Assembly: GCA_916613615.1 (NCBI GenBank) | Contig: OU744737.1 | Span: forward strand, 3,616,001 to 3,680,000 | Direction of reading: 5' to 3' | From: Steromphala cineraria | Taxonomy: Eukaryota > Mollusca > Gastropoda > Trochida > Trochidae | DNA: 64,000 nt | In this document: one piece after another, positions 1-64,000 of the stretch | How positions within the stretch are numbered: the first letter of the stretch is position 1 | Layout: each line of letters starts with the position of its first letter | Position numbers and translations under genes: made by a program | Notes under the pieces: generated by a model | Told to the model about the DNA's origin: nothing | Database searches by the model: none | What the model saw: only the letters and a program-made list of their open reading frames with translations

Positions 1-1024
1 TTGGTGACCCTGTGACCCCAAATAGGGTCACAGGGGTCACAACCTTAAAAATCTATTTTCATCTTCTTCTCCAGTTCCAAAAGGTCTAGAGAGTTGAAAG
101 TGATATGTGCAGACTCCTTGGACAATGGGGATTCTAATTTGTAACTTTGGTGAACATGTGACCCCAAATAGGGTCACAGGGGTCACAACCTTAAAAACCT
201 ATTTTCATCTTCTTCTCCAGTACTAAAAGGACTATAGAGTTGAAAATGATATGTGCAGACTCCTTGGCCAATCGGGATTCTTAATTGTAGATTTCGTGAC
301 TTTATGACCCCAAATAGGGTCACAGGGGTCACAACCTTAAAAACCAATTCTCATCTTCTTCTCCAGTTCCAAAAGGTCTAGAGAGTTAATATTGATATGT
401 GCAGACTCCTTGGACAATGGGGATTCTAATTTGTAACTTTGTTGACCCTGTGACCCCAAATAGGGTCACAGGGGTCACAACCTTAAAAAAGAAATTTCAT
501 CTTCTTCTCCAGTTCCAAAAGGTCTAGAGAGTTGAAAGTGATATGTGCAGACTCCTTGGCCAATGGGGATTCTAAATTGTAGATTTCGTGACCCCATGAC
601 CCCAAATAGGGTCACAGGGGTCACAACCGTAAAAACTTATTTTCATCATCATCTTTAGCTCCTAAAGGTCTCTTGAGCTGAAAGACTGCATGTAGACTCC
701 TTGGCCAATGGGGATTCTAAACTGTAGGTTTTGTGACCCCATGACCCCAAATAGGGTCACAGGGGTCACAATCTTACAAACCTATTTTTCTCCATTAGAT
801 GACAGTCTATGGCAAATTTATTTATCCTTGGATGTTTTAGTGAGGACTTCTTTCACTGTCTGATATTGGCGATCTAGAAAGTGTTAATAATAATACATTT
901 GTTTTGTAATTTGTTTATAGGTTTTGTTGCAATAGGTAACATCAGTTTCATTTTTAGCTCATCTTGCCTGTATAAAGCAAACTTGATATGATGCCTGATG
1001 AGCTACAGAGCCAATGGCTCTATT
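1..1024 (+). mobile_element. Pearl/HINE-like non-autonomous element, 5' end cut by window
   Basis: Seen: about 5.5 tandem monomers of roughly 146 bp (1 to about 790), each starting near a TGACCC..GGGTCA hairpin. A unique tail (about 790-990) follows, then the subterminal motif CCTGATGAGCTA (994-1005) and the terminal palindrome AGAGCCAATGGCTCT (1007-1021). The copy at 4922-6279 is complete and shows the matching 5' inverted motif TAGCTCATCAGG, so this one is truncated only by the window edge. Known: a tandem-repeat core with subterminal inverted repeats and a 3' hairpin is the architecture of Helentron-associated elements, including bivalve 'pearl' elements. Family assignment is inferred from structure; no transposase is encoded. 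Confidence 0.72.
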
Positions 1025-1945
1025 TTTATATGATATTTCCAAGACTTGAGGCAGAACTGTAATTGCAATTCTTTACTGATAGTATGATTGAGAAACAGTT
1101 GTCTGTAATAGCGACAGTAGCACATTTTTGAAATTTTGTTTCTTCAAAGTTTCTCCCAATGAATAACAGGTCATGCACAAAATTATCTTCAGAGGGAAAA
1201 ACGTGAATACTTAACAGTGTTACTCATATTATCACTTATAATCTCAAACTTATGTCAGGCATTTGAATGAGATATATCATCTGTATTTCATTGAAAACGT
1301 CGTGCTGCATCTTTAAACTTGAATTTTAAGTTGAGTTATAATGAAATAAATTTTTATGTGGATTTCTGAGTTTTCCTTTGACATTTTCATTACTGAAATA
1401 TTACAGTCAATACTTCTTTGTCATACATTATCCATGTAATTTGTCGGATGTGACCCCATACAATATCATTTAAATGAGATCTAACATCGGCCAAAATTTT
1501 GATATAGCCAGGTAGATCCATCATTGATCTTAAAATACACATCTGAAGTTGGTATTGAAACTTGAATGAAATGCTTGATCTTATCTCAATGAGATTTATG
1601 ATGTAATGTGAAGGCAATGGAGCTGAGTTTCTTATAAGAAACATCTGCCTGTGACAGTGTTTAGTTAATGATGATAATTATTTAAAATCAACCAATTTCA
1701 TATTTGGTACTTTTCGCTTTTGGACCCCTATTCCAATTTTGACAGAATACCAAATTTTGAGGACGCCAGACTTTGATGAAAAGAGTTTTTATTCTGGCAG
1801 AATCCACAAAATTGTATATTTACAGATATTGTTTTCAAACCTATGAGAACGAGCTCCGTGTAGTAACACCTTCAAGAAAAGAAAACGTCTTGGAGCCGAC
1901 TAGACCGTATAAACTATGGTTCGCAAGTTCCAGCTGTTGCTCTCT
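1025..1945. other. AT-rich spacer, nothing recognised
   Basis: No coding pattern, RNA gene or clear repeat is visible. Short open frames on both strands have unremarkable composition and no recognisable domain. Confidence 0.5.
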
Positions 1946-2066
1946 GGTTTCACTGCAATGCATTGTCACAATTGTGTTACGTCTTTCTCCCTGCAATATT
2001 ACTTGTAGCTGTGATGTAAGTGAAATACTCTTGAAAGTGGCGCTGAACTCCAAATCATCCTGCAGG
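1946..2066 (+). mobile_element. SINE-like 3' region, copy 1
   Basis: This stretch matches 17509-17623 along its length: a ggtttcac start, the shared core CTTTCTCCCTGCAAT, then a CTTGAAAG..gcg..aaactccaaatcat type ending. A block followed by this ending is typical of the 3' part of molluscan SINEs. The 5' tRNA-like head is not convincing here. A 101-aa open frame across 1773-2078 is probably an accident of this repeat. Confidence 0.4.
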
Positions 2067-2108
2067 ATTAGACAGTAAAAGCTATTGTGTCTTACATACG
2101 TTCCTGCC

Positions 2109-2394
2109 TTAGAGCGGCAGTAGTATGTTTTTATGGGGAATATAAAGTGATGTCCGGAAAATGAAAATAAATGGTTACAGTTGAAGGAAAATGTCTTAAG
2201 ACTAAATTAAGCAGTAAAAAAGTAAATAAATTCAGACATGGTTTAAGTGATCACACAAAAATGGTCACCAATGGACTTTATATGATTTCTGACTATGGAT
2301 GATTTGTTTGAGTAATAAGATTATTGACACCATAAAAATAATAGATTTAGCATTAACGTACAATTGTCAGTGCAAAAAAGGGGTACTGCCTTTA
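2109..2394 (-). mobile_element. MITE, GGGGCAGTAGCACG family, copy A (reverse)
   Basis: Read on the minus strand this is the same element as at 2425-2785. The left edge TTAGAGCGGCAGTAGTATG is the inverted form of the family 3' end, followed by the inverse of its CCGACATCACCTTATATTCCC block. The right edge is a degraded GGGGTACTGCC TIR. It is diverged and internally shortened, has no coding capacity, and lies only 30 bp from copy B in opposite orientation. Confidence 0.65.
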
Positions 2395-2424
2395 GAGACA
2401 TATATAAATTCATGCAAGTTAGCA

Positions 2425-2785
2425 TTAAAGGTGCAGTACCACAACTTTTTATAATTTTATATTTTAAATTTTTCACTGATAATTGAAGGTTAATGTTTAA
2501 TGTATTATTTTGACATTGTCAATAATCTCATTACACAAGTCAATCATCCCTAGTCAGAGGACAAACTATAAAGATTCACATAAAATCCATTGGTGGCCAT
2601 TTTTTGTGAACACCTTTAATTCATTTTGTGTAACAAAAAGGAATCGCTTGGCTAAACTTTACGTATACTTGGAGTATTACTGCTCCATTTAGTTCAAATG
2701 CATCGTTTTTCAATTCGAACCATTAAGTTTCATTTTCCCGACATCACCTTATATTCCCACAAAAAACGTGCTACTGCCCCTTTAA
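2425..2785 (+). mobile_element. MITE, GGGGCAGTAGCACG family, copy B
   Basis: About 360 bp with terminal inverted repeats: left TTAAAGGTGCAGTACCAC and right AACGTGCTACTGCCCCTTTAA. Both ends finish in TTAA, so a TTAA (or TA) target preference is possible. The body includes a CCATTGGTGGCCATTTTT block shared with copies C, D and E. There is no ORF of note, as expected for a non-autonomous DNA element. Confidence 0.75.
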
Positions 2786-3454
2786 TACCAAGCTGAAAAA
2801 AAGACAGGGCCACTCCTTTTTGAAAAGGGCACAATGACTTGCAAAACGGCACCTACAGACAAGTTAATTTTGAGTCACTCTTCAAGCGAAAATGGTAAAA
2901 TATAAAATATATGTGGCTGCTAATATAACTTATTTCATAAATAAGCCCTACACTGGCAATTGACACTGACATTTACTGGCAATTTGATGATTGTTTAAGA
3001 CTTTCACTATAATATTTCTAAAATACTATAAACAACACAACTCTAGCTGTCTTAAATTAGAGTAACTAGTCATAATAAATATATACAATTTCAGTACTGC
3101 CACATTTTCATTAATAAATGTTGTGTTTTACCAAATATAAGGGCAAATGATGGGATCATTGAGCTGTGTCCACCAATCAACACTCGGTATTGTTATTGTT
3201 CCTGTAGCTAGATTAACATGGGGTCAGCAAACCATGCATGCTGTTTAAACAAAGGGTTAATCCATTCTTGTCTTAAATTTCTTTTTATATTCTTAACATG
3301 AAACAATACTGTAACTTTGTAAAGTATCTAATCATATATCTGAATTTATGGAAAAGGTATATTTAAATGTTTGGCTCTGCGCCCTGCGAAATATGCCTAA
3401 GGTAAACGCTATATACTATTTTTATTTTGACCCCTTTTGTTTTTTGTACTTGTA
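2786..3454. other. AT-rich spacer, nothing recognised
   Basis: No gene, RNA or repeat structure is apparent. The stretch lies between a MITE and an old tRNA-like fragment. Confidence 0.45.
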
Positions 3455-3520
3455 ATGTTGAGTCCCTTAAGGGATTCGAACCCGACCAGACACCCATCAC
3501 TAAGTGACCTTGACATTGAT
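3455..3520 (-). mobile_element. tRNA-derived SINE fragment (B-box like), minus strand
   Basis: On the minus strand a perfect pol III B box, GGTTCGAATCC, is embedded in GGTCGGGTTCGAATCCC (plus positions about 3471-3487), with a possible A-box-like TAGTGATGGG upstream. No cloverleaf can be completed, so a functional tRNA is unlikely. A decayed SINE head is the best reading. Confidence 0.35.
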
Positions 3521-3533
3521 CTAAAGAGTTGGC

Positions 3534-4078
3534 TTTTATTTGCTCATCTGGCCTGTAAGGTCTGATGGGCTTATGGCATGGAATGGTGGAATTTCGACTT
3601 CTTCTCCAGAACCATAAGGCCTAGATAGCTGACACTTTGTGCACAGTCTCCTTGGCTAGTGAAGATAATAAATTGGAGCTTTTGAGGCCCTGTGACCCAT
3701 AATAAGGGACACAGGGGCCACGCCCTTAAAACCTATTTTCATCTTCTTCTCCAGAAGAATAAAGCCTAGAAAGCTGAAACCTTGTGTACATACTCCTTGA
3801 ATAGTGAGGAATATAATTCATAGCTTATATGGCCCTGTGACCCCTAAAAAGGGTCACAGGGGCCACACTCTTTAAACCTATTTTCTTCTTTTTCTCCAGA
3901 AGCTTGAGGCATAGACAGCTGAAACCTTATCTACAGACTCCTAAGTTAGATAAGTAGGATTCTAAATTGAACATTTGGTGACCAAGTGGACCCTACTAAA
4001 GGGACAACCACATTTGCCACACCCTAAAGCAATATTGACATAAAGCCTAATGAGCTACAGAGCCAATGGCTCTATTTT
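3534..4078 (+). mobile_element. Pearl/HINE-like element, short diverged copy
   Basis: The 5' end resembles the family start (TGCTCATCTGGCCTG, then GATGGGCTTATGGCATGG). The core has only about three diverged ~146-bp monomers, still with the GTGACCC..GGGTCACAGGGG hairpin. The 3' end is CCTAATGAGCTA followed by the invariant palindrome AGAGCCAATGGCTCT (4059-4073). Divergence from the elements at 1-1024 and 4922-6279 suggests an older subfamily insertion. Confidence 0.7.
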
Positions 4079-4119
4079 ATAGGAACCTTGTAGATTTTTA
4101 GGTTGATACTAGAAAGGGG

Positions 4120-4310
4120 AGAGAAACACAGCCCGGTGCCTTTGTTTGGTCTATGGCGCAAACGACCAGGGTTCAAATCCTAAAAGAGACTCGAAACACC
4201 TGGGTGTCATACTGTGCTGTTTTTTTCCCCTGATAAGGCACTTTATTCTCCTTCACTCAGTTCAACAAGCTGTAAAATCGGTTACTGACGGAACTACATG
4301 TTCGTGCTAA
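4120..4310 (+). mobile_element. Decayed tRNA-derived SINE
   Basis: A pol III B box, GGTTCAAATCC (4170-4180), lies in a tRNA-like context (gaccaGGGTTCAAATCCta). About 40-100 bp later comes a GATAAGGCACTTTATTC..CACTCAGTTC..AGCTGTAAAATCGGTTAC stretch. This resembles the central block (CACCCAGC..AAATGGGTACC) also present in the SINE at 25190-25508. There is no clear poly-A or simple tail, so it is an old copy. Confidence 0.5.
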
Positions 4311-4921
4311 TTGCTTGTATGCTTACTCGATTCTTCAGGGTAATTATGTAGTTTGCACTTTGAGCAGGTTATTAGTACCTGGGAAAAGTGCACTATTAAT
4401 ATTCTCATTTTGTATTAAAATGTTTCTTTATTATGTTAAAAGGCATAAATAACTAGTGTCTGTTTCATCATTTAAGTTGTTACGAATGAAGCAAGAAACG
4501 TTTTTAAATTATTTGATATAAACTTTGCACTTTTTAGAAATATTTTATAACTTTGATTGTCTCTCCACACTTGTTGTTTGTCTGTGAGACCACTTCACTT
4601 CCCCTTTATAAACGTGCTTACCGTCCTCGAGTGAGAAAACATAGCATTGCTGATAACAGCAAGAATAAGGGACTCTAACATGACTCTTTTTATTGTACTT
4701 TCTGTCACCAATGTGCTTGTATAGATGAAAATGTGTCAAAGCGGCAGTAGCTCAATTTTAGTAACAAACGAAAACGAAAAAGTAAGAATTATCAGCTGCA
4801 AGTCAAAGATATTGAATAATGCATCAATAAAACGAATGTACTTTATTTGGTTACCCTATGGACATCCATTTTCTAATCCAAAATGAGTAAAAGGTGTTTA
4901 CACAGAAATGGCCAACATTGA
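4311..4921. other. Spacer; one unassigned minus-strand open frame
   Basis: Mostly AT-rich. A 64-codon minus-strand frame (4545-4739) has a cysteine-containing, gene-like composition, but I recognise no family and see no convincing splice context. It is not called as a gene. Confidence 0.4.
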
Positions 4922-6279
4922 TTTTTAGCTCATCAGGACTGAAAGTCCAGATGGGCTTATGGCATGGCCCGTCGTCCGGCGTCCGTCCGTCCGTCGTCCG
5001 TCCGTCGTCCGTCATCCGTCAGTAAACTTTTGACACTTTCGACTTCTCCTCATGAACCATACACATTAGAGAGCTGACATTTTGTGTACAAGTACCTTAG
5101 CATATGGAGATTCTAATTTGTAACTTTGGTGACCCTGTGACCCCAAATAGGGTCACAGGGGTCACAACTTTAAAAACCTATTTTCATCTTCTTCTCCAGT
5201 TCCAGAAGGACTAGAGAGTTAAAAATGATATGTGCAGACTCCTTGGCCAATGGGGATTCTAATTTGTAACTTTGGTGACCCTGTGACCCCAAATAGGGTC
5301 ACAGGGGTCACAATCTTAAATACCTATTTTCATCTTCTTCTTCAGTTCCAAAAGGAGTAGAGAGTTAAAAATTATATGTGCAGACTCCTTGGACAATTGA
5401 GATTCTAATTTGTAACTATGGTGACCCTGTGACCCCAAATAGGGTCACAGGGGTCACAACCTTAAAAACCTATTTTCATCTTCTTCTCCAGTACTAAAAG
5501 GACTATAAAGTTGAAAATGATATGTGCAGACTCCTTGGCCAATCGGGATTCTTAATTGTAGATTTCGTGACCCCATGACACCAAATAGGGTCACAGGGGT
5601 CACAACCTTAAAAACCAATTCTCATCTTCTTCTCCAGTTCCAAAAATTCTAGAGAGTTAATATTGATATGTGCAGACTCCTTGGACAATGGGGATTCTAA
5701 TTTGTAACTTTGTTGACCCTGTGACCCCAAATAGGGTCACAGGGGTCACAACCTTAAAAAACTATTTTCATCTTCTTCTCAAGTTCCAAAAGGTCTAGAG
5801 AGCTGAAATTATATGTGCAGACTCCTTGGCCAATGGGGATTCTAAATTATAGATTTCGTGACCCCATGACCCCAAATAGGGTCACAGGGGTCACAACCTT
5901 TAAAACTTATTTTCATCATCATCTTTAGCTCCTAAAGGTCTATTGAGCTGAAAGACTGCATGTAGACTCCTTGGCCAATTGGGATTCTAAACTGTAGGTT
6001 TTGTGACCCCATGACCCCAAATAGGGTCACAGGGGTCACAATCTTACAAACCTATTTTTCTCCATTAGATGAATTTATTTCTCCTTGGATATTTTAGTGT
6101 GGACTTCTTTCATTGTCTGATATTGGCGATCTAGAAAGTGTTGAATAATAATACATTTGTTTTGTTATTTTTTTATAGGTTTTCTTGCAATAGGTAACAT
6201 CAGTTTCATTTTTAGCTCATCTTGCCTGTATAAAGCAAACTTGATATGATGCCTGATGAGCTACAGAGCCAATGGCTCT
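4922..6279 (+). mobile_element. Pearl/HINE-like element, full-length
   Basis: This is the complete family member in the window. The 5' subterminal motif TAGCTCATCAGG (4926-4937) is followed by a GGACT..AGTCC mini-hairpin and a GTCC/GTCG-rich stretch (about 4967-5025). The core is about six ~146-bp monomers (about 5110-6050). A unique tail leads to the inverted motif CCTGATGAGCTA (6252-6263) and the terminal palindrome AGAGCCAATGGCTCT (6265-6279). It encodes nothing. Monomer variants occur in the same order as in the element at 1-1024, so both descend from one multimeric master copy. The Helentron-associated assignment rests on architecture. Confidence 0.78.
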
Positions 6280-7520
6280 AGTTTTGCTTGTTTTTATTGT
6301 TTCTGTAATAACTATGCATACTCAGCGAATGTCCTTAATATTTTGTGGCAAAGCCATTGGGAAAATTTGGAAGATATGTTTTTCAAATAAACGTTGATAG
6401 TAGCCCATTATTATGTTTGAATGGATCAAAGGTTCGAATATTTGCCATGGTTATATGGTAGACTTTGAAATGTAGATGTGAGTTAAAAAATCTTATCAAT
6501 GTTTTAAATGTATTGTGTTGTCTAAAACAAGTGTTTTAAATAATTCAGTCCTGTGTCAGTCGGGAAAACTTGGTTTGGTAATAATTGACTCTTCCCTGCA
6601 AAGACGGCCTGTGTTTAACGTTGCAAGGGCAACCGGACTAAGACATGATTTACACGTGCACATGTCAATTTCAGATCCCTCACTGTCAGCTTTGTAGAAA
6701 TGAGACAGACTGGAAGAACCTTTAAGACTTGGCTCTATCGTGTTATGAGTTGAACTTTATATTCCTTAACTTTTTCCCTTGCCGTTATCTGTTTTCTTGT
6801 CAAGTTATTTGTTTAATAGTGTTTATCTGTCCAAACTCTAAATACATAGTTGTGCCCCTGTTGGTTTTAAATACAACAATTTACGCTTTGACACTTTAAA
6901 AGACTATTTGATGAAATATTGAATTATCTAAGTTGTTTTAGCCACAAAAGCCAATGTCTTATGAATGTCTTATAACATTTTGGCATGAAGAAATTAGAGT
7001 TGCCTGGCCTCCACACACTTGGTGCAGTGATTGACTGAACTTATCATTATGTTTCTGCAAATAACATTTAAAATAAAATTTAAGAATTAATCACCTTGAT
7101 TAGTAGATTTTAACCTTGCCTATGAAAGTCTTGCACTCGCCTTCCCAAATAGATTCTAAACTATTTAATGAATCGCTGACAAAATCATTTCCTACAAGGC
7201 TGTACAGATTGAAACTGTACAGTTTAGCATATCCATAAGTGATGCACATGTCAACCATTATCATGCAATCCGTTGTCCTATCTTTCCCACAGAACATAAA
7301 TTTAACAGTGAGTCTATGAGGAAACCCAATTAAGCAAGACTCTACATTAACATACATAACCAAATATTGACAGAGTAATATGTAACATTCAACATTCTAT
7401 TAATAGCAGTCAATGAAAAATGTAAAATGTAAAACTACATAAAGTCTTATTCCAAGGGATAATTATATATAAGTTTAAGGAGGATAATGAAAAAATTACA
7501 CCAGGCCCACCATAAAAGAT
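6280..7520. other. AT-rich spacer, nothing recognised
   Basis: No gene family, RNA or repeat is seen. An 87-codon minus-strand frame (7100-7363) has a mixed composition that could be coding, but nothing supports it further. Confidence 0.4.
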
Positions 7521-8058
7521 TACCGTATTTCCTCTAATATAACCCGGGCCTCCATTACAACCCGGGCCTCGAATATAACCCGGGGGGTAAGGGGGTGATG
7601 ACATAAATACAACCCGGGTCTCGAATAGAACCCAGATCTAACATAAAAAATGAATACTCCCTGTTGCAAATTAAGTAACATTCTGTAATATACATTGATA
7701 TTTGATATCCATGTATACAGCTTCTTTCTTATGCATATAGATCAGTAATACGCTCGTTTTGAAAAGAAACACTTGTATATTATGCCGTAAGTATATACTT
7801 CATGGAAACCGTATATTGCAGGGATTGATACGGGTTTTGATAAAAGAATGAATATCAACAGAAATTCCACGAGATATGTAGAACTAGATCAATAATTTTC
7901 TATGAAAACGCCATTCCTAGAAGATTTTGAAACGTCAATTCAGACCTGAAAAAATACAACCCGGCCTCCATTATAACCCGGGCCTCGAATAGAACCCGGG
8001 GGGTAAGGGGGTACTGAACGAAATAGAACCCCGGGGTTGTATTCGAGGAAATACGGTA
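7521..8058. mobile_element. Long-TIR MITE with CCCGGG-rich ends
   Basis: The left end TACCGTATTTCCTCTAATAT runs into CCCGGGCCTC repeats. The right end is the inverse, closing with GAGGAAATACGGTA. Subterminal arms at both ends carry repeated AACCCGGGCCTCGAATA-type units and GGGGGGTAAGGGGGT stretches, so the arms pair over well beyond 30 bp. The middle is unique and AT-rich with no ORF. This is the structure of a foldback-type or MITE element. Confidence 0.65.
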
Positions 8059-9775
8059 CATCGATTTTGGGAGGGAAATTTTTTTATATACATACCAATT
8101 GGCTTGAAGTGACCTACCCCCCCCCCCCCCCCAATATTGTTTAACCAGTCCCTTATAGTAGACTTATGGATAATATTTAGATTACCAGCAGTTATTCCAG
8201 TTTCTTGTTTCTGTCCACAGTTTCAAAGCCACACATAAAAAGGAGTTCTAATCAAATTTACAAAAAAAGAAATATGAAATTTTAAGATATAAATCCTTTC
8301 TGTTCGTAAAGGCCTACAAAGATGATTTTGCAGAAATACAGTTTATATTATTTTATATCTCTTCAATCCTGTGATGTTCAATGATCAAAGATAAGAAATG
8401 ATTTTCACAAATCATGGCACCACTGTTCTCTGTATGAAAAGACCAGAGACCTTTTTTTAACTAGCTGACATATGTGCTAAATCATTGTACTAGACTCGCA
8501 CAATAAAGAAATAAATCTCTTAACGGGAAAACAGGAGTAGGAATAATATAAAATTACACAACCTAATTTGGCTGATTTAGCAGATTTGATATTGGAAACA
8601 ATTAACAACACGTTTAATAGTCACCTCGGTACCCAATCCCTCACGCACGGCGAATAATTAAACCTCATTCCAGCTTCCCTGCATTGCCTACGATAACCTG
8701 ATTGATTTTAAAATAACATAACCAACTGTACTAATTTTACAACACATTGAAAACGTTTTCGATGTTAGACCATGCCATTATAAAATAAGCCAAATTCCTT
8801 ATTACGAGAATGAATGTAATTATGAGTTTGAAATAACTGCGTCTGGACAAAAGTTTTGTGTGACATGAATCGATTTGTTTTTCAAAAATGTTTTAATGAG
8901 GCAAATATCAGTGATGAAGATGTTATAATTAAGACGTCTGTGTTATGGTTTCTAGGGCACAAGTCACATATAAGCCACGCTTTGCACGAGCACATGTCAA
9001 ATTCACTGGGTGTCAACATTGTAGGGAAGGAACAGATTTTAAGAAAGAAATTTGAAAAAAGAGATTTGATTTAGAAATACTCCCAGTCTGTCTGTTTGAA
9101 ATTCAACTGTATTTCATCATTGCTCGTTTATAAGTAAAACAACTTATCTTATCAAATATTGAGAGTGTATAAAGTACTGAGAGTCAAAACGAATATCTGA
9201 GAGAATTCATATGTAATTAAGTTCATTGTCTGTTCGTCCAGACGTTTGTCCGTCCATAATTGTAACGTCTTTCCGTAGCAAAGGCACGAAACTCATCGGT
9301 GATGAGTAATGCTATCCTACTTCTGCAATAAAAACTGACTATTCAACTTCAAAACTTAAAAGACTTGTATAATATTTCAAAACAAAATCAAAGTTTGAAG
9401 TTAACTAAGCTTTGTTTTTGTTTATTTAACCACAATTGTGTCAACCTTTTGAGTTTTATATCTATATATTGGATAGGTGTAAATTGGATTCAATTCGCAG
9501 TTAATGATTTTAAGTTTATCAGATTTTTCTTGGGTTGTTTTATCTCTTGAGTTATAAGTTTTGCTTTATGTCTTTTTAAAAATTCCCCTTCAACATTGAA
9601 TCAACATAATTTCGCAAAAACATGAAATTAAAAATAATTTGTATTATTTGTTATGACATTGATAATACTATCTTTCATTTTTCCTCGTGCTTTATCTTTT
9701 GAAGATTGTCTTATATTTGTTTGCAATTATAAAGAAGTTAGGGGTTTTCATTTACAATTTTTTCTGCAATTTAAT
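8059..9775. other. AT-rich spacer with one poly-C run
   Basis: Contains a 16-nt C homopolymer at 8117-8132. A GTCC-rich scrap near 9230-9255 recalls pearl element 5' ends. A 72-codon plus-strand frame (8856-9074) has no recognisable domain. Confidence 0.45.
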
Positions 9776-10036
9776 AAGGATTTACATTGAGAGTTTTCTT
9801 TCAGTAATATATTAAGGGCTTGCATTGAGATTTTTCTGTCAGTAATGTTTAAGGGCTTGCATTGAGAGTTTTCTTTTAGCAATGTTTTAAAGGTTTGCAT
9901 TGAGAGTTTACTTTCAACAATTCTAAAGGGTTTGCATTGAAAGTTTTCTTTCAACCATGTTTAAGGGTTTGCATTGAGAGTTTTCTTTCAACAATGTTTA
10001 AGGGTTTGCATTGAAAGTTTTCTTTCAGCGTTGTTG
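9776..10036. repeat. Minisatellite, ~37-bp unit, about 7 copies
   Basis: Seven imperfect units of 36-38 bp, each containing AAGGGTTTGCATTGAGAG or a close variant followed by TTTTCTTTCA. On the minus strand each unit reads TTGAAAGAAAACTTTC or TTGAAAGAAAACTCTC. The array begins about 26 bp beyond the purine-rich element of the SET gene 3' end and lies downstream of that gene. The open frame across it is a repeat shadow. Confidence 0.9.
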
Positions 10037-10061
10037 ATTATTGGAATGTAGCATTGAATCC

Positions 10062-10076
10062 AGTTATCTTTTTTGC
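10062..10076 (-). promoter_or_regulatory. Histone downstream element-like purine tract
   Basis: The minus strand reads GCAAAAAAGATAACT, about 9 nt after the histone-type stem-loop. Its core CAAAAAAGA differs at one base from the sea-urchin-type histone downstream element CAAGAAAGA, which pairs with U7 snRNA. Position and strand fit histone pre-mRNA processing; function is inferred. Confidence 0.6.
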
Positions 10077-10084
10077 GAGTTGTT

Positions 10085-10100
10085 GGCCCTGAAAAGGGCC
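10085..10100 (-). terminator. Replication-dependent histone-type 3' stem-loop
   Basis: The minus strand reads GGCCCTTTTCAGGGCC: a perfect 6-bp stem (GGCCCT/AGGGCC) with a TTTC loop. This matches the metazoan histone mRNA consensus GGCYCT-TTTC-AGRGCC exactly. It starts 39 nt after the TGA of the SET ORF, on the same strand, and is followed by AACAAC and a purine-rich element. No AATAAA is seen between the stop codon and this site. In histone mRNAs this structure binds SLBP and replaces polyadenylation. Confidence 0.88.
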
Positions 10101-10139
10101 GGGGTTGTCGAAGCAAGCTAGCCTGTGGTCTGCAGCTTC

Positions 10140-11015
10140 TCAAGAGTCCTTAAGGAAGGCGGGTAGTCCTGGCCTCTGGTCATTGTAGTTCCATGTTAGT
10201 TCTCCTCCCGAGCTCACCGCCGTCTTTGTATACAAGAAGAACCTTCGCCTCCCGTCCCGCAATTCAGAAACTAACCTACAATTAGAATTTCGAGCCGAGT
10301 GGTTCATCGTTGCTCCCAAATTTGTGTCAGGATCAATTCGATCCCCCAAGTGATTACGCTGGCCATCTAAACGTAAATGTGATGAACGTCGGCAACCCTC
10401 AAACTGAATACACCTATACGATAACCCCTGCCTGTCGTACTCGTCCTGCCGAATTTCTGCCTCCTCTTCACTAACAATTTGGCCTAAATACTCACAGACT
10501 TCTGCCCCAGCAGGGTAGTCGTGTGTTGCAAACAACCCCTTCCCAATTTCTGTACTGACAGGCGCTATCAAAGGACTAGAATTTAGATCCCCCCTTCGTT
10601 CCCGGTCCAAAACAGAGCTACGTCTATTATAATCTCTAAAATCGTACCCAAGAGGACTAGCCAAAGCGTCCCCATCATTAACCCCCGCTGTCCTAGCACT
10701 ACGGTTAATCCTAACCACTTCATACCCCTTTACCCTGGTCGTATGTTTGACGAAGTTCTTGTTCACAGCAACGACCGCAAACTGGAGGGAGAACCTGGCA
10801 AAGCTGTTGGCTACGTCCACCAGTCTTCCGTCTCTGGTCTTCGCCGCTACGTAGGCCTTGTACTCCGCGTGGAGGTCCCTGGTGGCGATGACGTTGCCGG
10901 CACAGGGGGAGTACAGCTCGGCGAAGGCAGAGAGGAAGGGGCAGGCCATGCTGGTCTTGGGGTCCACTGTCAGACCACGGCGTTGGGATCGGCTTGTTCG
11001 ACTTTCTCTTGGCAT
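10140..11015 (-). CDS. SET-domain protein (putative histone methyltransferase), histone-type gene
   Basis: Intronless 291-codon ORF. The C-terminal half (about 152-291) is a SET domain: GKG (158-160) and EYLG (175-178) for cofactor binding, NHS (238-240), and ELTWNY (272-277) with the catalytic-type Tyr. The last residues, NDQRPGLPAFLKDS, align in position with the tail of the H4K20 methyltransferase KMT5A/SET8, so a KMT5A-like activity is possible but unproven. No pre-SET or post-SET cysteine cluster is seen. Residues about 27-103 form a separate domain (RDLHAEYKAYV; NSFARFSLQF; VKGYEVVRI) weakly resembling the winged-helix C-terminal to D5/P4-type primase-helicases. Residues 1-20 are basic, Ser/Arg-rich. 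The start has A at -3 and lies about 45 nt after the predicted cap site. The gene is clearly GC-richer than its flanks. It is flanked by a TATA box and a histone-type stem-loop, implying S-phase expression (inference). The SET call is firm; the N-terminal call is tentative. Confidence 0.85.
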   Translation of the reverse strand: MPRESRTSRSQRRGLTVDPKTSMACPFLSAFAELYSPCAGNVIATRDLHAEYKAYVAAKTRDGRLVDVANSFARFSLQFAVVAVNKNFVKHTTRVKGYEVVRINRSARTAGVNDGDALASPLGYDFRDYNRRSSVLDRERRGDLNSSPLIAPVSTEIGKGLFATHDYPAGAEVCEYLGQIVSEEEAEIRQDEYDRQGLSYRCIQFEGCRRSSHLRLDGQRNHLGDRIDPDTNLGATMNHSARNSNCRLVSELRDGRRRFFLYTKTAVSSGGELTWNYNDQRPGLPAFLKDS

Positions 11016-11056
11016 CGTGACAAATTGCTCAGATCAATGGTGCGAAGATTGAGAGC

Positions 11057-11091
11057 GGAATGGCAAAACTGTGGCGGGAGAAGACTTTATA
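11057..11091 (-). promoter_or_regulatory. TATA box and initiator of the SET gene
   Basis: The minus strand has GGGTATAAAGTC, with TATAAAG at plus 11085-11091. About 30 nt downstream is CCATTCC (plus 11057-11063), similar to the YCATTCR cap-site motif of many histone genes. That places transcription start near 11061 and gives a 5' UTR of about 45 nt before the ATG at 11013-11015. Spacing is ideal for a TATA-directed pol II promoter. Confidence 0.7.
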
Positions 11092-11345
11092 CCCTGCCTT
11101 AGGCTCCTCCCACCAGACAACCTGACCAGGTGCGTGCGCATCTGAATCGTTTGGTCGTCAACATCAACACAAGATGTTCTAAATGCAACATGCTTTTGTC
11201 AGTAATCATGTGCTACTGGTACCTAAAATTAAGACTTGTTCCCAGCCAATACTGATCGCCCGAACGCAACCCAGTTCTCCCTGTGGTTTGATCGCGTTGA
11301 CGTGGCTCTTCCTACAAATTGTGACTCTAGCTAGGCCCCGCCCAC
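11092..11345 (-). promoter_or_regulatory. GC-rich upstream region of the SET gene
   Basis: This stretch is GC- and CpG-richer than the DNA beyond 11345. It contains a CCAAT pentamer (11246-11250, plus strand) and a GC box, GGGCGGGGCC on the minus strand (plus 11334-11343), plus several CGATC/CGCG words. It is likely the proximal promoter of the minus-strand gene. A divergent start is possible (TATTTAG near 11360 on plus), but no plus-strand gene follows. Confidence 0.5.
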
Positions 11346-12514
11346 TCTCACTTGATGAAGTATTTAGGTCCTAGATGTATTTTTTTGGTTTTTAATTCAT
11401 AGTCAAACTGAAAATAATTATTTCACAATTTATCAATTTGATTTTAAAAATCAGAATGATACACCAATTTTTCTGTGGGAGACACAATTTTTTTTAATTT
11501 TAGAAAAAAAACACACTCTTTGTTAACAAATTATAGAATAAATCACATTAATTGTTAAAATTATGAATGGTTGAGAGTTGATATTATGTTTTGGCTGAAG
11601 CTGTTCGGAAATGTTCCACAAAAATCACTTAAACTATAATTGAAACCTTTATCACCAGTCCTAGTGAATGTAACCAACGCAATTTTCCATGAATCTTGCT
11701 AATCAGGATCTAACAAACTTAATGAAATAACATATTTCTACATTTGGTGGTAGGATACCATTATTTGCTTGAATTATCTATTATATTGCAAAGTATCTAA
11801 TTTCTTAAATACGTCCATAAATGAGTAGCCAAGCCGGAGCTGTTTTAAAGGACTTCTAACCAGGGCAAAGTTGTACCCTTCATGCGTTGCACGTGGAAAG
11901 AAAGATTAACACAGGTGCAGATCCCGTCTGCCAACTTTTAAGCTTTCAAACTGTCTACCATTCTCTAATGAATATTCACAAATCCCATATATCCATACAG
12001 ACATAGGAGATCAATTAAATAAAATATATAACAAAGTCGCTTAATGAAGAATATTTGTACAACTAACAGTGAATAGTAGTAATGCATTTTGATATGTCAA
12101 TGTAATGTCAATACATTCTAAATAAGTGTCCATTATGGCATTTGTAAACTCGTATAATCATTCATAAAGTGTATGATATGACAATGATTTTTCAGACCTA
12201 TCTGTCGATTATTAATAGAAATTATTTTTACAAACTAAAATATGCAGATGTGAGAGCATCGAAGCTGATAATCACGGTTTTTTTTCTACCTATTACTTAT
12301 CAACGTTCCCGAGTAAATATGAACATGAAATCTCCATGTATCACTTTGACCACTTACACTGCCTGCATCTATATATCTCATTATCAATACAGGACAAATA
12401 TATATTTTGATTTCAGGAATGTGTAATGTCAGGGGTCTAGTCAAAAATAACAAAAATGATGTTCAATCCTTTTTATGTGAACAAAACCGAGATAATGATT
12501 AATTTTGTTTGAAG
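11346..12514. other. AT-rich spacer, nothing recognised
   Basis: No supported gene or RNA. A segment near 11863-11925 (GCAAAGTTGTACC..TTGCACGTGG) loosely resembles one at 13362-13410 (GCGAAACTTGTAGC..CTGCACGTG), possibly scraps of an old dispersed repeat. Confidence 0.4.
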
Positions 12515-12730
12515 AGAAAGTCTAGGTTTAGAAAAATCAGAAGTTTACGAAGGGTAAATCTAGGTATGTTTTGAACACCAGTGTAAGAAAAGCAAGTCTA
12601 GATTTATATTAAATGCTAGTTTGAGAAAATCAAGTCTAGATCTGTATTAATCGGCCATTGTGAGAAAAGCAACTCTAGATTTGTGATGAACACCAATGTA
12701 AGAAAAGTAGGTCTAGATTTGTGATGAATA
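12515..12730. repeat. Minisatellite, ~38-bp unit, about 5 copies
   Basis: Degenerate units with the core AGAAAAGCAAGTCTAGATTT followed by ATGAACACCA-like spacers. The TCTAG core recurs at 37-40 bp spacing across the tract. It is more diverged than the minisatellite at 9776-10036 and unrelated to it by eye. Confidence 0.75.
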
Positions 12731-15326
12731 TTTGCAATATTTGCAAGATACAACAACTGCATCTGCATAGCATATTGTACACAACTAGTTTAATTGCACA
12801 GAAACACATTTTCTCTCCATATAAATACTATCAATTTGTGTCCAAGATTTTGTATGCAGGAAACCATTCAACTTGATGAAGAATGACCCTCATCATTTCA
12901 GATTGCTCTAATAATTTCTAAATGAAGACTCTTGTTTAGTCAAGCATACTGAAGGTTTATCAAATAGGAACCTTTATTACGGCAGTCTACATCCTCATTC
13001 AGCAAGTCTAGAGTTATTTAGACACACATACAAATAGCTCGAGTAGTTATTTAAGATAACACAGAACATATATTTGCCCTTTTTTGGTAGACAGTATTAC
13101 CAAACAGTAAATTTCAAATGTTTTAATGAATGTCATAGTGTGAAAAAAACTCATGTTTATTCTCCATGAATAATTGTTATATGTACATTTGAAAAACCGG
13201 TATGTCTTCAAATTGCTGAATACATAAGTATAATTTACACTCTGCCCAATTCACACATTAAAGTAAACATGTAATTCCCCCTACAGATCAATTTGAAAGT
13301 ATGGTATATCTTTTTTCACACGGCAAGTTATCAGAAAGCACTGTTTCATAAGTTCTAATTTTAGCCAAGGCGAAACTTGTAGCGTGCAGGTGCTGCACGT
13401 GAGAAGCAAGACAAGAACAGTTTCCAAGTGGGTCAGTGAACTTCAAAGTTTACCTAATAAAGATATCTATCCTTAACCCAAAACTGACCTTCTGGTTGAG
13501 TCACTATTTACATCATCATTACCATTGATTGGCAATAAGAACCTACAAAAATTGCAGTTAGAGTACTAGGATTAATGATCAGAAAGCCTTTATCAGCAAG
13601 CTCATAAAGTATATGCATATGTATTTGACAATTGATTTAGAAATATATTCTATGATTAATGATGAGGGACTGAATCATACATAAAGTACATCTTTACCCC
13701 AAAGTTAATAAGTATATTATGTTTGCAAATTCATCCTACATCTAGTGATTACATGTGACAAGTTTCCTTACATTACAGCTATAAATATCAATTGAACAAA
13801 AGGTGACAGATGCATGTATTGGCGGCCAGACAGACAGATGGTCGGATACACCAACTATATATAACCCAAGCAACTTTGTAGGGTATTATAAAAAGCATCT
13901 GGGTAGAAACGAAACATTCACTTGACTTACATTTCACTGTCTCTGGATAAATGTGTTATACCTTCGAGCCAAAAAATGAGACATTGTTTTGATCTTATCT
14001 ATTGAATATTCCAAATAAACTGAGGAAATTTGCAACATATTTAGATAATTCATATACAAATTGTTGTGAAATCCGCTGAAACATCGATTTTTAAAACTTG
14101 TCTCTTGGCTCTTAATACAACTTGTTCTCAGTTTAATGACGGCTTTATTTCCAATCTGAACAATATTTTAATTCTGATGTTACCAATTTATACCTTATCA
14201 ATCGCTTTACAGTTTTAGTTTATATGTCAATTTGAGGACGTAATATTTTGTGTTTGTAATGTGTAAATATGGACATTATCCTCTTTTATAACGAAAGGAC
14301 GCCGCTAATGGCTGAAGTATTGCCCAATCAGCGAAAAACAATAACTCACTCACTCACTCATAATGAAATAAAATTCACTTTATCTGATATTTTCATTCAG
14401 AAACCCATCACAATAGAGCATATCATCTTTACTTCAATCCCTGCAACTTGTAATTTACAAGAGTGACCATAATCAATTTTTTTCAATTTTACCGGCACCA
14501 TTTTGGTCCACGAGTAATAAGACTGACACACACCGACAGCAACTCAGAGGCTAACAATAAGGATAAGATACCCCTAGCTATCCCCTTTATCCCCACAATA
14601 TATTATCACATTCCCACCCTGAAATAGAAATGAGAAGTCTGTATTTAGCTATGTTTTCTGCATCACATTCAGCATTACATTTTATTGTCGGACACATTAA
14701 TCAACAAACTTTTTAAAATAGTACACTTTACCAATTACATGGAAGAATGTGGCCAGATATTATTTGTTTATGTAAATGTTTACAGAAAGCCAAGATAATG
14801 GAGGTAGTGCCAAACCATCTTGGATTATATCTATTTTAAAAGGGAAACAATCAAACATCTATTGACATTTGCAATTCTAAAGTGAACTTGGGAGTTAATA
14901 TCAAGATTTTCGAAATATTATATCAAAAGGACTTTAGTTCGGACAATTTCTGACACTTTAAACTTTTCTTTATATTGATCTGTAATATAAAAAATTGCCC
15001 AACAAATGCTTAGGAAACAAAAATAAACATTCAAGCAAGACGTTTTACTTTGAAAACATTTAGTTTAGCTTTTACGATGGTTTTTGTGTCAGAGCTTGCA
15101 AATGCCTTTGTGACGTCATCAACTTCAAATGACTCATGCGACACTTGCGGAAGTTTATCATGTTGGAGAAATACTGTTATATTATTGTACATAGATGACC
15201 TAATGCATGTTTGGTGATGATAGGAACTATTTCAATGACTATATTTAAGCTGTGTGTATACAGGCAAATAGAGTTGTATTGTCCGAAGTTAGGTAAAACA
15301 CCTTGGTGACTTTCTATACATAACTT
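12731..15326. other. AT-rich spacer with scraps of repeats
   Basis: No supported gene. A short (ACTC)n run at about 14343-14358 follows a GGCTGAAGTATTGCCC segment and resembles the simple tail of molluscan SINEs. A GACAGACAGATGG stretch lies near 13828-13841. Confidence 0.4.
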
Positions 15327-15613
15327 TGAGGGGCAGTAGCACGTTTTTTGATAATTTAAAAATTTATAAAATTTTCACTGTTTATTATTACTTTGATAGT
15401 GTCATTAATCTCATTACACAAGCCAATCAGCCATAGTCAGAGGACAAAGTATGACGATTCACATGAATTCCATTGGCGGCCATTTTTTGTGAACACCTTT
15501 AATTAACTTTGATTAAGAAAAAGGAATCGCATGGCTAAACTTAACATTATGTATCAGAATTATTACTGTTCCATTTAGTTTGAATATATTGTCTTACAAC
15601 TGTCCCTTTAAAC
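15327..15613 (+). mobile_element. MITE, GGGGCAGTAGCACG family, copy C
   Basis: The left TIR GAGGGGCAGTAGCACGTTTT is well preserved and the body matches copies B and D (ATTGGCGGCCATTTTTTGTG block). The right end is deleted through the CCGACATCACC block and finishes in CTGTCCCTTTAA, so this is an internally deleted copy. Confidence 0.7.
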
Positions 15614-17508
15614 TGTCTTTTTGCAGGTAGTCTGCAATCAATTTTTATCATAAAATTGTAGAAATGATGATTGTTTATAACACAGTTTGCTTAATTTACT
15701 TAGTTTACAAATTTTCTTCATAAAATATTTGACAATACAATCTCTGAAGATATTTAAAATGGGACGCTGTCCGAACCTTGGTCAGTTTGCCCTAGTCCCA
15801 ACATTTAGAAAGACCATTACTTATTGTAATGATGCTTTAGATTTATTCAAACCATACTTTAAAAAATCACTGATTACCTAGCCTTCATGAACTTCATTGA
15901 ACTTCTACACACAATGGTCCAAAAAGTGTGTTCAGCATTTGGGATGAATATATGTTATTAGTTAACGAATAAATCTTAATTAATGTTTAGATGACACTAA
16001 AATATATACAATGCATATCATGTAGCATAATTATTATGATATCAATTTCTATATATATTTTGTGATAGACTTTTTGGGTGTTTAATTGAAAATAATTGCC
16101 TATCCTAAAAGAGTGACATGGATGCAATTGATAGATGTATTCAAATAGTCCATGATAAGGGATACACATTTGAAGAATTCCTTAACTGGGCACAAGGAGC
16201 AAGTAAAAACATATGTGTGTCGGTGAAATTGAACGAAACTTGTGGAAGGAGCTTATCTCTCAAAAAGGTTACTGTCGTGACAGTCTTAATTTATCATTGC
16301 CTTCAAATTGAAAGTCGTATTTACGAGATGAACAGTCGTTATTGCCAGAAGCTTTTCATTTTATGTTGGCGGTAACAGGCTTCTGTACTTTTGGAATCAA
16401 ACATATCATAATTCATTCAAAATATTGCAGAAGAATATGACACATAACAAGGGTTTGACTATTTTAGTTATAAATTAGATTAAGAACAGTCCATTTCAAA
16501 ACGTGTGTGTTCCAACAAAACAAAACTTCAATTACTTTCCGCAATGAATTTTGGTTTCATCTGTATAAACAATTAAGTATCTTTTAATAGACTTTATAAA
16601 ATTCTTCTACAATTATATTTCATCAAGTGCAATGCCTTGTATTGGTAAGAATAAAACACAAATGCTTGCATGTGGTTTCTCTATTTACAGTTGTAAGATC
16701 ACTCTGCAACTGCTTCTAAATGGAAGCAATCTCGATCTACTGTCCTTGATGATGTGAACAAATGAGGTTTTAGTTGGGTTATTATTTGTGTTTTCATCCA
16801 AAACTGGGTTCCATATCGTTTTGACAGTCAGTAGATTTGGAACAATGCCCTGATGGCGTCATCTACATGACATCACAATACTTTTGCATCATCAATTAAT
16901 CACCTTACAATGCTATGACATCATAAACATGATAACATCACAATGCTATGACATCACAGCACTGAAACCCAAATATGAGTTTTGTATTCAGAAATGTTCA
17001 TCATTCTTTTAAAAACTAATGAAGAATTATTTAGGATGTTAAATAGAGTCCCACACTTTTGTCTTCTGATATCAATATATCAACACTCCTTGATAAAAGT
17101 TTAAAATCCTCGGCAAGCTTCGGATATTTGTAACTCTTACTGAGATTCTCTATTTACTAAAGGTTATAAATAACCCTTTAAAAGAATATATGTAATGTAA
17201 TTTTAATTTGAATGCCTTTCTACATAATATACAGCATGTGACATTATTGAAAAGAGTTTCTTATGGCAGAGACATTGGTTTAAAAAAACTGTTTTGATAA
17301 AACAAACAGCCTCAAATGGAATTTTGTATCTGCATCAACATGATATTGCATGCAAACTCCATCAATGTTATTTGGAGAGGGGCGTGGAACAAGTGGGTCA
17401 GGGTTCGAATACAGCAAAGGGCTCGGCAATTTTGTTTGCAGTAGGAAACTGACTGAACTTTTTGAGTGCAAGATAACACTGAATTTCAGGTCCAGCCGAT
17501 GATGGAAG
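15614..17508. other. Spacer; tRNA-like B box and an unassigned open frame
   Basis: A B-box-like GGTTCGAATAC (17402-17412) precedes the SINE 3' region and may be its decayed head. The region about 16850-16965 repeats ACAATGCTATGACATCA-like words. An 85-codon plus-strand frame (16118-16375) begins plausibly, but no family or downstream exon is recognised. Confidence 0.4.
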
Positions 17509-17623
17509 GTTTCACCACATTGCATAGTGAAAATAGCATTGAGGACTTTCTCCCTGCAATAATACTATGAGCCATGATATATTTGAAATATGCTTGAAAG
17601 CATCGTTAAATACTAAATCATCT
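17509..17623 (+). mobile_element. SINE-like 3' region, copy 2
   Basis: Shares its whole length with 1946-2066, including CTTTCTCCCTGCAAT and the CTTGAAAGcatcgTTAAA-type ending. With the B box about 100 bp upstream, the likely SINE spans about 17340-17623. It is strongly diverged. Confidence 0.42.
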
Positions 17624-17794
17624 GACCTCATCGCCATGTAAATGGGTTCACTGTGGAGGACAGAGTTCACCTTTCTATCCTATCATAACTTATACCATAG
17701 ATACACTGGGGAAACGTTATTGTTACCCTACCTCTACCAGGGAAAAGTTGCCTGACAAGAAAGAAGGCGCTGTTTCAAATATAAACAAAACTGT

Positions 17795-18158
17795 TTAAAG
17801 GGGCAGTAGCACGTTTTTTGATCAATTTATATTTTAAAGTTTTCACTAATAATTGTTAGTTAATGCTAAATGTATTATTTTGACAGTGTCAAAAATGTCA
17901 TTACACAAGCCAATCATCCATAGTCAAAGGACAAAGTATGAAGATTCACATAAAATCCATTGGCGGCCATTTTTGTGTGAACACCTTTAATTCATTTTGT
18001 GTAAGAAAAGGAATCACATGGCTAACCTTTACATTTCATGTTTGAATTATTACTGCTCTATTTAGTTCAAATGCATTGTCTTGCAATTGGAACCATTAAT
18101 TTTCATTTTCCCGACATCACCTTATATTCCCCCTAAAAACGTGCTACTGCCCCTTTAA
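17795..18158 (+). mobile_element. MITE, GGGGCAGTAGCACG family, copy D (best preserved)
   Basis: About 364 bp with near-perfect TIRs: left TTAAAGGGGCAGTAGCACGT and right ACGTGCTACTGCCCCTTTAA. Both ends terminate at TTAA/TTTAA, compatible with a TTAA-type target. The interior has the GGCGGCCATTTTTG block and the CCGACATCACCTTATATTCC block. This copy serves as the reference for the family. Confidence 0.82.
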
Positions 18159-19592
18159 GGATAAACTCATTATCTAAAAGAAGAAAGATTCAATCATTAG
18201 TTATCGATAATGGGCGTGTCTCAAACGTCTGCAATTTGAATTTCATTCTAAGCACATCCTTCATTCACTCATTTCTTGCACTTGAGATGTAAATTATGTT
18301 CATGGGATAAAATTTCTATCTACAGAAGTTCTTTAAATCCACAAAATTTTAATGCAAGTACCCAGTGTATAAAACTCCCAAAAACTAAAGCCAGACAGCC
18401 GGACTGGTTACTTTAAACATCTGCCAGTCCGGATGATTATATACCTGTCCGGTTTTTAATATTAGATAAATGAAGAAATTTATATTTTGAGTATTGCACT
18501 TTCTTAACAAACATGTACACTCATTGTGTGAATATTCCTCATATTTCACTTATATTCAGCTCGAGTTCTTTATGGTCGATATGCCAAAGGTAGTTCTGTT
18601 TTTTTTAAACTCTTTACTGCTTGCAATACCGACACCCAACAACCCCCTTCCTTCTTACCTGACAAGCACCTGCACAGCCCCTTACTGCTTGCAAGAAATT
18701 TAAAAATTAAAAACAATTAGAAATGAAAAAATGTAACTTTTGATATGATACAATTATTCCTTAATGATTTCTCTGTCACTAAAAAGTATTTTTTTAACTT
18801 TTTTAAATTCATTAACGATATCTTAACGAGTACACTTTACAGCAGGTGAAAGATACTTATGTTTATATCCTGAAAAGGTTTAAGAGACAAAAACCCATTT
18901 AAGATCTATTTAATAAGCAGTTTAAGAATAACTAGTACTCTAAGGTTATAAAGAACAATAAAAAGATAAAGTACACTTGAGAGTTTGGATGTAAAGATTT
19001 GTTTGATTGATGGATAAGGGGAGATAATCTGGTTCAAATGATGATCAAGGAAAGTAATTTAAATGACTTCATCAGAGCAAATGTAAATCACAAACGTAAC
19101 ATTAGCCTTTCCTTAATGATGTTATAGCACATTAAAGCAGATAACAGCTTTGAATGTTTAACAATCAAGAAATAATATAAATAATCAATTAATTCCAATG
19201 TGAAGTCTGCTATGTTCTTTACTGCTATTGAATCACTGACTTCCAAAACTGCAACACAGTTGGAAGAAAAAACATGAGAGGAATAAGAGTAGAATGCTTA
19301 ATTTATTCTTATTTAATAATGCAACTAACATTCCTTATTAGTTAATATGAAATAGGAAACATTCACAGAAACTATAGTCTATCAACATTAGCTTATCAAC
19401 TCTTGCCATCATGACATCTGTATTATGAACAAGTCTGTTGATGAGGCAAACACTTGAGTGATTATCATTATCATAGACATGAATCATCATGTACTGGTCT
19501 CTTATTGTTATACAATCAATCAAATATGTCAAATATATATAAGTTATGTTCATTTCATTCACAATGTAGAAACAAATAAAGAAACATGTTGA
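18159..19592. other. AT-rich spacer with one hairpin
   Basis: Contains the inverted repeat CCGGACTGG/CCAGTCCGG at 18399-18407 and 18424-18432 (9-bp perfect arms, 16-nt loop). No gene is recognised. Confidence 0.45.
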
Positions 19593-19801
19593 TCAAGGGG
19601 AGACAATTCACTTTCAATCATTCCAAAATTCTCTAATGAACTCAAGGCTCACCATATCAGAATCCAATGTTTAAAGTACATGTATAAATTATTACTTTTA
19701 TACTGATGCTTACTAATCATATTGTATGATATGCAGTAAATTTCCTACAACTCATGAAAAGATGGTTACCGTTACAGTTTAAATTGGATTGTCTCCCTTG
19801 A
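19593..19801. mobile_element. Candidate short MITE with AAGGGAGACAAT ends
   Basis: The left end TCAAGGGGAGACAATTC (19593-19609) and right end GGATTGTCTCCCTTGA (19786-19801) are inverted repeats with one indel and one mismatch. The interior is about 175 bp of AT-rich DNA. GGGAGAYAAYYC words are frequent in molluscan repeats, so chance pairing of two separate repeat ends is the main alternative. Confidence 0.4.
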
Positions 19802-19989
19802 AAACATTGAAACACATAACAAAGAATAACTCTATGTACACAGTGCAGTTGCCAGTTTGCAAATGATATAAGATTTATAAGTCAGAATGTATCAATATCA
19901 GTTTTTAGTGGAGGAAAGCATGAAGAGTCTATGAATGTCAGGTACTGGTAAATCTTTGCTTCAAAGTGAGAATGTGAAAGACACTGTGA

Positions 19990-22019
19990 TCACTGTTCAT
20001 GTTCCTGTTGAGTGTGTGGTCCTATAGCATGGTAGGCACTGTGGTGGGCCAGGGAGCAGAAGTGCTGGTTATACGACACACAGCCATAGACGGTATCCCG
20101 CCTCACACCTCTCTTTGCACGACACCACTTGCAAGTCGACTTCTTTCGTTTAAGGCGCACCAATCTGTGCTCATGCAGTGTGGAACAGGTTAGTGGCAAC
20201 ACACCGTTACGGGATCTCCCCCTATGTTGGAATGCTGAAACCAATTGATGTACAAGATTCATCCTGAATTCAAGTTGGCAGTAGCGACTCTTTGCCCACT
20301 CTTGTTCAGCTCTTGCAGACTCCTTTGCTGTGATAAAAGCATTTATCATACAGATATTGATTATAAAATGGAAGATATATCTCCACCACTTCCTTGAAGC
20401 TCTTCCAACTGGATAGGCAGCTCTAAGCTGATCTCACTTGTCGACACTCCTGAAGTGCTGCTGGTACAAAGCCACTGCGCCGGGTCTGGAGACACGCGTC
20501 CACGATCCGTCCGATTGCCGTCCCAGTGCAGGGACGTCATCAGTAGGGTCCGATGTTGTTGCAAGAAGGTTGATGGGCCTCTTATCCTGCCATACATAGG
20601 CTGTCAGCTGTCTGCACTGGTATGCTTGGGATTCGCCCTGCTGCATCTTAGAAGGCTTCTGAAACAAACAGTTTATAACTTTAACAATCAGTACACACTG
20701 TAAATGTCAGCATTATTTAACTAGGCTAACAGACAAAATAGTCATTAACTCACAAGAAACACACAGAAATAGTAACTGGGCTAGTAATTTGCACTTTCTG
20801 TCTGAGGAATGAATTAAGTTTAATATTGGCTCCAAACACTTTATACTCCATCCATGTAGGTTTGGAATATTACCTCAAAAACAATGGATTAGTCACAGCA
20901 GGTGTTGAAATTTTCCCCTTTACCAAGTTAGATATTATCAATGGACACACACAAATGTATATTAATACCTTGTAGTTGTCATGCAATATTGCTTTCCATT
21001 CTTCCTGGTTAAAACTTGAATTAGTAGCCCTACAGACTACCACTAAGTTAATTAATGTTTATTTTCTACCTTGATAATGATGACTTATCAGCAATAATAA
21101 TATGATTCATTGATTATTCCCTTACAAGTTGAAGAATAACAATACAATACAAATGAAAAATATTTCACAACCTCTGATTCACAACAGATACATTTTGTAA
21201 CTTGACTATCCTAAAGTATTACCACTTTGTTTTAAATGATAAATGACTTGACTAACCTGAATTCATGTGAAAACCCTTCCTGTTTGCTTTTACAGTACCA
21301 CAGGTGTAAATGCCATCTTCCTTCAGTGAGATCAGTAGAGGGCTGGATGTAAAATAGCTGTCGAAGAACACCTGGTGGTGTTTCCCGGCCAGCTCGGTTG
21401 TTAGACCTTGGGTCACCTTGTATCCGTTGGACCGCTATCCCCTTCAAGCAGTTTTCCCATGTACACCTGAAATGACATTTTCATCATGATGATTTGGTAA
21501 AAGGTCTGATATAGTTTTTTAAAAGTTCTGATAATAATTTTGCACTTTATAAATAATTTTAATTAAATATCAAATAAATCAGCTTGATAACTTGTAATAT
21601 TCATCCATTTGTATACAGAGTAAAGAATTGATAGTCAAATAGGTAGAGTAAATGCTCATTTTCTAACCTAAAACTTGTGACAAAAGCCAGACTGGCTATC
21701 ACAGAGCATCCAAACTTTCAAACCTCTCCTGATTGGTTTTGAGGGATTGTATTGTACTGCAGTGTGTCTCCCTTTAAATGCAACCATGCCCTAATCTAGG
21801 GACAGGTGCTGCTTTGGGGCATAATTCTCCCTTATGTTGGACAGAGCGTCGGTTAGAAGTGGTCTCACTTTACCTAGTGGATCTGTGCCATTGGTTGATT
21901 CATTAATGTGCAGGTACTGCAGTAATTTAGCATTCAGAAGAAAAATCATTATTTCCACTCATATCACTTTCATCTGTCTGCGATGGGTGCCACGTAAAGT
22001 CACTTGACACCTGTGACAT
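19990..22019 (-). pseudogene. piggyBac-family transposase relic, spliced and disabled
   Basis: Three recognisable exons on the minus strand. Exon 1 (22019-21668) starts MSQVSSDFTWHPSQTDESD, an acidic N-terminus. It stops soon after and runs, apparently by internal deletion, into the transposase core: KVRPLL, then LSLD-stop-GMVAFKGR with TAG at 21791-21793 in place of the Glu after the first catalytic Asp. A frameshift follows, then KPIRRGLKVWMLCDSQSGF. Exon 2 (21466-21257) is bounded by AG and GT. It opens VYMGK, shifts frame once, and continues HHQVFFDSYFTSSPLL (second Asp region) and GIYTCGTVKANRKG. Exon 3 (20658-19990) has VWQDKRPINLL, then RSVDK-stop-DQLRAAY (TGA at 20434-20436) at the third catalytic region, RKWWRYIF, and a C-terminal cysteine region (CKWC..) in which some zinc-ligand positions are lost. 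No TIRs were identified. Family is certain from these motifs; the copy cannot be active. Confidence 0.85.
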
Positions 22020-24517
22020 CTTGAAGGATGTCGTCTGTTTGTTTGTTTACATCTGTCAATCAAATTTTACAACTTTGGGCAGTCCGTGTGTAGAATGCCC
22101 TTATATGAATAGTTGTTCCTGTGCTTTCAAACTTGATGATAGACAATTTTTACAAAGCAAAACTATTTGACTTTTGATAATATTCAGAACCATATCATTA
22201 TTAACACGTATACTCACCTTATAACGTCCACTGGCAACTTTTTAACAGCTTGCATCGCCTTGAATGACATTTCGACAGAAAACACGGCCTCAGTCAACCA
22301 GTGTTCATAATATTTACTTCCGGGTCGCTCAAAACGATGATCAATTTATATCAAGCTGTCACAGCAAAATAAAGGTTATCAATCAAAGAGGCATTAATAA
22401 TCACCTTTTAAACTTAATGTTTGTGGATTTTAATCTTGAAATAAGCTAACTATGATACTATTATAAAAGGGTCCAGTTACAAAAACATAACCGGTCCTCT
22501 GTAAACACGCCCTTCGCTGATTGGATAAAAATACGGCAAACTTTATTTTCCGAGTCATGACGATTTTAAGCATGTGCCTCGGGTTTTGAAATAAACAAGA
22601 GATTGGAAAGGAAATTATCATTTTAAAAATAGGAACGTTAATTGTGTGTATGCAGAAGCGATGTAAGACATAATTTCCACAAGATTCAGCGTTTTTGTTG
22701 ATGCACAGGGCTAGACTTGCGTAGGTCTCGAAAGGCGTAGAATCGCGTAGAAAAGCAGTAAAGGGCAGAAGCATAGAATCGCGTATATAAGCAGTATAGT
22801 GTTAAATATATATTACATTTCCCCCTAAACCACTTAAATAAAAACAAGTTGGCTAGCTTTAACAAGATAACTGATCGACAATGATTTAAATTTAAGAATG
22901 CGTTTCAACAGTTAAATAATTAACGTGTATAGTTGGAATGAATTGATTGTTCATAAAGAGTATTTCTTTTTATAATTTGATATGAAAACAATTGTGAATA
23001 TGCTTAAAAGTCACTCCACGATTTTCATCATGAAGAGTTTGCTTCCATTAATCAATTATCTGCACCCAAAAATCGCACTCATCCATCTAATAATAGCCCA
23101 AATACGTTCAATGCTTCTTTCAAATGAAAATCGTAAAATATTCAATTATGGTCATTAAAGGAAATAATCACACCTCCAACTTACATAGATAATAAATATA
23201 TGGCCTTTCGAACACTATTAACTTGTAACTGTCTTTCTGAATACTATTGATAAGTTTCCAAATATTTAATTTGACTGATAGACTGCCGTATTGTCCAGTT
23301 TTTGATCACAATACACAACTTATTTGAACAGTTTGTCATATGTGACCCAAAACAACTCATGGACTGGTTCCTTAATGTTAATCATTAGATAGTCAATGTA
23401 TGAAAAAAATCAAGACCCTTAATTAATTATTTACCTAGAAAATAATTCGTTTTAACTGGTGCTGGAGTACTGGAGTTTATCACACAGTAGCAGAAAAGCT
23501 ATATGGCAGTTAGAAGTTGGCTTCCTTTGTCATGTGTGAGTTTAAACATATGACACTGACAATGGCTCTTATTTCATCTTCTGGGGAATGAAGTTTTCAA
23601 GGGTAGTAGCACTCGAGTCTCTGCTATTTCACAACATAAACGGTAACAGAAATCAGCTGGTACTCAATCATGTATTTTCGTATACTAAACACACTCAAGT
23701 GTTCACAAAGATTTCCACTTACACTCTTCCCGCACTACCTTGGTACCTTGTTATTTGCTCTGATATACTCATGCATATCATTATCGTTTATGCAGCAAAC
23801 GTCGGTGTCCTACTTACATTTCCTTTCATTGTAATGCAAGAGGTACCTCTAAAAGAGCATTTAATATTCCTTATAGAACATAAGTCCTATATGTCGTTCA
23901 AAATAGTGATGTGAGAGTGTTTTCTAATAACTATTGCAAACAATGACCAAGATTGACAGTATCATTTTTTACATTATTTGTTACAATATACACTGATTAT
24001 CGCTGGATTGTCCCTAACTGATCAGCTGAGAAACTAATGAATAACCCCAGGGGTCAAGTTTAGTCCAGGATCCAAAGTTAGCAAGTTACTAGCCCACTCT
24101 CCTAGTGAGTCATAATTTTCGATCAATACTTATCCCTACTTATATGCATATTTTTATATGTTTTTTAAAGCTGATATTCTAGCATATGATAAGTTCATGC
24201 ACAGAGCTTTTAATTTGCTAAGATTGCACGATAATTGTGCATGGAATTAGGTAAAAGACAAGGAGAAAAATGTCAATGTGTACCTTCATGATGTGACATC
24301 AAAGCAGAGTAGTTATGTGCATTTTTTTCCTAATGAACTCTCATCATTCATATTAATTCCTATCATTTGAGTAGGCGACTTTGACGTTTATAAAGTGTAC
24401 ACAAATTTTTCAAGTTTATTTATAAGAAAAAAATACATGACGCATTACATTGAGCAATACATCTTTTATTAAAAACGTGTTATTCAGAAAAGTGTTTTTT
24501 ATTCATCACAGACTTTT
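22020..24517. other. AT-rich spacer; one short two-copy repeat
   Basis: Two 29-bp near-copies, GCGTAGAATCGCGTA..AAGCAGTA at 22735 and GCATAGAATCGCGTA..AAGCAGTA at 22771, lie 36 bp apart. Open frames at 22430-22774 (minus) and 23588-23914 (plus) have no recognisable domain and are not called. Confidence 0.4.
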
Positions 24518-24857
24518 TTAAAGGGGCAGTAGCACGTTTTTTGATAATTTTATATTTTAAGTATTTCACTGATAATTGTAAGGTAATGCTAAATGTAGTA
24601 TATAGACAGTGTCAAAAATCAGTCAGAGGACAAAGTATGAATATTCACATTGAATCCATTGGCAGCCCTTTTATGTGAAGACCTTTCATACATTTTGTGT
24701 AAGTAAAAGGAATCTCAAGGCTAAACTTTATGTTATATAATTGAATTATTACTGGTTCGTTTAGTTGTAATAGATTGTCTTTCAATTGGAACCATTAATT
24801 TTCATTTTCCTGACATCACCTTATATTCCCCCTAAAAACGTGCTACTGTTCCTTTAA
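24518..24857 (+). mobile_element. MITE, GGGGCAGTAGCACG family, copy E
   Basis: The left TIR TTAAAGGGGCAGTAGCACGT and right AACGTGCTACTGTTCCTTTAA flank a body that matches copy D but lacks about 20 bp around the CATTACACAAGCC segment. Both ends finish in TTAA/TTTAA. Confidence 0.78.
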
Positions 24858-25189
24858 AATGAGCTCAGAACGCGTAAGTAGCCATTGAATTATAACTAAT
24901 ATGAAAATGATGGGGCATAGAATTTAGAGTCAGTAGTATGGCACTTTTATAAACTTTCACTATTCAATCATAGTCAATCAGTATACATCTCATGTACCTA
25001 TATATTATCTAGCCTGTTGATGAAACATGAGTGAAATGTGAGTTAAATGTCTACCGGGCCACTGGTCAGACTACTTTTGAAAGATGACCATTGGAAAGAA
25101 AAACAGACTGTCGTGAGCAGCAAGGCAGAGACTATTGGTGGCACGTGGTCCTGTGCAATGGTCAGTCGACCTCTATCAGTATAGTTCAG
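24858..25189. other. Spacer, nothing recognised
   Basis: No gene or repeat is identified. The boundary with the following SINE is uncertain. Confidence 0.35.
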
Positions 25190-25508
25190 CAACAACGGGC
25201 GCGCCTCGCTGCAAGAGTGGGTTAGTCGGTCACTGCTGAATAAACTGAGAGTTTGAAGGGTTGATCCCCTGCCCCACACTGACACACAAGTTGACAGACT
25301 TGTGGTGTCAACCTGGGAAAGTGGCTTTATTCAAAATGTGCCTCTGTTCACCCAGCAGGAAATGGGTACCTGGTAAAGAGTTGTGTTGGTGGTGACCTTC
25401 TAGCGACATATACGTCAGCTTGGGTAAGACCAGGGTACTGGAGCATAGAGCGCTCTGAGTCTGCAATGCGGAGATTTAGCGCTATATAAAAGCTATCAAT
25501 TATTATTA
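25190..25508 (+). mobile_element. tRNA-derived SINE with conserved central block
   Basis: The head has an A-box-like GTGGGTTAGTCGGTC (about 25217-25231) and a B-box-like GGGTTGATCCCC (25258-25269). The body carries TTCACCCAGCAGGAAATGGGTACCTGG-type sequence (about 25348-25374), a block shared by many invertebrate SINEs. The 3' end has GCGCTATATAAAAGCT followed by a TTATTATTA tail. This combination is diagnostic of a pol III SINE. The minus-strand open frame at 25043-25285 is incidental. Confidence 0.8.
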
Positions 25509-28400
25509 GCCTCATTCTTCTTCTTAATATTCATCAACAATCTTTTAACTGAACATACATTGGTCAATAGTGGTATTCGCGTGTATGGTCTTGATGTACC
25601 CTCTTATTTCGCTGTATGGGAGACGCGGCACTTCAAAACTTTACTTTTTGGCAACATAAATATTCCAGTTTGGTATAAAAACAATTCGTTTCTATAGAAA
25701 ATATGAATTTAAGAAACATTTTAAATTTTCAGCAAAGAAAATTTAAAAGATTCGTAATTGAAAAATTCTGAGATTCACGAGACGAGACTATTTCTAACCA
25801 TGCTACTGTTTTTATCCCATTCGTTGCGCTTTTAAGCACATTAAAGCAAATGTTTTTTTATAGTAAATGACACTTTACATGCACCGAATATCGCCAAAGT
25901 AAAATTTTATGCAAGAATTTGTTGAACCAGTTTTAGAAAGTACCGTTTCAAAGTTAATGGTTAGTTGTTAAAGTCCCTAATGTGCCATTAACAAAGAAAT
26001 GTCAGTTTTAAGATGTTCTTGTGGCAACAAATGATACTTGCCTCAAACACTCACTGTAGTAAATAAGAATTTGAAATCTCTATAACCTCCCAATCTGGAC
26101 TCCGTTTCAAAGAAAGAAGGCATAAAATGACAAGATGATCTGTCGTCATAACACAAATAACAATAATGGGAGAAATGCAAGTCCAAATATTCATATTTTT
26201 AGTATTCATCAGCACTAGGAAACATGCACGAAAAGAAATGACATCAATGCAATGATTGTAATCTTTATCAACACAGTAAGATATCCAGTTGTTCACTACA
26301 AGGGGAAACACTCAAACGAAATTATTGTTTGTAAAGTTTGATCAAGTCATTCCTCTAGCGACAGTCATATAATCACTGTATGAAAGCCTGCTGGTCAAGT
26401 GTCAAATCGATATTCACTTTCACATAACTTGATAATAAATGTATGCCACAGCCTAAATTATACCTAGTAACTTTTATTTGATATCTATGTGTTTCATTAA
26501 TCCCCAATTGGCATTTACTTGATTAACTATACAAACAACAAACAGTCCGAACATCGACATACACATGTTCAGTAATTTCTTTTTATCTTTTGTATAAATA
26601 TTACTTTAATGTCGATCAACAACTCTGTTACTAGTCTGTTCTAACATACCAGCGGTGATTCTTCTGGTATCAAATTCCGCACTTCTTTTACATGTTAAAT
26701 GTACGTTTGACTGTTGTGGCAATAAACTATGCATGTATTCGAAACGTCGAGAACACTTGTTCTCACACACTGTTATATACATGTAATACTAACAGTAAAA
26801 TACATCACATACATATATCTGGATATTGAAAGAAAATTGAAGTACCACATGTTCTGGAGATATAGCGTGTGAAGAAGGCACACTTGATCCCCAAATCACC
26901 TAAAATGAAAATGCTGATTATATTGTGACCTATTCTGAGGTTTTTTAAAACTTACTGACATATGACAATGAAGAAGAATTTCATAGAGCTTTTTTAGCTG
27001 GCGCGTTCCAGTCTGTCTTTTTCTCACAAGGTTTTAGTTTGTTTCGTTCTAGTTTATCAAACCGCTGCCACAAATGAAGATGTACAGTTTTTTTACAATC
27101 AAAACGTTTAAAGAATATGTTCAAATGATTGTTAATCACAACTTGCCAGACACCAATTCAGAGCAAACATTTGATCTAGCTGGACTACCGTATAACAACA
27201 CCCGGTTATGCAAAATTGTTAACTTCTCACATGCATAGTATTAATGAACCGGTCAAATATACTTTGACTGCGTATTACAACAAAACGCCCCATTTTAAAC
27301 TGAAGATATTTAATTCTAAAATTCTAGGTTCCGTCTAAAGCCTCAAGTGCAATATTTGCCAACATTTCCAAACATCTTCCTAACATTCACATTAAAAACA
27401 TTTTGCAGTTCATCATGGCTGCATTTGTACAGCATAACGATAAAGTTGGACTTACAGTTAAATAACAAATAGAGAGCCATTCAGATTTACCATTGTAAAC
27501 TTCTGAAAAAAAAAAAACATTTAACATTCATTTACAACATATTAAGGAAACTTCACATGTTTTCACAAAACTTTGTAACAAAAATATTTCTTCAACTTTC
27601 ACTCAATCACTCAAGCAGGTTTTCATCTTGTATATGAAGTCATATGATTGACTTACAAAACTGATTATCATTGCATTTATTTTGCACTATTGTTAGTTTA
27701 CAAAATGCGCCAACCTTTGACCTTCTATTTCTTTCATTTTATAGAAAATATATAAAACTTTTTGAAATATCTATAAGGTATTGTTAAAAGAATGATTACA
27801 TTTTTACATTTACTACATGAAACAAAGACGGTAATAAATAGTCGCACTGAGTATAAACAACATTTATGTAAATTCAATCTAGCATTTCCTTCCAGCAGAC
27901 TACAACTAAGGGTTAAAAACTGTAACAATCACTTTGAATCATGGTTAAAAGCCACAGCCGAGAATCTAAAAAGCGTTACCTCTGACTTGCACTTCTGACA
28001 TTAAATGTCATTGCAAATTTACATGCTACTTTTGATTTTCAAACCTGTGTTAATTTGATAGAAAAGAGATTTATCTTTTATATTATATTTTCTAAATTCA
28101 AATATTCCTTTCCAATGTGTTTTGTTTTTTATACCACGACTACAAAAGAAATGAAAATAATGGTTAAATCTTTTTAAATAGCTCTTAACTCTTGATGGAG
28201 TATAGTAATTATAAAAGAATCTCGAATCAGTCGAGAAGAGATTGACACTAATTTAATAATCATCAACATCATCAGTTTGACATATTATCACATTATCTCC
28301 GTCCACTCTCCTGTAAAGGTCAACCAAGCAGGTTAACGGCGCACTACCTTATTTATCGGTTAAAAACATTTGAAAGTGACGCGTCTCCCATACAGTGGTT
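25509..28400. other. AT-rich spacer, nothing recognised
   Basis: No supported gene. A hydrophobic 86-codon minus-strand frame (26051-26311) shows no family motif. A GAGAACACTTGTTCTC palindrome lies near 26749-26764 and an A12 run near 27506. Confidence 0.4.
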
Positions 28401-29160
28401 TTACTACCTGATAACACTACGCTTTGTACCTTTGTACCACACCATATGCTCGTCAAGATTCTCTCAATATTGTTTCTAATTATGCTTCACAATGGCGTTT
28501 AACTAACAATGCCTCCAAGAGCATTTTGATTATCTTTTGTAAAGGGAGACAACCCTGTCTTGATATCAATACCGAATCTATAAAATATAGCGGTATCCTT
28601 ATCTCTTCAGACATGTCAAGCAGAGAGAGAACATCCACTGGTTGTCAAAAGGCTAGACAAACTGTGAATTCATTAAGAACACTTGGCTTGAAAAGAAAAG
28701 ATCTACATCCACTTACATTAGGCAGTAAATGGAAGCTAATCATACTACCAAATAGTTTTCACGGGTGTGAAATTTTGCCTGAATTACATGGTAAAGATAT
28801 TGATTCAATTGAATCAACTAAAAGGGTTTTTTTCACGTTGTGTTCAAAGGTTCAACTAAAGAATTTCTACAGTTTCTGCAATAGCAATTTGGGTTTCTGG
28901 GCAATGGCAGATTGATTGATAATTACAGATTAATGTTCTTGGGCGGCTGTGTAAATAATCAATATCCCTCATCAACAAAGTTATTATTTCGTTCATTTCT
29001 GTCAGTAAGTCACGTAATAATTCAGGAAGCATATGTGCTTGTCTTTTAAGCACAACGAGAAAATATGATTTACATAGATTTGTTAATGATAATGTACATT
29101 ATGGTTACTTTCCTCAAAAACTAGCATGGCGCAATATTGTTCTAAACTGAATTCCAAAAG
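28401..29160 (+). pseudogene. LINE (non-LTR) reverse transcriptase, 3' fragment
   Basis: The fragment starts within RT domain 5: the catalytic YADD motif is represented by a degraded LPDNTTL (about 28404-28421), so a metal-binding Asp is lost. A frameshift follows. The longest open stretch (28424-28915, 163 codons counted from an internal Met) then carries typical RT palm/thumb sequence: NYASQWRLTNNASKS, KYSGILISSDMSSRERT, KARQTVNSLRTLGLKRK, IDSIESTKR and SNLGFWAMA. Homology continues out of frame to about 29160 (DNYRLMFLG, LLFRS, FVNDNVHYGYFPQKLAW). The endonuclease and the earlier RT domains are absent, as in 5'-truncated LINE insertions. The clade was not determined. Confidence 0.8.
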
Positions 29161-29879
29161 AAACTTTGCAATTTTAAAACTGAAATTTCGAAAACGATCT
29201 CATATTTACATTTTCATTTAAGTTGGCAATGACATAGTTGAAACCCGAACTTTCAAGTTTAACATTTTTAATTGAGCAATATTCATACATTTTTGCAGAA
29301 CGTTTCTGCTGGAACTTAATCACGTGACGAATAAGTTTAATAACTGTCCATAATGAATGTTAATCACCTAAAACGCAGTAAACAGTATAGCAAAAATATC
29401 GCAAATCTCCTCTGAAAATTGACAAACTTGATCAAAAACAGCCCTTTTCACAAGAATCGGTAGTGTTCCTTCATTTCTAATGGTAACTTGATCCGGCTAT
29501 ACAGAAAGGTTGTGTGGATTGCTGACAACCCTGAAACACACAAAAAAAATTGTTTTTTTTACTGCATGAGAGCCGATATCTGTGACGTTAGACCACCGCC
29601 AACGTTGTCTCTTAGTGACGTCAGAGATAGGAAACATCAAAGGTCGGCATGTTGTTATGTTCTCATGCACTTTATGAACTTGGACAGATCTAATCAGAGC
29701 TCATCGACTGATAAGTTGATAGCTATTGGTCACTAAACATCGAAACATGGCAATTTTATTCGAAGTTATAACGTCAGAATTGGCATGCAATAACACAATT
29801 TAATTGCGATTGTTGAGCTCTTTAGGATGGTTACCATTTGTACGGCTCAAAGATGTGTCAATATGACAAGTAAGACTTG
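29161..29879. other. Spacer, nothing recognised
   Basis: Contains a small A8/T8 inverted repeat near 29542-29560. An 82-codon plus-strand frame (29488-29736) has no recognisable domain. Confidence 0.4.
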
Positions 29880-30032
29880 TGTCCAAATATTTCCATGGGT
29901 AAACTTTACTTCTATGTATTTGAATTATTACTTCTCCAGTTAAAATACATTGTCTTTAACTTGGAACCATTAATTTTCAGTTTCCTAACATCTCCTTTTA
30001 TTTCCCTTAAAAACGTGCTACTGTCTCTTTAA
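29880..30032 (+). mobile_element. MITE, GGGGCAGTAGCACG family, copy F (3' part only)
   Basis: Matches only the 3' part of copy D, from about GGTAAACTTTAC to the right TIR AACGTGCTACTGTCTCTTTAA. The 5' half is missing. Its right TIR abuts the first bases of the pearl/HINE-type array at 30033. Confidence 0.65.
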
Positions 30033-30172
30033 AAATCTGATTAGCTTATTGCATGGCATGCCGTCTGCCGTCCGTCCAGCCATCAATCCATCCGTCCCTC
30101 TGCAAATTTTTAACTTTTTCGCCTTCATCTCCAGAACTAATGACTCTAGAGAGATGAAACTTGATGTGTAGA
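30033..30172 (+). mobile_element. Degraded 5' end of a pearl/HINE-like element
   Basis: CTGATTAGCTTATTGCATGGCATGCCGTC followed by GTCCGTCC and CATCCGTCC corresponds to the family's GATGGGCTTATGGCATGGCCCGTC 5' segment. The outer TAGCTCATCAGG motif is missing, directly against the MITE copy F end. The ~146-bp monomer array follows without interruption. Confidence 0.6.
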
Positions 30173-33100
30173 CTCCTTTTGTGACTTCTTAACCCCAAAT
30201 GTGGTCACAGGGATCAAAAACCGTCGAAACGTTTTTTCATCTTTCTCTTCAGGTTCAAAAGGTCTAGAGAGCTGAAAAGTTGTCTGTTCTCCTTTGCTAA
30301 ATAGAACTCTAAAGTGTAGGTTTGGTGACCCCTTGACCCCAAATGAGGTCTCAGGGATCAAAAACCGTAAAAACGTTTTTTCATATTTCTCTCCAGGTCC
30401 AAAAGGTCTAGAGAGCTGAAAAGATGTTTTAAAACTCCTTGGCCAATGAGGTATTTATATTGTAGGTTTGGTGACCCTTTGACTCCAAATGAGGTCACAG
30501 GGGTCAAAAACCTTAAAATCGTATTGTCATCTTTCTCTCCAGGTCAAAAAGGTCTAGAGAGCTGAAAAGTTGTCTGTAGACTCCTTGGCCAATGATGAAT
30601 CTCAATTGTAGGTTTGGTGACCCCTTGGCCCCAAATGAGGTCACAGGGATCAAAAACTGTAAAAACGTTTTTTAATCTTTCACTCCAGGTCCAAAAGGTC
30701 TTGATAGCTAAAAAGATGTTTTAAAACTCCTTGGCCAATGAGGTATTTATATTGTAGGTTTGATGACCTCTTGACCACAAATGAGGTCACAAGGGTCAAA
30801 ACCTTAAAAATCGTATTTTCATCTTCCTCTCCAGGTCCAATACTTCAAGAGGGCTGAAAAGTTGTCTGTATACTCCTTGACCAATGATGAGTCTAAATTG
30901 TAGGTTTGGTGACCCCTTGACCCCAAATGAGGTCACAGGGATCAAAACCTTAAAAATCGCATTTTCATCTTTCTCTCCAGGTCCAAAAGGTCTATAGAGC
31001 TGAAAAGTTGTCTGTAGACTCCTTGGCCAAAGATGAATCAAAATTGTAGGTTTGGTGACCCCTTGACCCCAAATGAGGTCACAGGGATCAAAACCTTAAA
31101 AATCGCATTTTCATCTTTCTCTCCAGGTCCAAAAGGTCTATAGAGCTGAAAAGTTGTCTGTATACTCCTTGGCCAATGATGAGTCTAAATTGTAGGTTTG
31201 GTGACCCCTTGACCCCAAATGAGGTCACAGGGATCAAAAACTGTAAAAACGTTTTTTCATCTTTCTCTCCAGGTCCAAAAGGTCTAGAGAGCTGAAAAGA
31301 TGTTTTAAAACTCCTTGGCCAATGAGGTATTTATATTGTAGGTTTGGTGACCCTTTGACTCCAAATGAGGTCACAGGGGTCAAAAACCTTAAAATCGTAT
31401 TGTCATCTTTCTCTCCAGGTCAAAAAGGTCTAGAGAGCTGAAAAGTTGTCTGTAGACTCCTTGGCCAATGATGAATCTCAATTGTAGGTTTGGTGACCCC
31501 TTGACCCCAAATGAGGTCACAGGGATAAAAACTGTAAAAACGTTTTTTCATCTTTCACTCCAGGTTCAAAAGGTCTATAGAGCTGAAAAGATGTTTTAAA
31601 ACTTCTTGGCCAATGAGGTATTTATATTGTAGGTTTTGTGACCCTTTGACTCCAAATGAGGTCACAGGGGTCCAAAACCTTAAAATCGTATTTTCATCTT
31701 TCGATCCAGGCCAAAAAGGTCTAGAGAGCTGAAAAGTTGTCTGTAGACTTCTTGGCCAATGGTGAATATAAATTGTAGGTTTGGTGACCCCTTGACCCCA
31801 AATTAGGTCACAGGGATCAAAACCGTAAAAACGTTTTTTCATCTTTCTCTCCAGGTCCAAAAGGTCTAGAGAGCTGAAAAGATGTTTTAAAACTTCTTGG
31901 CCAATGAGGTATTTATATTGTAGGTTTGGTGACCCCTTGACCCCAAATGAGGTCACAGGGGTCAAAACCTTAGAACTCGTATTTTTATCTTTCTCTCCAG
32001 GTCCAAAAGGTCTAGAGAGCTGAAAAGATGTTTTAAAACTACTTGGCCAATGAGGTATTTAAATTATAGGTTTGGTGACCCCTTGACCCTTAATGAGGTC
32101 ACAGGGGTCAAAACCATAAAAATCGTATTTTCATCTTTCTCTCCAGGTCTAAAAGGTCTAGAGGGCTGAAAAGATGTCTGTAGACTCCTTGGCCAATGAT
32201 GAATCTAAACTGTAGGTTTGGTGACCTCTTGACCCCAAATGAGGTCACAGGGATCAAAAACTGTAAAAACGTTTTTTCATCTTTCTCTCCAGGTCCAAAA
32301 GGTCTAGAGAGCTGAAAAGATGTTTTAAAACTCCTTGGCCAATGAGGTATTTATATTGTAGGTTTGGTGACCCTTTGACTCCAAATGAGGTCACAGGGGT
32401 CAAAAACCTTAAAATCGTATTGTCATCTTTCTCTCCAGGTCAAAAAGGTCTAGAGAGCTGAAAAGTTGTCTGTAGACTCCTTGGCCAATGATGAATCTCA
32501 ATTGTAGGTTTGGTGACCCCTTGGCCCCAAATGAGGTCACAGGGATCAAAAACTGTAAAAACGTTTTTTAATCTTTCACTCCAGGTCCAAAAGGTCTTGA
32601 TAGCTGAAAAGATGTTTTAAAACTCCTTGGCCAATGAGGTATTTATATTGTAGGTTTGATGACCTCTTGACCACAAATGAGGTCACAAGGGTCAAAACCT
32701 TAAAAATCGTATTTTCATCTTCCTCTCCAGGTCCAATACTTCAAGAGGGCTGAAAAGTTGTCTGTATACTCCTTGACCAATGATGAGTCTAAATTGTAGG
32801 TTTGGTGACCCCTTGACCCCAAATGAGGTCACAGGGATCAAAACCTTAAAAATCGCATTTTCATCTTTCTCTCCAGGTCCAAAAGGTCTATAGAGCTGAA
32901 AAGTTGTCTGTAGACTCCTTGGCCAAAGATGAATCAAAATTGTAGGTTTGGTGACCCCTTGACCCCAAATGAGGTCACAGGGATCAAAACCTTAAAAATC
33001 GCATTTTCATCTTTCTCTCCAGGTCCAAAAGGTCTATAGAGCTGAAAAGTTGTCTGTATACTCCTTGGCCAATGATGAGTCTAAATTGTAGGTTTGGTGA

Positions 33101-36100
33101 CCCCTTGACCCCAAATGAGGTCACAGGGATCAAAAACTGTAAAAACGTTTTTTCATCTTTCTCTCCAGGTCCAAAAGGTCTAGAGAGCTGAAAAGATGTT
33201 TTAAAACTCCTTGGCCAATGAGGTATTTATATTGTAGGTTTGGTGACCCTTTGACTCCAAATGAGGTCACAGGGGTCAAAAACCTTAAAATCGTATTGTC
33301 ATCTTTCTCTCCAGGTCAAAAAGGTCTAGAGAGCTGAAAAGTTGTCTGTAGACTCCTTGGCCAATGATGAATCTCGATTGTAGGTTTGGTGACCCCTTGA
33401 CCCCAAATGAGGTCACAGGGATAAAAACTGTAAAAACGTTTTTTCATCTTTCACTCCAGGTTCAAAAGGTCTATAGAGCTGAAAAGATGTTTTAAAACTT
33501 CTTGGCCAATGAGGTATTTATATTGTAGGTTTTGTGACCCTTTGACTCCAAATGAGGTCACAGGGGTCCAAAACCTTAAAATCGTATTTTCATCTTTCGA
33601 TCCAGGCCCAAAAGGTCTAGAGAGCTGAAAAGTTGTCTGTAGACTTCTTGGCCAATGGTGAATATAAATTGTAGGTTTGGTGACCCCTTGACCCCAAATT
33701 AGGTCACAGGGATCAAAACCGTAAAAACGTTTTTTCATCTTTCTCTCCAGGTCCAAAAGGTCTAGAGAGCTGAAAAGATGTTTTAAAACTCCTTGGCCAA
33801 TGAGGTATTTATATTGTAGGTTTGGTGACCCCTTGACCCCAAATGAGGTCACAGGGGTCAAAACCTTAGAACTCGTATTTTTATCTTTCTCTCCAGGTCC
33901 AAAAGGTCTAGAGAGCTGAAAAGATGTTTTAAAACTACTTGGCCAATGAGGTATTTAAATTATAGGTTTGGTGACCCCTTGACCCTTAATGAGGTCACAG
34001 GGGTCAAAACCATAAAAATCGTATTTTCATCTTTCTCTCCAGGTCTAAAAGGTCTAGAGGGCTGAAAAGATGTCTGTAGACTCCTTGGCCAATGATGAAT
34101 CTCAATTGTAGGTTTGGTGACCCCTTGGCCCCAAATGAGGTCACAGGGATCAAAAACTGTAAAAACGTTTTTTCATCTTTCACTCCAGGTCCAAAAGGTC
34201 TAGAGAGCTGAAAAGATGTTTTAAAACTCCTTGGCCAATGAGGTATTTATATTGTAGGTTTGGTGACCCCTTGACCCCAAATGAGGTCACAGGGGTCAAA
34301 ACCTTAGAACTCGTATTTTTATCTTTCTCTACAGGTCCAAGAGGTCTAGAGGGCTGAAAATATGTCTATAGACTCCTTGGCCAATGATGAATTTAAATTG
34401 TAGGTTTGGTGACCTCTTGACCCCAAATGAGGTCACAGGGATCAAAAACTGTAAAAACGTTTTTTCATCTTTCTCTCCAGGTCCAAAAGGTCTAGAGAGC
34501 TGAAAAGATGTATTAAAATTCCTTGTCCAATGAGGTATTTAAATTATAGGTTTTGTGACCCCTTGACCCTAAATGAGGTCACAGGGGTCAAAACCATAAA
34601 AATCGTATTTTCATCTTTCTCTCCAGGTCTAAAAGGTCTAGAGGGCTGAAAAGATGTTTGTAGACTCCTTGGCCAATGATGAATCTAAATTGTAGGTTTG
34701 GTGACCTCTTGACCCCAAATGAGGTCACAGGGATCAAAAACTGTAAAAACGTTTTTTCATCTTTCTCTCCAGGTCCAAAAGGTCTAGAGAGCTGAAAAGA
34801 TGTTTTAAAACTCCTTGGCCAATGAGGTATTTATATTGTAGGTTTGGTGACCCTTTGGCTCCAAATGAGGTCACAGGGGTCAAAAACCTTAAAATCGTAT
34901 TGTCATCTTTCTCTCCAGGTCAAAAAGGTCTAGAGAGCTGAAAAGTTGTCTGTAGACTCCTTGGCCAATGATGAATCTCAATTGTAGGTTTGGTGACCCC
35001 TTGGCCCCAAATGAGGTCACAGGGATCAAAAACTGTAAAAACGTTTTCTCATCTTTCACTCCAGGTCCAAAAGGTCTTGATAGCTGAAAAGATGTTTTAA
35101 AACTCCTTGGCCAATGAGGTATTTTTATTGTAGGTTTGGTGACCATTTGACTCCAAATGAGGTCACAGGGATCAAAACCTTAAAAATCGTATTTTCATCT
35201 TTCTCTCCAGGTCCAAAAGGTCTAGAGAGCTGAAACGTTGTCTGTAGATTCCTTGGCCAATGATGAATCAAAAGTGTAGGTTTGGTGACCCCTTGACCCC
35301 AAATGAGGTCACAGGGATAAAAACTGTAAAAACGTTTTTTCATCTTTCACTCCAGGTCCAAAAGGTCTATAGAGCTGAAAAGATGTTTTAAAACTTCTTG
35401 GCCAATGAGGTATTTATATTGTAGGTTTGGTGACCCTTTGACTCCAAATGAGGTCACAGGGGTCAAAAACCTTAAAATCGTATTTTCATCTTTCGATCCA
35501 GGCCAAAAAGGTCTAGAGGGCTGAAAAGTTGTCTGTAGACTTCTTGGCCAATGGTGAATATAAATTGTAGGTTTGGTGACCCCTTGACCCCAAATTAGGT
35601 CACAGGGATCAAAACCGTAAAAACGTTTTTTCATCTTTCACTCCAGGTCCAAAAGGTCTAGAGAGCTGAAAAGATGTTTTAAAACTCCTTGGCCAATGAG
35701 GTATTTATATTGTAGGTTTGGTGACCCCTTGACCCCAAATGAGGTCACAGGGGTCAAAACCTTAGAACTCGTATTTTTATCTTTCTCTACAGGTCCAAGA
35801 GGTCTAGAGGGCTGAGAAGATGTCTGTAGACTCCTTGGCCAATGATGAATTTAAATTGTAGGTTTGGTGACCTCTTGACCCCAAATGAGGTCACAGGGAT
35901 CAAAAACTGTAAAAACGTTTTTTCATCTTTCTCTCCAGGTCCAAAAGGTCTAGAGAGCTGAAAAGATGTTTTAAAACTCCTTGGCCAATGAGGTATTTAT
36001 ACTGTAGGTTTGGTGACCCTTTGACTCCAAATGAGGTCACAGGGATCAAAAACCTTAAAATCGTATTGTCATCTTTCTCTCCAGGTCTAAAAGGTCTAGA

Positions 36101-38360
36101 GGGCTGAAAAGATGTCTGTAGACTCCTTGGCCAATGATGAATCTAAATTGTAGGTTTGGTGACCTCTTGACCCCAAATGAGGTCACAGGGATCAAAAACT
36201 GTAAAAACGTTTTTTCATCTTTCTCTCCAGGTCCAAAAGGTCTAGAGAGCTGAAAAGATGTTTTAAAACTCCTTGGCCAATGAGGTATTTATACTGTAGG
36301 TTTGGTGACCCTTTGACTCCAAATGAGGTCACAGGGATCAAAAACCTTAAAATCGTATTGTCATCTTTCTCTCCAGGTCAAAAAGGTCTAGAGAGCTGAA
36401 AAGTTGTCTGTAGACTCCTTGGCCAATGATGAATCTCAATTGTAGGTTTGGTGACCCCTTGGCCCCAAATGAGGTCACAGGGATCAAAAACTGTAAAAAC
36501 GTTTTTTCATCTTTCACTCCAGGTCCAAAAGGTCTAGAGAGCTGAAAAGATGTTTTAAAACTCCTTGGCCAATGAGGTATTTATATTGTAGGTTTGGTGA
36601 CCCCTTGACCCCAAATGAGGTCACAGGGGTCAAAACCTTAGAACTCGTATTTTTATCTTTCTCTACAGGTCCAAGAGGTCTAGAGGGCTGAAAAGATGTC
36701 TGTAGACTCCTTGGCCAATGATGAATTTAAATTGTAGGTTTGGTGACCTCTTGACCCCAAATGAGGTCACAGGGATCAAAAACTGTAAAAACGTTTTTTC
36801 ATCTTTCTCTCCAGGTCCAAAAGGTCTAGAGAGCTGAAAAGATGTTTTAAAACTCCTTGGCCAATGAGGTATTTATATTGTAGGTTTGGTGACCCTTTGA
36901 CTCCAAATGAGATCACAGGGGTCAAAAACCTTAAAATCGTATTGTCATCTTTCTCTCCAGGTCAAAAAGGTCTAGAGAGCTGAAAAGTTGTCTGTAGACT
37001 CCTTGGCCAATGATGAATCTCAATTGTAGGTTTGGTGACCCCTTGGCCCCAAATGAGGTCACAGAGATCAAAAACTGTAAAAACGTTTTCTCATCTTTCA
37101 CTCCAGGTCCAAAAGGTCTTGATAGCTGAAAAGATGTTTTAAAACTCCTTGGCCAATGAGGTATTTATATTGTAGGTTTGATGACCTCTTGACCACAAAT
37201 GAGGTCACAAGGGTCAAAACCTTAAAAATCGTATTTTCATCTTCCTCTCCAGGTCCAATACTTCAAGAGGGTTGAAAAGTTGTCTGTATACTCCTTGACC
37301 AATGATGAGTCTAAATTGTAGGTTTGGTGACCCCTTGACCCCAAATGAGGTCACAGGGATCAAAACCTTAAAAATCGCATTTTCATCTGTCTCTCCAGGT
37401 CCAAAAGGTCTATAGAGCTGAAAAGTTGTCTGTAGACTCCTTGGCCAAAGATGAATCAAAATTGTAGGTTTGGTGACCCCTTGACCCCAAATGAGGTCAC
37501 AAGGATCAAAACCTTAAAAATCGCATTTTCATCTTTCTCTCCAGGTCCAAAAGGTCTATAGAGCTGAAAAGTTGTCTGTAGACTCCTTGGCCAAAGATGA
37601 ATCAGAATTGTAGGTTTGGTGACCCCTTGACCCCAAATGAGGTCACAGGGATCAAAACCTTAAAAATCGCATTTTCATCTTTCTCTCCAGGTCCAAAAGG
37701 TCTATAGAGCTGAAAAGTTGTCTGTAGACTCCTTGGCCAAAGATGAATCAAAATTGTAGGTTGGGGACCTTTTGACCACAAATGAAGTCACAAGGGTCAA
37801 AACCTTAAACATCGTATTTTCATCTTCCTCTCCAGGTCCAAAACTTCAAGAGGGCTGAAAAGTTGTCTGTAGACTCATTGACCAATGATGAATCTAAATT
37901 GTAGATTTGGTAACCCCTTGACCCCAAATGAGGTCACAAGGATCAAAAACTGTAAAAACGTTTGTTAATCTTTCTCTCCAGGTCCAAAATGACTAGAGAG
38001 CTGAACAGATATTTTAAAACTCCTTGGCCAATGAGGTATTTATATTGTAGGTTTGGTGACCATTTGACTCCAATTGAGGTCACAGGGGTCAAAACCTTAA
38101 AAATCGTATTTTCATCTTTCACTCCAGGTGAGAAAGGCCTAGAGAGTTGAAATGTTGTCTGTAGATTCCTTGGCCAATGATGAATCTAAATTGTAGGTTT
38201 AGTGACCCCTTGACCCCAAATGAGGTCACAACAGTCAAAAACCTTAAGAACTTTTTTTTCATCTTTCACTCCAGGTCCAAAAGGTCTAGAGAGCTGAAAT
38301 GTTGTCTGTCTGTTAATTTAAGGTTTGGTGACCGTAAAAACGTTTTTTCATCTTTCACTC
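30173..38360 (+). repeat. Giant ~146-bp tandem array (pearl/HINE core family)
   Basis: About 55 head-to-tail monomers of about 146 bp; TAGGTTTGG recurs at 30317, 30463, 30609, 30755 and 30901. Each monomer has TGACCCC..AAATGAGGTCACAGGG, a pyrimidine-rich TTTTCATCTTTCTCTCCAG, and AAAAGGTCTAGAGAGCTGAAAAG. A higher-order period of 1,896 bp (13 monomers) links 30796 to 32692, 31555 to 33451, and 33451 to 35347. The last monomers (about 37750-38360) are more diverged and partly deleted, as expected at an array edge. The recurrent minus-strand frames (for example PVTSFGVKGSPNLQ) are repeat translations, not genes. Confidence 0.92.
30310..34100. repeat. 13-monomer higher-order duplication, two tandem copies
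   Basis: Copy 1 (about 30310-32205) and copy 2 (about 32206-34100) are near identical at an offset of 1,896 bp. Both share the same rare variants, such as the CTTGGCCCC monomer (30623 and 32520) and the CAATACTTCAAGAGGG monomer (30837 and 32733). Boundaries are approximate. Confidence 0.8.
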
Positions 38361-40719
38361 ATAATGTAATACTAAGGATTGACTATTTTAAGTGGGCGTG
38401 TCCCAGACATCTTTAATTTTAATTTTATTTTTAGCAAAAGACAGATATCACATGTTAAGTCACTCCTTTTTTACAGTTTAGATGTAAAATATATTGATTC
38501 GCTACAATATTCATGTCTGGAAACTCTTGAATCTTAAAAAACTTCCTCCTAATACTGCAATGCCAAGGATTGACTATTTTAAGTGGGCGTGTCTCAGACG
38601 TCTTTAATTTTCGTTTGATTCTTAGCAAAAGACAGATATCACATATTCAGTCACTCTTTTCTAACATTTTAGATGTAAAATATGCTAGTTGGATACAATA
38701 TCCATGTCTCGAAACTCTTAAAACGGAAAAACTTTCCTCCTAATACTGCAATGCCAAGGATTGACTATTTTAAGTGGGCGTGTCTCAGATGTCTTTAATT
38801 TTCGTTTGATTCTTAGCAAAAGACAGATATCACATGTTCAGTCACTCATTTCTAATAATTTAGATGTAAAATATGATGGTTGGATACAATATCCATGACT
38901 AGAAACTCTTCAAACGGAAAACTTTACTCCTAATACTGCAATGTCAAGGATTGACTTTGTTAAGTGGGCGTGTCTCAGACGTCTTTAATTTTGAGTTGAT
39001 TCTTAGCAAAAGACAGATATCACATGTTCAGTCACTAATTTCTTACAGTTTAGATGTAAATTATATTGGTTAGTTACAACATCAATGTAAAGCAACTCTT
39101 GAATGTGAAAAAAACATCCTCCTAATACTGCAATACCAAGGATTGAGTATTTCATAAGGGCATGTCTCAGATGTCTTTAATTTAAAGTTGATTCTTAGCA
39201 AAAGACAGATATCACATGTTCAGTTACTCATTTCATACAGTTTAAATGTAAAATGTTTTAGTTAGTTACTACATATATGTCTCGAAACTCTTAAATCTGA
39301 AAAAAAAATTCATCCTGATACTGCAATGCCTAGGATTGACTATTTCAAGTGGGCGTGTCTCAGACATCTTTAATTTTAAGTTAATTCTTAGCAAAAGACA
39401 GATATCAAATGTTCAGTCACTCATTTCTTACAGTTTAGATGACAAATATGCTGGTTGGATACCATACCTATGTCTAGAAACTCTTGAACCTGAAAAAACA
39501 TCCTCCTAATACTGCAATACCAAGGATTGAGTATTTCATGAGGGCATGTTTCAGACGTCTTTAATTTTGAGTTGATTCTTAGCAAAAGACAGAAATCACA
39601 TGTTCAGTTACTCATTTCTGACACTTTAAGTGCAAAATATTCTGGTTGGATACAATACCTATGTCTAGAAACTCTTAAATCTAAAAAAATCCCACCTAAT
39701 ACTGCAATGCCAAGGATTGACTGTTTTAAGTGGGCGTGTCTCAGACGTCTTTAACTTTCGTTTAAGTCTAAGCAAAAGACAGATATCACATGTTCTGTCA
39801 CTCATTTCTAACACTTTAGATGTAAAATATGCTGGTTGGATACAATATCCATGTCTAGAAACTCTTAAAACGGATAAACTTTCCTCCTAATACTGCAATG
39901 CCAATTTGATTCTTAGCAAAAGCCAGATATCACATGTTAAGTCACTTATTTCTTACAGTTAGGTGTAAAATATATTGGTTAGTTACAACATCCATGTCTA
40001 TAAACTCCTGAATATGAAAAAACATCCTCCTAATACTGCAATACCAAGGATTGAGTATTTCATGAGGGCATGTCTGAGACGTCTTTAATTTTGAGTTGAT
40101 TCTTAGCAAAAGACAGAAATCACATGTTCAGTCACTCATTTCTGACACCTTAAGTGTACAATATTCTGATTGGATACAATAGCCATGTCTCGAAACTCTT
40201 AAATCTGAAAAGAATTCCTCCTAATACTGCAATGCCAAGGATTGACTATTTTAAGTGGGCGTGTCTCAGACGTCTTTAACTTTCGTTTAAGTCTAAGCAA
40301 AAGACAGATATCACATGTTCTGTCACTCATTTCTAACACTTTAGATGTAAAATATGCTAGTTGGATACAATATCCATGTCTCGAAACTCTTAAAACGGAA
40401 AAACTTTCCTCCTAATACTGCAATGTCAAGGATTGACTATTTTTAGTGGGCGTGTCTCAGACGTCTTTAATTTTGAGTTGATTCTTTGCAAAAGACAGAT
40501 ATCACATGTTCTGTCACTCATTTCTAACACTTTAGATGTAAAATATGCTGGTTGGATACAATGTCCATGTCTCGAAACACTTAAAACGGAAAAACTTTCC
40601 TCCTAATACTGCAATGACAAGGATTGACTATTTTAAGTGGGCGTGTCTCAGACGTCTTTAATTTTCGTTTGATTCTTAGCCCAAGACAGATATCACATGT
40701 TCAGTCACTCATTTCTTAC

Positions 40720-43700
40720 AGTTTAGATGAAAAATATGCTGGTTGGATACAATACCTATATCTAGAAACTCTTGAACCTGAAAAAACATCCTCCTAATAC
40801 TGCAATACCAAGGATTGAGCATTTCATGAGGGCATGTTTCAGACGTCTTCAATTTTGAGTTGATTCTTAGCAAAAGACAGAAATCACATGTTCAGTTACT
40901 CATTTCTGACACTTTAAGTGTAAAATATGCTGGTTGGATACAATACCTATGTCTAGAAACTCTTAAATCTGAAAAAATTCCTCCTAATACTGCAATGCCA
41001 AGGATTGAATATTTTAAGTGGGCGTCTCAGACGTCTTTAACTTTTGTTTAAGTCTAAGCAAAAGACAGATATCACATGTTCTGTCACTCATTTCTAACCC
41101 TTTAGATGTAAAATATGCTGGTTGGATACAATATCCATGTCTAGAAACTCTTAAAACGGAAAAACTTTCCTCCTAATACTGCAATGCCAAGGATTGACTA
41201 TTTTAAGCGGGCGTGTCTCAGACGTCTTTAATTTTCGTTTTATTCTTAGCAAAAGACAGATATCACATGTTCAGTCACTCAATTCTAATACTTTAGATGT
41301 AAAATATGCTGGTTGGATACAATATCCATGTCTAGAAACTCTTAAAACGGAAAAACTTTCCTCCTAATACTGCAATGCCAAGGATTGACTATTTTAAGTG
41401 GGCGTGTCTCAGACGTCTTTAATTTTCGTTTGTTTCTTAGGAAAAGATAGATATCACATTTTCTGTCACTCATTTCTAACACTTTAGATGTAAAATATGC
41501 TGGTTGGATACAATATCCATGTCTCGAAACTCTTCAAACGGAAAAACTTTCCTCCTAATACTGCAATGCCAAGGATTGACTTTGTTAAGTGGGCGTGTCT
41601 CAGACGTCTTTAATTTTGAGTTGATTTTTAGCAAAAGACAGATATCACATGTTCAGTCACTAATTTCTTACAGTTTAGATGTAAAATATATTGGTTAGTT
41701 ACAACATCAATGTCAAGCAACTCTTGAATGTGAAAAAAACCTCCTACTAATACTGCAATGCCAAGGATTGACTATTTTAAGTGGGCGTGTCTCAGACGTC
41801 TTTAATTTTGAGTTGATTCTTAGCAAAAGACAGATATCACAAGTTCAGTTACTCATTTCTTACAGTTTAGATGTAAAATATATTTGATAGTTACAACATC
41901 AATGTCAAGCAACTCTTGAATGTGAAAAAACATCCTCCTAAAACTGCAATACCAAGGATTGAGTATTTCATGAGGGCATGTCTCAGATGTCTTAAATTTT
42001 AAGTTGATTCTTAGCAAAAGACAGATATCACATGTTCAGTCACTCATTACTAACACTTTAGATGTAAAATATGCTGGTTGGATACAATATCCATGTCTAG
42101 AATCTCTTAAAACGGAAAAACTTTCCTCCTAATACTGCAATGCCAAGGATTGACTATTTTAAGTGGGCGTGTCTCAGACGTCTTTAATTTTCGTTTGATT
42201 CTTAGCAAAAGATAGATGTCACATTTTCTGTCACTCATTTCTAACACTTTAGATGTAAAATATGCTGGTTGGATACAATATCCATGTCTCGAAACTCTTA
42301 AAACGGAAAAACTTTCCTCCTAATACTGCAATGCCAAGGATTGACTATTTTAAGTGGGCGTGTCTCAGACGTCTTTAATTTTCGTTTTATTCTTAGCAAA
42401 AGACAGATATCACATGTTCAGTCACTCATTTCTAACACTTTAGATGTAAAATATGCTGGTTGGATACAATATCCATGTCTAGAAACTCTTAAAATGGAAA
42501 AACTTTCCTCCTAATACTGCAATGCCAAGGATTGACTATTTTAAGTGGGCGTGTCTCAGACGTCTTTAACTTTCGTTTAAGTCTAAGCAAAAGACAGATA
42601 TCACATGTTCTGTCACTCATTTCTAACACTTTAGATGTAAAATATGCTGGTTGGATACAATATCCATGTCTAGAAACTCTTAAAACGGAAAAACTTTCCT
42701 CCTAATACTGCAATGCCAAGGATTGACTATTTTAAGTGGGCGTGTCTGAGATGTCTTTACTTTTCGTTTGATTCCTAGCAAAAGACAGATATCACATGAT
42801 CAGTCACTCAATTCTAATACTTTAGATGTAAAATATGCTGGTTGGATACAATATCCATGTCTAGAAACTCTTAAAACGGAAAAACTTTCCTCCTAATACT
42901 GCAATGCCAAGGATTGACTATTTTAAGTGGGCGTGTCTCAGACGTCTTTAATTTTCGTTTGTTTCTTAGGAAAAGATAGATATCACATTTTCTGTCACTC
43001 ATTTCTAACACTTTAGATGTAAAATATGCTGGTTGGATACAATATCCATGTCTCGAAACTCTTCAAACGGAAAAACTTTCCTCCTAATACTGCAATGCCA
43101 AGGATTGACTTTGTTAAGTGGGCGTGTCTCAGACGTCTTTAATTTTGAGTTGATTTTTAGCAAAAGACAGATATCACATGTTCAGTCACTAATTTCTTAC
43201 AGATTAGATGTAAAATATATTGGTTAGTTACAACATCAATGTCAAGCAACTCTTGAATGTGAAAAAAACCTCCTACTAATACTGCAATGCCAAGGATTGA
43301 CTATTTTAAGTGGGCGTGTCTCAGACGTCTTTAATTTTGAGTTGATTCTTAGCAAAAGACAGATATCACATGTTCAGTCACTCATTTCTTACAGTTTAGA
43401 TGAAATATATGCTGGTTGGATACAATACCTATATCTAGAAACTCTTGAACCTGAAAAAACATCCTCCTAATACTGCAATACCAAGGATTGAGCATTTCAT
43501 GAGGGCATGTTTCAGACGTCTTCAATTTTGAGTTGATTCTTAGCAAAAGACAGAAATCACATGTTCAGTTACTCATTTCTGACACTTTAAGTGTGAAATA
43601 TGCTGGTTGGATACAATACCTATGTCTAGAAACTCTTAAATCTGAAAAAATTCCTCCTAATACTGCAATGCCAAGGATTGAATATTTTAAGTGGGCGTCT

Positions 43701-46065
43701 CAGACGTCTTTAACTTTTGTTTAAGTCTAAGCAAAAGACAGATATCACATGTTCTGTCACTCATTTCTAACCCTTTAGATGTAAAATATGCTGGTTGGAT
43801 ACAATATCCATGTCTAGAAACTCTTAAAACGGAAAAACTTTCCTCCTAATACTGCAATGCCAAGGATTGACTATTTTAAGCGGGCGTGTCTCAGACGTCT
43901 TTTATTTTCGTTTTATTCTTAGCAAAAGACAGATATCACATGTTCAGTCACTCAATTCTAATACTTTAGATGTAAAATATGCTGGTTGGATACAATATCC
44001 ATGTCTAGAAACTCTTAAAACGGAAAAACTTTCCTCCTAATACTGCAATGCCAAGGATTGACTATTTTAAGTGGGCGTGTCTCAGACGTCTTTAATTTTC
44101 GTTTGTTTCTTAGGAAAAGATAGATATCACATTTTCTGTCACTCATTTCTAACACTTTAGATGTAAAATATGCTGGTTGGATACAATATCCATGTCTCGA
44201 AACTCTTCAAACGGAAAAACTTTCCTCCTAATACTGCAATGCCAAGGATTGACTTTGTTAAGTGGGCGTGTCTCAGACGTCTTTAATTTTGAGTTGATTT
44301 TTAGCAAAAGACAGATATCACATGTTCAGTCACTAATTTCTTACAGTTTAGATGTAAAATATATTGGTTAGTTACAACATCAATGTCAAGCAACTCTTGA
44401 ATGTGAAAAAAACCTCCTACTAATACTGCAATGCCAAGGATTGACTATTTTAAGTGGGCGTGTCTCAGACGTCTTTAATTTTGAGTTGATTCTTAGCAAA
44501 AGACAGATATCACAAGTTCAGTTACTCATTTCTTACAGTTTAGATGTAAAATATATTTGATAGTTACAACATCAATGTCAAGCAACTCTTGAATGTGAAA
44601 AAACATCCTCCTAAAACTGCAATACCAAGGATTGAGTATTGCATGAGGGCATGTCTCAGATGTCTTAAATTTTAAGTTGATTCTTAGCAAAAGACAGATA
44701 TCACATGTTCAGTCACTCATTACTAACACTTTAGATGTAAAATATGCTGGTTGGATACAATATCCATGTCTAGAATCTCTTAAAACGGAAAAACTTTCCT
44801 CCTAATACTGCAATGCCAAGGATTGACTATTTTAAGTGGGCGTGTCTCAGACGTCTTTAATTTTCGTTTGATTCTTAGCAAAAGATAGATGTCACATTTT
44901 CTGCCACTCATTTCTAACACTTTAGATGTAAAATATGCTGGTTGGATACAATATCCATGTCTCGAAACTCTTAAAACGGAAAAACTTTCCTCCTAATACT
45001 GCAGTGCCAAGGATTGACTATTTTAAGTGGGCGTGTCTCAGACGTCTTTAATTTTCGTTTTATTCTTAGCAAAAGACAGATATCACATGTTCAGTCACTC
45101 ATTTCTAACACTTTAGATGTAAAATATGCTGGTTGGATACAATATCCATGTCTAGAAACTCTTAAAATGGAAAAACTTTCCTCCTAATACTGCAATGCCA
45201 AGGATTGACTATTTTAAGTGGGCGTGTCTCAGACGTCTTTAACTTTCGTTTAAGTCTAAGCAAAAGACAGATATCACATGTTCTGTCACTCATTTCTAAC
45301 ACTTTAGATGTAAAATATGCTGGTTGGATACAATATCCATGTCTAGAAACTCTTAAAACGGAAAAACTTTCCTCCTAATACTGCAATGCCAAGGATTGAC
45401 TATTTTAAGTGGGCGTGTCTGAGATGTCTTTACTTTTCGTTTGATTCCTAGCAAAAGACAGATATCACATGATCAGTCACTCAATTCTAATACTTTAGAT
45501 GTAAAATATGCTGGTTGGATACAATATCCATGTCTAGAAACTCTTAAAACGGAAAAACTTTCCTCCTAATACTGCAATGCCAAGGATTGACTATTTTAAG
45601 TGGGCGTGTCTCAGACGTCTTTAATTTTCGTTTGTTTCTTAGGAAAAGATAGATATCACATTTTCTGTCACTCATTTCTAACACTTTAGATGTAAAATAT
45701 GCTGGTTGGATACAATATCCATGTCTCGAAACTCTTCAAACGGAAAAACTTTCCTCCTAATACTGCAATGCCAAGGATTGACTTTGTTAAGTGGGCGTGT
45801 CTCAGACGTCTTTAATTTTGAGTTGATTTTTAGCAAAAGACAGATATCACATGTTCAGTCACTAATTTCTTACAGATTAGATGTAAAATATATTGGTTAG
45901 TTACAACATCAATGTCAAGCAACTCTTGAATGTGAAAAAAACCTCCTACTAATACTGCAATGCCAAGGATTGACTATTTTAAGTGGGCGTGTCTCAGACG
46001 TCTTTAATTTTGAGTTGATTCTTAGCAAAAGACAGATATCACAAGTTCAGTTACTCATTTCTTAC
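40720..46065. repeat. 14-monomer (2,673-bp) higher-order duplication
   Basis: Two tandem near-identical blocks at an offset of 2,673 bp: 40860/43533, 41504/44177 and 43033/45706 correspond. Shared rare variants include CATTACTAACAC (about 42046 and 44719) and the GGGCGTCTCAG deletion variant (about 41022 and 43695). Occasional single differences (TATTTCATG versus TATTGCATG) show they are separate copies. Confidence 0.82.
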
Positions 46066-49000
46066 AGTTTAGATGTAAAATATATTGGTTAGTTACAACA
46101 TCAATGTCAAGCAACTCTTGAATGTGAAAAAAACCTCCTACTAATACTGCAATGCCAAGGATTGACTATTTTAAGTGGGCGTGTCTCAGACGTCTTTAAT
46201 TTTGAGTTGATTCTTAGCAAAAGACAGATATCACAAGTTCAGTTACTCATTTCTTACAGTTTAGATGTAAAATATGCTGGTTGGATACAATATCCATGTC
46301 TAGAAACTCTTCAAACGGAAAAACTTTCCTCCTAATACTGCAATGCCAAGGATTGACTTTTTAGTTGGCGTGTCTCAGACGTCTTTAATTTTGAGTTGAT
46401 TCTTAGCAAAAGACAGATATCACATGTTCAGTCACTAATTTCTTACAGTTTAGATGTAAAATATATTGGTTAGTTACAACATCAATGTCAAGCAACTCTT
46501 GAATGTGAAAAAAACCTCCTCCTAATACTGCAATACCAAGGATTGAGTATTTCATGAGGGCATGTCACAGACGCCTTTAATTTTGAGTTGATTCTTAGCA
46601 AAAGACAGAAATCACATGTTCAGTCACTCATTTCTGACACTTCAAATGTACAACATGCTGATTGGATACAATAGCCATGTCTCGAAACTCTTAAATCTGA
46701 AAAAGATTCCTCCTAATACTGCAATGCCAAGGATTGACTATTTTAAGTGGGCGTGTTTCAGACGTCTTTAACTTTCGTTTTAGTCTAAGCAAAAGACAGA
46801 TCTCACTTGTTCTGTCACTCATTTCTAACACTTTAGATGTAAAATATGCTGGTTGGATACAATGTCCATGTCTAGAATCTCTTAAAACGGAAAAACTTTC
46901 CTCCTAATACTGCAATGCCAAGGATTGACTATTTTAAGTGTGCGTGTCTCAGACGTCTTTAATTTTCATTTGATTCTTATCAAATGTCTCGAAACTCTTC
47001 AAACGGAAAAACTTTCCTCCTAATACTGCAATGCCAAGGATTGACTTTGTTAAGTGGGCATGTCTCAGACGTCTTTAATTTTGAGTTGATTCTTAGCAAA
47101 AGACAGATATCACATGATCAGTCACTCAATTCTAATACTTTAGATGTAAAATATGCTGGTTGGATACAATATCCATGTCTAGAAACTCTTAAAACGGAAA
47201 AACTTTCCTCCTAATACTGCAATGCCAAGGATTGAATATTTTAAGTGGGCGTGTCTCAAACATCTTTAATTTTCGTTTGATTCTTAGCAAAAGATAGATA
47301 TCACATTTCTGTCACTCATTTCTAACACTTTAGATGTAAAATATGCTGGTTGGATACAATATCCATGTCTCGAAACTCTTCAAACGGAAAAACTTTCCTC
47401 CTAATACTGCAATGCCAAGGATTGACTTTGTTAAGTGGGCGTGTCTCAGACGTCTTTAATTTTGAGTTGATTCTTAGCAAAAAACAGATATCACATGTTC
47501 AGTCACTGATTTCTTACAGTCTAGATGTAAAATATATTGGTTAGTTACAACATCAATGTCAAGCAACTCTTGAATGTGAAAAAAACCTCCTCCTAATACT
47601 GCAATACCAAGGATTGAGTATTTCATGATGGCATGTCACAGACGCCTTTAATTTTGAGTTGATTCTTAGCAAAAGACAGAAATCACATGTTCAGTCACTC
47701 ATTTCTGACACTTCAAGTGTACAACATGCTGATTGGATACAATAGCCATGTCTCGAAACTCTTAAATCTGAAAAAGATTCCTCCTAATACTGCAATGCCA
47801 AGGATTGACTATTTTAAGTGGGCGTGTCCCAGACGTCTTTAATTTTGAGTTGATTCTTAGCAAAAGACAGATATCAAATGTTCTGTCACTCATTTCTAAC
47901 ACTTTAGATGTAAAATATGCTGATTGGATACAATATCCATGTCTAGAAACTCTTAAAACGGAAAAACTTTCCTCCTAATACTGCAATGCCAAGGATTGAC
48001 TATTTTAAGTGGGCGTGTCTCAGATGTCTTTACTGTAAGTTTGATTCCTAGCAAAAGACAGATATCACATGATCAGTCACTCAATTCTAATACTTTAGAT
48101 GTAAAATATGCTGGTTGGATACAATATCCATGTCTAGAAACTCTTAAAACGGAAAAACTTTCCTCCTAATACTGCAATGCCAAGGATTGACTTTTTTAAG
48201 TGGGCGTGTCTCAGACGTCTTTAATTTTCGTTTGATTCCTAGCAAAAGACGAATATCACATGTTCAGTCACTCATTTCTAACACTTTAGATGTAAAATAT
48301 GCTGGTTGGATACAATATCCATGTCTAGAAACTCTTAAAATGGATAAACTTTCCTCCTAATACTGCAATGCCAAGGATTGACTATTTTAAGTGGGCGTGT
48401 CTCAGACGTCTTTAATTTTCGTTTGATTCTTAGCAAAAGATAGATATCACATTTTCTGTCACTCATTTCTAACACTTTAGATGTAAAATATGCTGGTTGG
48501 ATACAATATCCATGTCTAGAAACTCTTCAAACGGAAAAACTTTCCTCCTAATACTGCAATGCCAAGGATTGACTTTGTTAAGTGGGCGTGTCTCAGACGT
48601 CTTTAATTTTGAGTTGATTCTTAGCAAAAGACAGATATCACATGTTCAGTCACTAATTTCTTACAGTTTAGATGTAAAATATATTGGCTAGTTACAACAT
48701 CAATGTCAAGCAACTCTTGAATGTGAAAAAAACCTCCTCCTAATACTGCAATACCAAGGATTGAGTATTTCATGAGGGCATATCACAGACGCCTTTAATT
48801 TTGAGTTGATTCTTAGCAAAAGACAGAAATCACATGTTCAGTCACTCATTTCTGACACTTCAAGTGTACAACATGTTGATTGGATACAATAGCCATGTCT
48901 CGAAACTCTTAAATCGGAAAAAGATTCCTCCTAATACTGCAATGCCAAGGATTGACTATTTTAAGTGGGCGTGTCTCAGACGTCTTTAATTTTGAGTTGA

Positions 49001-50594
49001 TTCTTAGCAAAAGACAGATATCACATGTTCAGTTACTCATTTCTTACAATTTAGATGTAAAATATATTTGATAGTTGTAACATCAATGTCAAGCAACTCT
49101 TGAATGTGAAAAAACATCCTCCTAATACTGCAATACCAAGGATTGAGTATTTCATGAGGGCATGTCTCAGATGTCTTTAATTTTAAGTTGATTCTTAGCA
49201 AAAGACAGAAATCACATGTTCAGTCACTCTTTTCTGACACCTTAAGTGTACAATATGCTGATTAGATACAATAGCCATGTCTCGAAACTCTTAAATCTGA
49301 AAAAAATTCCTCCCAATACTGCAATGCCAAGGATTGACTATTTTAAGTGGGCGTGTCTCAGACGTCTTTAACTTTCGTTTAAGTCTAAGCAAAAGACAGA
49401 TATCACATGTTCTGTCACTCATTTCTAACACTTTAGATGTAAAATATGCTGGTTGGATACAATATCCATGTCTAGAAACTCTTAAAACGGAAAAAACTTT
49501 CCTCCTAATACTGCAATGCCAAGGATTGACTATTTTAAGTGGGCTTGTCTCAGATGTCTTTACTGTTCGTTTGATTCCTAGCAAAAGACAGATATCACAT
49601 GATCAGTCACTCAATTCTAATACTTTAGATGTAAAATATGCTGGTTGGATACAATACCAAGGTCTAGAAACTCTTAAAACGGAAAAACTTTCCTCCTAAT
49701 ACTGCAATGCCAAGGATTGACTATTTTAAGTGGGCGTGTCTCAGACGTCTTTAATTTTCGTTTGATTCTTAGCAAAAGACAAATATCACATGTTCAGTCA
49801 CTCATTTCTAACACTTTAGATGTAAAATATGCTGTTTGGATACAATGTCCATGTCTAGAATCTCTTAAAACGGAAAAACTTTCCTCCTAATACTGCAATG
49901 CCAAAGATTGACTATTTTAAGTGTGCGTCTCTCAGACGTCTTTAACTTTCATTTGATTCTTAGCAAATGTCTCGAAACTCTTCAAACGGAAAAACTTTCC
50001 TCCTAATACTGCAATGCCAAGGAATGACTTTGTTAAGTGGGCATGTCTCAGACGTCTTTAATTTTTAGTTGATTCTTAGCAAAAGACAGATATCACATGT
50101 TCAGTCACTAATTTCTTACAGTTTAGATGTAAAATATATTGGTTAGTTACAACATCAATGTCAAGCAACTCTTGAATGTGAAAAAACATCCTCCTAATAC
50201 TGCAATGCCAAGGATTGACTATTTTAAGTGGGCGTGTGTCTCAGACGTCTTTAATTTTCGTTTGATTCTTAGCAAAAGACAGATATCACATGTTCAGTCA
50301 CTCATTTCTAACATTTTAGATGTAAAATATGCTGGTTGGATACAATATCCATGTCTCGAAACTCTTAAAACGGAAAAACTTTCCTCCTAATACTGCAATG
50401 CCAAGGATTGACTATTCTAAGTGGGCGTGTCTCAGACGTCTTTAATTTTCGTTTGATTCTTAGCAAAAGATAGATATCACATTTTCTGTCACTCATTTCT
50501 AACACTTTAGATGTAAAATATGCTGGTTGGATACAATGTCCATGTCTAGAAACTCTTCAAACGGAAAAACTTTCCTCCTAATACTGCAATGCCA

Positions 50595-53500
50595 AGGATT
50601 GACTATTTTAAGTGGGCGTGTCTCAGATGTCTTTACTGTTCGTTTGATTCCTAGCAAAAGACAGATATCACATGATCAGTCACTCAATTCTAATACTTTA
50701 GATGTAAAATATGCTGGTTGGATACAATATCCATGTCTAGAAACTCTTAAAACGGAAAAACTTTCCTCCTAATACTGCAATGCCAAGGATTGACTATTTT
50801 AAGTGGGCGTGTCTCAGACGTCTTTAATTTTCGTTTGATTCTTAGCAAAAGACAAATATCACATGTTCAGTCACTCATTTCTAACACTTTAGATGTAAAA
50901 TATGCTGGTTGGATACAATATCCATGTCTCGAAACTCTTAAAACGGAAAAACTTTCCTCCTAATACTGCAATGCCAAGGATTGACTATTTTAAGTGGGCG
51001 TGTCTCAGGTGTCTTTACTTTACGTTTGATTCCTAGTTAAAGACAGATATCACATGATCAGTCACTCAATTCTAATACTTTAGATGTAAAATATGCTGGT
51101 TGGATACAATATCCATGTCTCGAAACTCTTAAAACGGAAAAACTTTCCTCCTAATACTGCAATGCCAAGGATTGACTATTTTAAGTGGGCGTGTCTCAGA
51201 CGTCTTTAATTTTCGTTTGATTCTTAGCAAAAGATAGATATCACATTTTCTGTCACTCATTCTAACACTTTAGATGTAAAATATGCTGGTTGGATACAAT
51301 ATCCATGTCTCGAAACTCTTCAAACGGAAAAACTTTCCTCCTAATACTGCAATGCCAAGGATTGACTTTGTTAAGTGGGCGTGTCTCAGACGTCTTTAAT
51401 TTTGAGTTGATTCTTAGCAAAAGACAGATATCACATGTTCAGTCACTAATTTCTTACAGTTTAGATGTAAAATATATTGGTTAGTTACAACATCAATGTC
51501 AAGCAACTCTTGAATGTGAAAAAAAACCTCCTCCTAATACTGCAATACCAAGGATTGAGTATTTCATGAGGGCATGTCACAGACGCCTTTAATTTTGAGT
51601 TGATTCTTAGCAAAAGACAGAAATCACATGTTCAGTCACTCATTTCTGACACTTCAAGTTTACAACATGCTGGTTGGATACAATATCCATGTCTCGAAAC
51701 TCTTAAAACGGAAAAACTTTCCTCCTAATACTGCAATGCCAAGGATTGACTATTTTAAGTGGGCGTGTCTCAGACGTCTTTAATTTTGAGTTGATTCTTA
51801 GCAAAAGACAGATATCACATGTTCAGTTACTCATTTCTTACAGTTTAGATGTAAAATATATTTGATAGTTACAACATCAATGTCAAGCAACTCTTGAATG
51901 TGAAAAAACATCCTCCTAATACTGCAATACCAAGGATTGAGTATTTCATGAGGGCATGTCTCAGATGTCTTTAATTTTAAGTTGATTCTTAGCAAAAGAC
52001 AGAAATCACATGTTCAGTCACTCTTTTCTGACACCTTAAGTGTACAATATGCTGATTAGATACAATAGCCATGTCTCGAAACTCTTAAAACGGAAAAACT
52101 TTCCTCCTAATACTGCAATGCCAAGGATTGACTATTTTAAGTGGGCGTGTCTCAAACGTCTTTAATTTTCGTTTGATTCTTAGCAAAAGACAAATATCAC
52201 ATGTTCAGTCACTCATTTCTAACACTTTAGATGTAAAATATGCTGGTTGGATACAATATCCATGTCTCGAAACTCTTAAAACGGAAAAACTTTCCTCCTA
52301 ATACTGCAATGCCAAGGATTGACTATTTTAAGTGGGCGTGTCTCAGACGTCTTTACTTTACGTTTGATTCCTAGTTAAAGACAGATATCACATGATCAGT
52401 CACTCAATTCTAATACTTTAGATGTAAAATATGCTGGTTTGATACAATATCCATGTCTAGAAACTCTTAAAACGGAAAAACTTTCCTCCTAATACTGCAA
52501 TGCCAAGGATTGACTATTTTAAGTGGGCGTGTCTCAGACGTCTTTAATTTTCGTTTGATTCTTAGCAAAAGATAGATATCACATTTTCTGTCACTCATTT
52601 CTAACACTTTAGATGTAAAATATGCTGGTTGGATACAATATCCATGTCTCGAAACTCTTCAAACGGAAAAACTTTCCTCCTAATACTGCAATGCCAAGGA
52701 TTGACTATTTTAAGTGGGCGTGTCTCAGACGTCTTTAATTTTGAGTTGATTCGTAGCAAAAGACAGATATCACATGTTCAGTCACTAATTTCTTACAGTT
52801 TAGATGTAAAATATATTGGTTAGTTACAACATCAATGTCAAGCAACTCTTGAATGTGAAAAAAACCTCCTCCTAATACTGCAATACCAAGGATTGAGTAT
52901 TTCATGAGGGCATGTCACAGACGCCTTTAATTTTGAGTTGATTCTTAGCAAAAGACAGAAATCACATGTTCAGTCACTCATTTCTGACACTTCAAGTGTA
53001 CAACATGCTGGTTGGATACAATATCCATGTCTCGAAACTCTTAAAACGGAAAAACTTTCCTCCTAATACTGCAATGCCAAGGATTGACTTTTTTAAGTGG
53101 GCGTGTCTCAGACGTCTTTAATTTTGAGTTGATTCTTAGCAAAAGACAGATATCACATGTTCAGTTACTCATTTCTTACAGTTTAGATGTAAAATATATT
53201 TGATAGTTACAACATCAATGTCAAGCAACTCTTGAATGTGAAAAAACATCCTCCTAATACTGCAATACCAAGGATTGAGTATTTCATGAGGGCATGTCTC
53301 AGATGTCTTAAATTTTAAGTTGATTCTTAGCAAAAGACAGATATCACATGTTCAGTCACTCATTTCTAACACTTTAGATGTAAAATATGCTGGTTGGATA
53401 CAATGTCCATGTCTAGAATCTCTTAAAACGAAAAAACTTTCCTCCTAATACTGCAATGCCAAGGATTGACTATTTTAAGTGGGCGTGTCTCAGACGTCTT

Positions 53501-56500
53501 TAATTTTCGTTTGATTCTTAGCAAAAGACAAATATCACATGTTCAGTCACTCATTTCTAACACTTTAGATGTAAAATATGCTGGTTGGATACAATATCCA
53601 TGTCTAGAAACTCTTAAAACGGAAAAACTTTCCTCCTAATACTGCAATGCCAAGGATTGACTATTTTAAGTGGGCGTGTCTCAGATGTCTTTACTTTTCG
53701 TTTGATTCCTAGCAAAAGACAGATATCACATGATCAGTCACTCAATTCTAATACTTTAGATGTAAAATATGCTGGTTGGATACAATATCCATGTCTAGAA
53801 ACTCTTAAAACGGAAAAACTTTCCTCCTAATACTGCAATGCCAAGGATTGACTATTTTAAGTGGGCGTGTCTCAGACGTCTTTAATTTTCGTTTGATTCT
53901 TAGCAAAAGATAGATATCACATTTTCTGTCACTCATTTCTAACACTTAAGATGTAAAATATGCTGGTTGGATACAATATCCATGTCTCGAAACTCTTCAA
54001 ACGGAAAAACTTTCCTCCTAATACTGCAATGCCAAGGATTGACTATTTTAAGTGGGCGTGTCTCAGATGTCTTTACTGTTCGTTTGATTCCTAGCAAAAG
54101 ACAGATATCACATGATCAGTCACTCAATTCTAATACTTTAGATGTAAAATATGCTGGTTGGATACAATATCCATGTCTAGAAACTCTTAAAACGGAAAAA
54201 CTTTCCTCCTAATACTGCAATGCCAAGGATTGACTATTTTAAGTGGGCGTGTCTCAGACGTCTTTAATTTTCGTTTGATTCTTAGCAAAAGACAAATATC
54301 ACATGTTCAGTCACTCATTTCTAACACTTTAGATGTAAAATATGCTGGTTGGATACAATATCCATGTCTCGAAACTCTTAAAACGGAAAAACTTTCCTCC
54401 TAATACTGCAATGCCAAGGATTGACTATTTTAAGTGGGCGTGTCTCAGGTGTCTTTACTTTACGTTTGATTCCTAGTTAAAGACAGATATCACATGATCA
54501 GTCACTCACTTCTAATACTTTAGATGTAAAATATGCTGGTTGGATACAATATCCATGTCTCGAAACTCTTAAAACGGAAAAACTTTCCTCCTAATACTGC
54601 AATGCCAAGGATTGACTATTTTAAGTGGGCGTGTCTCAGACGTCTTTAATTTTCGTTTGATTCTTAGCAAAAGATAGATATCACATTTTCTGTCACTCAT
54701 TCTAACACTTTAGATGTAAAATATGCTGGTTGGATACAATATCCATGTCTCGAAACTCTTCAAACGGAAAAACTTTCCTCCTAATACTGCAATGCCAAGG
54801 ATTGACTTTGTTAAGTGGGCGTGTCTCAGACGTCTTTAATTTTGAGTTGATTCTTAGCAAAAGACAGATATCACATGTTCAGTCACTAATTTCTTACAGT
54901 TTAGATGTAAAATATATTGGTTAGTTACAACATCAATGTCAAGCAACTCTTGAATGTGAAAAAAAACCTCCTCCTAATACTGCAATACCAAGGATTGAGT
55001 ATTTCATGAGGGCATGTCACAGACGCCTTTAATTTTGAGTTGATTCTTAGCAAAAGACAGAAATCACATGTTCAGTCACTCATTTCTGACACTTCAAGTT
55101 TACAACATGCTGGTTGGATACAATATCCATGTCTCGAAACTCTTAAAACGGAAAAACTTTCCTCCTAATACTGCAATGCCAAGGATTGACTATTTTAAGT
55201 GGGCGTGTCTCAGACGTCTTTAATTTTGAGTTGATTCTTAGCAAAAGACAGATATCACATGTTCAGTTACTCATTTCTTACAGTTTAGATGTAAAATATA
55301 TTTGATAGTTACAACATCAATGTCAAGCAACTCTTGAATGTGAAAAAACATCCTCCTAATACTGCAATACCAAGGATTGAGTATTTCATGAGAGCATGTC
55401 TCAGATGTCTTTAATTTTAAGTTGATTCTTAGCAAAAGACAGAAATCACATGTTCAGTCACTCTTTTCTGACACCTTAAGTGTACAATATGCTGATTAGA
55501 TACAATAGCCATGTCTCGAAACTCTTAAAACGGAAAAACTTTCCTCCTAATACTGCAATGCCAAGGATTGACTATTTTAAGTGGGCGTGTCTCAAACGTC
55601 TTTAATTTTCGTTTGATTCTTAGCAAAAGACAAATATCACATGTTCATTCACTCATTTCTAACACTTTAGATGTAAAATATGCTGGTTGGATACAATATC
55701 CATGTCTCGAAACTCTTAAAACGGAAAAACTTTCCTCCTAATACTGCAATGCCAAGGATTGACTATTTTAAGTGGGCGTGTCTCAGACGTCTTTACTTTA
55801 CGTTTGATTCCTAGTTAAAGACAGATATCACATGATCAGTCACTCAATTCTAATACTTTAGATGTAAAATATGCTGGTTTGATACAATATCCATGTCTAG
55901 AAACTCTTAAAACGGAAAAACTTTCCTCCTAATACTGCAATGCCAAGGATTGACTATTTTAAGTGGGCGTGTCTCAGACGTCTTTAATTTTCGTTTGATT
56001 CTTAGCAAAAGATAGATATCACATTTTCTGTCACTCATTTCTAACACTTTAGATGTAAAATATGCTGGTTGGATACAATATCCATGTCTCGAAACTCTTC
56101 AAACGGAAAAACTTTCCTCCTAATACTGCAATGCCAAGGATTGACTTTGTTAAGTGGGCGTGTCTCAGACGTCTTTAATTTTGAGTTGATTCGTAGCAAA
56201 AGACAGATATCACATGTTCAGTCACTAATTTCTTACAGTTTAGATGTAAAATATATTGGTTAGTTACAACATCAATGTCAAGCAACTCTTGAATGTGAAA
56301 AAAACCTCCTCCTAATACTGCAATACCAAGGATTGAGTATTTCATGAGGGCATGTCACAGACGCCTTTAATTTTGAGTTGATTCTTAGCAAAAGACAGAA
56401 ATCACATGTTCAGTCACTCATTTCTGACACTTCAAGTGTACAACATGCTGGTTGGATACAATATCCATGTCTCGAAACTCTTAAAACGGAAAAACTTTCC

Positions 56501-57475
56501 TCCTAATACTGCAATGCCAAGGATTGACTATTTTAAGTGGGCGTGTCTCAGACGTCTTTAATTTTGAGTTGATTCTTAGCAAAAGACAGATATCACATGT
56601 TCAGTTACTCATTTCTTACAGTTTAGATGTAAAATATATTTGATAGTTACAACATCAATGTCAAGCAACTCTTGAATGTGAAAAAACATCCTCCTAATAC
56701 TGCAATACCAAGGATTGAGTATTTCATGAGGGCATGTCTCAGATGTCTTAAATTTTAAGTTGATTCTTAGCAAAAGACAGATATCACATGTTCAGTCACT
56801 CATTTCTAACACTTTAGATGTAAAATATGCTGGTTGGATACAATGTTCATGTCTAGAATCTCTTAAAACGAAAAAACTTTCCTCCTAATACTGCAATGCC
56901 AAGGATTGACTATTTTAAGTGGGCGTGTCTCAGACGTCTTTAATTTTCGTTTGATTCTTAGCAAAAGACAAATATCACATGTTCAGTCACTCATTTCTAA
57001 CACTTTAGATGTAAAATATGCTGGTTGGATACAATATCCATGTCTAGAAACTCTTAAAACGGAAAAACTTTCCTCCTAATACTGCAATGCCAAGGATTGA
57101 CTATTTTAAGTGGGCGTGTCTCAGATGTCTTTACTTTTCGTTTGATTCCTAGCAAAAGACAGATATCACATGATCAGTCACTCAATTCTAATACTTTAGA
57201 TGTAAAATATGCTGGTTGGATACAATATCCATGTCTAGAAACTCTTAAAACGGAAAAACTTTCCTCCTAATACTGCAATGCCAAGGATTGACTATTTTAA
57301 GTGGGCGTGTCTCAGACGTCTTTAATTTTCGTTTGATTCTTAGCAAAAGATAGATATCACATTTTCTGTCACTCATTTCTAACACTTAAGATGTAAAATA
57401 TGCTGGTTGGATACAATATCCATGTCTCGAAACTCTTCAAACGGAAAAACTTTCCTCCTAATACTGCAATGCCAA
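50595..57475. repeat. 18-monomer (3,440-bp) higher-order duplication
   Basis: Blocks of about 50595-54035 and 54035-57475 match at an offset of 3,440 bp. Diagnostic pairs are CCTAGTTAAAGACAG at 51032/54472, GATTCGTAGC at 52749/56189 and ACACTTAAGATG at about 53942/57382. Within and beyond them a 1,338-bp (7-monomer) period also links 51290 to 52629 to 53967, and 60965 to 62303 to 63641. Confidence 0.8.
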
Positions 57476-60400
57476 GGATTGACTTTGTAAAGTGGGCGTG
57501 TCTCAGACGTCTTTAATTTTGAGTTGATTCTTAGCAAAAGACAGATATCACATGTTCAGTCACTAATTTCTTACAGTTTAGATGTAAAATATATTGGTTA
57601 GTTACAACATCAATGTCAAGCAACTCTTGAATGTGAAAAAAACCTCCTCCTAATACTGCAATACCAAGGATTGAGTATTTCATGAGGGCATGTCACAGAC
57701 GCCTTTAATTTTGAGTTGATTCTTAGCAAAAGACAGAAATCACATGTTCAGTCACTCATTTCTGACACTTCAAGTGTACAACATGCTGGTTGGATACACT
57801 ATCCATGTCTCGAAACTCTTAAAACGGAAAAACTTTCCTCCTAATACTGCAATGCCAAGGATTGACTATTTTAAGTGGGCGTGTCTCAGACGTCTTTAAT
57901 TTTGAGTTGATTCTTAGCAAAAGACAGATATCACATGTTCAGTTACTCATTTCTTACAGTTTAGATGTAAAATATATTTGATAGTTACAACATCAATGTC
58001 AAGCAACTCTTGAATGTGAAAAAACATCCTCCTAATACTGCAATACCAAGGATTGAGTATTTCATGAGGGCATGTCTCAGATGTCTTAAATTTTAAGTTG
58101 ATTCTTAGCAAAAGACAGATATCACATGTTCAGTCACTCATTTCTAACACTTTAGATGTAAAATATGCTGGTTGGATACAATGTCCATGTCTAGAATCTC
58201 TTAAAACGAAAAAACTTTCCTCCTAATACTGCAATGCCAAGGATTGACTATTTTAAGTGGGCGTGTCTCAGACGTCTTTAATTTTCGTTTGATTCTTAGC
58301 AAAAGACAAATATCACATGTTCAGTCACTCATTTCTAACACTTTAGATGTAAAATATGCTGGTTGGATACAATATCCATGTCTAGAAACTCTTAAAACGG
58401 AAAAACTTTCCTCCTAATACTGCAATGCCAAGGATTGACTATTTTAAGTGGGCGTGTCTCAGATGTCTTTACTTTTCTTTTGATTCCTAGCAAAAGACAG
58501 ATATCACATGATCAGTCACTCAATTCTAATACTTTAGATGTAAAATATGCTGGTTGGATACAATATCCATGTCTAGAAACTCTTAAAACGGAAAAACTTT
58601 CCTCCTAATACTGCAATGCCAAGGATTGACTATTTTAAGTGGGCGTGTCTCAGACGTCTTTAATTTTCGTTTGATTCTTAGCAAAAGATAGATATCACAT
58701 TTTCTGTCACTCATTTCTAACACTTTAGATGTAAAATATGCTGGTTGGATACAATATCCATGTCTCGAAACTCTTCAAACGGAAAAACTTTCCTCCTAAT
58801 ACTGCAATGCCAAGGATTGACTTTGTTAAGTGGGCGTGTCTCAGACGTCTTTAATTTTGAGTTGATTCTTAGCAAAAGACAGATATCACATGTTCAGTCA
58901 CTAATTTCTTACAGTTTAGATGTAAAATATATTGGTTAGTTACAACATCAATGTCAAGCAACTCTTGAATGTGAAAAAAAACCTCCTCCTAATACTGCAA
59001 TACCAAGGATTGAGTATTTCATGAGGGCATGTCACAGACGCCTTTAATTTTGAGTTGATTCTTAGCAAAAGACAGAAATCACATGTTCAGTCACTCATTT
59101 CTGACACTTCAAGTGTACAACATGCTGGTTGGATACAATATCCATGTCTCGAAACTCTTAAAACGGAAAAACTTTCCTCCTAATACTGCAATGCCAAGGA
59201 TTGACTATTTTAAGTGGGCGTGTCTCAGACGTCTTTAATTTTGAGTTGATTCTTAGCAAAAGACAGATATCACATGTTCAGTTACTCATTTCTTACAGTT
59301 TAGATGTAAAATATATTTGATAGTTACAACATCAATGTCAAGCAACTCTTGAATGTGAAAAAACATCCTCCTAATACTGCAATACAAAGGATTGAGTATT
59401 TCATGAGGGCATGTCTCAGATGTCTTAAATTTTAAGTTGATTCTTAGCAAAAGACAGATATCACATGTTCAGTCACTCATTTCTAACACTTTAGATGTAA
59501 AATATGCTGGTTGGATACAATGTCCATGTCTAGAATCTCTTAAAACGAAAGAACTTTCCTCCTAATACTGCAATGCCAAGGATTGACTATTTTAAGTGGG
59601 AGTGTTTCAGACGTCTTTAACTTTCGTTTAAGTCTAAGCAAAAGACAGATCTCACATATTCTGTCACTCATTTCCAACACTTTAGATGTAAAATATGCTG
59701 GTTGGATACAATGTCCATGTCTAGAATCTCTTAAAACGGAAAAACTTTCCTCCTAATACTGCAATGCCAAGGATTGACTTTGTTAAGTGGGCGTGTCTCA
59801 GACGTCCTTAATTTTCGTTTGATTCTTAGCAAAAGACAGATATCACATGTTCAGTCACTCATTTCTAACACTTTAGATGTAAAATATGCTGGTTGGATAC
59901 AATGTCCATGTCTAGAATCTCTGAAAATGGAAAAACTTTCCTCCTAATACTGCAATGCCAAGGATTGACTATTTTAAGTGTGCGTGTCTCAGACGTCTTT
60001 AACTTTCATTTGATTCTTAGCAAATTTCTCGAAACTCTTCAAACGGAAAAACTTTCCTCCTAATACTGCAATGCCAAGCATTGACTTTGTTAAGTGGGCA
60101 TGTCTCAGACGTCTTTAATTTTGAGTTGATTCTTAGCAAAAGACAGATATCACATGTTCAGTCACTAATTTTTTACAGTTTAGATGTAAAATATATTGGT
60201 TAGTTACAACATCAATGTCAAGCAACTCTTGAATGTGAAAAAAACCTCCTCCTAATACTGCAATACCAAGGATTGAGTATTTCATGAGGGCATGTCACAG
60301 ACGCCTTTAATTTTGAGTTGATTCTTAGCAAAAGACAGAAATCACATGTTCAGTCACTCTTTTCTGACACCTTAAGTGTACAATATGCTGATTAGATACA

Positions 60401-63400
60401 ATAGCCATGTCTCGAAACTCTTAAATCTGAAAAAAATTCCTCCCAATACTGCAATGCCAAGGATTGACTATTTTAAGTGGGCGTGTCTCAGACGTCTTTA
60501 ACTTTCGTTTAAGTCTAAGCAAAATACAGATATCACATGTTCTGTCACTCATTTCTAACACTTTAGATGTAAAATATGCTGGTTGGATACAATATCCAGG
60601 TCTCGAAACTCTTAAAACGGAAAAACTTTCCTCCTAATACTGCAATGCCAAGGATTGACTATTTTAAGTGGGCGTGTCTCAGATGTCTTTACTTTACGTT
60701 TGATTCCTAGTTAAAGACAGATATCACATGATCAGTCACTCAATTCTAATACTTTAGATGTAAAATATGCTGGTTGGATACAATATCCATGTCTAGAAAC
60801 TCTTAAAACGGAAAAACTTTCCTCCTAATACTGCAATGCCAAGGATTGACTATTTTAAGTGGGCGTGTCTCAGACGTCTTTAATTTTCGTTTGATTCTTA
60901 GCAAAAGATATATATCACATTTTCTGTCACTCATTTCTAACACTTTAGATGTAAAATATGCTGGTTGGATACAATATCCATGTCTCGAAACTCTTCAAAC
61001 GGAAAAACTTTCCTCCTAATACTGCAATGCCAAGGATTGACTTTGTTAAGTGGGCGTGTCTCAGACGTCTTTAATTTTGAGTTGATTCTTAGCAAAAGAC
61101 AGATATCACATGTTCAGTCACTAATTTCTTACAGTTTAGATGTAAAATATATCGGTTAGTTACAACATCAATGTCAAGCAACTCTTGATTGTGAAAAAAA
61201 CCTCCTCCTAATACTGCAATACCAAGGATTGAGTATTTCATGAGGGCATGTCACAGACGCCTTTAATTTTGAGTTGATTCTTAGCAAAAGACAGAAATCA
61301 CATGTTCAGTCACTCATTTCTGACACTTCAAGTGTACAACATGCTGGTTGGATACAATATCCATGTCTCGAAACTCTTGAAACGGAAAAACTTTCCTCCT
61401 AATACTGCAATGCCAAGGATTGACTATTTGAAGTGGGCGTGTCTCAGACGTCTTTAATTTTGAGTTGATTCTTAGCAAAAGACAGATATCACATGTTCAG
61501 TTACTCATTTCTTACAGTTTAGATGTAAAATATATTTCATAGTTACAACATCAATGTCAAGCAACTCTTGAATGTGAAAAAACATCCTCCTAATACTGCA
61601 ATACCAAGGATTGAGTATTTCATGAGGGCATGTCTCAGATGTCTTAAATTTTAAGTTGATTCTTAGCAAAAGACAGATATCACATGTTCAGTCACTCATT
61701 TCTAACACTTTAGATGTAAAATATGCTGGTTGGATACAATATCCATGTCTAGAAACTCTTAAAACGGAAAAACTTTCCTCCTAATACTGCAATGCCAAGG
61801 ATTGACTATTTTAAGTGGGCGTGTCTCAGATGTCTTTACTTTTCGTTTGATTCCTAGCAAAAGACAGATATCACATGATCAGTCACTCAATTCTAATACT
61901 TTAGATGTAAAATATGCTGGTTGGATACAATATCCATGTCTAGAAACTCTTAAAACGGAAAAACTTTCCTCCTAATACTGCAATGCCAAGGATTGACTAT
62001 TTTAAGTGGGCGTGTCTCAGACGTCTTTAATTTTCGTTTGATTCTTAGCAAAAGATAGATATCACATTTTCTGTCACTCATTTCTAACACTTTAGATGTA
62101 AAATATGCTGGTTGGATACAATATCCATGTCTAGAAACTCTTAAAACGGAAAAACTTTCCTCCTAATACTGCAATGCCAAGGATTGACTATTTTAAGTGG
62201 GCGTGTCTCAGACGTCTTTAATTTTCGTTTGATTCTTAGCAAAAGATAGATATCACATTTTCTGTCACTCATTTCTAACACTTTAGATGTAAAATATGCT
62301 GGTTGGATACAATATCCATGTCTCGAAACTCTTCAAACGGAAAAACTTTCCTCCTAATACTGCAATGCCAAGGATTGACTTTGTTAAGTGGGCGTGTCTC
62401 AGACGTCTTTAATTTTGAGTTGATTCTTAGCAAAAGACAGATATCACATGTTCAGTCACTAATTTCTTACAGTTTAGATGTAAAATATATTGGTTAGTTA
62501 CAACATCAATGTCAAGCAACTCTTGAATGTGAAAAAAACCTCCTCCTAATACTGCAATACCAAGGATTGAGTATTTCATGAGGGCATATCACAGACGCCT
62601 TTAATTTTGAGTTGATTCTTAGCAAAAGACAGAAATCACATGTTCAGTCACTCATTTCTGACACTTCAAGTGTACAACATGTTGATTGGATACAATAGCC
62701 ATGTCTCGAAACTCTTAAATCGGAAAAAGATTCCTCCTAATACTGCAATGCCAAGGATTGACTATTTTAAGTGGGCGTGTCTCAGACGTCTTTAATTTTG
62801 AGTTGATTCTTAGCAAAAGACAGATATCACATGTTCAGTTACTCATTTCTTACAATTTAGATGTAAAATATATTTGATAGTTGTAACATCAATGTCAAGC
62901 AACTCTTGAATGTGAAAAAACATCCTCCTAATACTGCAATACCAAGGATTGAGTATTTCATGAGGGCATGTCTCAGATGTCTTTAATTTTAAGTTGATTC
63001 TTAGCAAAAGACAGAAATCACATGTTCAGTCACTCTTTTCTGACACCTTAAGTGTACAATATGCTGATTAGATACAATAGCCATGTCTCGAAACTCTTAA
63101 ATCTGAAAAAAATTCCTCCCAATACTGCAATGCCAAGGATTGACTATTTTAAGTGGGCGTGTCTCAGACGTCTTTAACTTTCGTTTAAGTCTAAGCAAAA
63201 GACAGATATCACATGTTCTGTCACTCATTTCTAACACTTTAGATGTAAAATATGCTGGTTGGATACAATATCCAGGTCTCGAAACTCTTAAAACGGAAAA
63301 ACTTTCCTCCTAATACTGCAATGCCAAGGATTGACTATTTTAAGTGGGCGTGTCTCAGATGTCTTTACTTTACGTTTGATTCCTAGTTAAAGACAGATAT

Positions 63401-64000
63401 CACATGATCAGTCACTCAATTCTAATACTTTAGATGTAAAATATGCTGGTTGGATACAATATCCATGTCTAGAAACTCTTAAAACGGAAAAACTTTCCTC
63501 CTAATACTGCAATGCCAAGGATTGACTATTTTAAGTGGGCGTGTCTCAGACGTCTTTAATTTTCGTTTGATTCTTAGCAAAAGATATATATCACATTTTC
63601 TGTCACTCATTTCTAACACTTTAGATGTAAAATATGCTGGTTGGATACAATATCCATGTCTCGAAACTCTTCAAACGGAAAAACTTTCCTCCTAATACTG
63701 CAATGCCAAGGATTGACTTTGTTAAGTGGGCGTGTCTCAGACGTCTTTAATTTTGAGTTGATTCTTAGCAAAAGACAGATATCACATGTTCAGTCACTAA
63801 TTTCTTACAGTTTAGATGTAAAATATATTGGTTAGTTACAACATCAATGTCAAGCAACTCTTGAATGTGAAAAAAACCTCCTCCTAATACTGCAATACCA
63901 AGGATTGAGTATTTCATGAGGGCATGTCACAGACGCCTTTAATTTTGAGTTGATTCTTAGCAAAAGACAGAAATCACATGTTCAGTCACTCATTTCTGAC

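Follow-up and report, generated by a model that had tools for sequence, protein, structure and literature searches.

A molluscan SET-domain gene with the sequence layout of a replication-dependent histone transcription unit

The SET gene and its surroundings

The window analysed here, a stretch of 64 kb from contig OU744737.1 of Steromphala cineraria, holds on its minus strand an intronless open reading frame (ORF) of 291 amino acids, which the ORF listing places at 10140–11015 with the stop codon included, running from an ATG at 11015 to a TGA at 10142–10140. The original prediction had described this ORF as an intronless gene for a SET-domain methyltransferase, and the description holds: the frame is uninterrupted over 291 codons, and a complete SET domain lies at the C-terminal end of the protein (residues 158–278; 10182–10544, minus strand), where a Pfam search of the ORF protein matched the full PF00856 profile (positions 1–105 of 105) at 50.9 bits and E 2.2e-13, against a cut-off of 22.4 bits. 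SET is the sole Pfam domain detected in the protein, which has a computed pI of 9.1 over its 291 residues. Four motifs are present, GKGLFA (residues 158–163), EYLGQIV (175–181), NHSARNSNC (238–246) and ELTWNY (272–277), which in SET enzymes hold the cofactor site and the catalytic tyrosine; the protein has the full SET domain with NHS and tyrosine motifs by which SET-domain lysine methyltransferases are recognised. The product is most likely an enzyme of this class or else a divergent member of the SET fold, and it may act by methylating histones.

When residues 140–291 were compared with the PDB, 92 distinct sequences were matched at E ≤0.01, every one of them weakly, with SETD2 as the best match (E 5e-7) followed by EZH2, NSD2, MLL1, EHMT1, KMT5A and others; the scores of SETD2 (32.8 bits) and KMT5A (24.6 bits) are both too weak for a subfamily assignment. 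There is no cysteine beyond residue 246, and the post-SET zinc site is therefore absent. A single NCBIfam match, to AnkI/LegAS4, reached 13.4 bits against a cut-off of 550 and was set aside as far too low. The 64-kb window showed no further SET copy, and a SET-like tblastn match at 8454–8362 (E 0.36) was rejected because its 31 aligned residues are no better than chance and the AT-rich DNA around it holds many stops.

Relatives were also sought in large sequence collections. Against 5.8 billion proteins, the whole protein drew 2102 candidates at E 0.01, residues 15–135 drew 247 at E 10 and residues 136–288 drew 125 at E 10, with no relative among them; by protein, three stretches of IMG/VR matched a pattern and 48 stretches were retrieved from prokaryote contigs, none of which is a relative. 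These collections are prokaryotic, viral or of unchecked animal content, so that absence from them says little. The case rests on a single locus, in an arrangement poorly explained by chance.

The N-terminal part of the ORF (codons 1–128; 10632–11015, minus strand) contains no recognised domain: residues 1–128 gave no Pfam or PHROGs match and residues 1–122 no PDB match, in each case at E up to 10, and two single-sequence AlphaFold models, with pLDDT values of 29.9 and 40.5, were of too low quality to support a fold search. Derivation of this part from a core histone or from H1 was rejected on the basis of tblastn. A likeness of the N-terminus to the winged helix of D5-type helicases was considered and found no support in Pfam, PHROGs or the PDB. 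Codon usage changes along the ORF. Third positions carry G or C in 51/60 codons over codons 21–80 versus 67/160 over codons 101–260 (Fisher p 4e-9, for ranges picked after the profile was seen), and over codons 21–60 (10836–10955) the proportion is 93%, sharply unlike the later part of the ORF. This shift suggests that the ORF was assembled from two sources, as a chimera, or that one of its ends underwent gene conversion.

The gene forms a GC-rich island: between 10000 and 11499 the GC content is 0.41–0.55 per 500-base step, against about 0.27–0.36 in the surrounding DNA. A tblastn search with the four core histones found no core histone gene in the 64 kb (best E 0.89), the H1 globular domain had no tblastn match in the window up to E 10, and the ORF itself encodes neither a histone fold nor an H1 globular domain, PF00856 being its only match. 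No tRNA was found in the window. Satellite arrays occupy much of it, with 146-bp units (about 56 copies) at 30177–38309 and 191-bp units at 38361–63997, nearly to the window end; further units of 145–146 bp lie at 1–788, 3598–3942 and 5104–6058. At 7521–8058, an inverted repeat with 28-nt arms (89% complementary, 482 nt apart) encloses 18-bp CCCGGG-containing repeats, an arrangement suggestive of a short non-autonomous mobile element. The ORF at 19990–20349 (minus strand) may resemble the C-terminus of a piggyBac transposase, and the ORF at 28424–28915 (plus strand) a reverse transcriptase fragment; Pfam gave two below-cut-off matches for the former and none for the latter. The SET gene is spanned by five weak, AT-rich inverted-repeat pairs (I3, I4, I7, I8 and I9; 18–28 nt, 75–94%), which look like chance pairings, and no transposon with clear terminal repeats was seen around it beyond these weak pairs.

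Start and end signals

Ahead of the ORF, on its strand, a pattern scan located the TATA box TATAAA at 11086–11091, and the cap-like site CCATTCC lies at 11057–11063. The distance between them, predicted at about 30 nt, is 28 nt when measured start to start (11091 to 11063). The 5′ UTR (11016–11061, minus strand) had been called very short, and it would indeed be 46 nt long with the A at 11061 as the capped base. YCATTC is a histone-type cap consensus, and transcription would probably start at about 11061. One other site in the window (25483–25485, plus strand, with two overlapping matches) has TATAWA with YCATTC 18–26 nt behind it, and because similar spacing thus recurs by chance, the TATA/cap pair alone is weak evidence. 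Judged from the DNA, the locus has the intronless body, short UTRs and TATA promoter of a histone-type unit, and its message would carry no introns.

Behind the stop codon, again on the minus strand, there follow 39 nt, then the hairpin GGCCCTTTTCAGGGCC (10100–10085), then AACAACTCG, and then the purine-rich element CAAAAAAGA (10075–10067), with 9 nt between the stem and CAAAAAAGA. The hairpin, which has a 6-bp stem and a 4-nt loop and was recognised by Rfam RF00032, by pattern and by its minimum-energy fold, is the perfect stem-loop that the original prediction had placed 39 nt after the stop, and the purine-rich element, located by pattern scan, answers to the sequence element that had been described behind it. 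This element, for which CAAGAAAGA is the consensus, is a putative site of U7 pairing. Cleavage of the message would presumably fall in the AACAA behind the stem (10080–10084, minus strand), to judge from C. elegans histone messages, which end 3–6 nt after the hairpin according to a passage of PMC1924863.

Of 4227 Rfam families, Histone3 (RF00032) alone matched anywhere in the 64-kb window at E ≤1. The match, at 10105–10060 on the minus strand, scored 30.1 bits, corresponding to E 1.4e-4 in 64 kb and 8.9e-7 in 401 bases; the gathering score of the family is 34, so that a default Rfam scan reports nothing here. In the alignment, a perfect stem carries a loop that is one base off consensus, and the departures from the model lie mostly in the flanks, with ACCCC before the stem (ccAAA in the model) and AACAA after it. 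The 16-nt pattern GGCYCTTTTCAGRGCC, with up to two mismatches allowed, occurs once in the window, with zero mismatches, where 0.03 occurrences are expected (3/100 shuffles contained a match). Under a first-order Markov model, the probability of an exact hairpin less than 100 nt from the stop is 3e-8 with window-trained and 2e-7 with locally trained frequencies; it falls to about 1e-14 when the other three motifs are included, and all these figures concern motifs named only after being seen. What counts for the stem-loop is its sequence and its place; hairpin shape by itself is common, and 24 perfect hairpins with a 6-bp stem and a 4-nt loop occur in the window. The 80 nt after the stop have a predicted fold with the 6-bp stem and 4-nt loop, which beats shuffles only moderately (z -1.8; 12/200 shuffles as good) and to that degree counts against a histone-type reading.

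The prediction that no AATAAA lies near the stop was borne out by a same-strand scan from 11500 to 8001, in which the first poly(A) hexamers after the stop were ATTAAA at 9775 (365 nt) and AATAAA at 9426 (714 nt). A 37-bp tandem repeat (6.8 copies, 10029–9775) begins about 37 nt beyond the purine element; in this array, four sites can pair at 6–7 of 7 positions around an A-rich 4-nt loop (TTGAAAG-AAAA-CTTTCAA type) and a GAAAGAAAA run is present at four sites; the array resembles what could be further downstream-element material.

The hairpin together with the purine element has 0 occurrences in IMG/VR. With a similar 3′ flank, the hairpin occurs in seven stretches among the 257 billion bases of a prokaryote collection; a somewhat shortened pattern found it in two IMG/VR stretches, which are identical around the hairpin. 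None of these nine stretches holds a core histone gene (tblastn, E 1e-3), and none reaches the Rfam Histone3 cut-off, below which the hairpin of the window likewise falls; we take the nine copies to be chance matches.

Explanations for the arrangement

The explanation that we favour, with a probability of roughly 0.58, is that the SET methyltransferase gene is expressed as a replication-dependent histone-type message. Several features of the locus argue for it: the SET domain is complete with its NHS and tyrosine motifs, and the Histone3 match is unique in the window; the hairpin and then the purine element follow in the right order, on the strand of the ORF and 39 nt past the stop; the TATA box and cap-like site stand 28 nt apart, no poly(A) hexamer is near, and the chance probability of an exact hairpin within 100 nt is 3e-8 to 2e-7; and neither a histone gene nor a clear remnant of one, as a possible donor of the signal, was found in the 64 kb. 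Other features weigh against it, namely that there is one locus and no relative, that the Rfam score of 30.1 bits is below 34 and CCCC stands ahead of the stem, that the 39-nt gap between stop and hairpin exceeds the 6–17 nt given for Hydractinia in a figure legend of PMC5011920, that a polyadenylated form could arise by way of the ATTAAA at 9775, and that TATA/cap pairs of this spacing arise by chance too. The original prediction had also claimed a message that is free of poly(A) and limited to S phase, made for a histone-methylating enzyme; the layout of a SET gene within a histone-type unit is supported by the sequence, while these further properties we infer from it.

In the processing of histone 3′ ends, SLBP sits on the hairpin and U7 snRNP on the purine element, and cleavage occurs between the two, as described in sections of PMC2781718 and PMC5011920. 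If the SET gene is handled in the same manner, the TATA box and CCATTC start would drive a short, intron-free transcript, SLBP would bind the hairpin at 10100–10085, U7 snRNP would pair with CAAAAAAGA at 10075–10067, and the pre-mRNA would be cut a few nucleotides behind the stem, with an end predicted at about 10082–10079. The resulting mRNA, some 980 nt long, would lack a poly(A) tail, and both its synthesis and its persistence would fall mainly in S phase; the enzyme would therefore appear alongside new histones. One may go further and propose that a non-histone chromatin-modifying enzyme was recruited into the SLBP/U7 system and is supplied by the histones' S-phase, poly(A)-free route, a tentative proposal to which we give somewhat less than an even chance.

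Among the alternatives, the one that survives best is a young chimera, in which a SET segment, as a retrocopy or duplicate, was fused to a gene already equipped with the promoter and 3′ end of a histone-type unit. In that case the signals would be inherited and the unit transcribed or silent, with no functional coupling selected. The sharp change of codon bias within the ORF (Fisher p 4e-9, ranges chosen post hoc) would fit such a fusion, and residues 1–128, which have no known domain, together with a satellite-rich window that holds neither histone neighbours nor a paralogue, would also suit it. We nevertheless consider this scenario unlikely, given an ORF that is open across 291 codons, a perfect hairpin, and an N-terminal part that by tblastn is neither core histone nor H1; a chimeric origin would, moreover, be compatible with present use of the signals.

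The gene might instead have two 3′ ends, in the manner of H2A.X, so that dividing cells would form the stem-loop end and other cells a polyadenylated one (at the ATTAAA at 9775 or the AATAAA at 9426), in which case the enzyme would not be strictly tied to S phase. Dual processing has been reported for H2A.X in parts of PMC7807067, and for h2afx in parts of PMC3188798, and hexamers that could serve it lie 365 nt (ATTAAA) and 714 nt (AATAAA) past the stop. AT-rich DNA (GC 0.27–0.31 at 9000–9999) is, however, expected to contain such hexamers by chance, and human H2A genes too have poly(A) signals 102 to >400 nt past the hairpin, according to a passage of PMC1924863; we regard this scenario as improbable.

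Less credible still is that a viral or mobile-element gene of the animal took over a histone-type unit for S-phase expression. One may point to the intronless ORF, to the lack of any relative found, to the missing cysteines after residue 246 and hence the missing post-SET zinc site, to a GC-rich island (up to 0.55) within AT-rich DNA, and to a possible D5-type likeness of the N-terminus. The N-terminus has no Pfam or PHROGs match, however, and IMG/VR, which may hold few animal viruses, contains neither a relative nor the hairpin with purine element; among the 12 ORFs listed for the window there is no recognisable viral one, with Pfam giving at most weak matches for the eight submitted to it, and the inverted-repeat pairs that span the gene are weak, AT-rich and chance-like. 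Coincidence, that is, an ordinary gene with a chance hairpin and purines after its stop, can be dismissed as very improbable, since chance copies of the hairpin with similar 3′ flank do exist (seven prokaryote, two IMG/VR, none with a core histone gene) but at a rate too low to yield a hairpin less than 100 nt from a given stop plus the purine element and the TATA/cap pair.

Comparison with known systems

If the SET gene is indeed expressed as a histone-type message, it would break the rule that only replication-dependent histone genes yield stem-loop-ended messages, and it would offer a simple answer to how cells keep histone-marking enzymes in step with the supply of histones. Messages of this kind are lost from poly(A)-selected libraries and could easily have been overlooked until now. 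In passages of PMC6303110 and PMC1924863, replication-dependent histone genes are given as the only metazoan protein-coding genes known to produce stem-loop messages. That no gene such as the one found here had been described, as the original prediction held, agrees with the statements of the authors of PMC1924863 (2007), PMC2781718 (2009) and PMC6303110 (2018), who in the passages concerned knew of no non-histone gene with a histone-type 3′ end. Our queries of the open-licence PMC literature, which were partly narrow and make a weak test, likewise found no non-histone gene with a histone stem-loop. Human messages beyond those of histones can be poly(A)-minus, for example znf460 and sesn3, and no tie to a stem-loop is mentioned in the portion of PMC3188798 that reports them.

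The histone genes of another mollusc bear on the details of the hairpin region. In the clam Lucina pectinata, the palindrome is said to be in all histone messages, whereas purine elements near it are described only in H1_A, H2A_X, H3 and H4, and in H4 ahead of it (both in excerpts of PMC6210712). Loose flanks and purine elements would thus not be strange in a mollusc.

Among SET genes, a possible parallel comes from animals with many KMT5A-like genes. In Hydractinia, 13 such genes are switched on early, besides the genes for histones, with another nine following by 7 h post fertilisation; the sea urchin has 61, and in the expanded genes of both animals the SET domain is mostly N-terminal, as described in sections of PMC10368294. 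Capitella, according to a passage of PMC12153100, has three kmt5a paralogues. The parallel with Hydractinia and sea urchin is loose, because our protein carries its SET domain at the C-terminal end and has better matches than KMT5A; these animals illustrate, at most, a background of multiplying SET genes that are expressed alongside histones, and the sections of PMC10368294 on their KMT5A-like genes do not mention histone-type 3′ ends. The protein encoded here is more like the product of the one Hydractinia gene of canonical KMT5A layout (315 aa, in the same sections of PMC10368294), in that SET is C-terminal and the length is about 300 aa. It is unlike KMT5A/SETD8 (PR-Set7) in that SETD2, EZH2, NSD2 and MLL1 outscore KMT5A in the PDB, all of them weakly. 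By sequence it is closest to SETD2/NSD/EZH2, which provide the best PDB matches (SETD2, E 5e-7), and it differs from these enzymes in that the similarity is weak, SET is the sole Pfam domain, and no post-SET zinc cysteines follow residue 246.

The closest comparison for the gene as a unit is with the metazoan replication-dependent histone genes (H1, H2A, H2B, H3 and H4). Unlike them, it encodes a SET protein in a window that holds no core histone gene, and the flanks of its hairpin are unusual, with an Rfam score about 4 bits under the cut-off. Like them, it is intronless, with a TATA box and short UTRs, and has a perfect GGCCCTTTTCAGGGCC hairpin soon after the stop, a purine element just behind the hairpin and no near poly(A) signal. 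Here the start and end signals familiar otherwise from histone genes belong to a SET gene and not to a histone gene.
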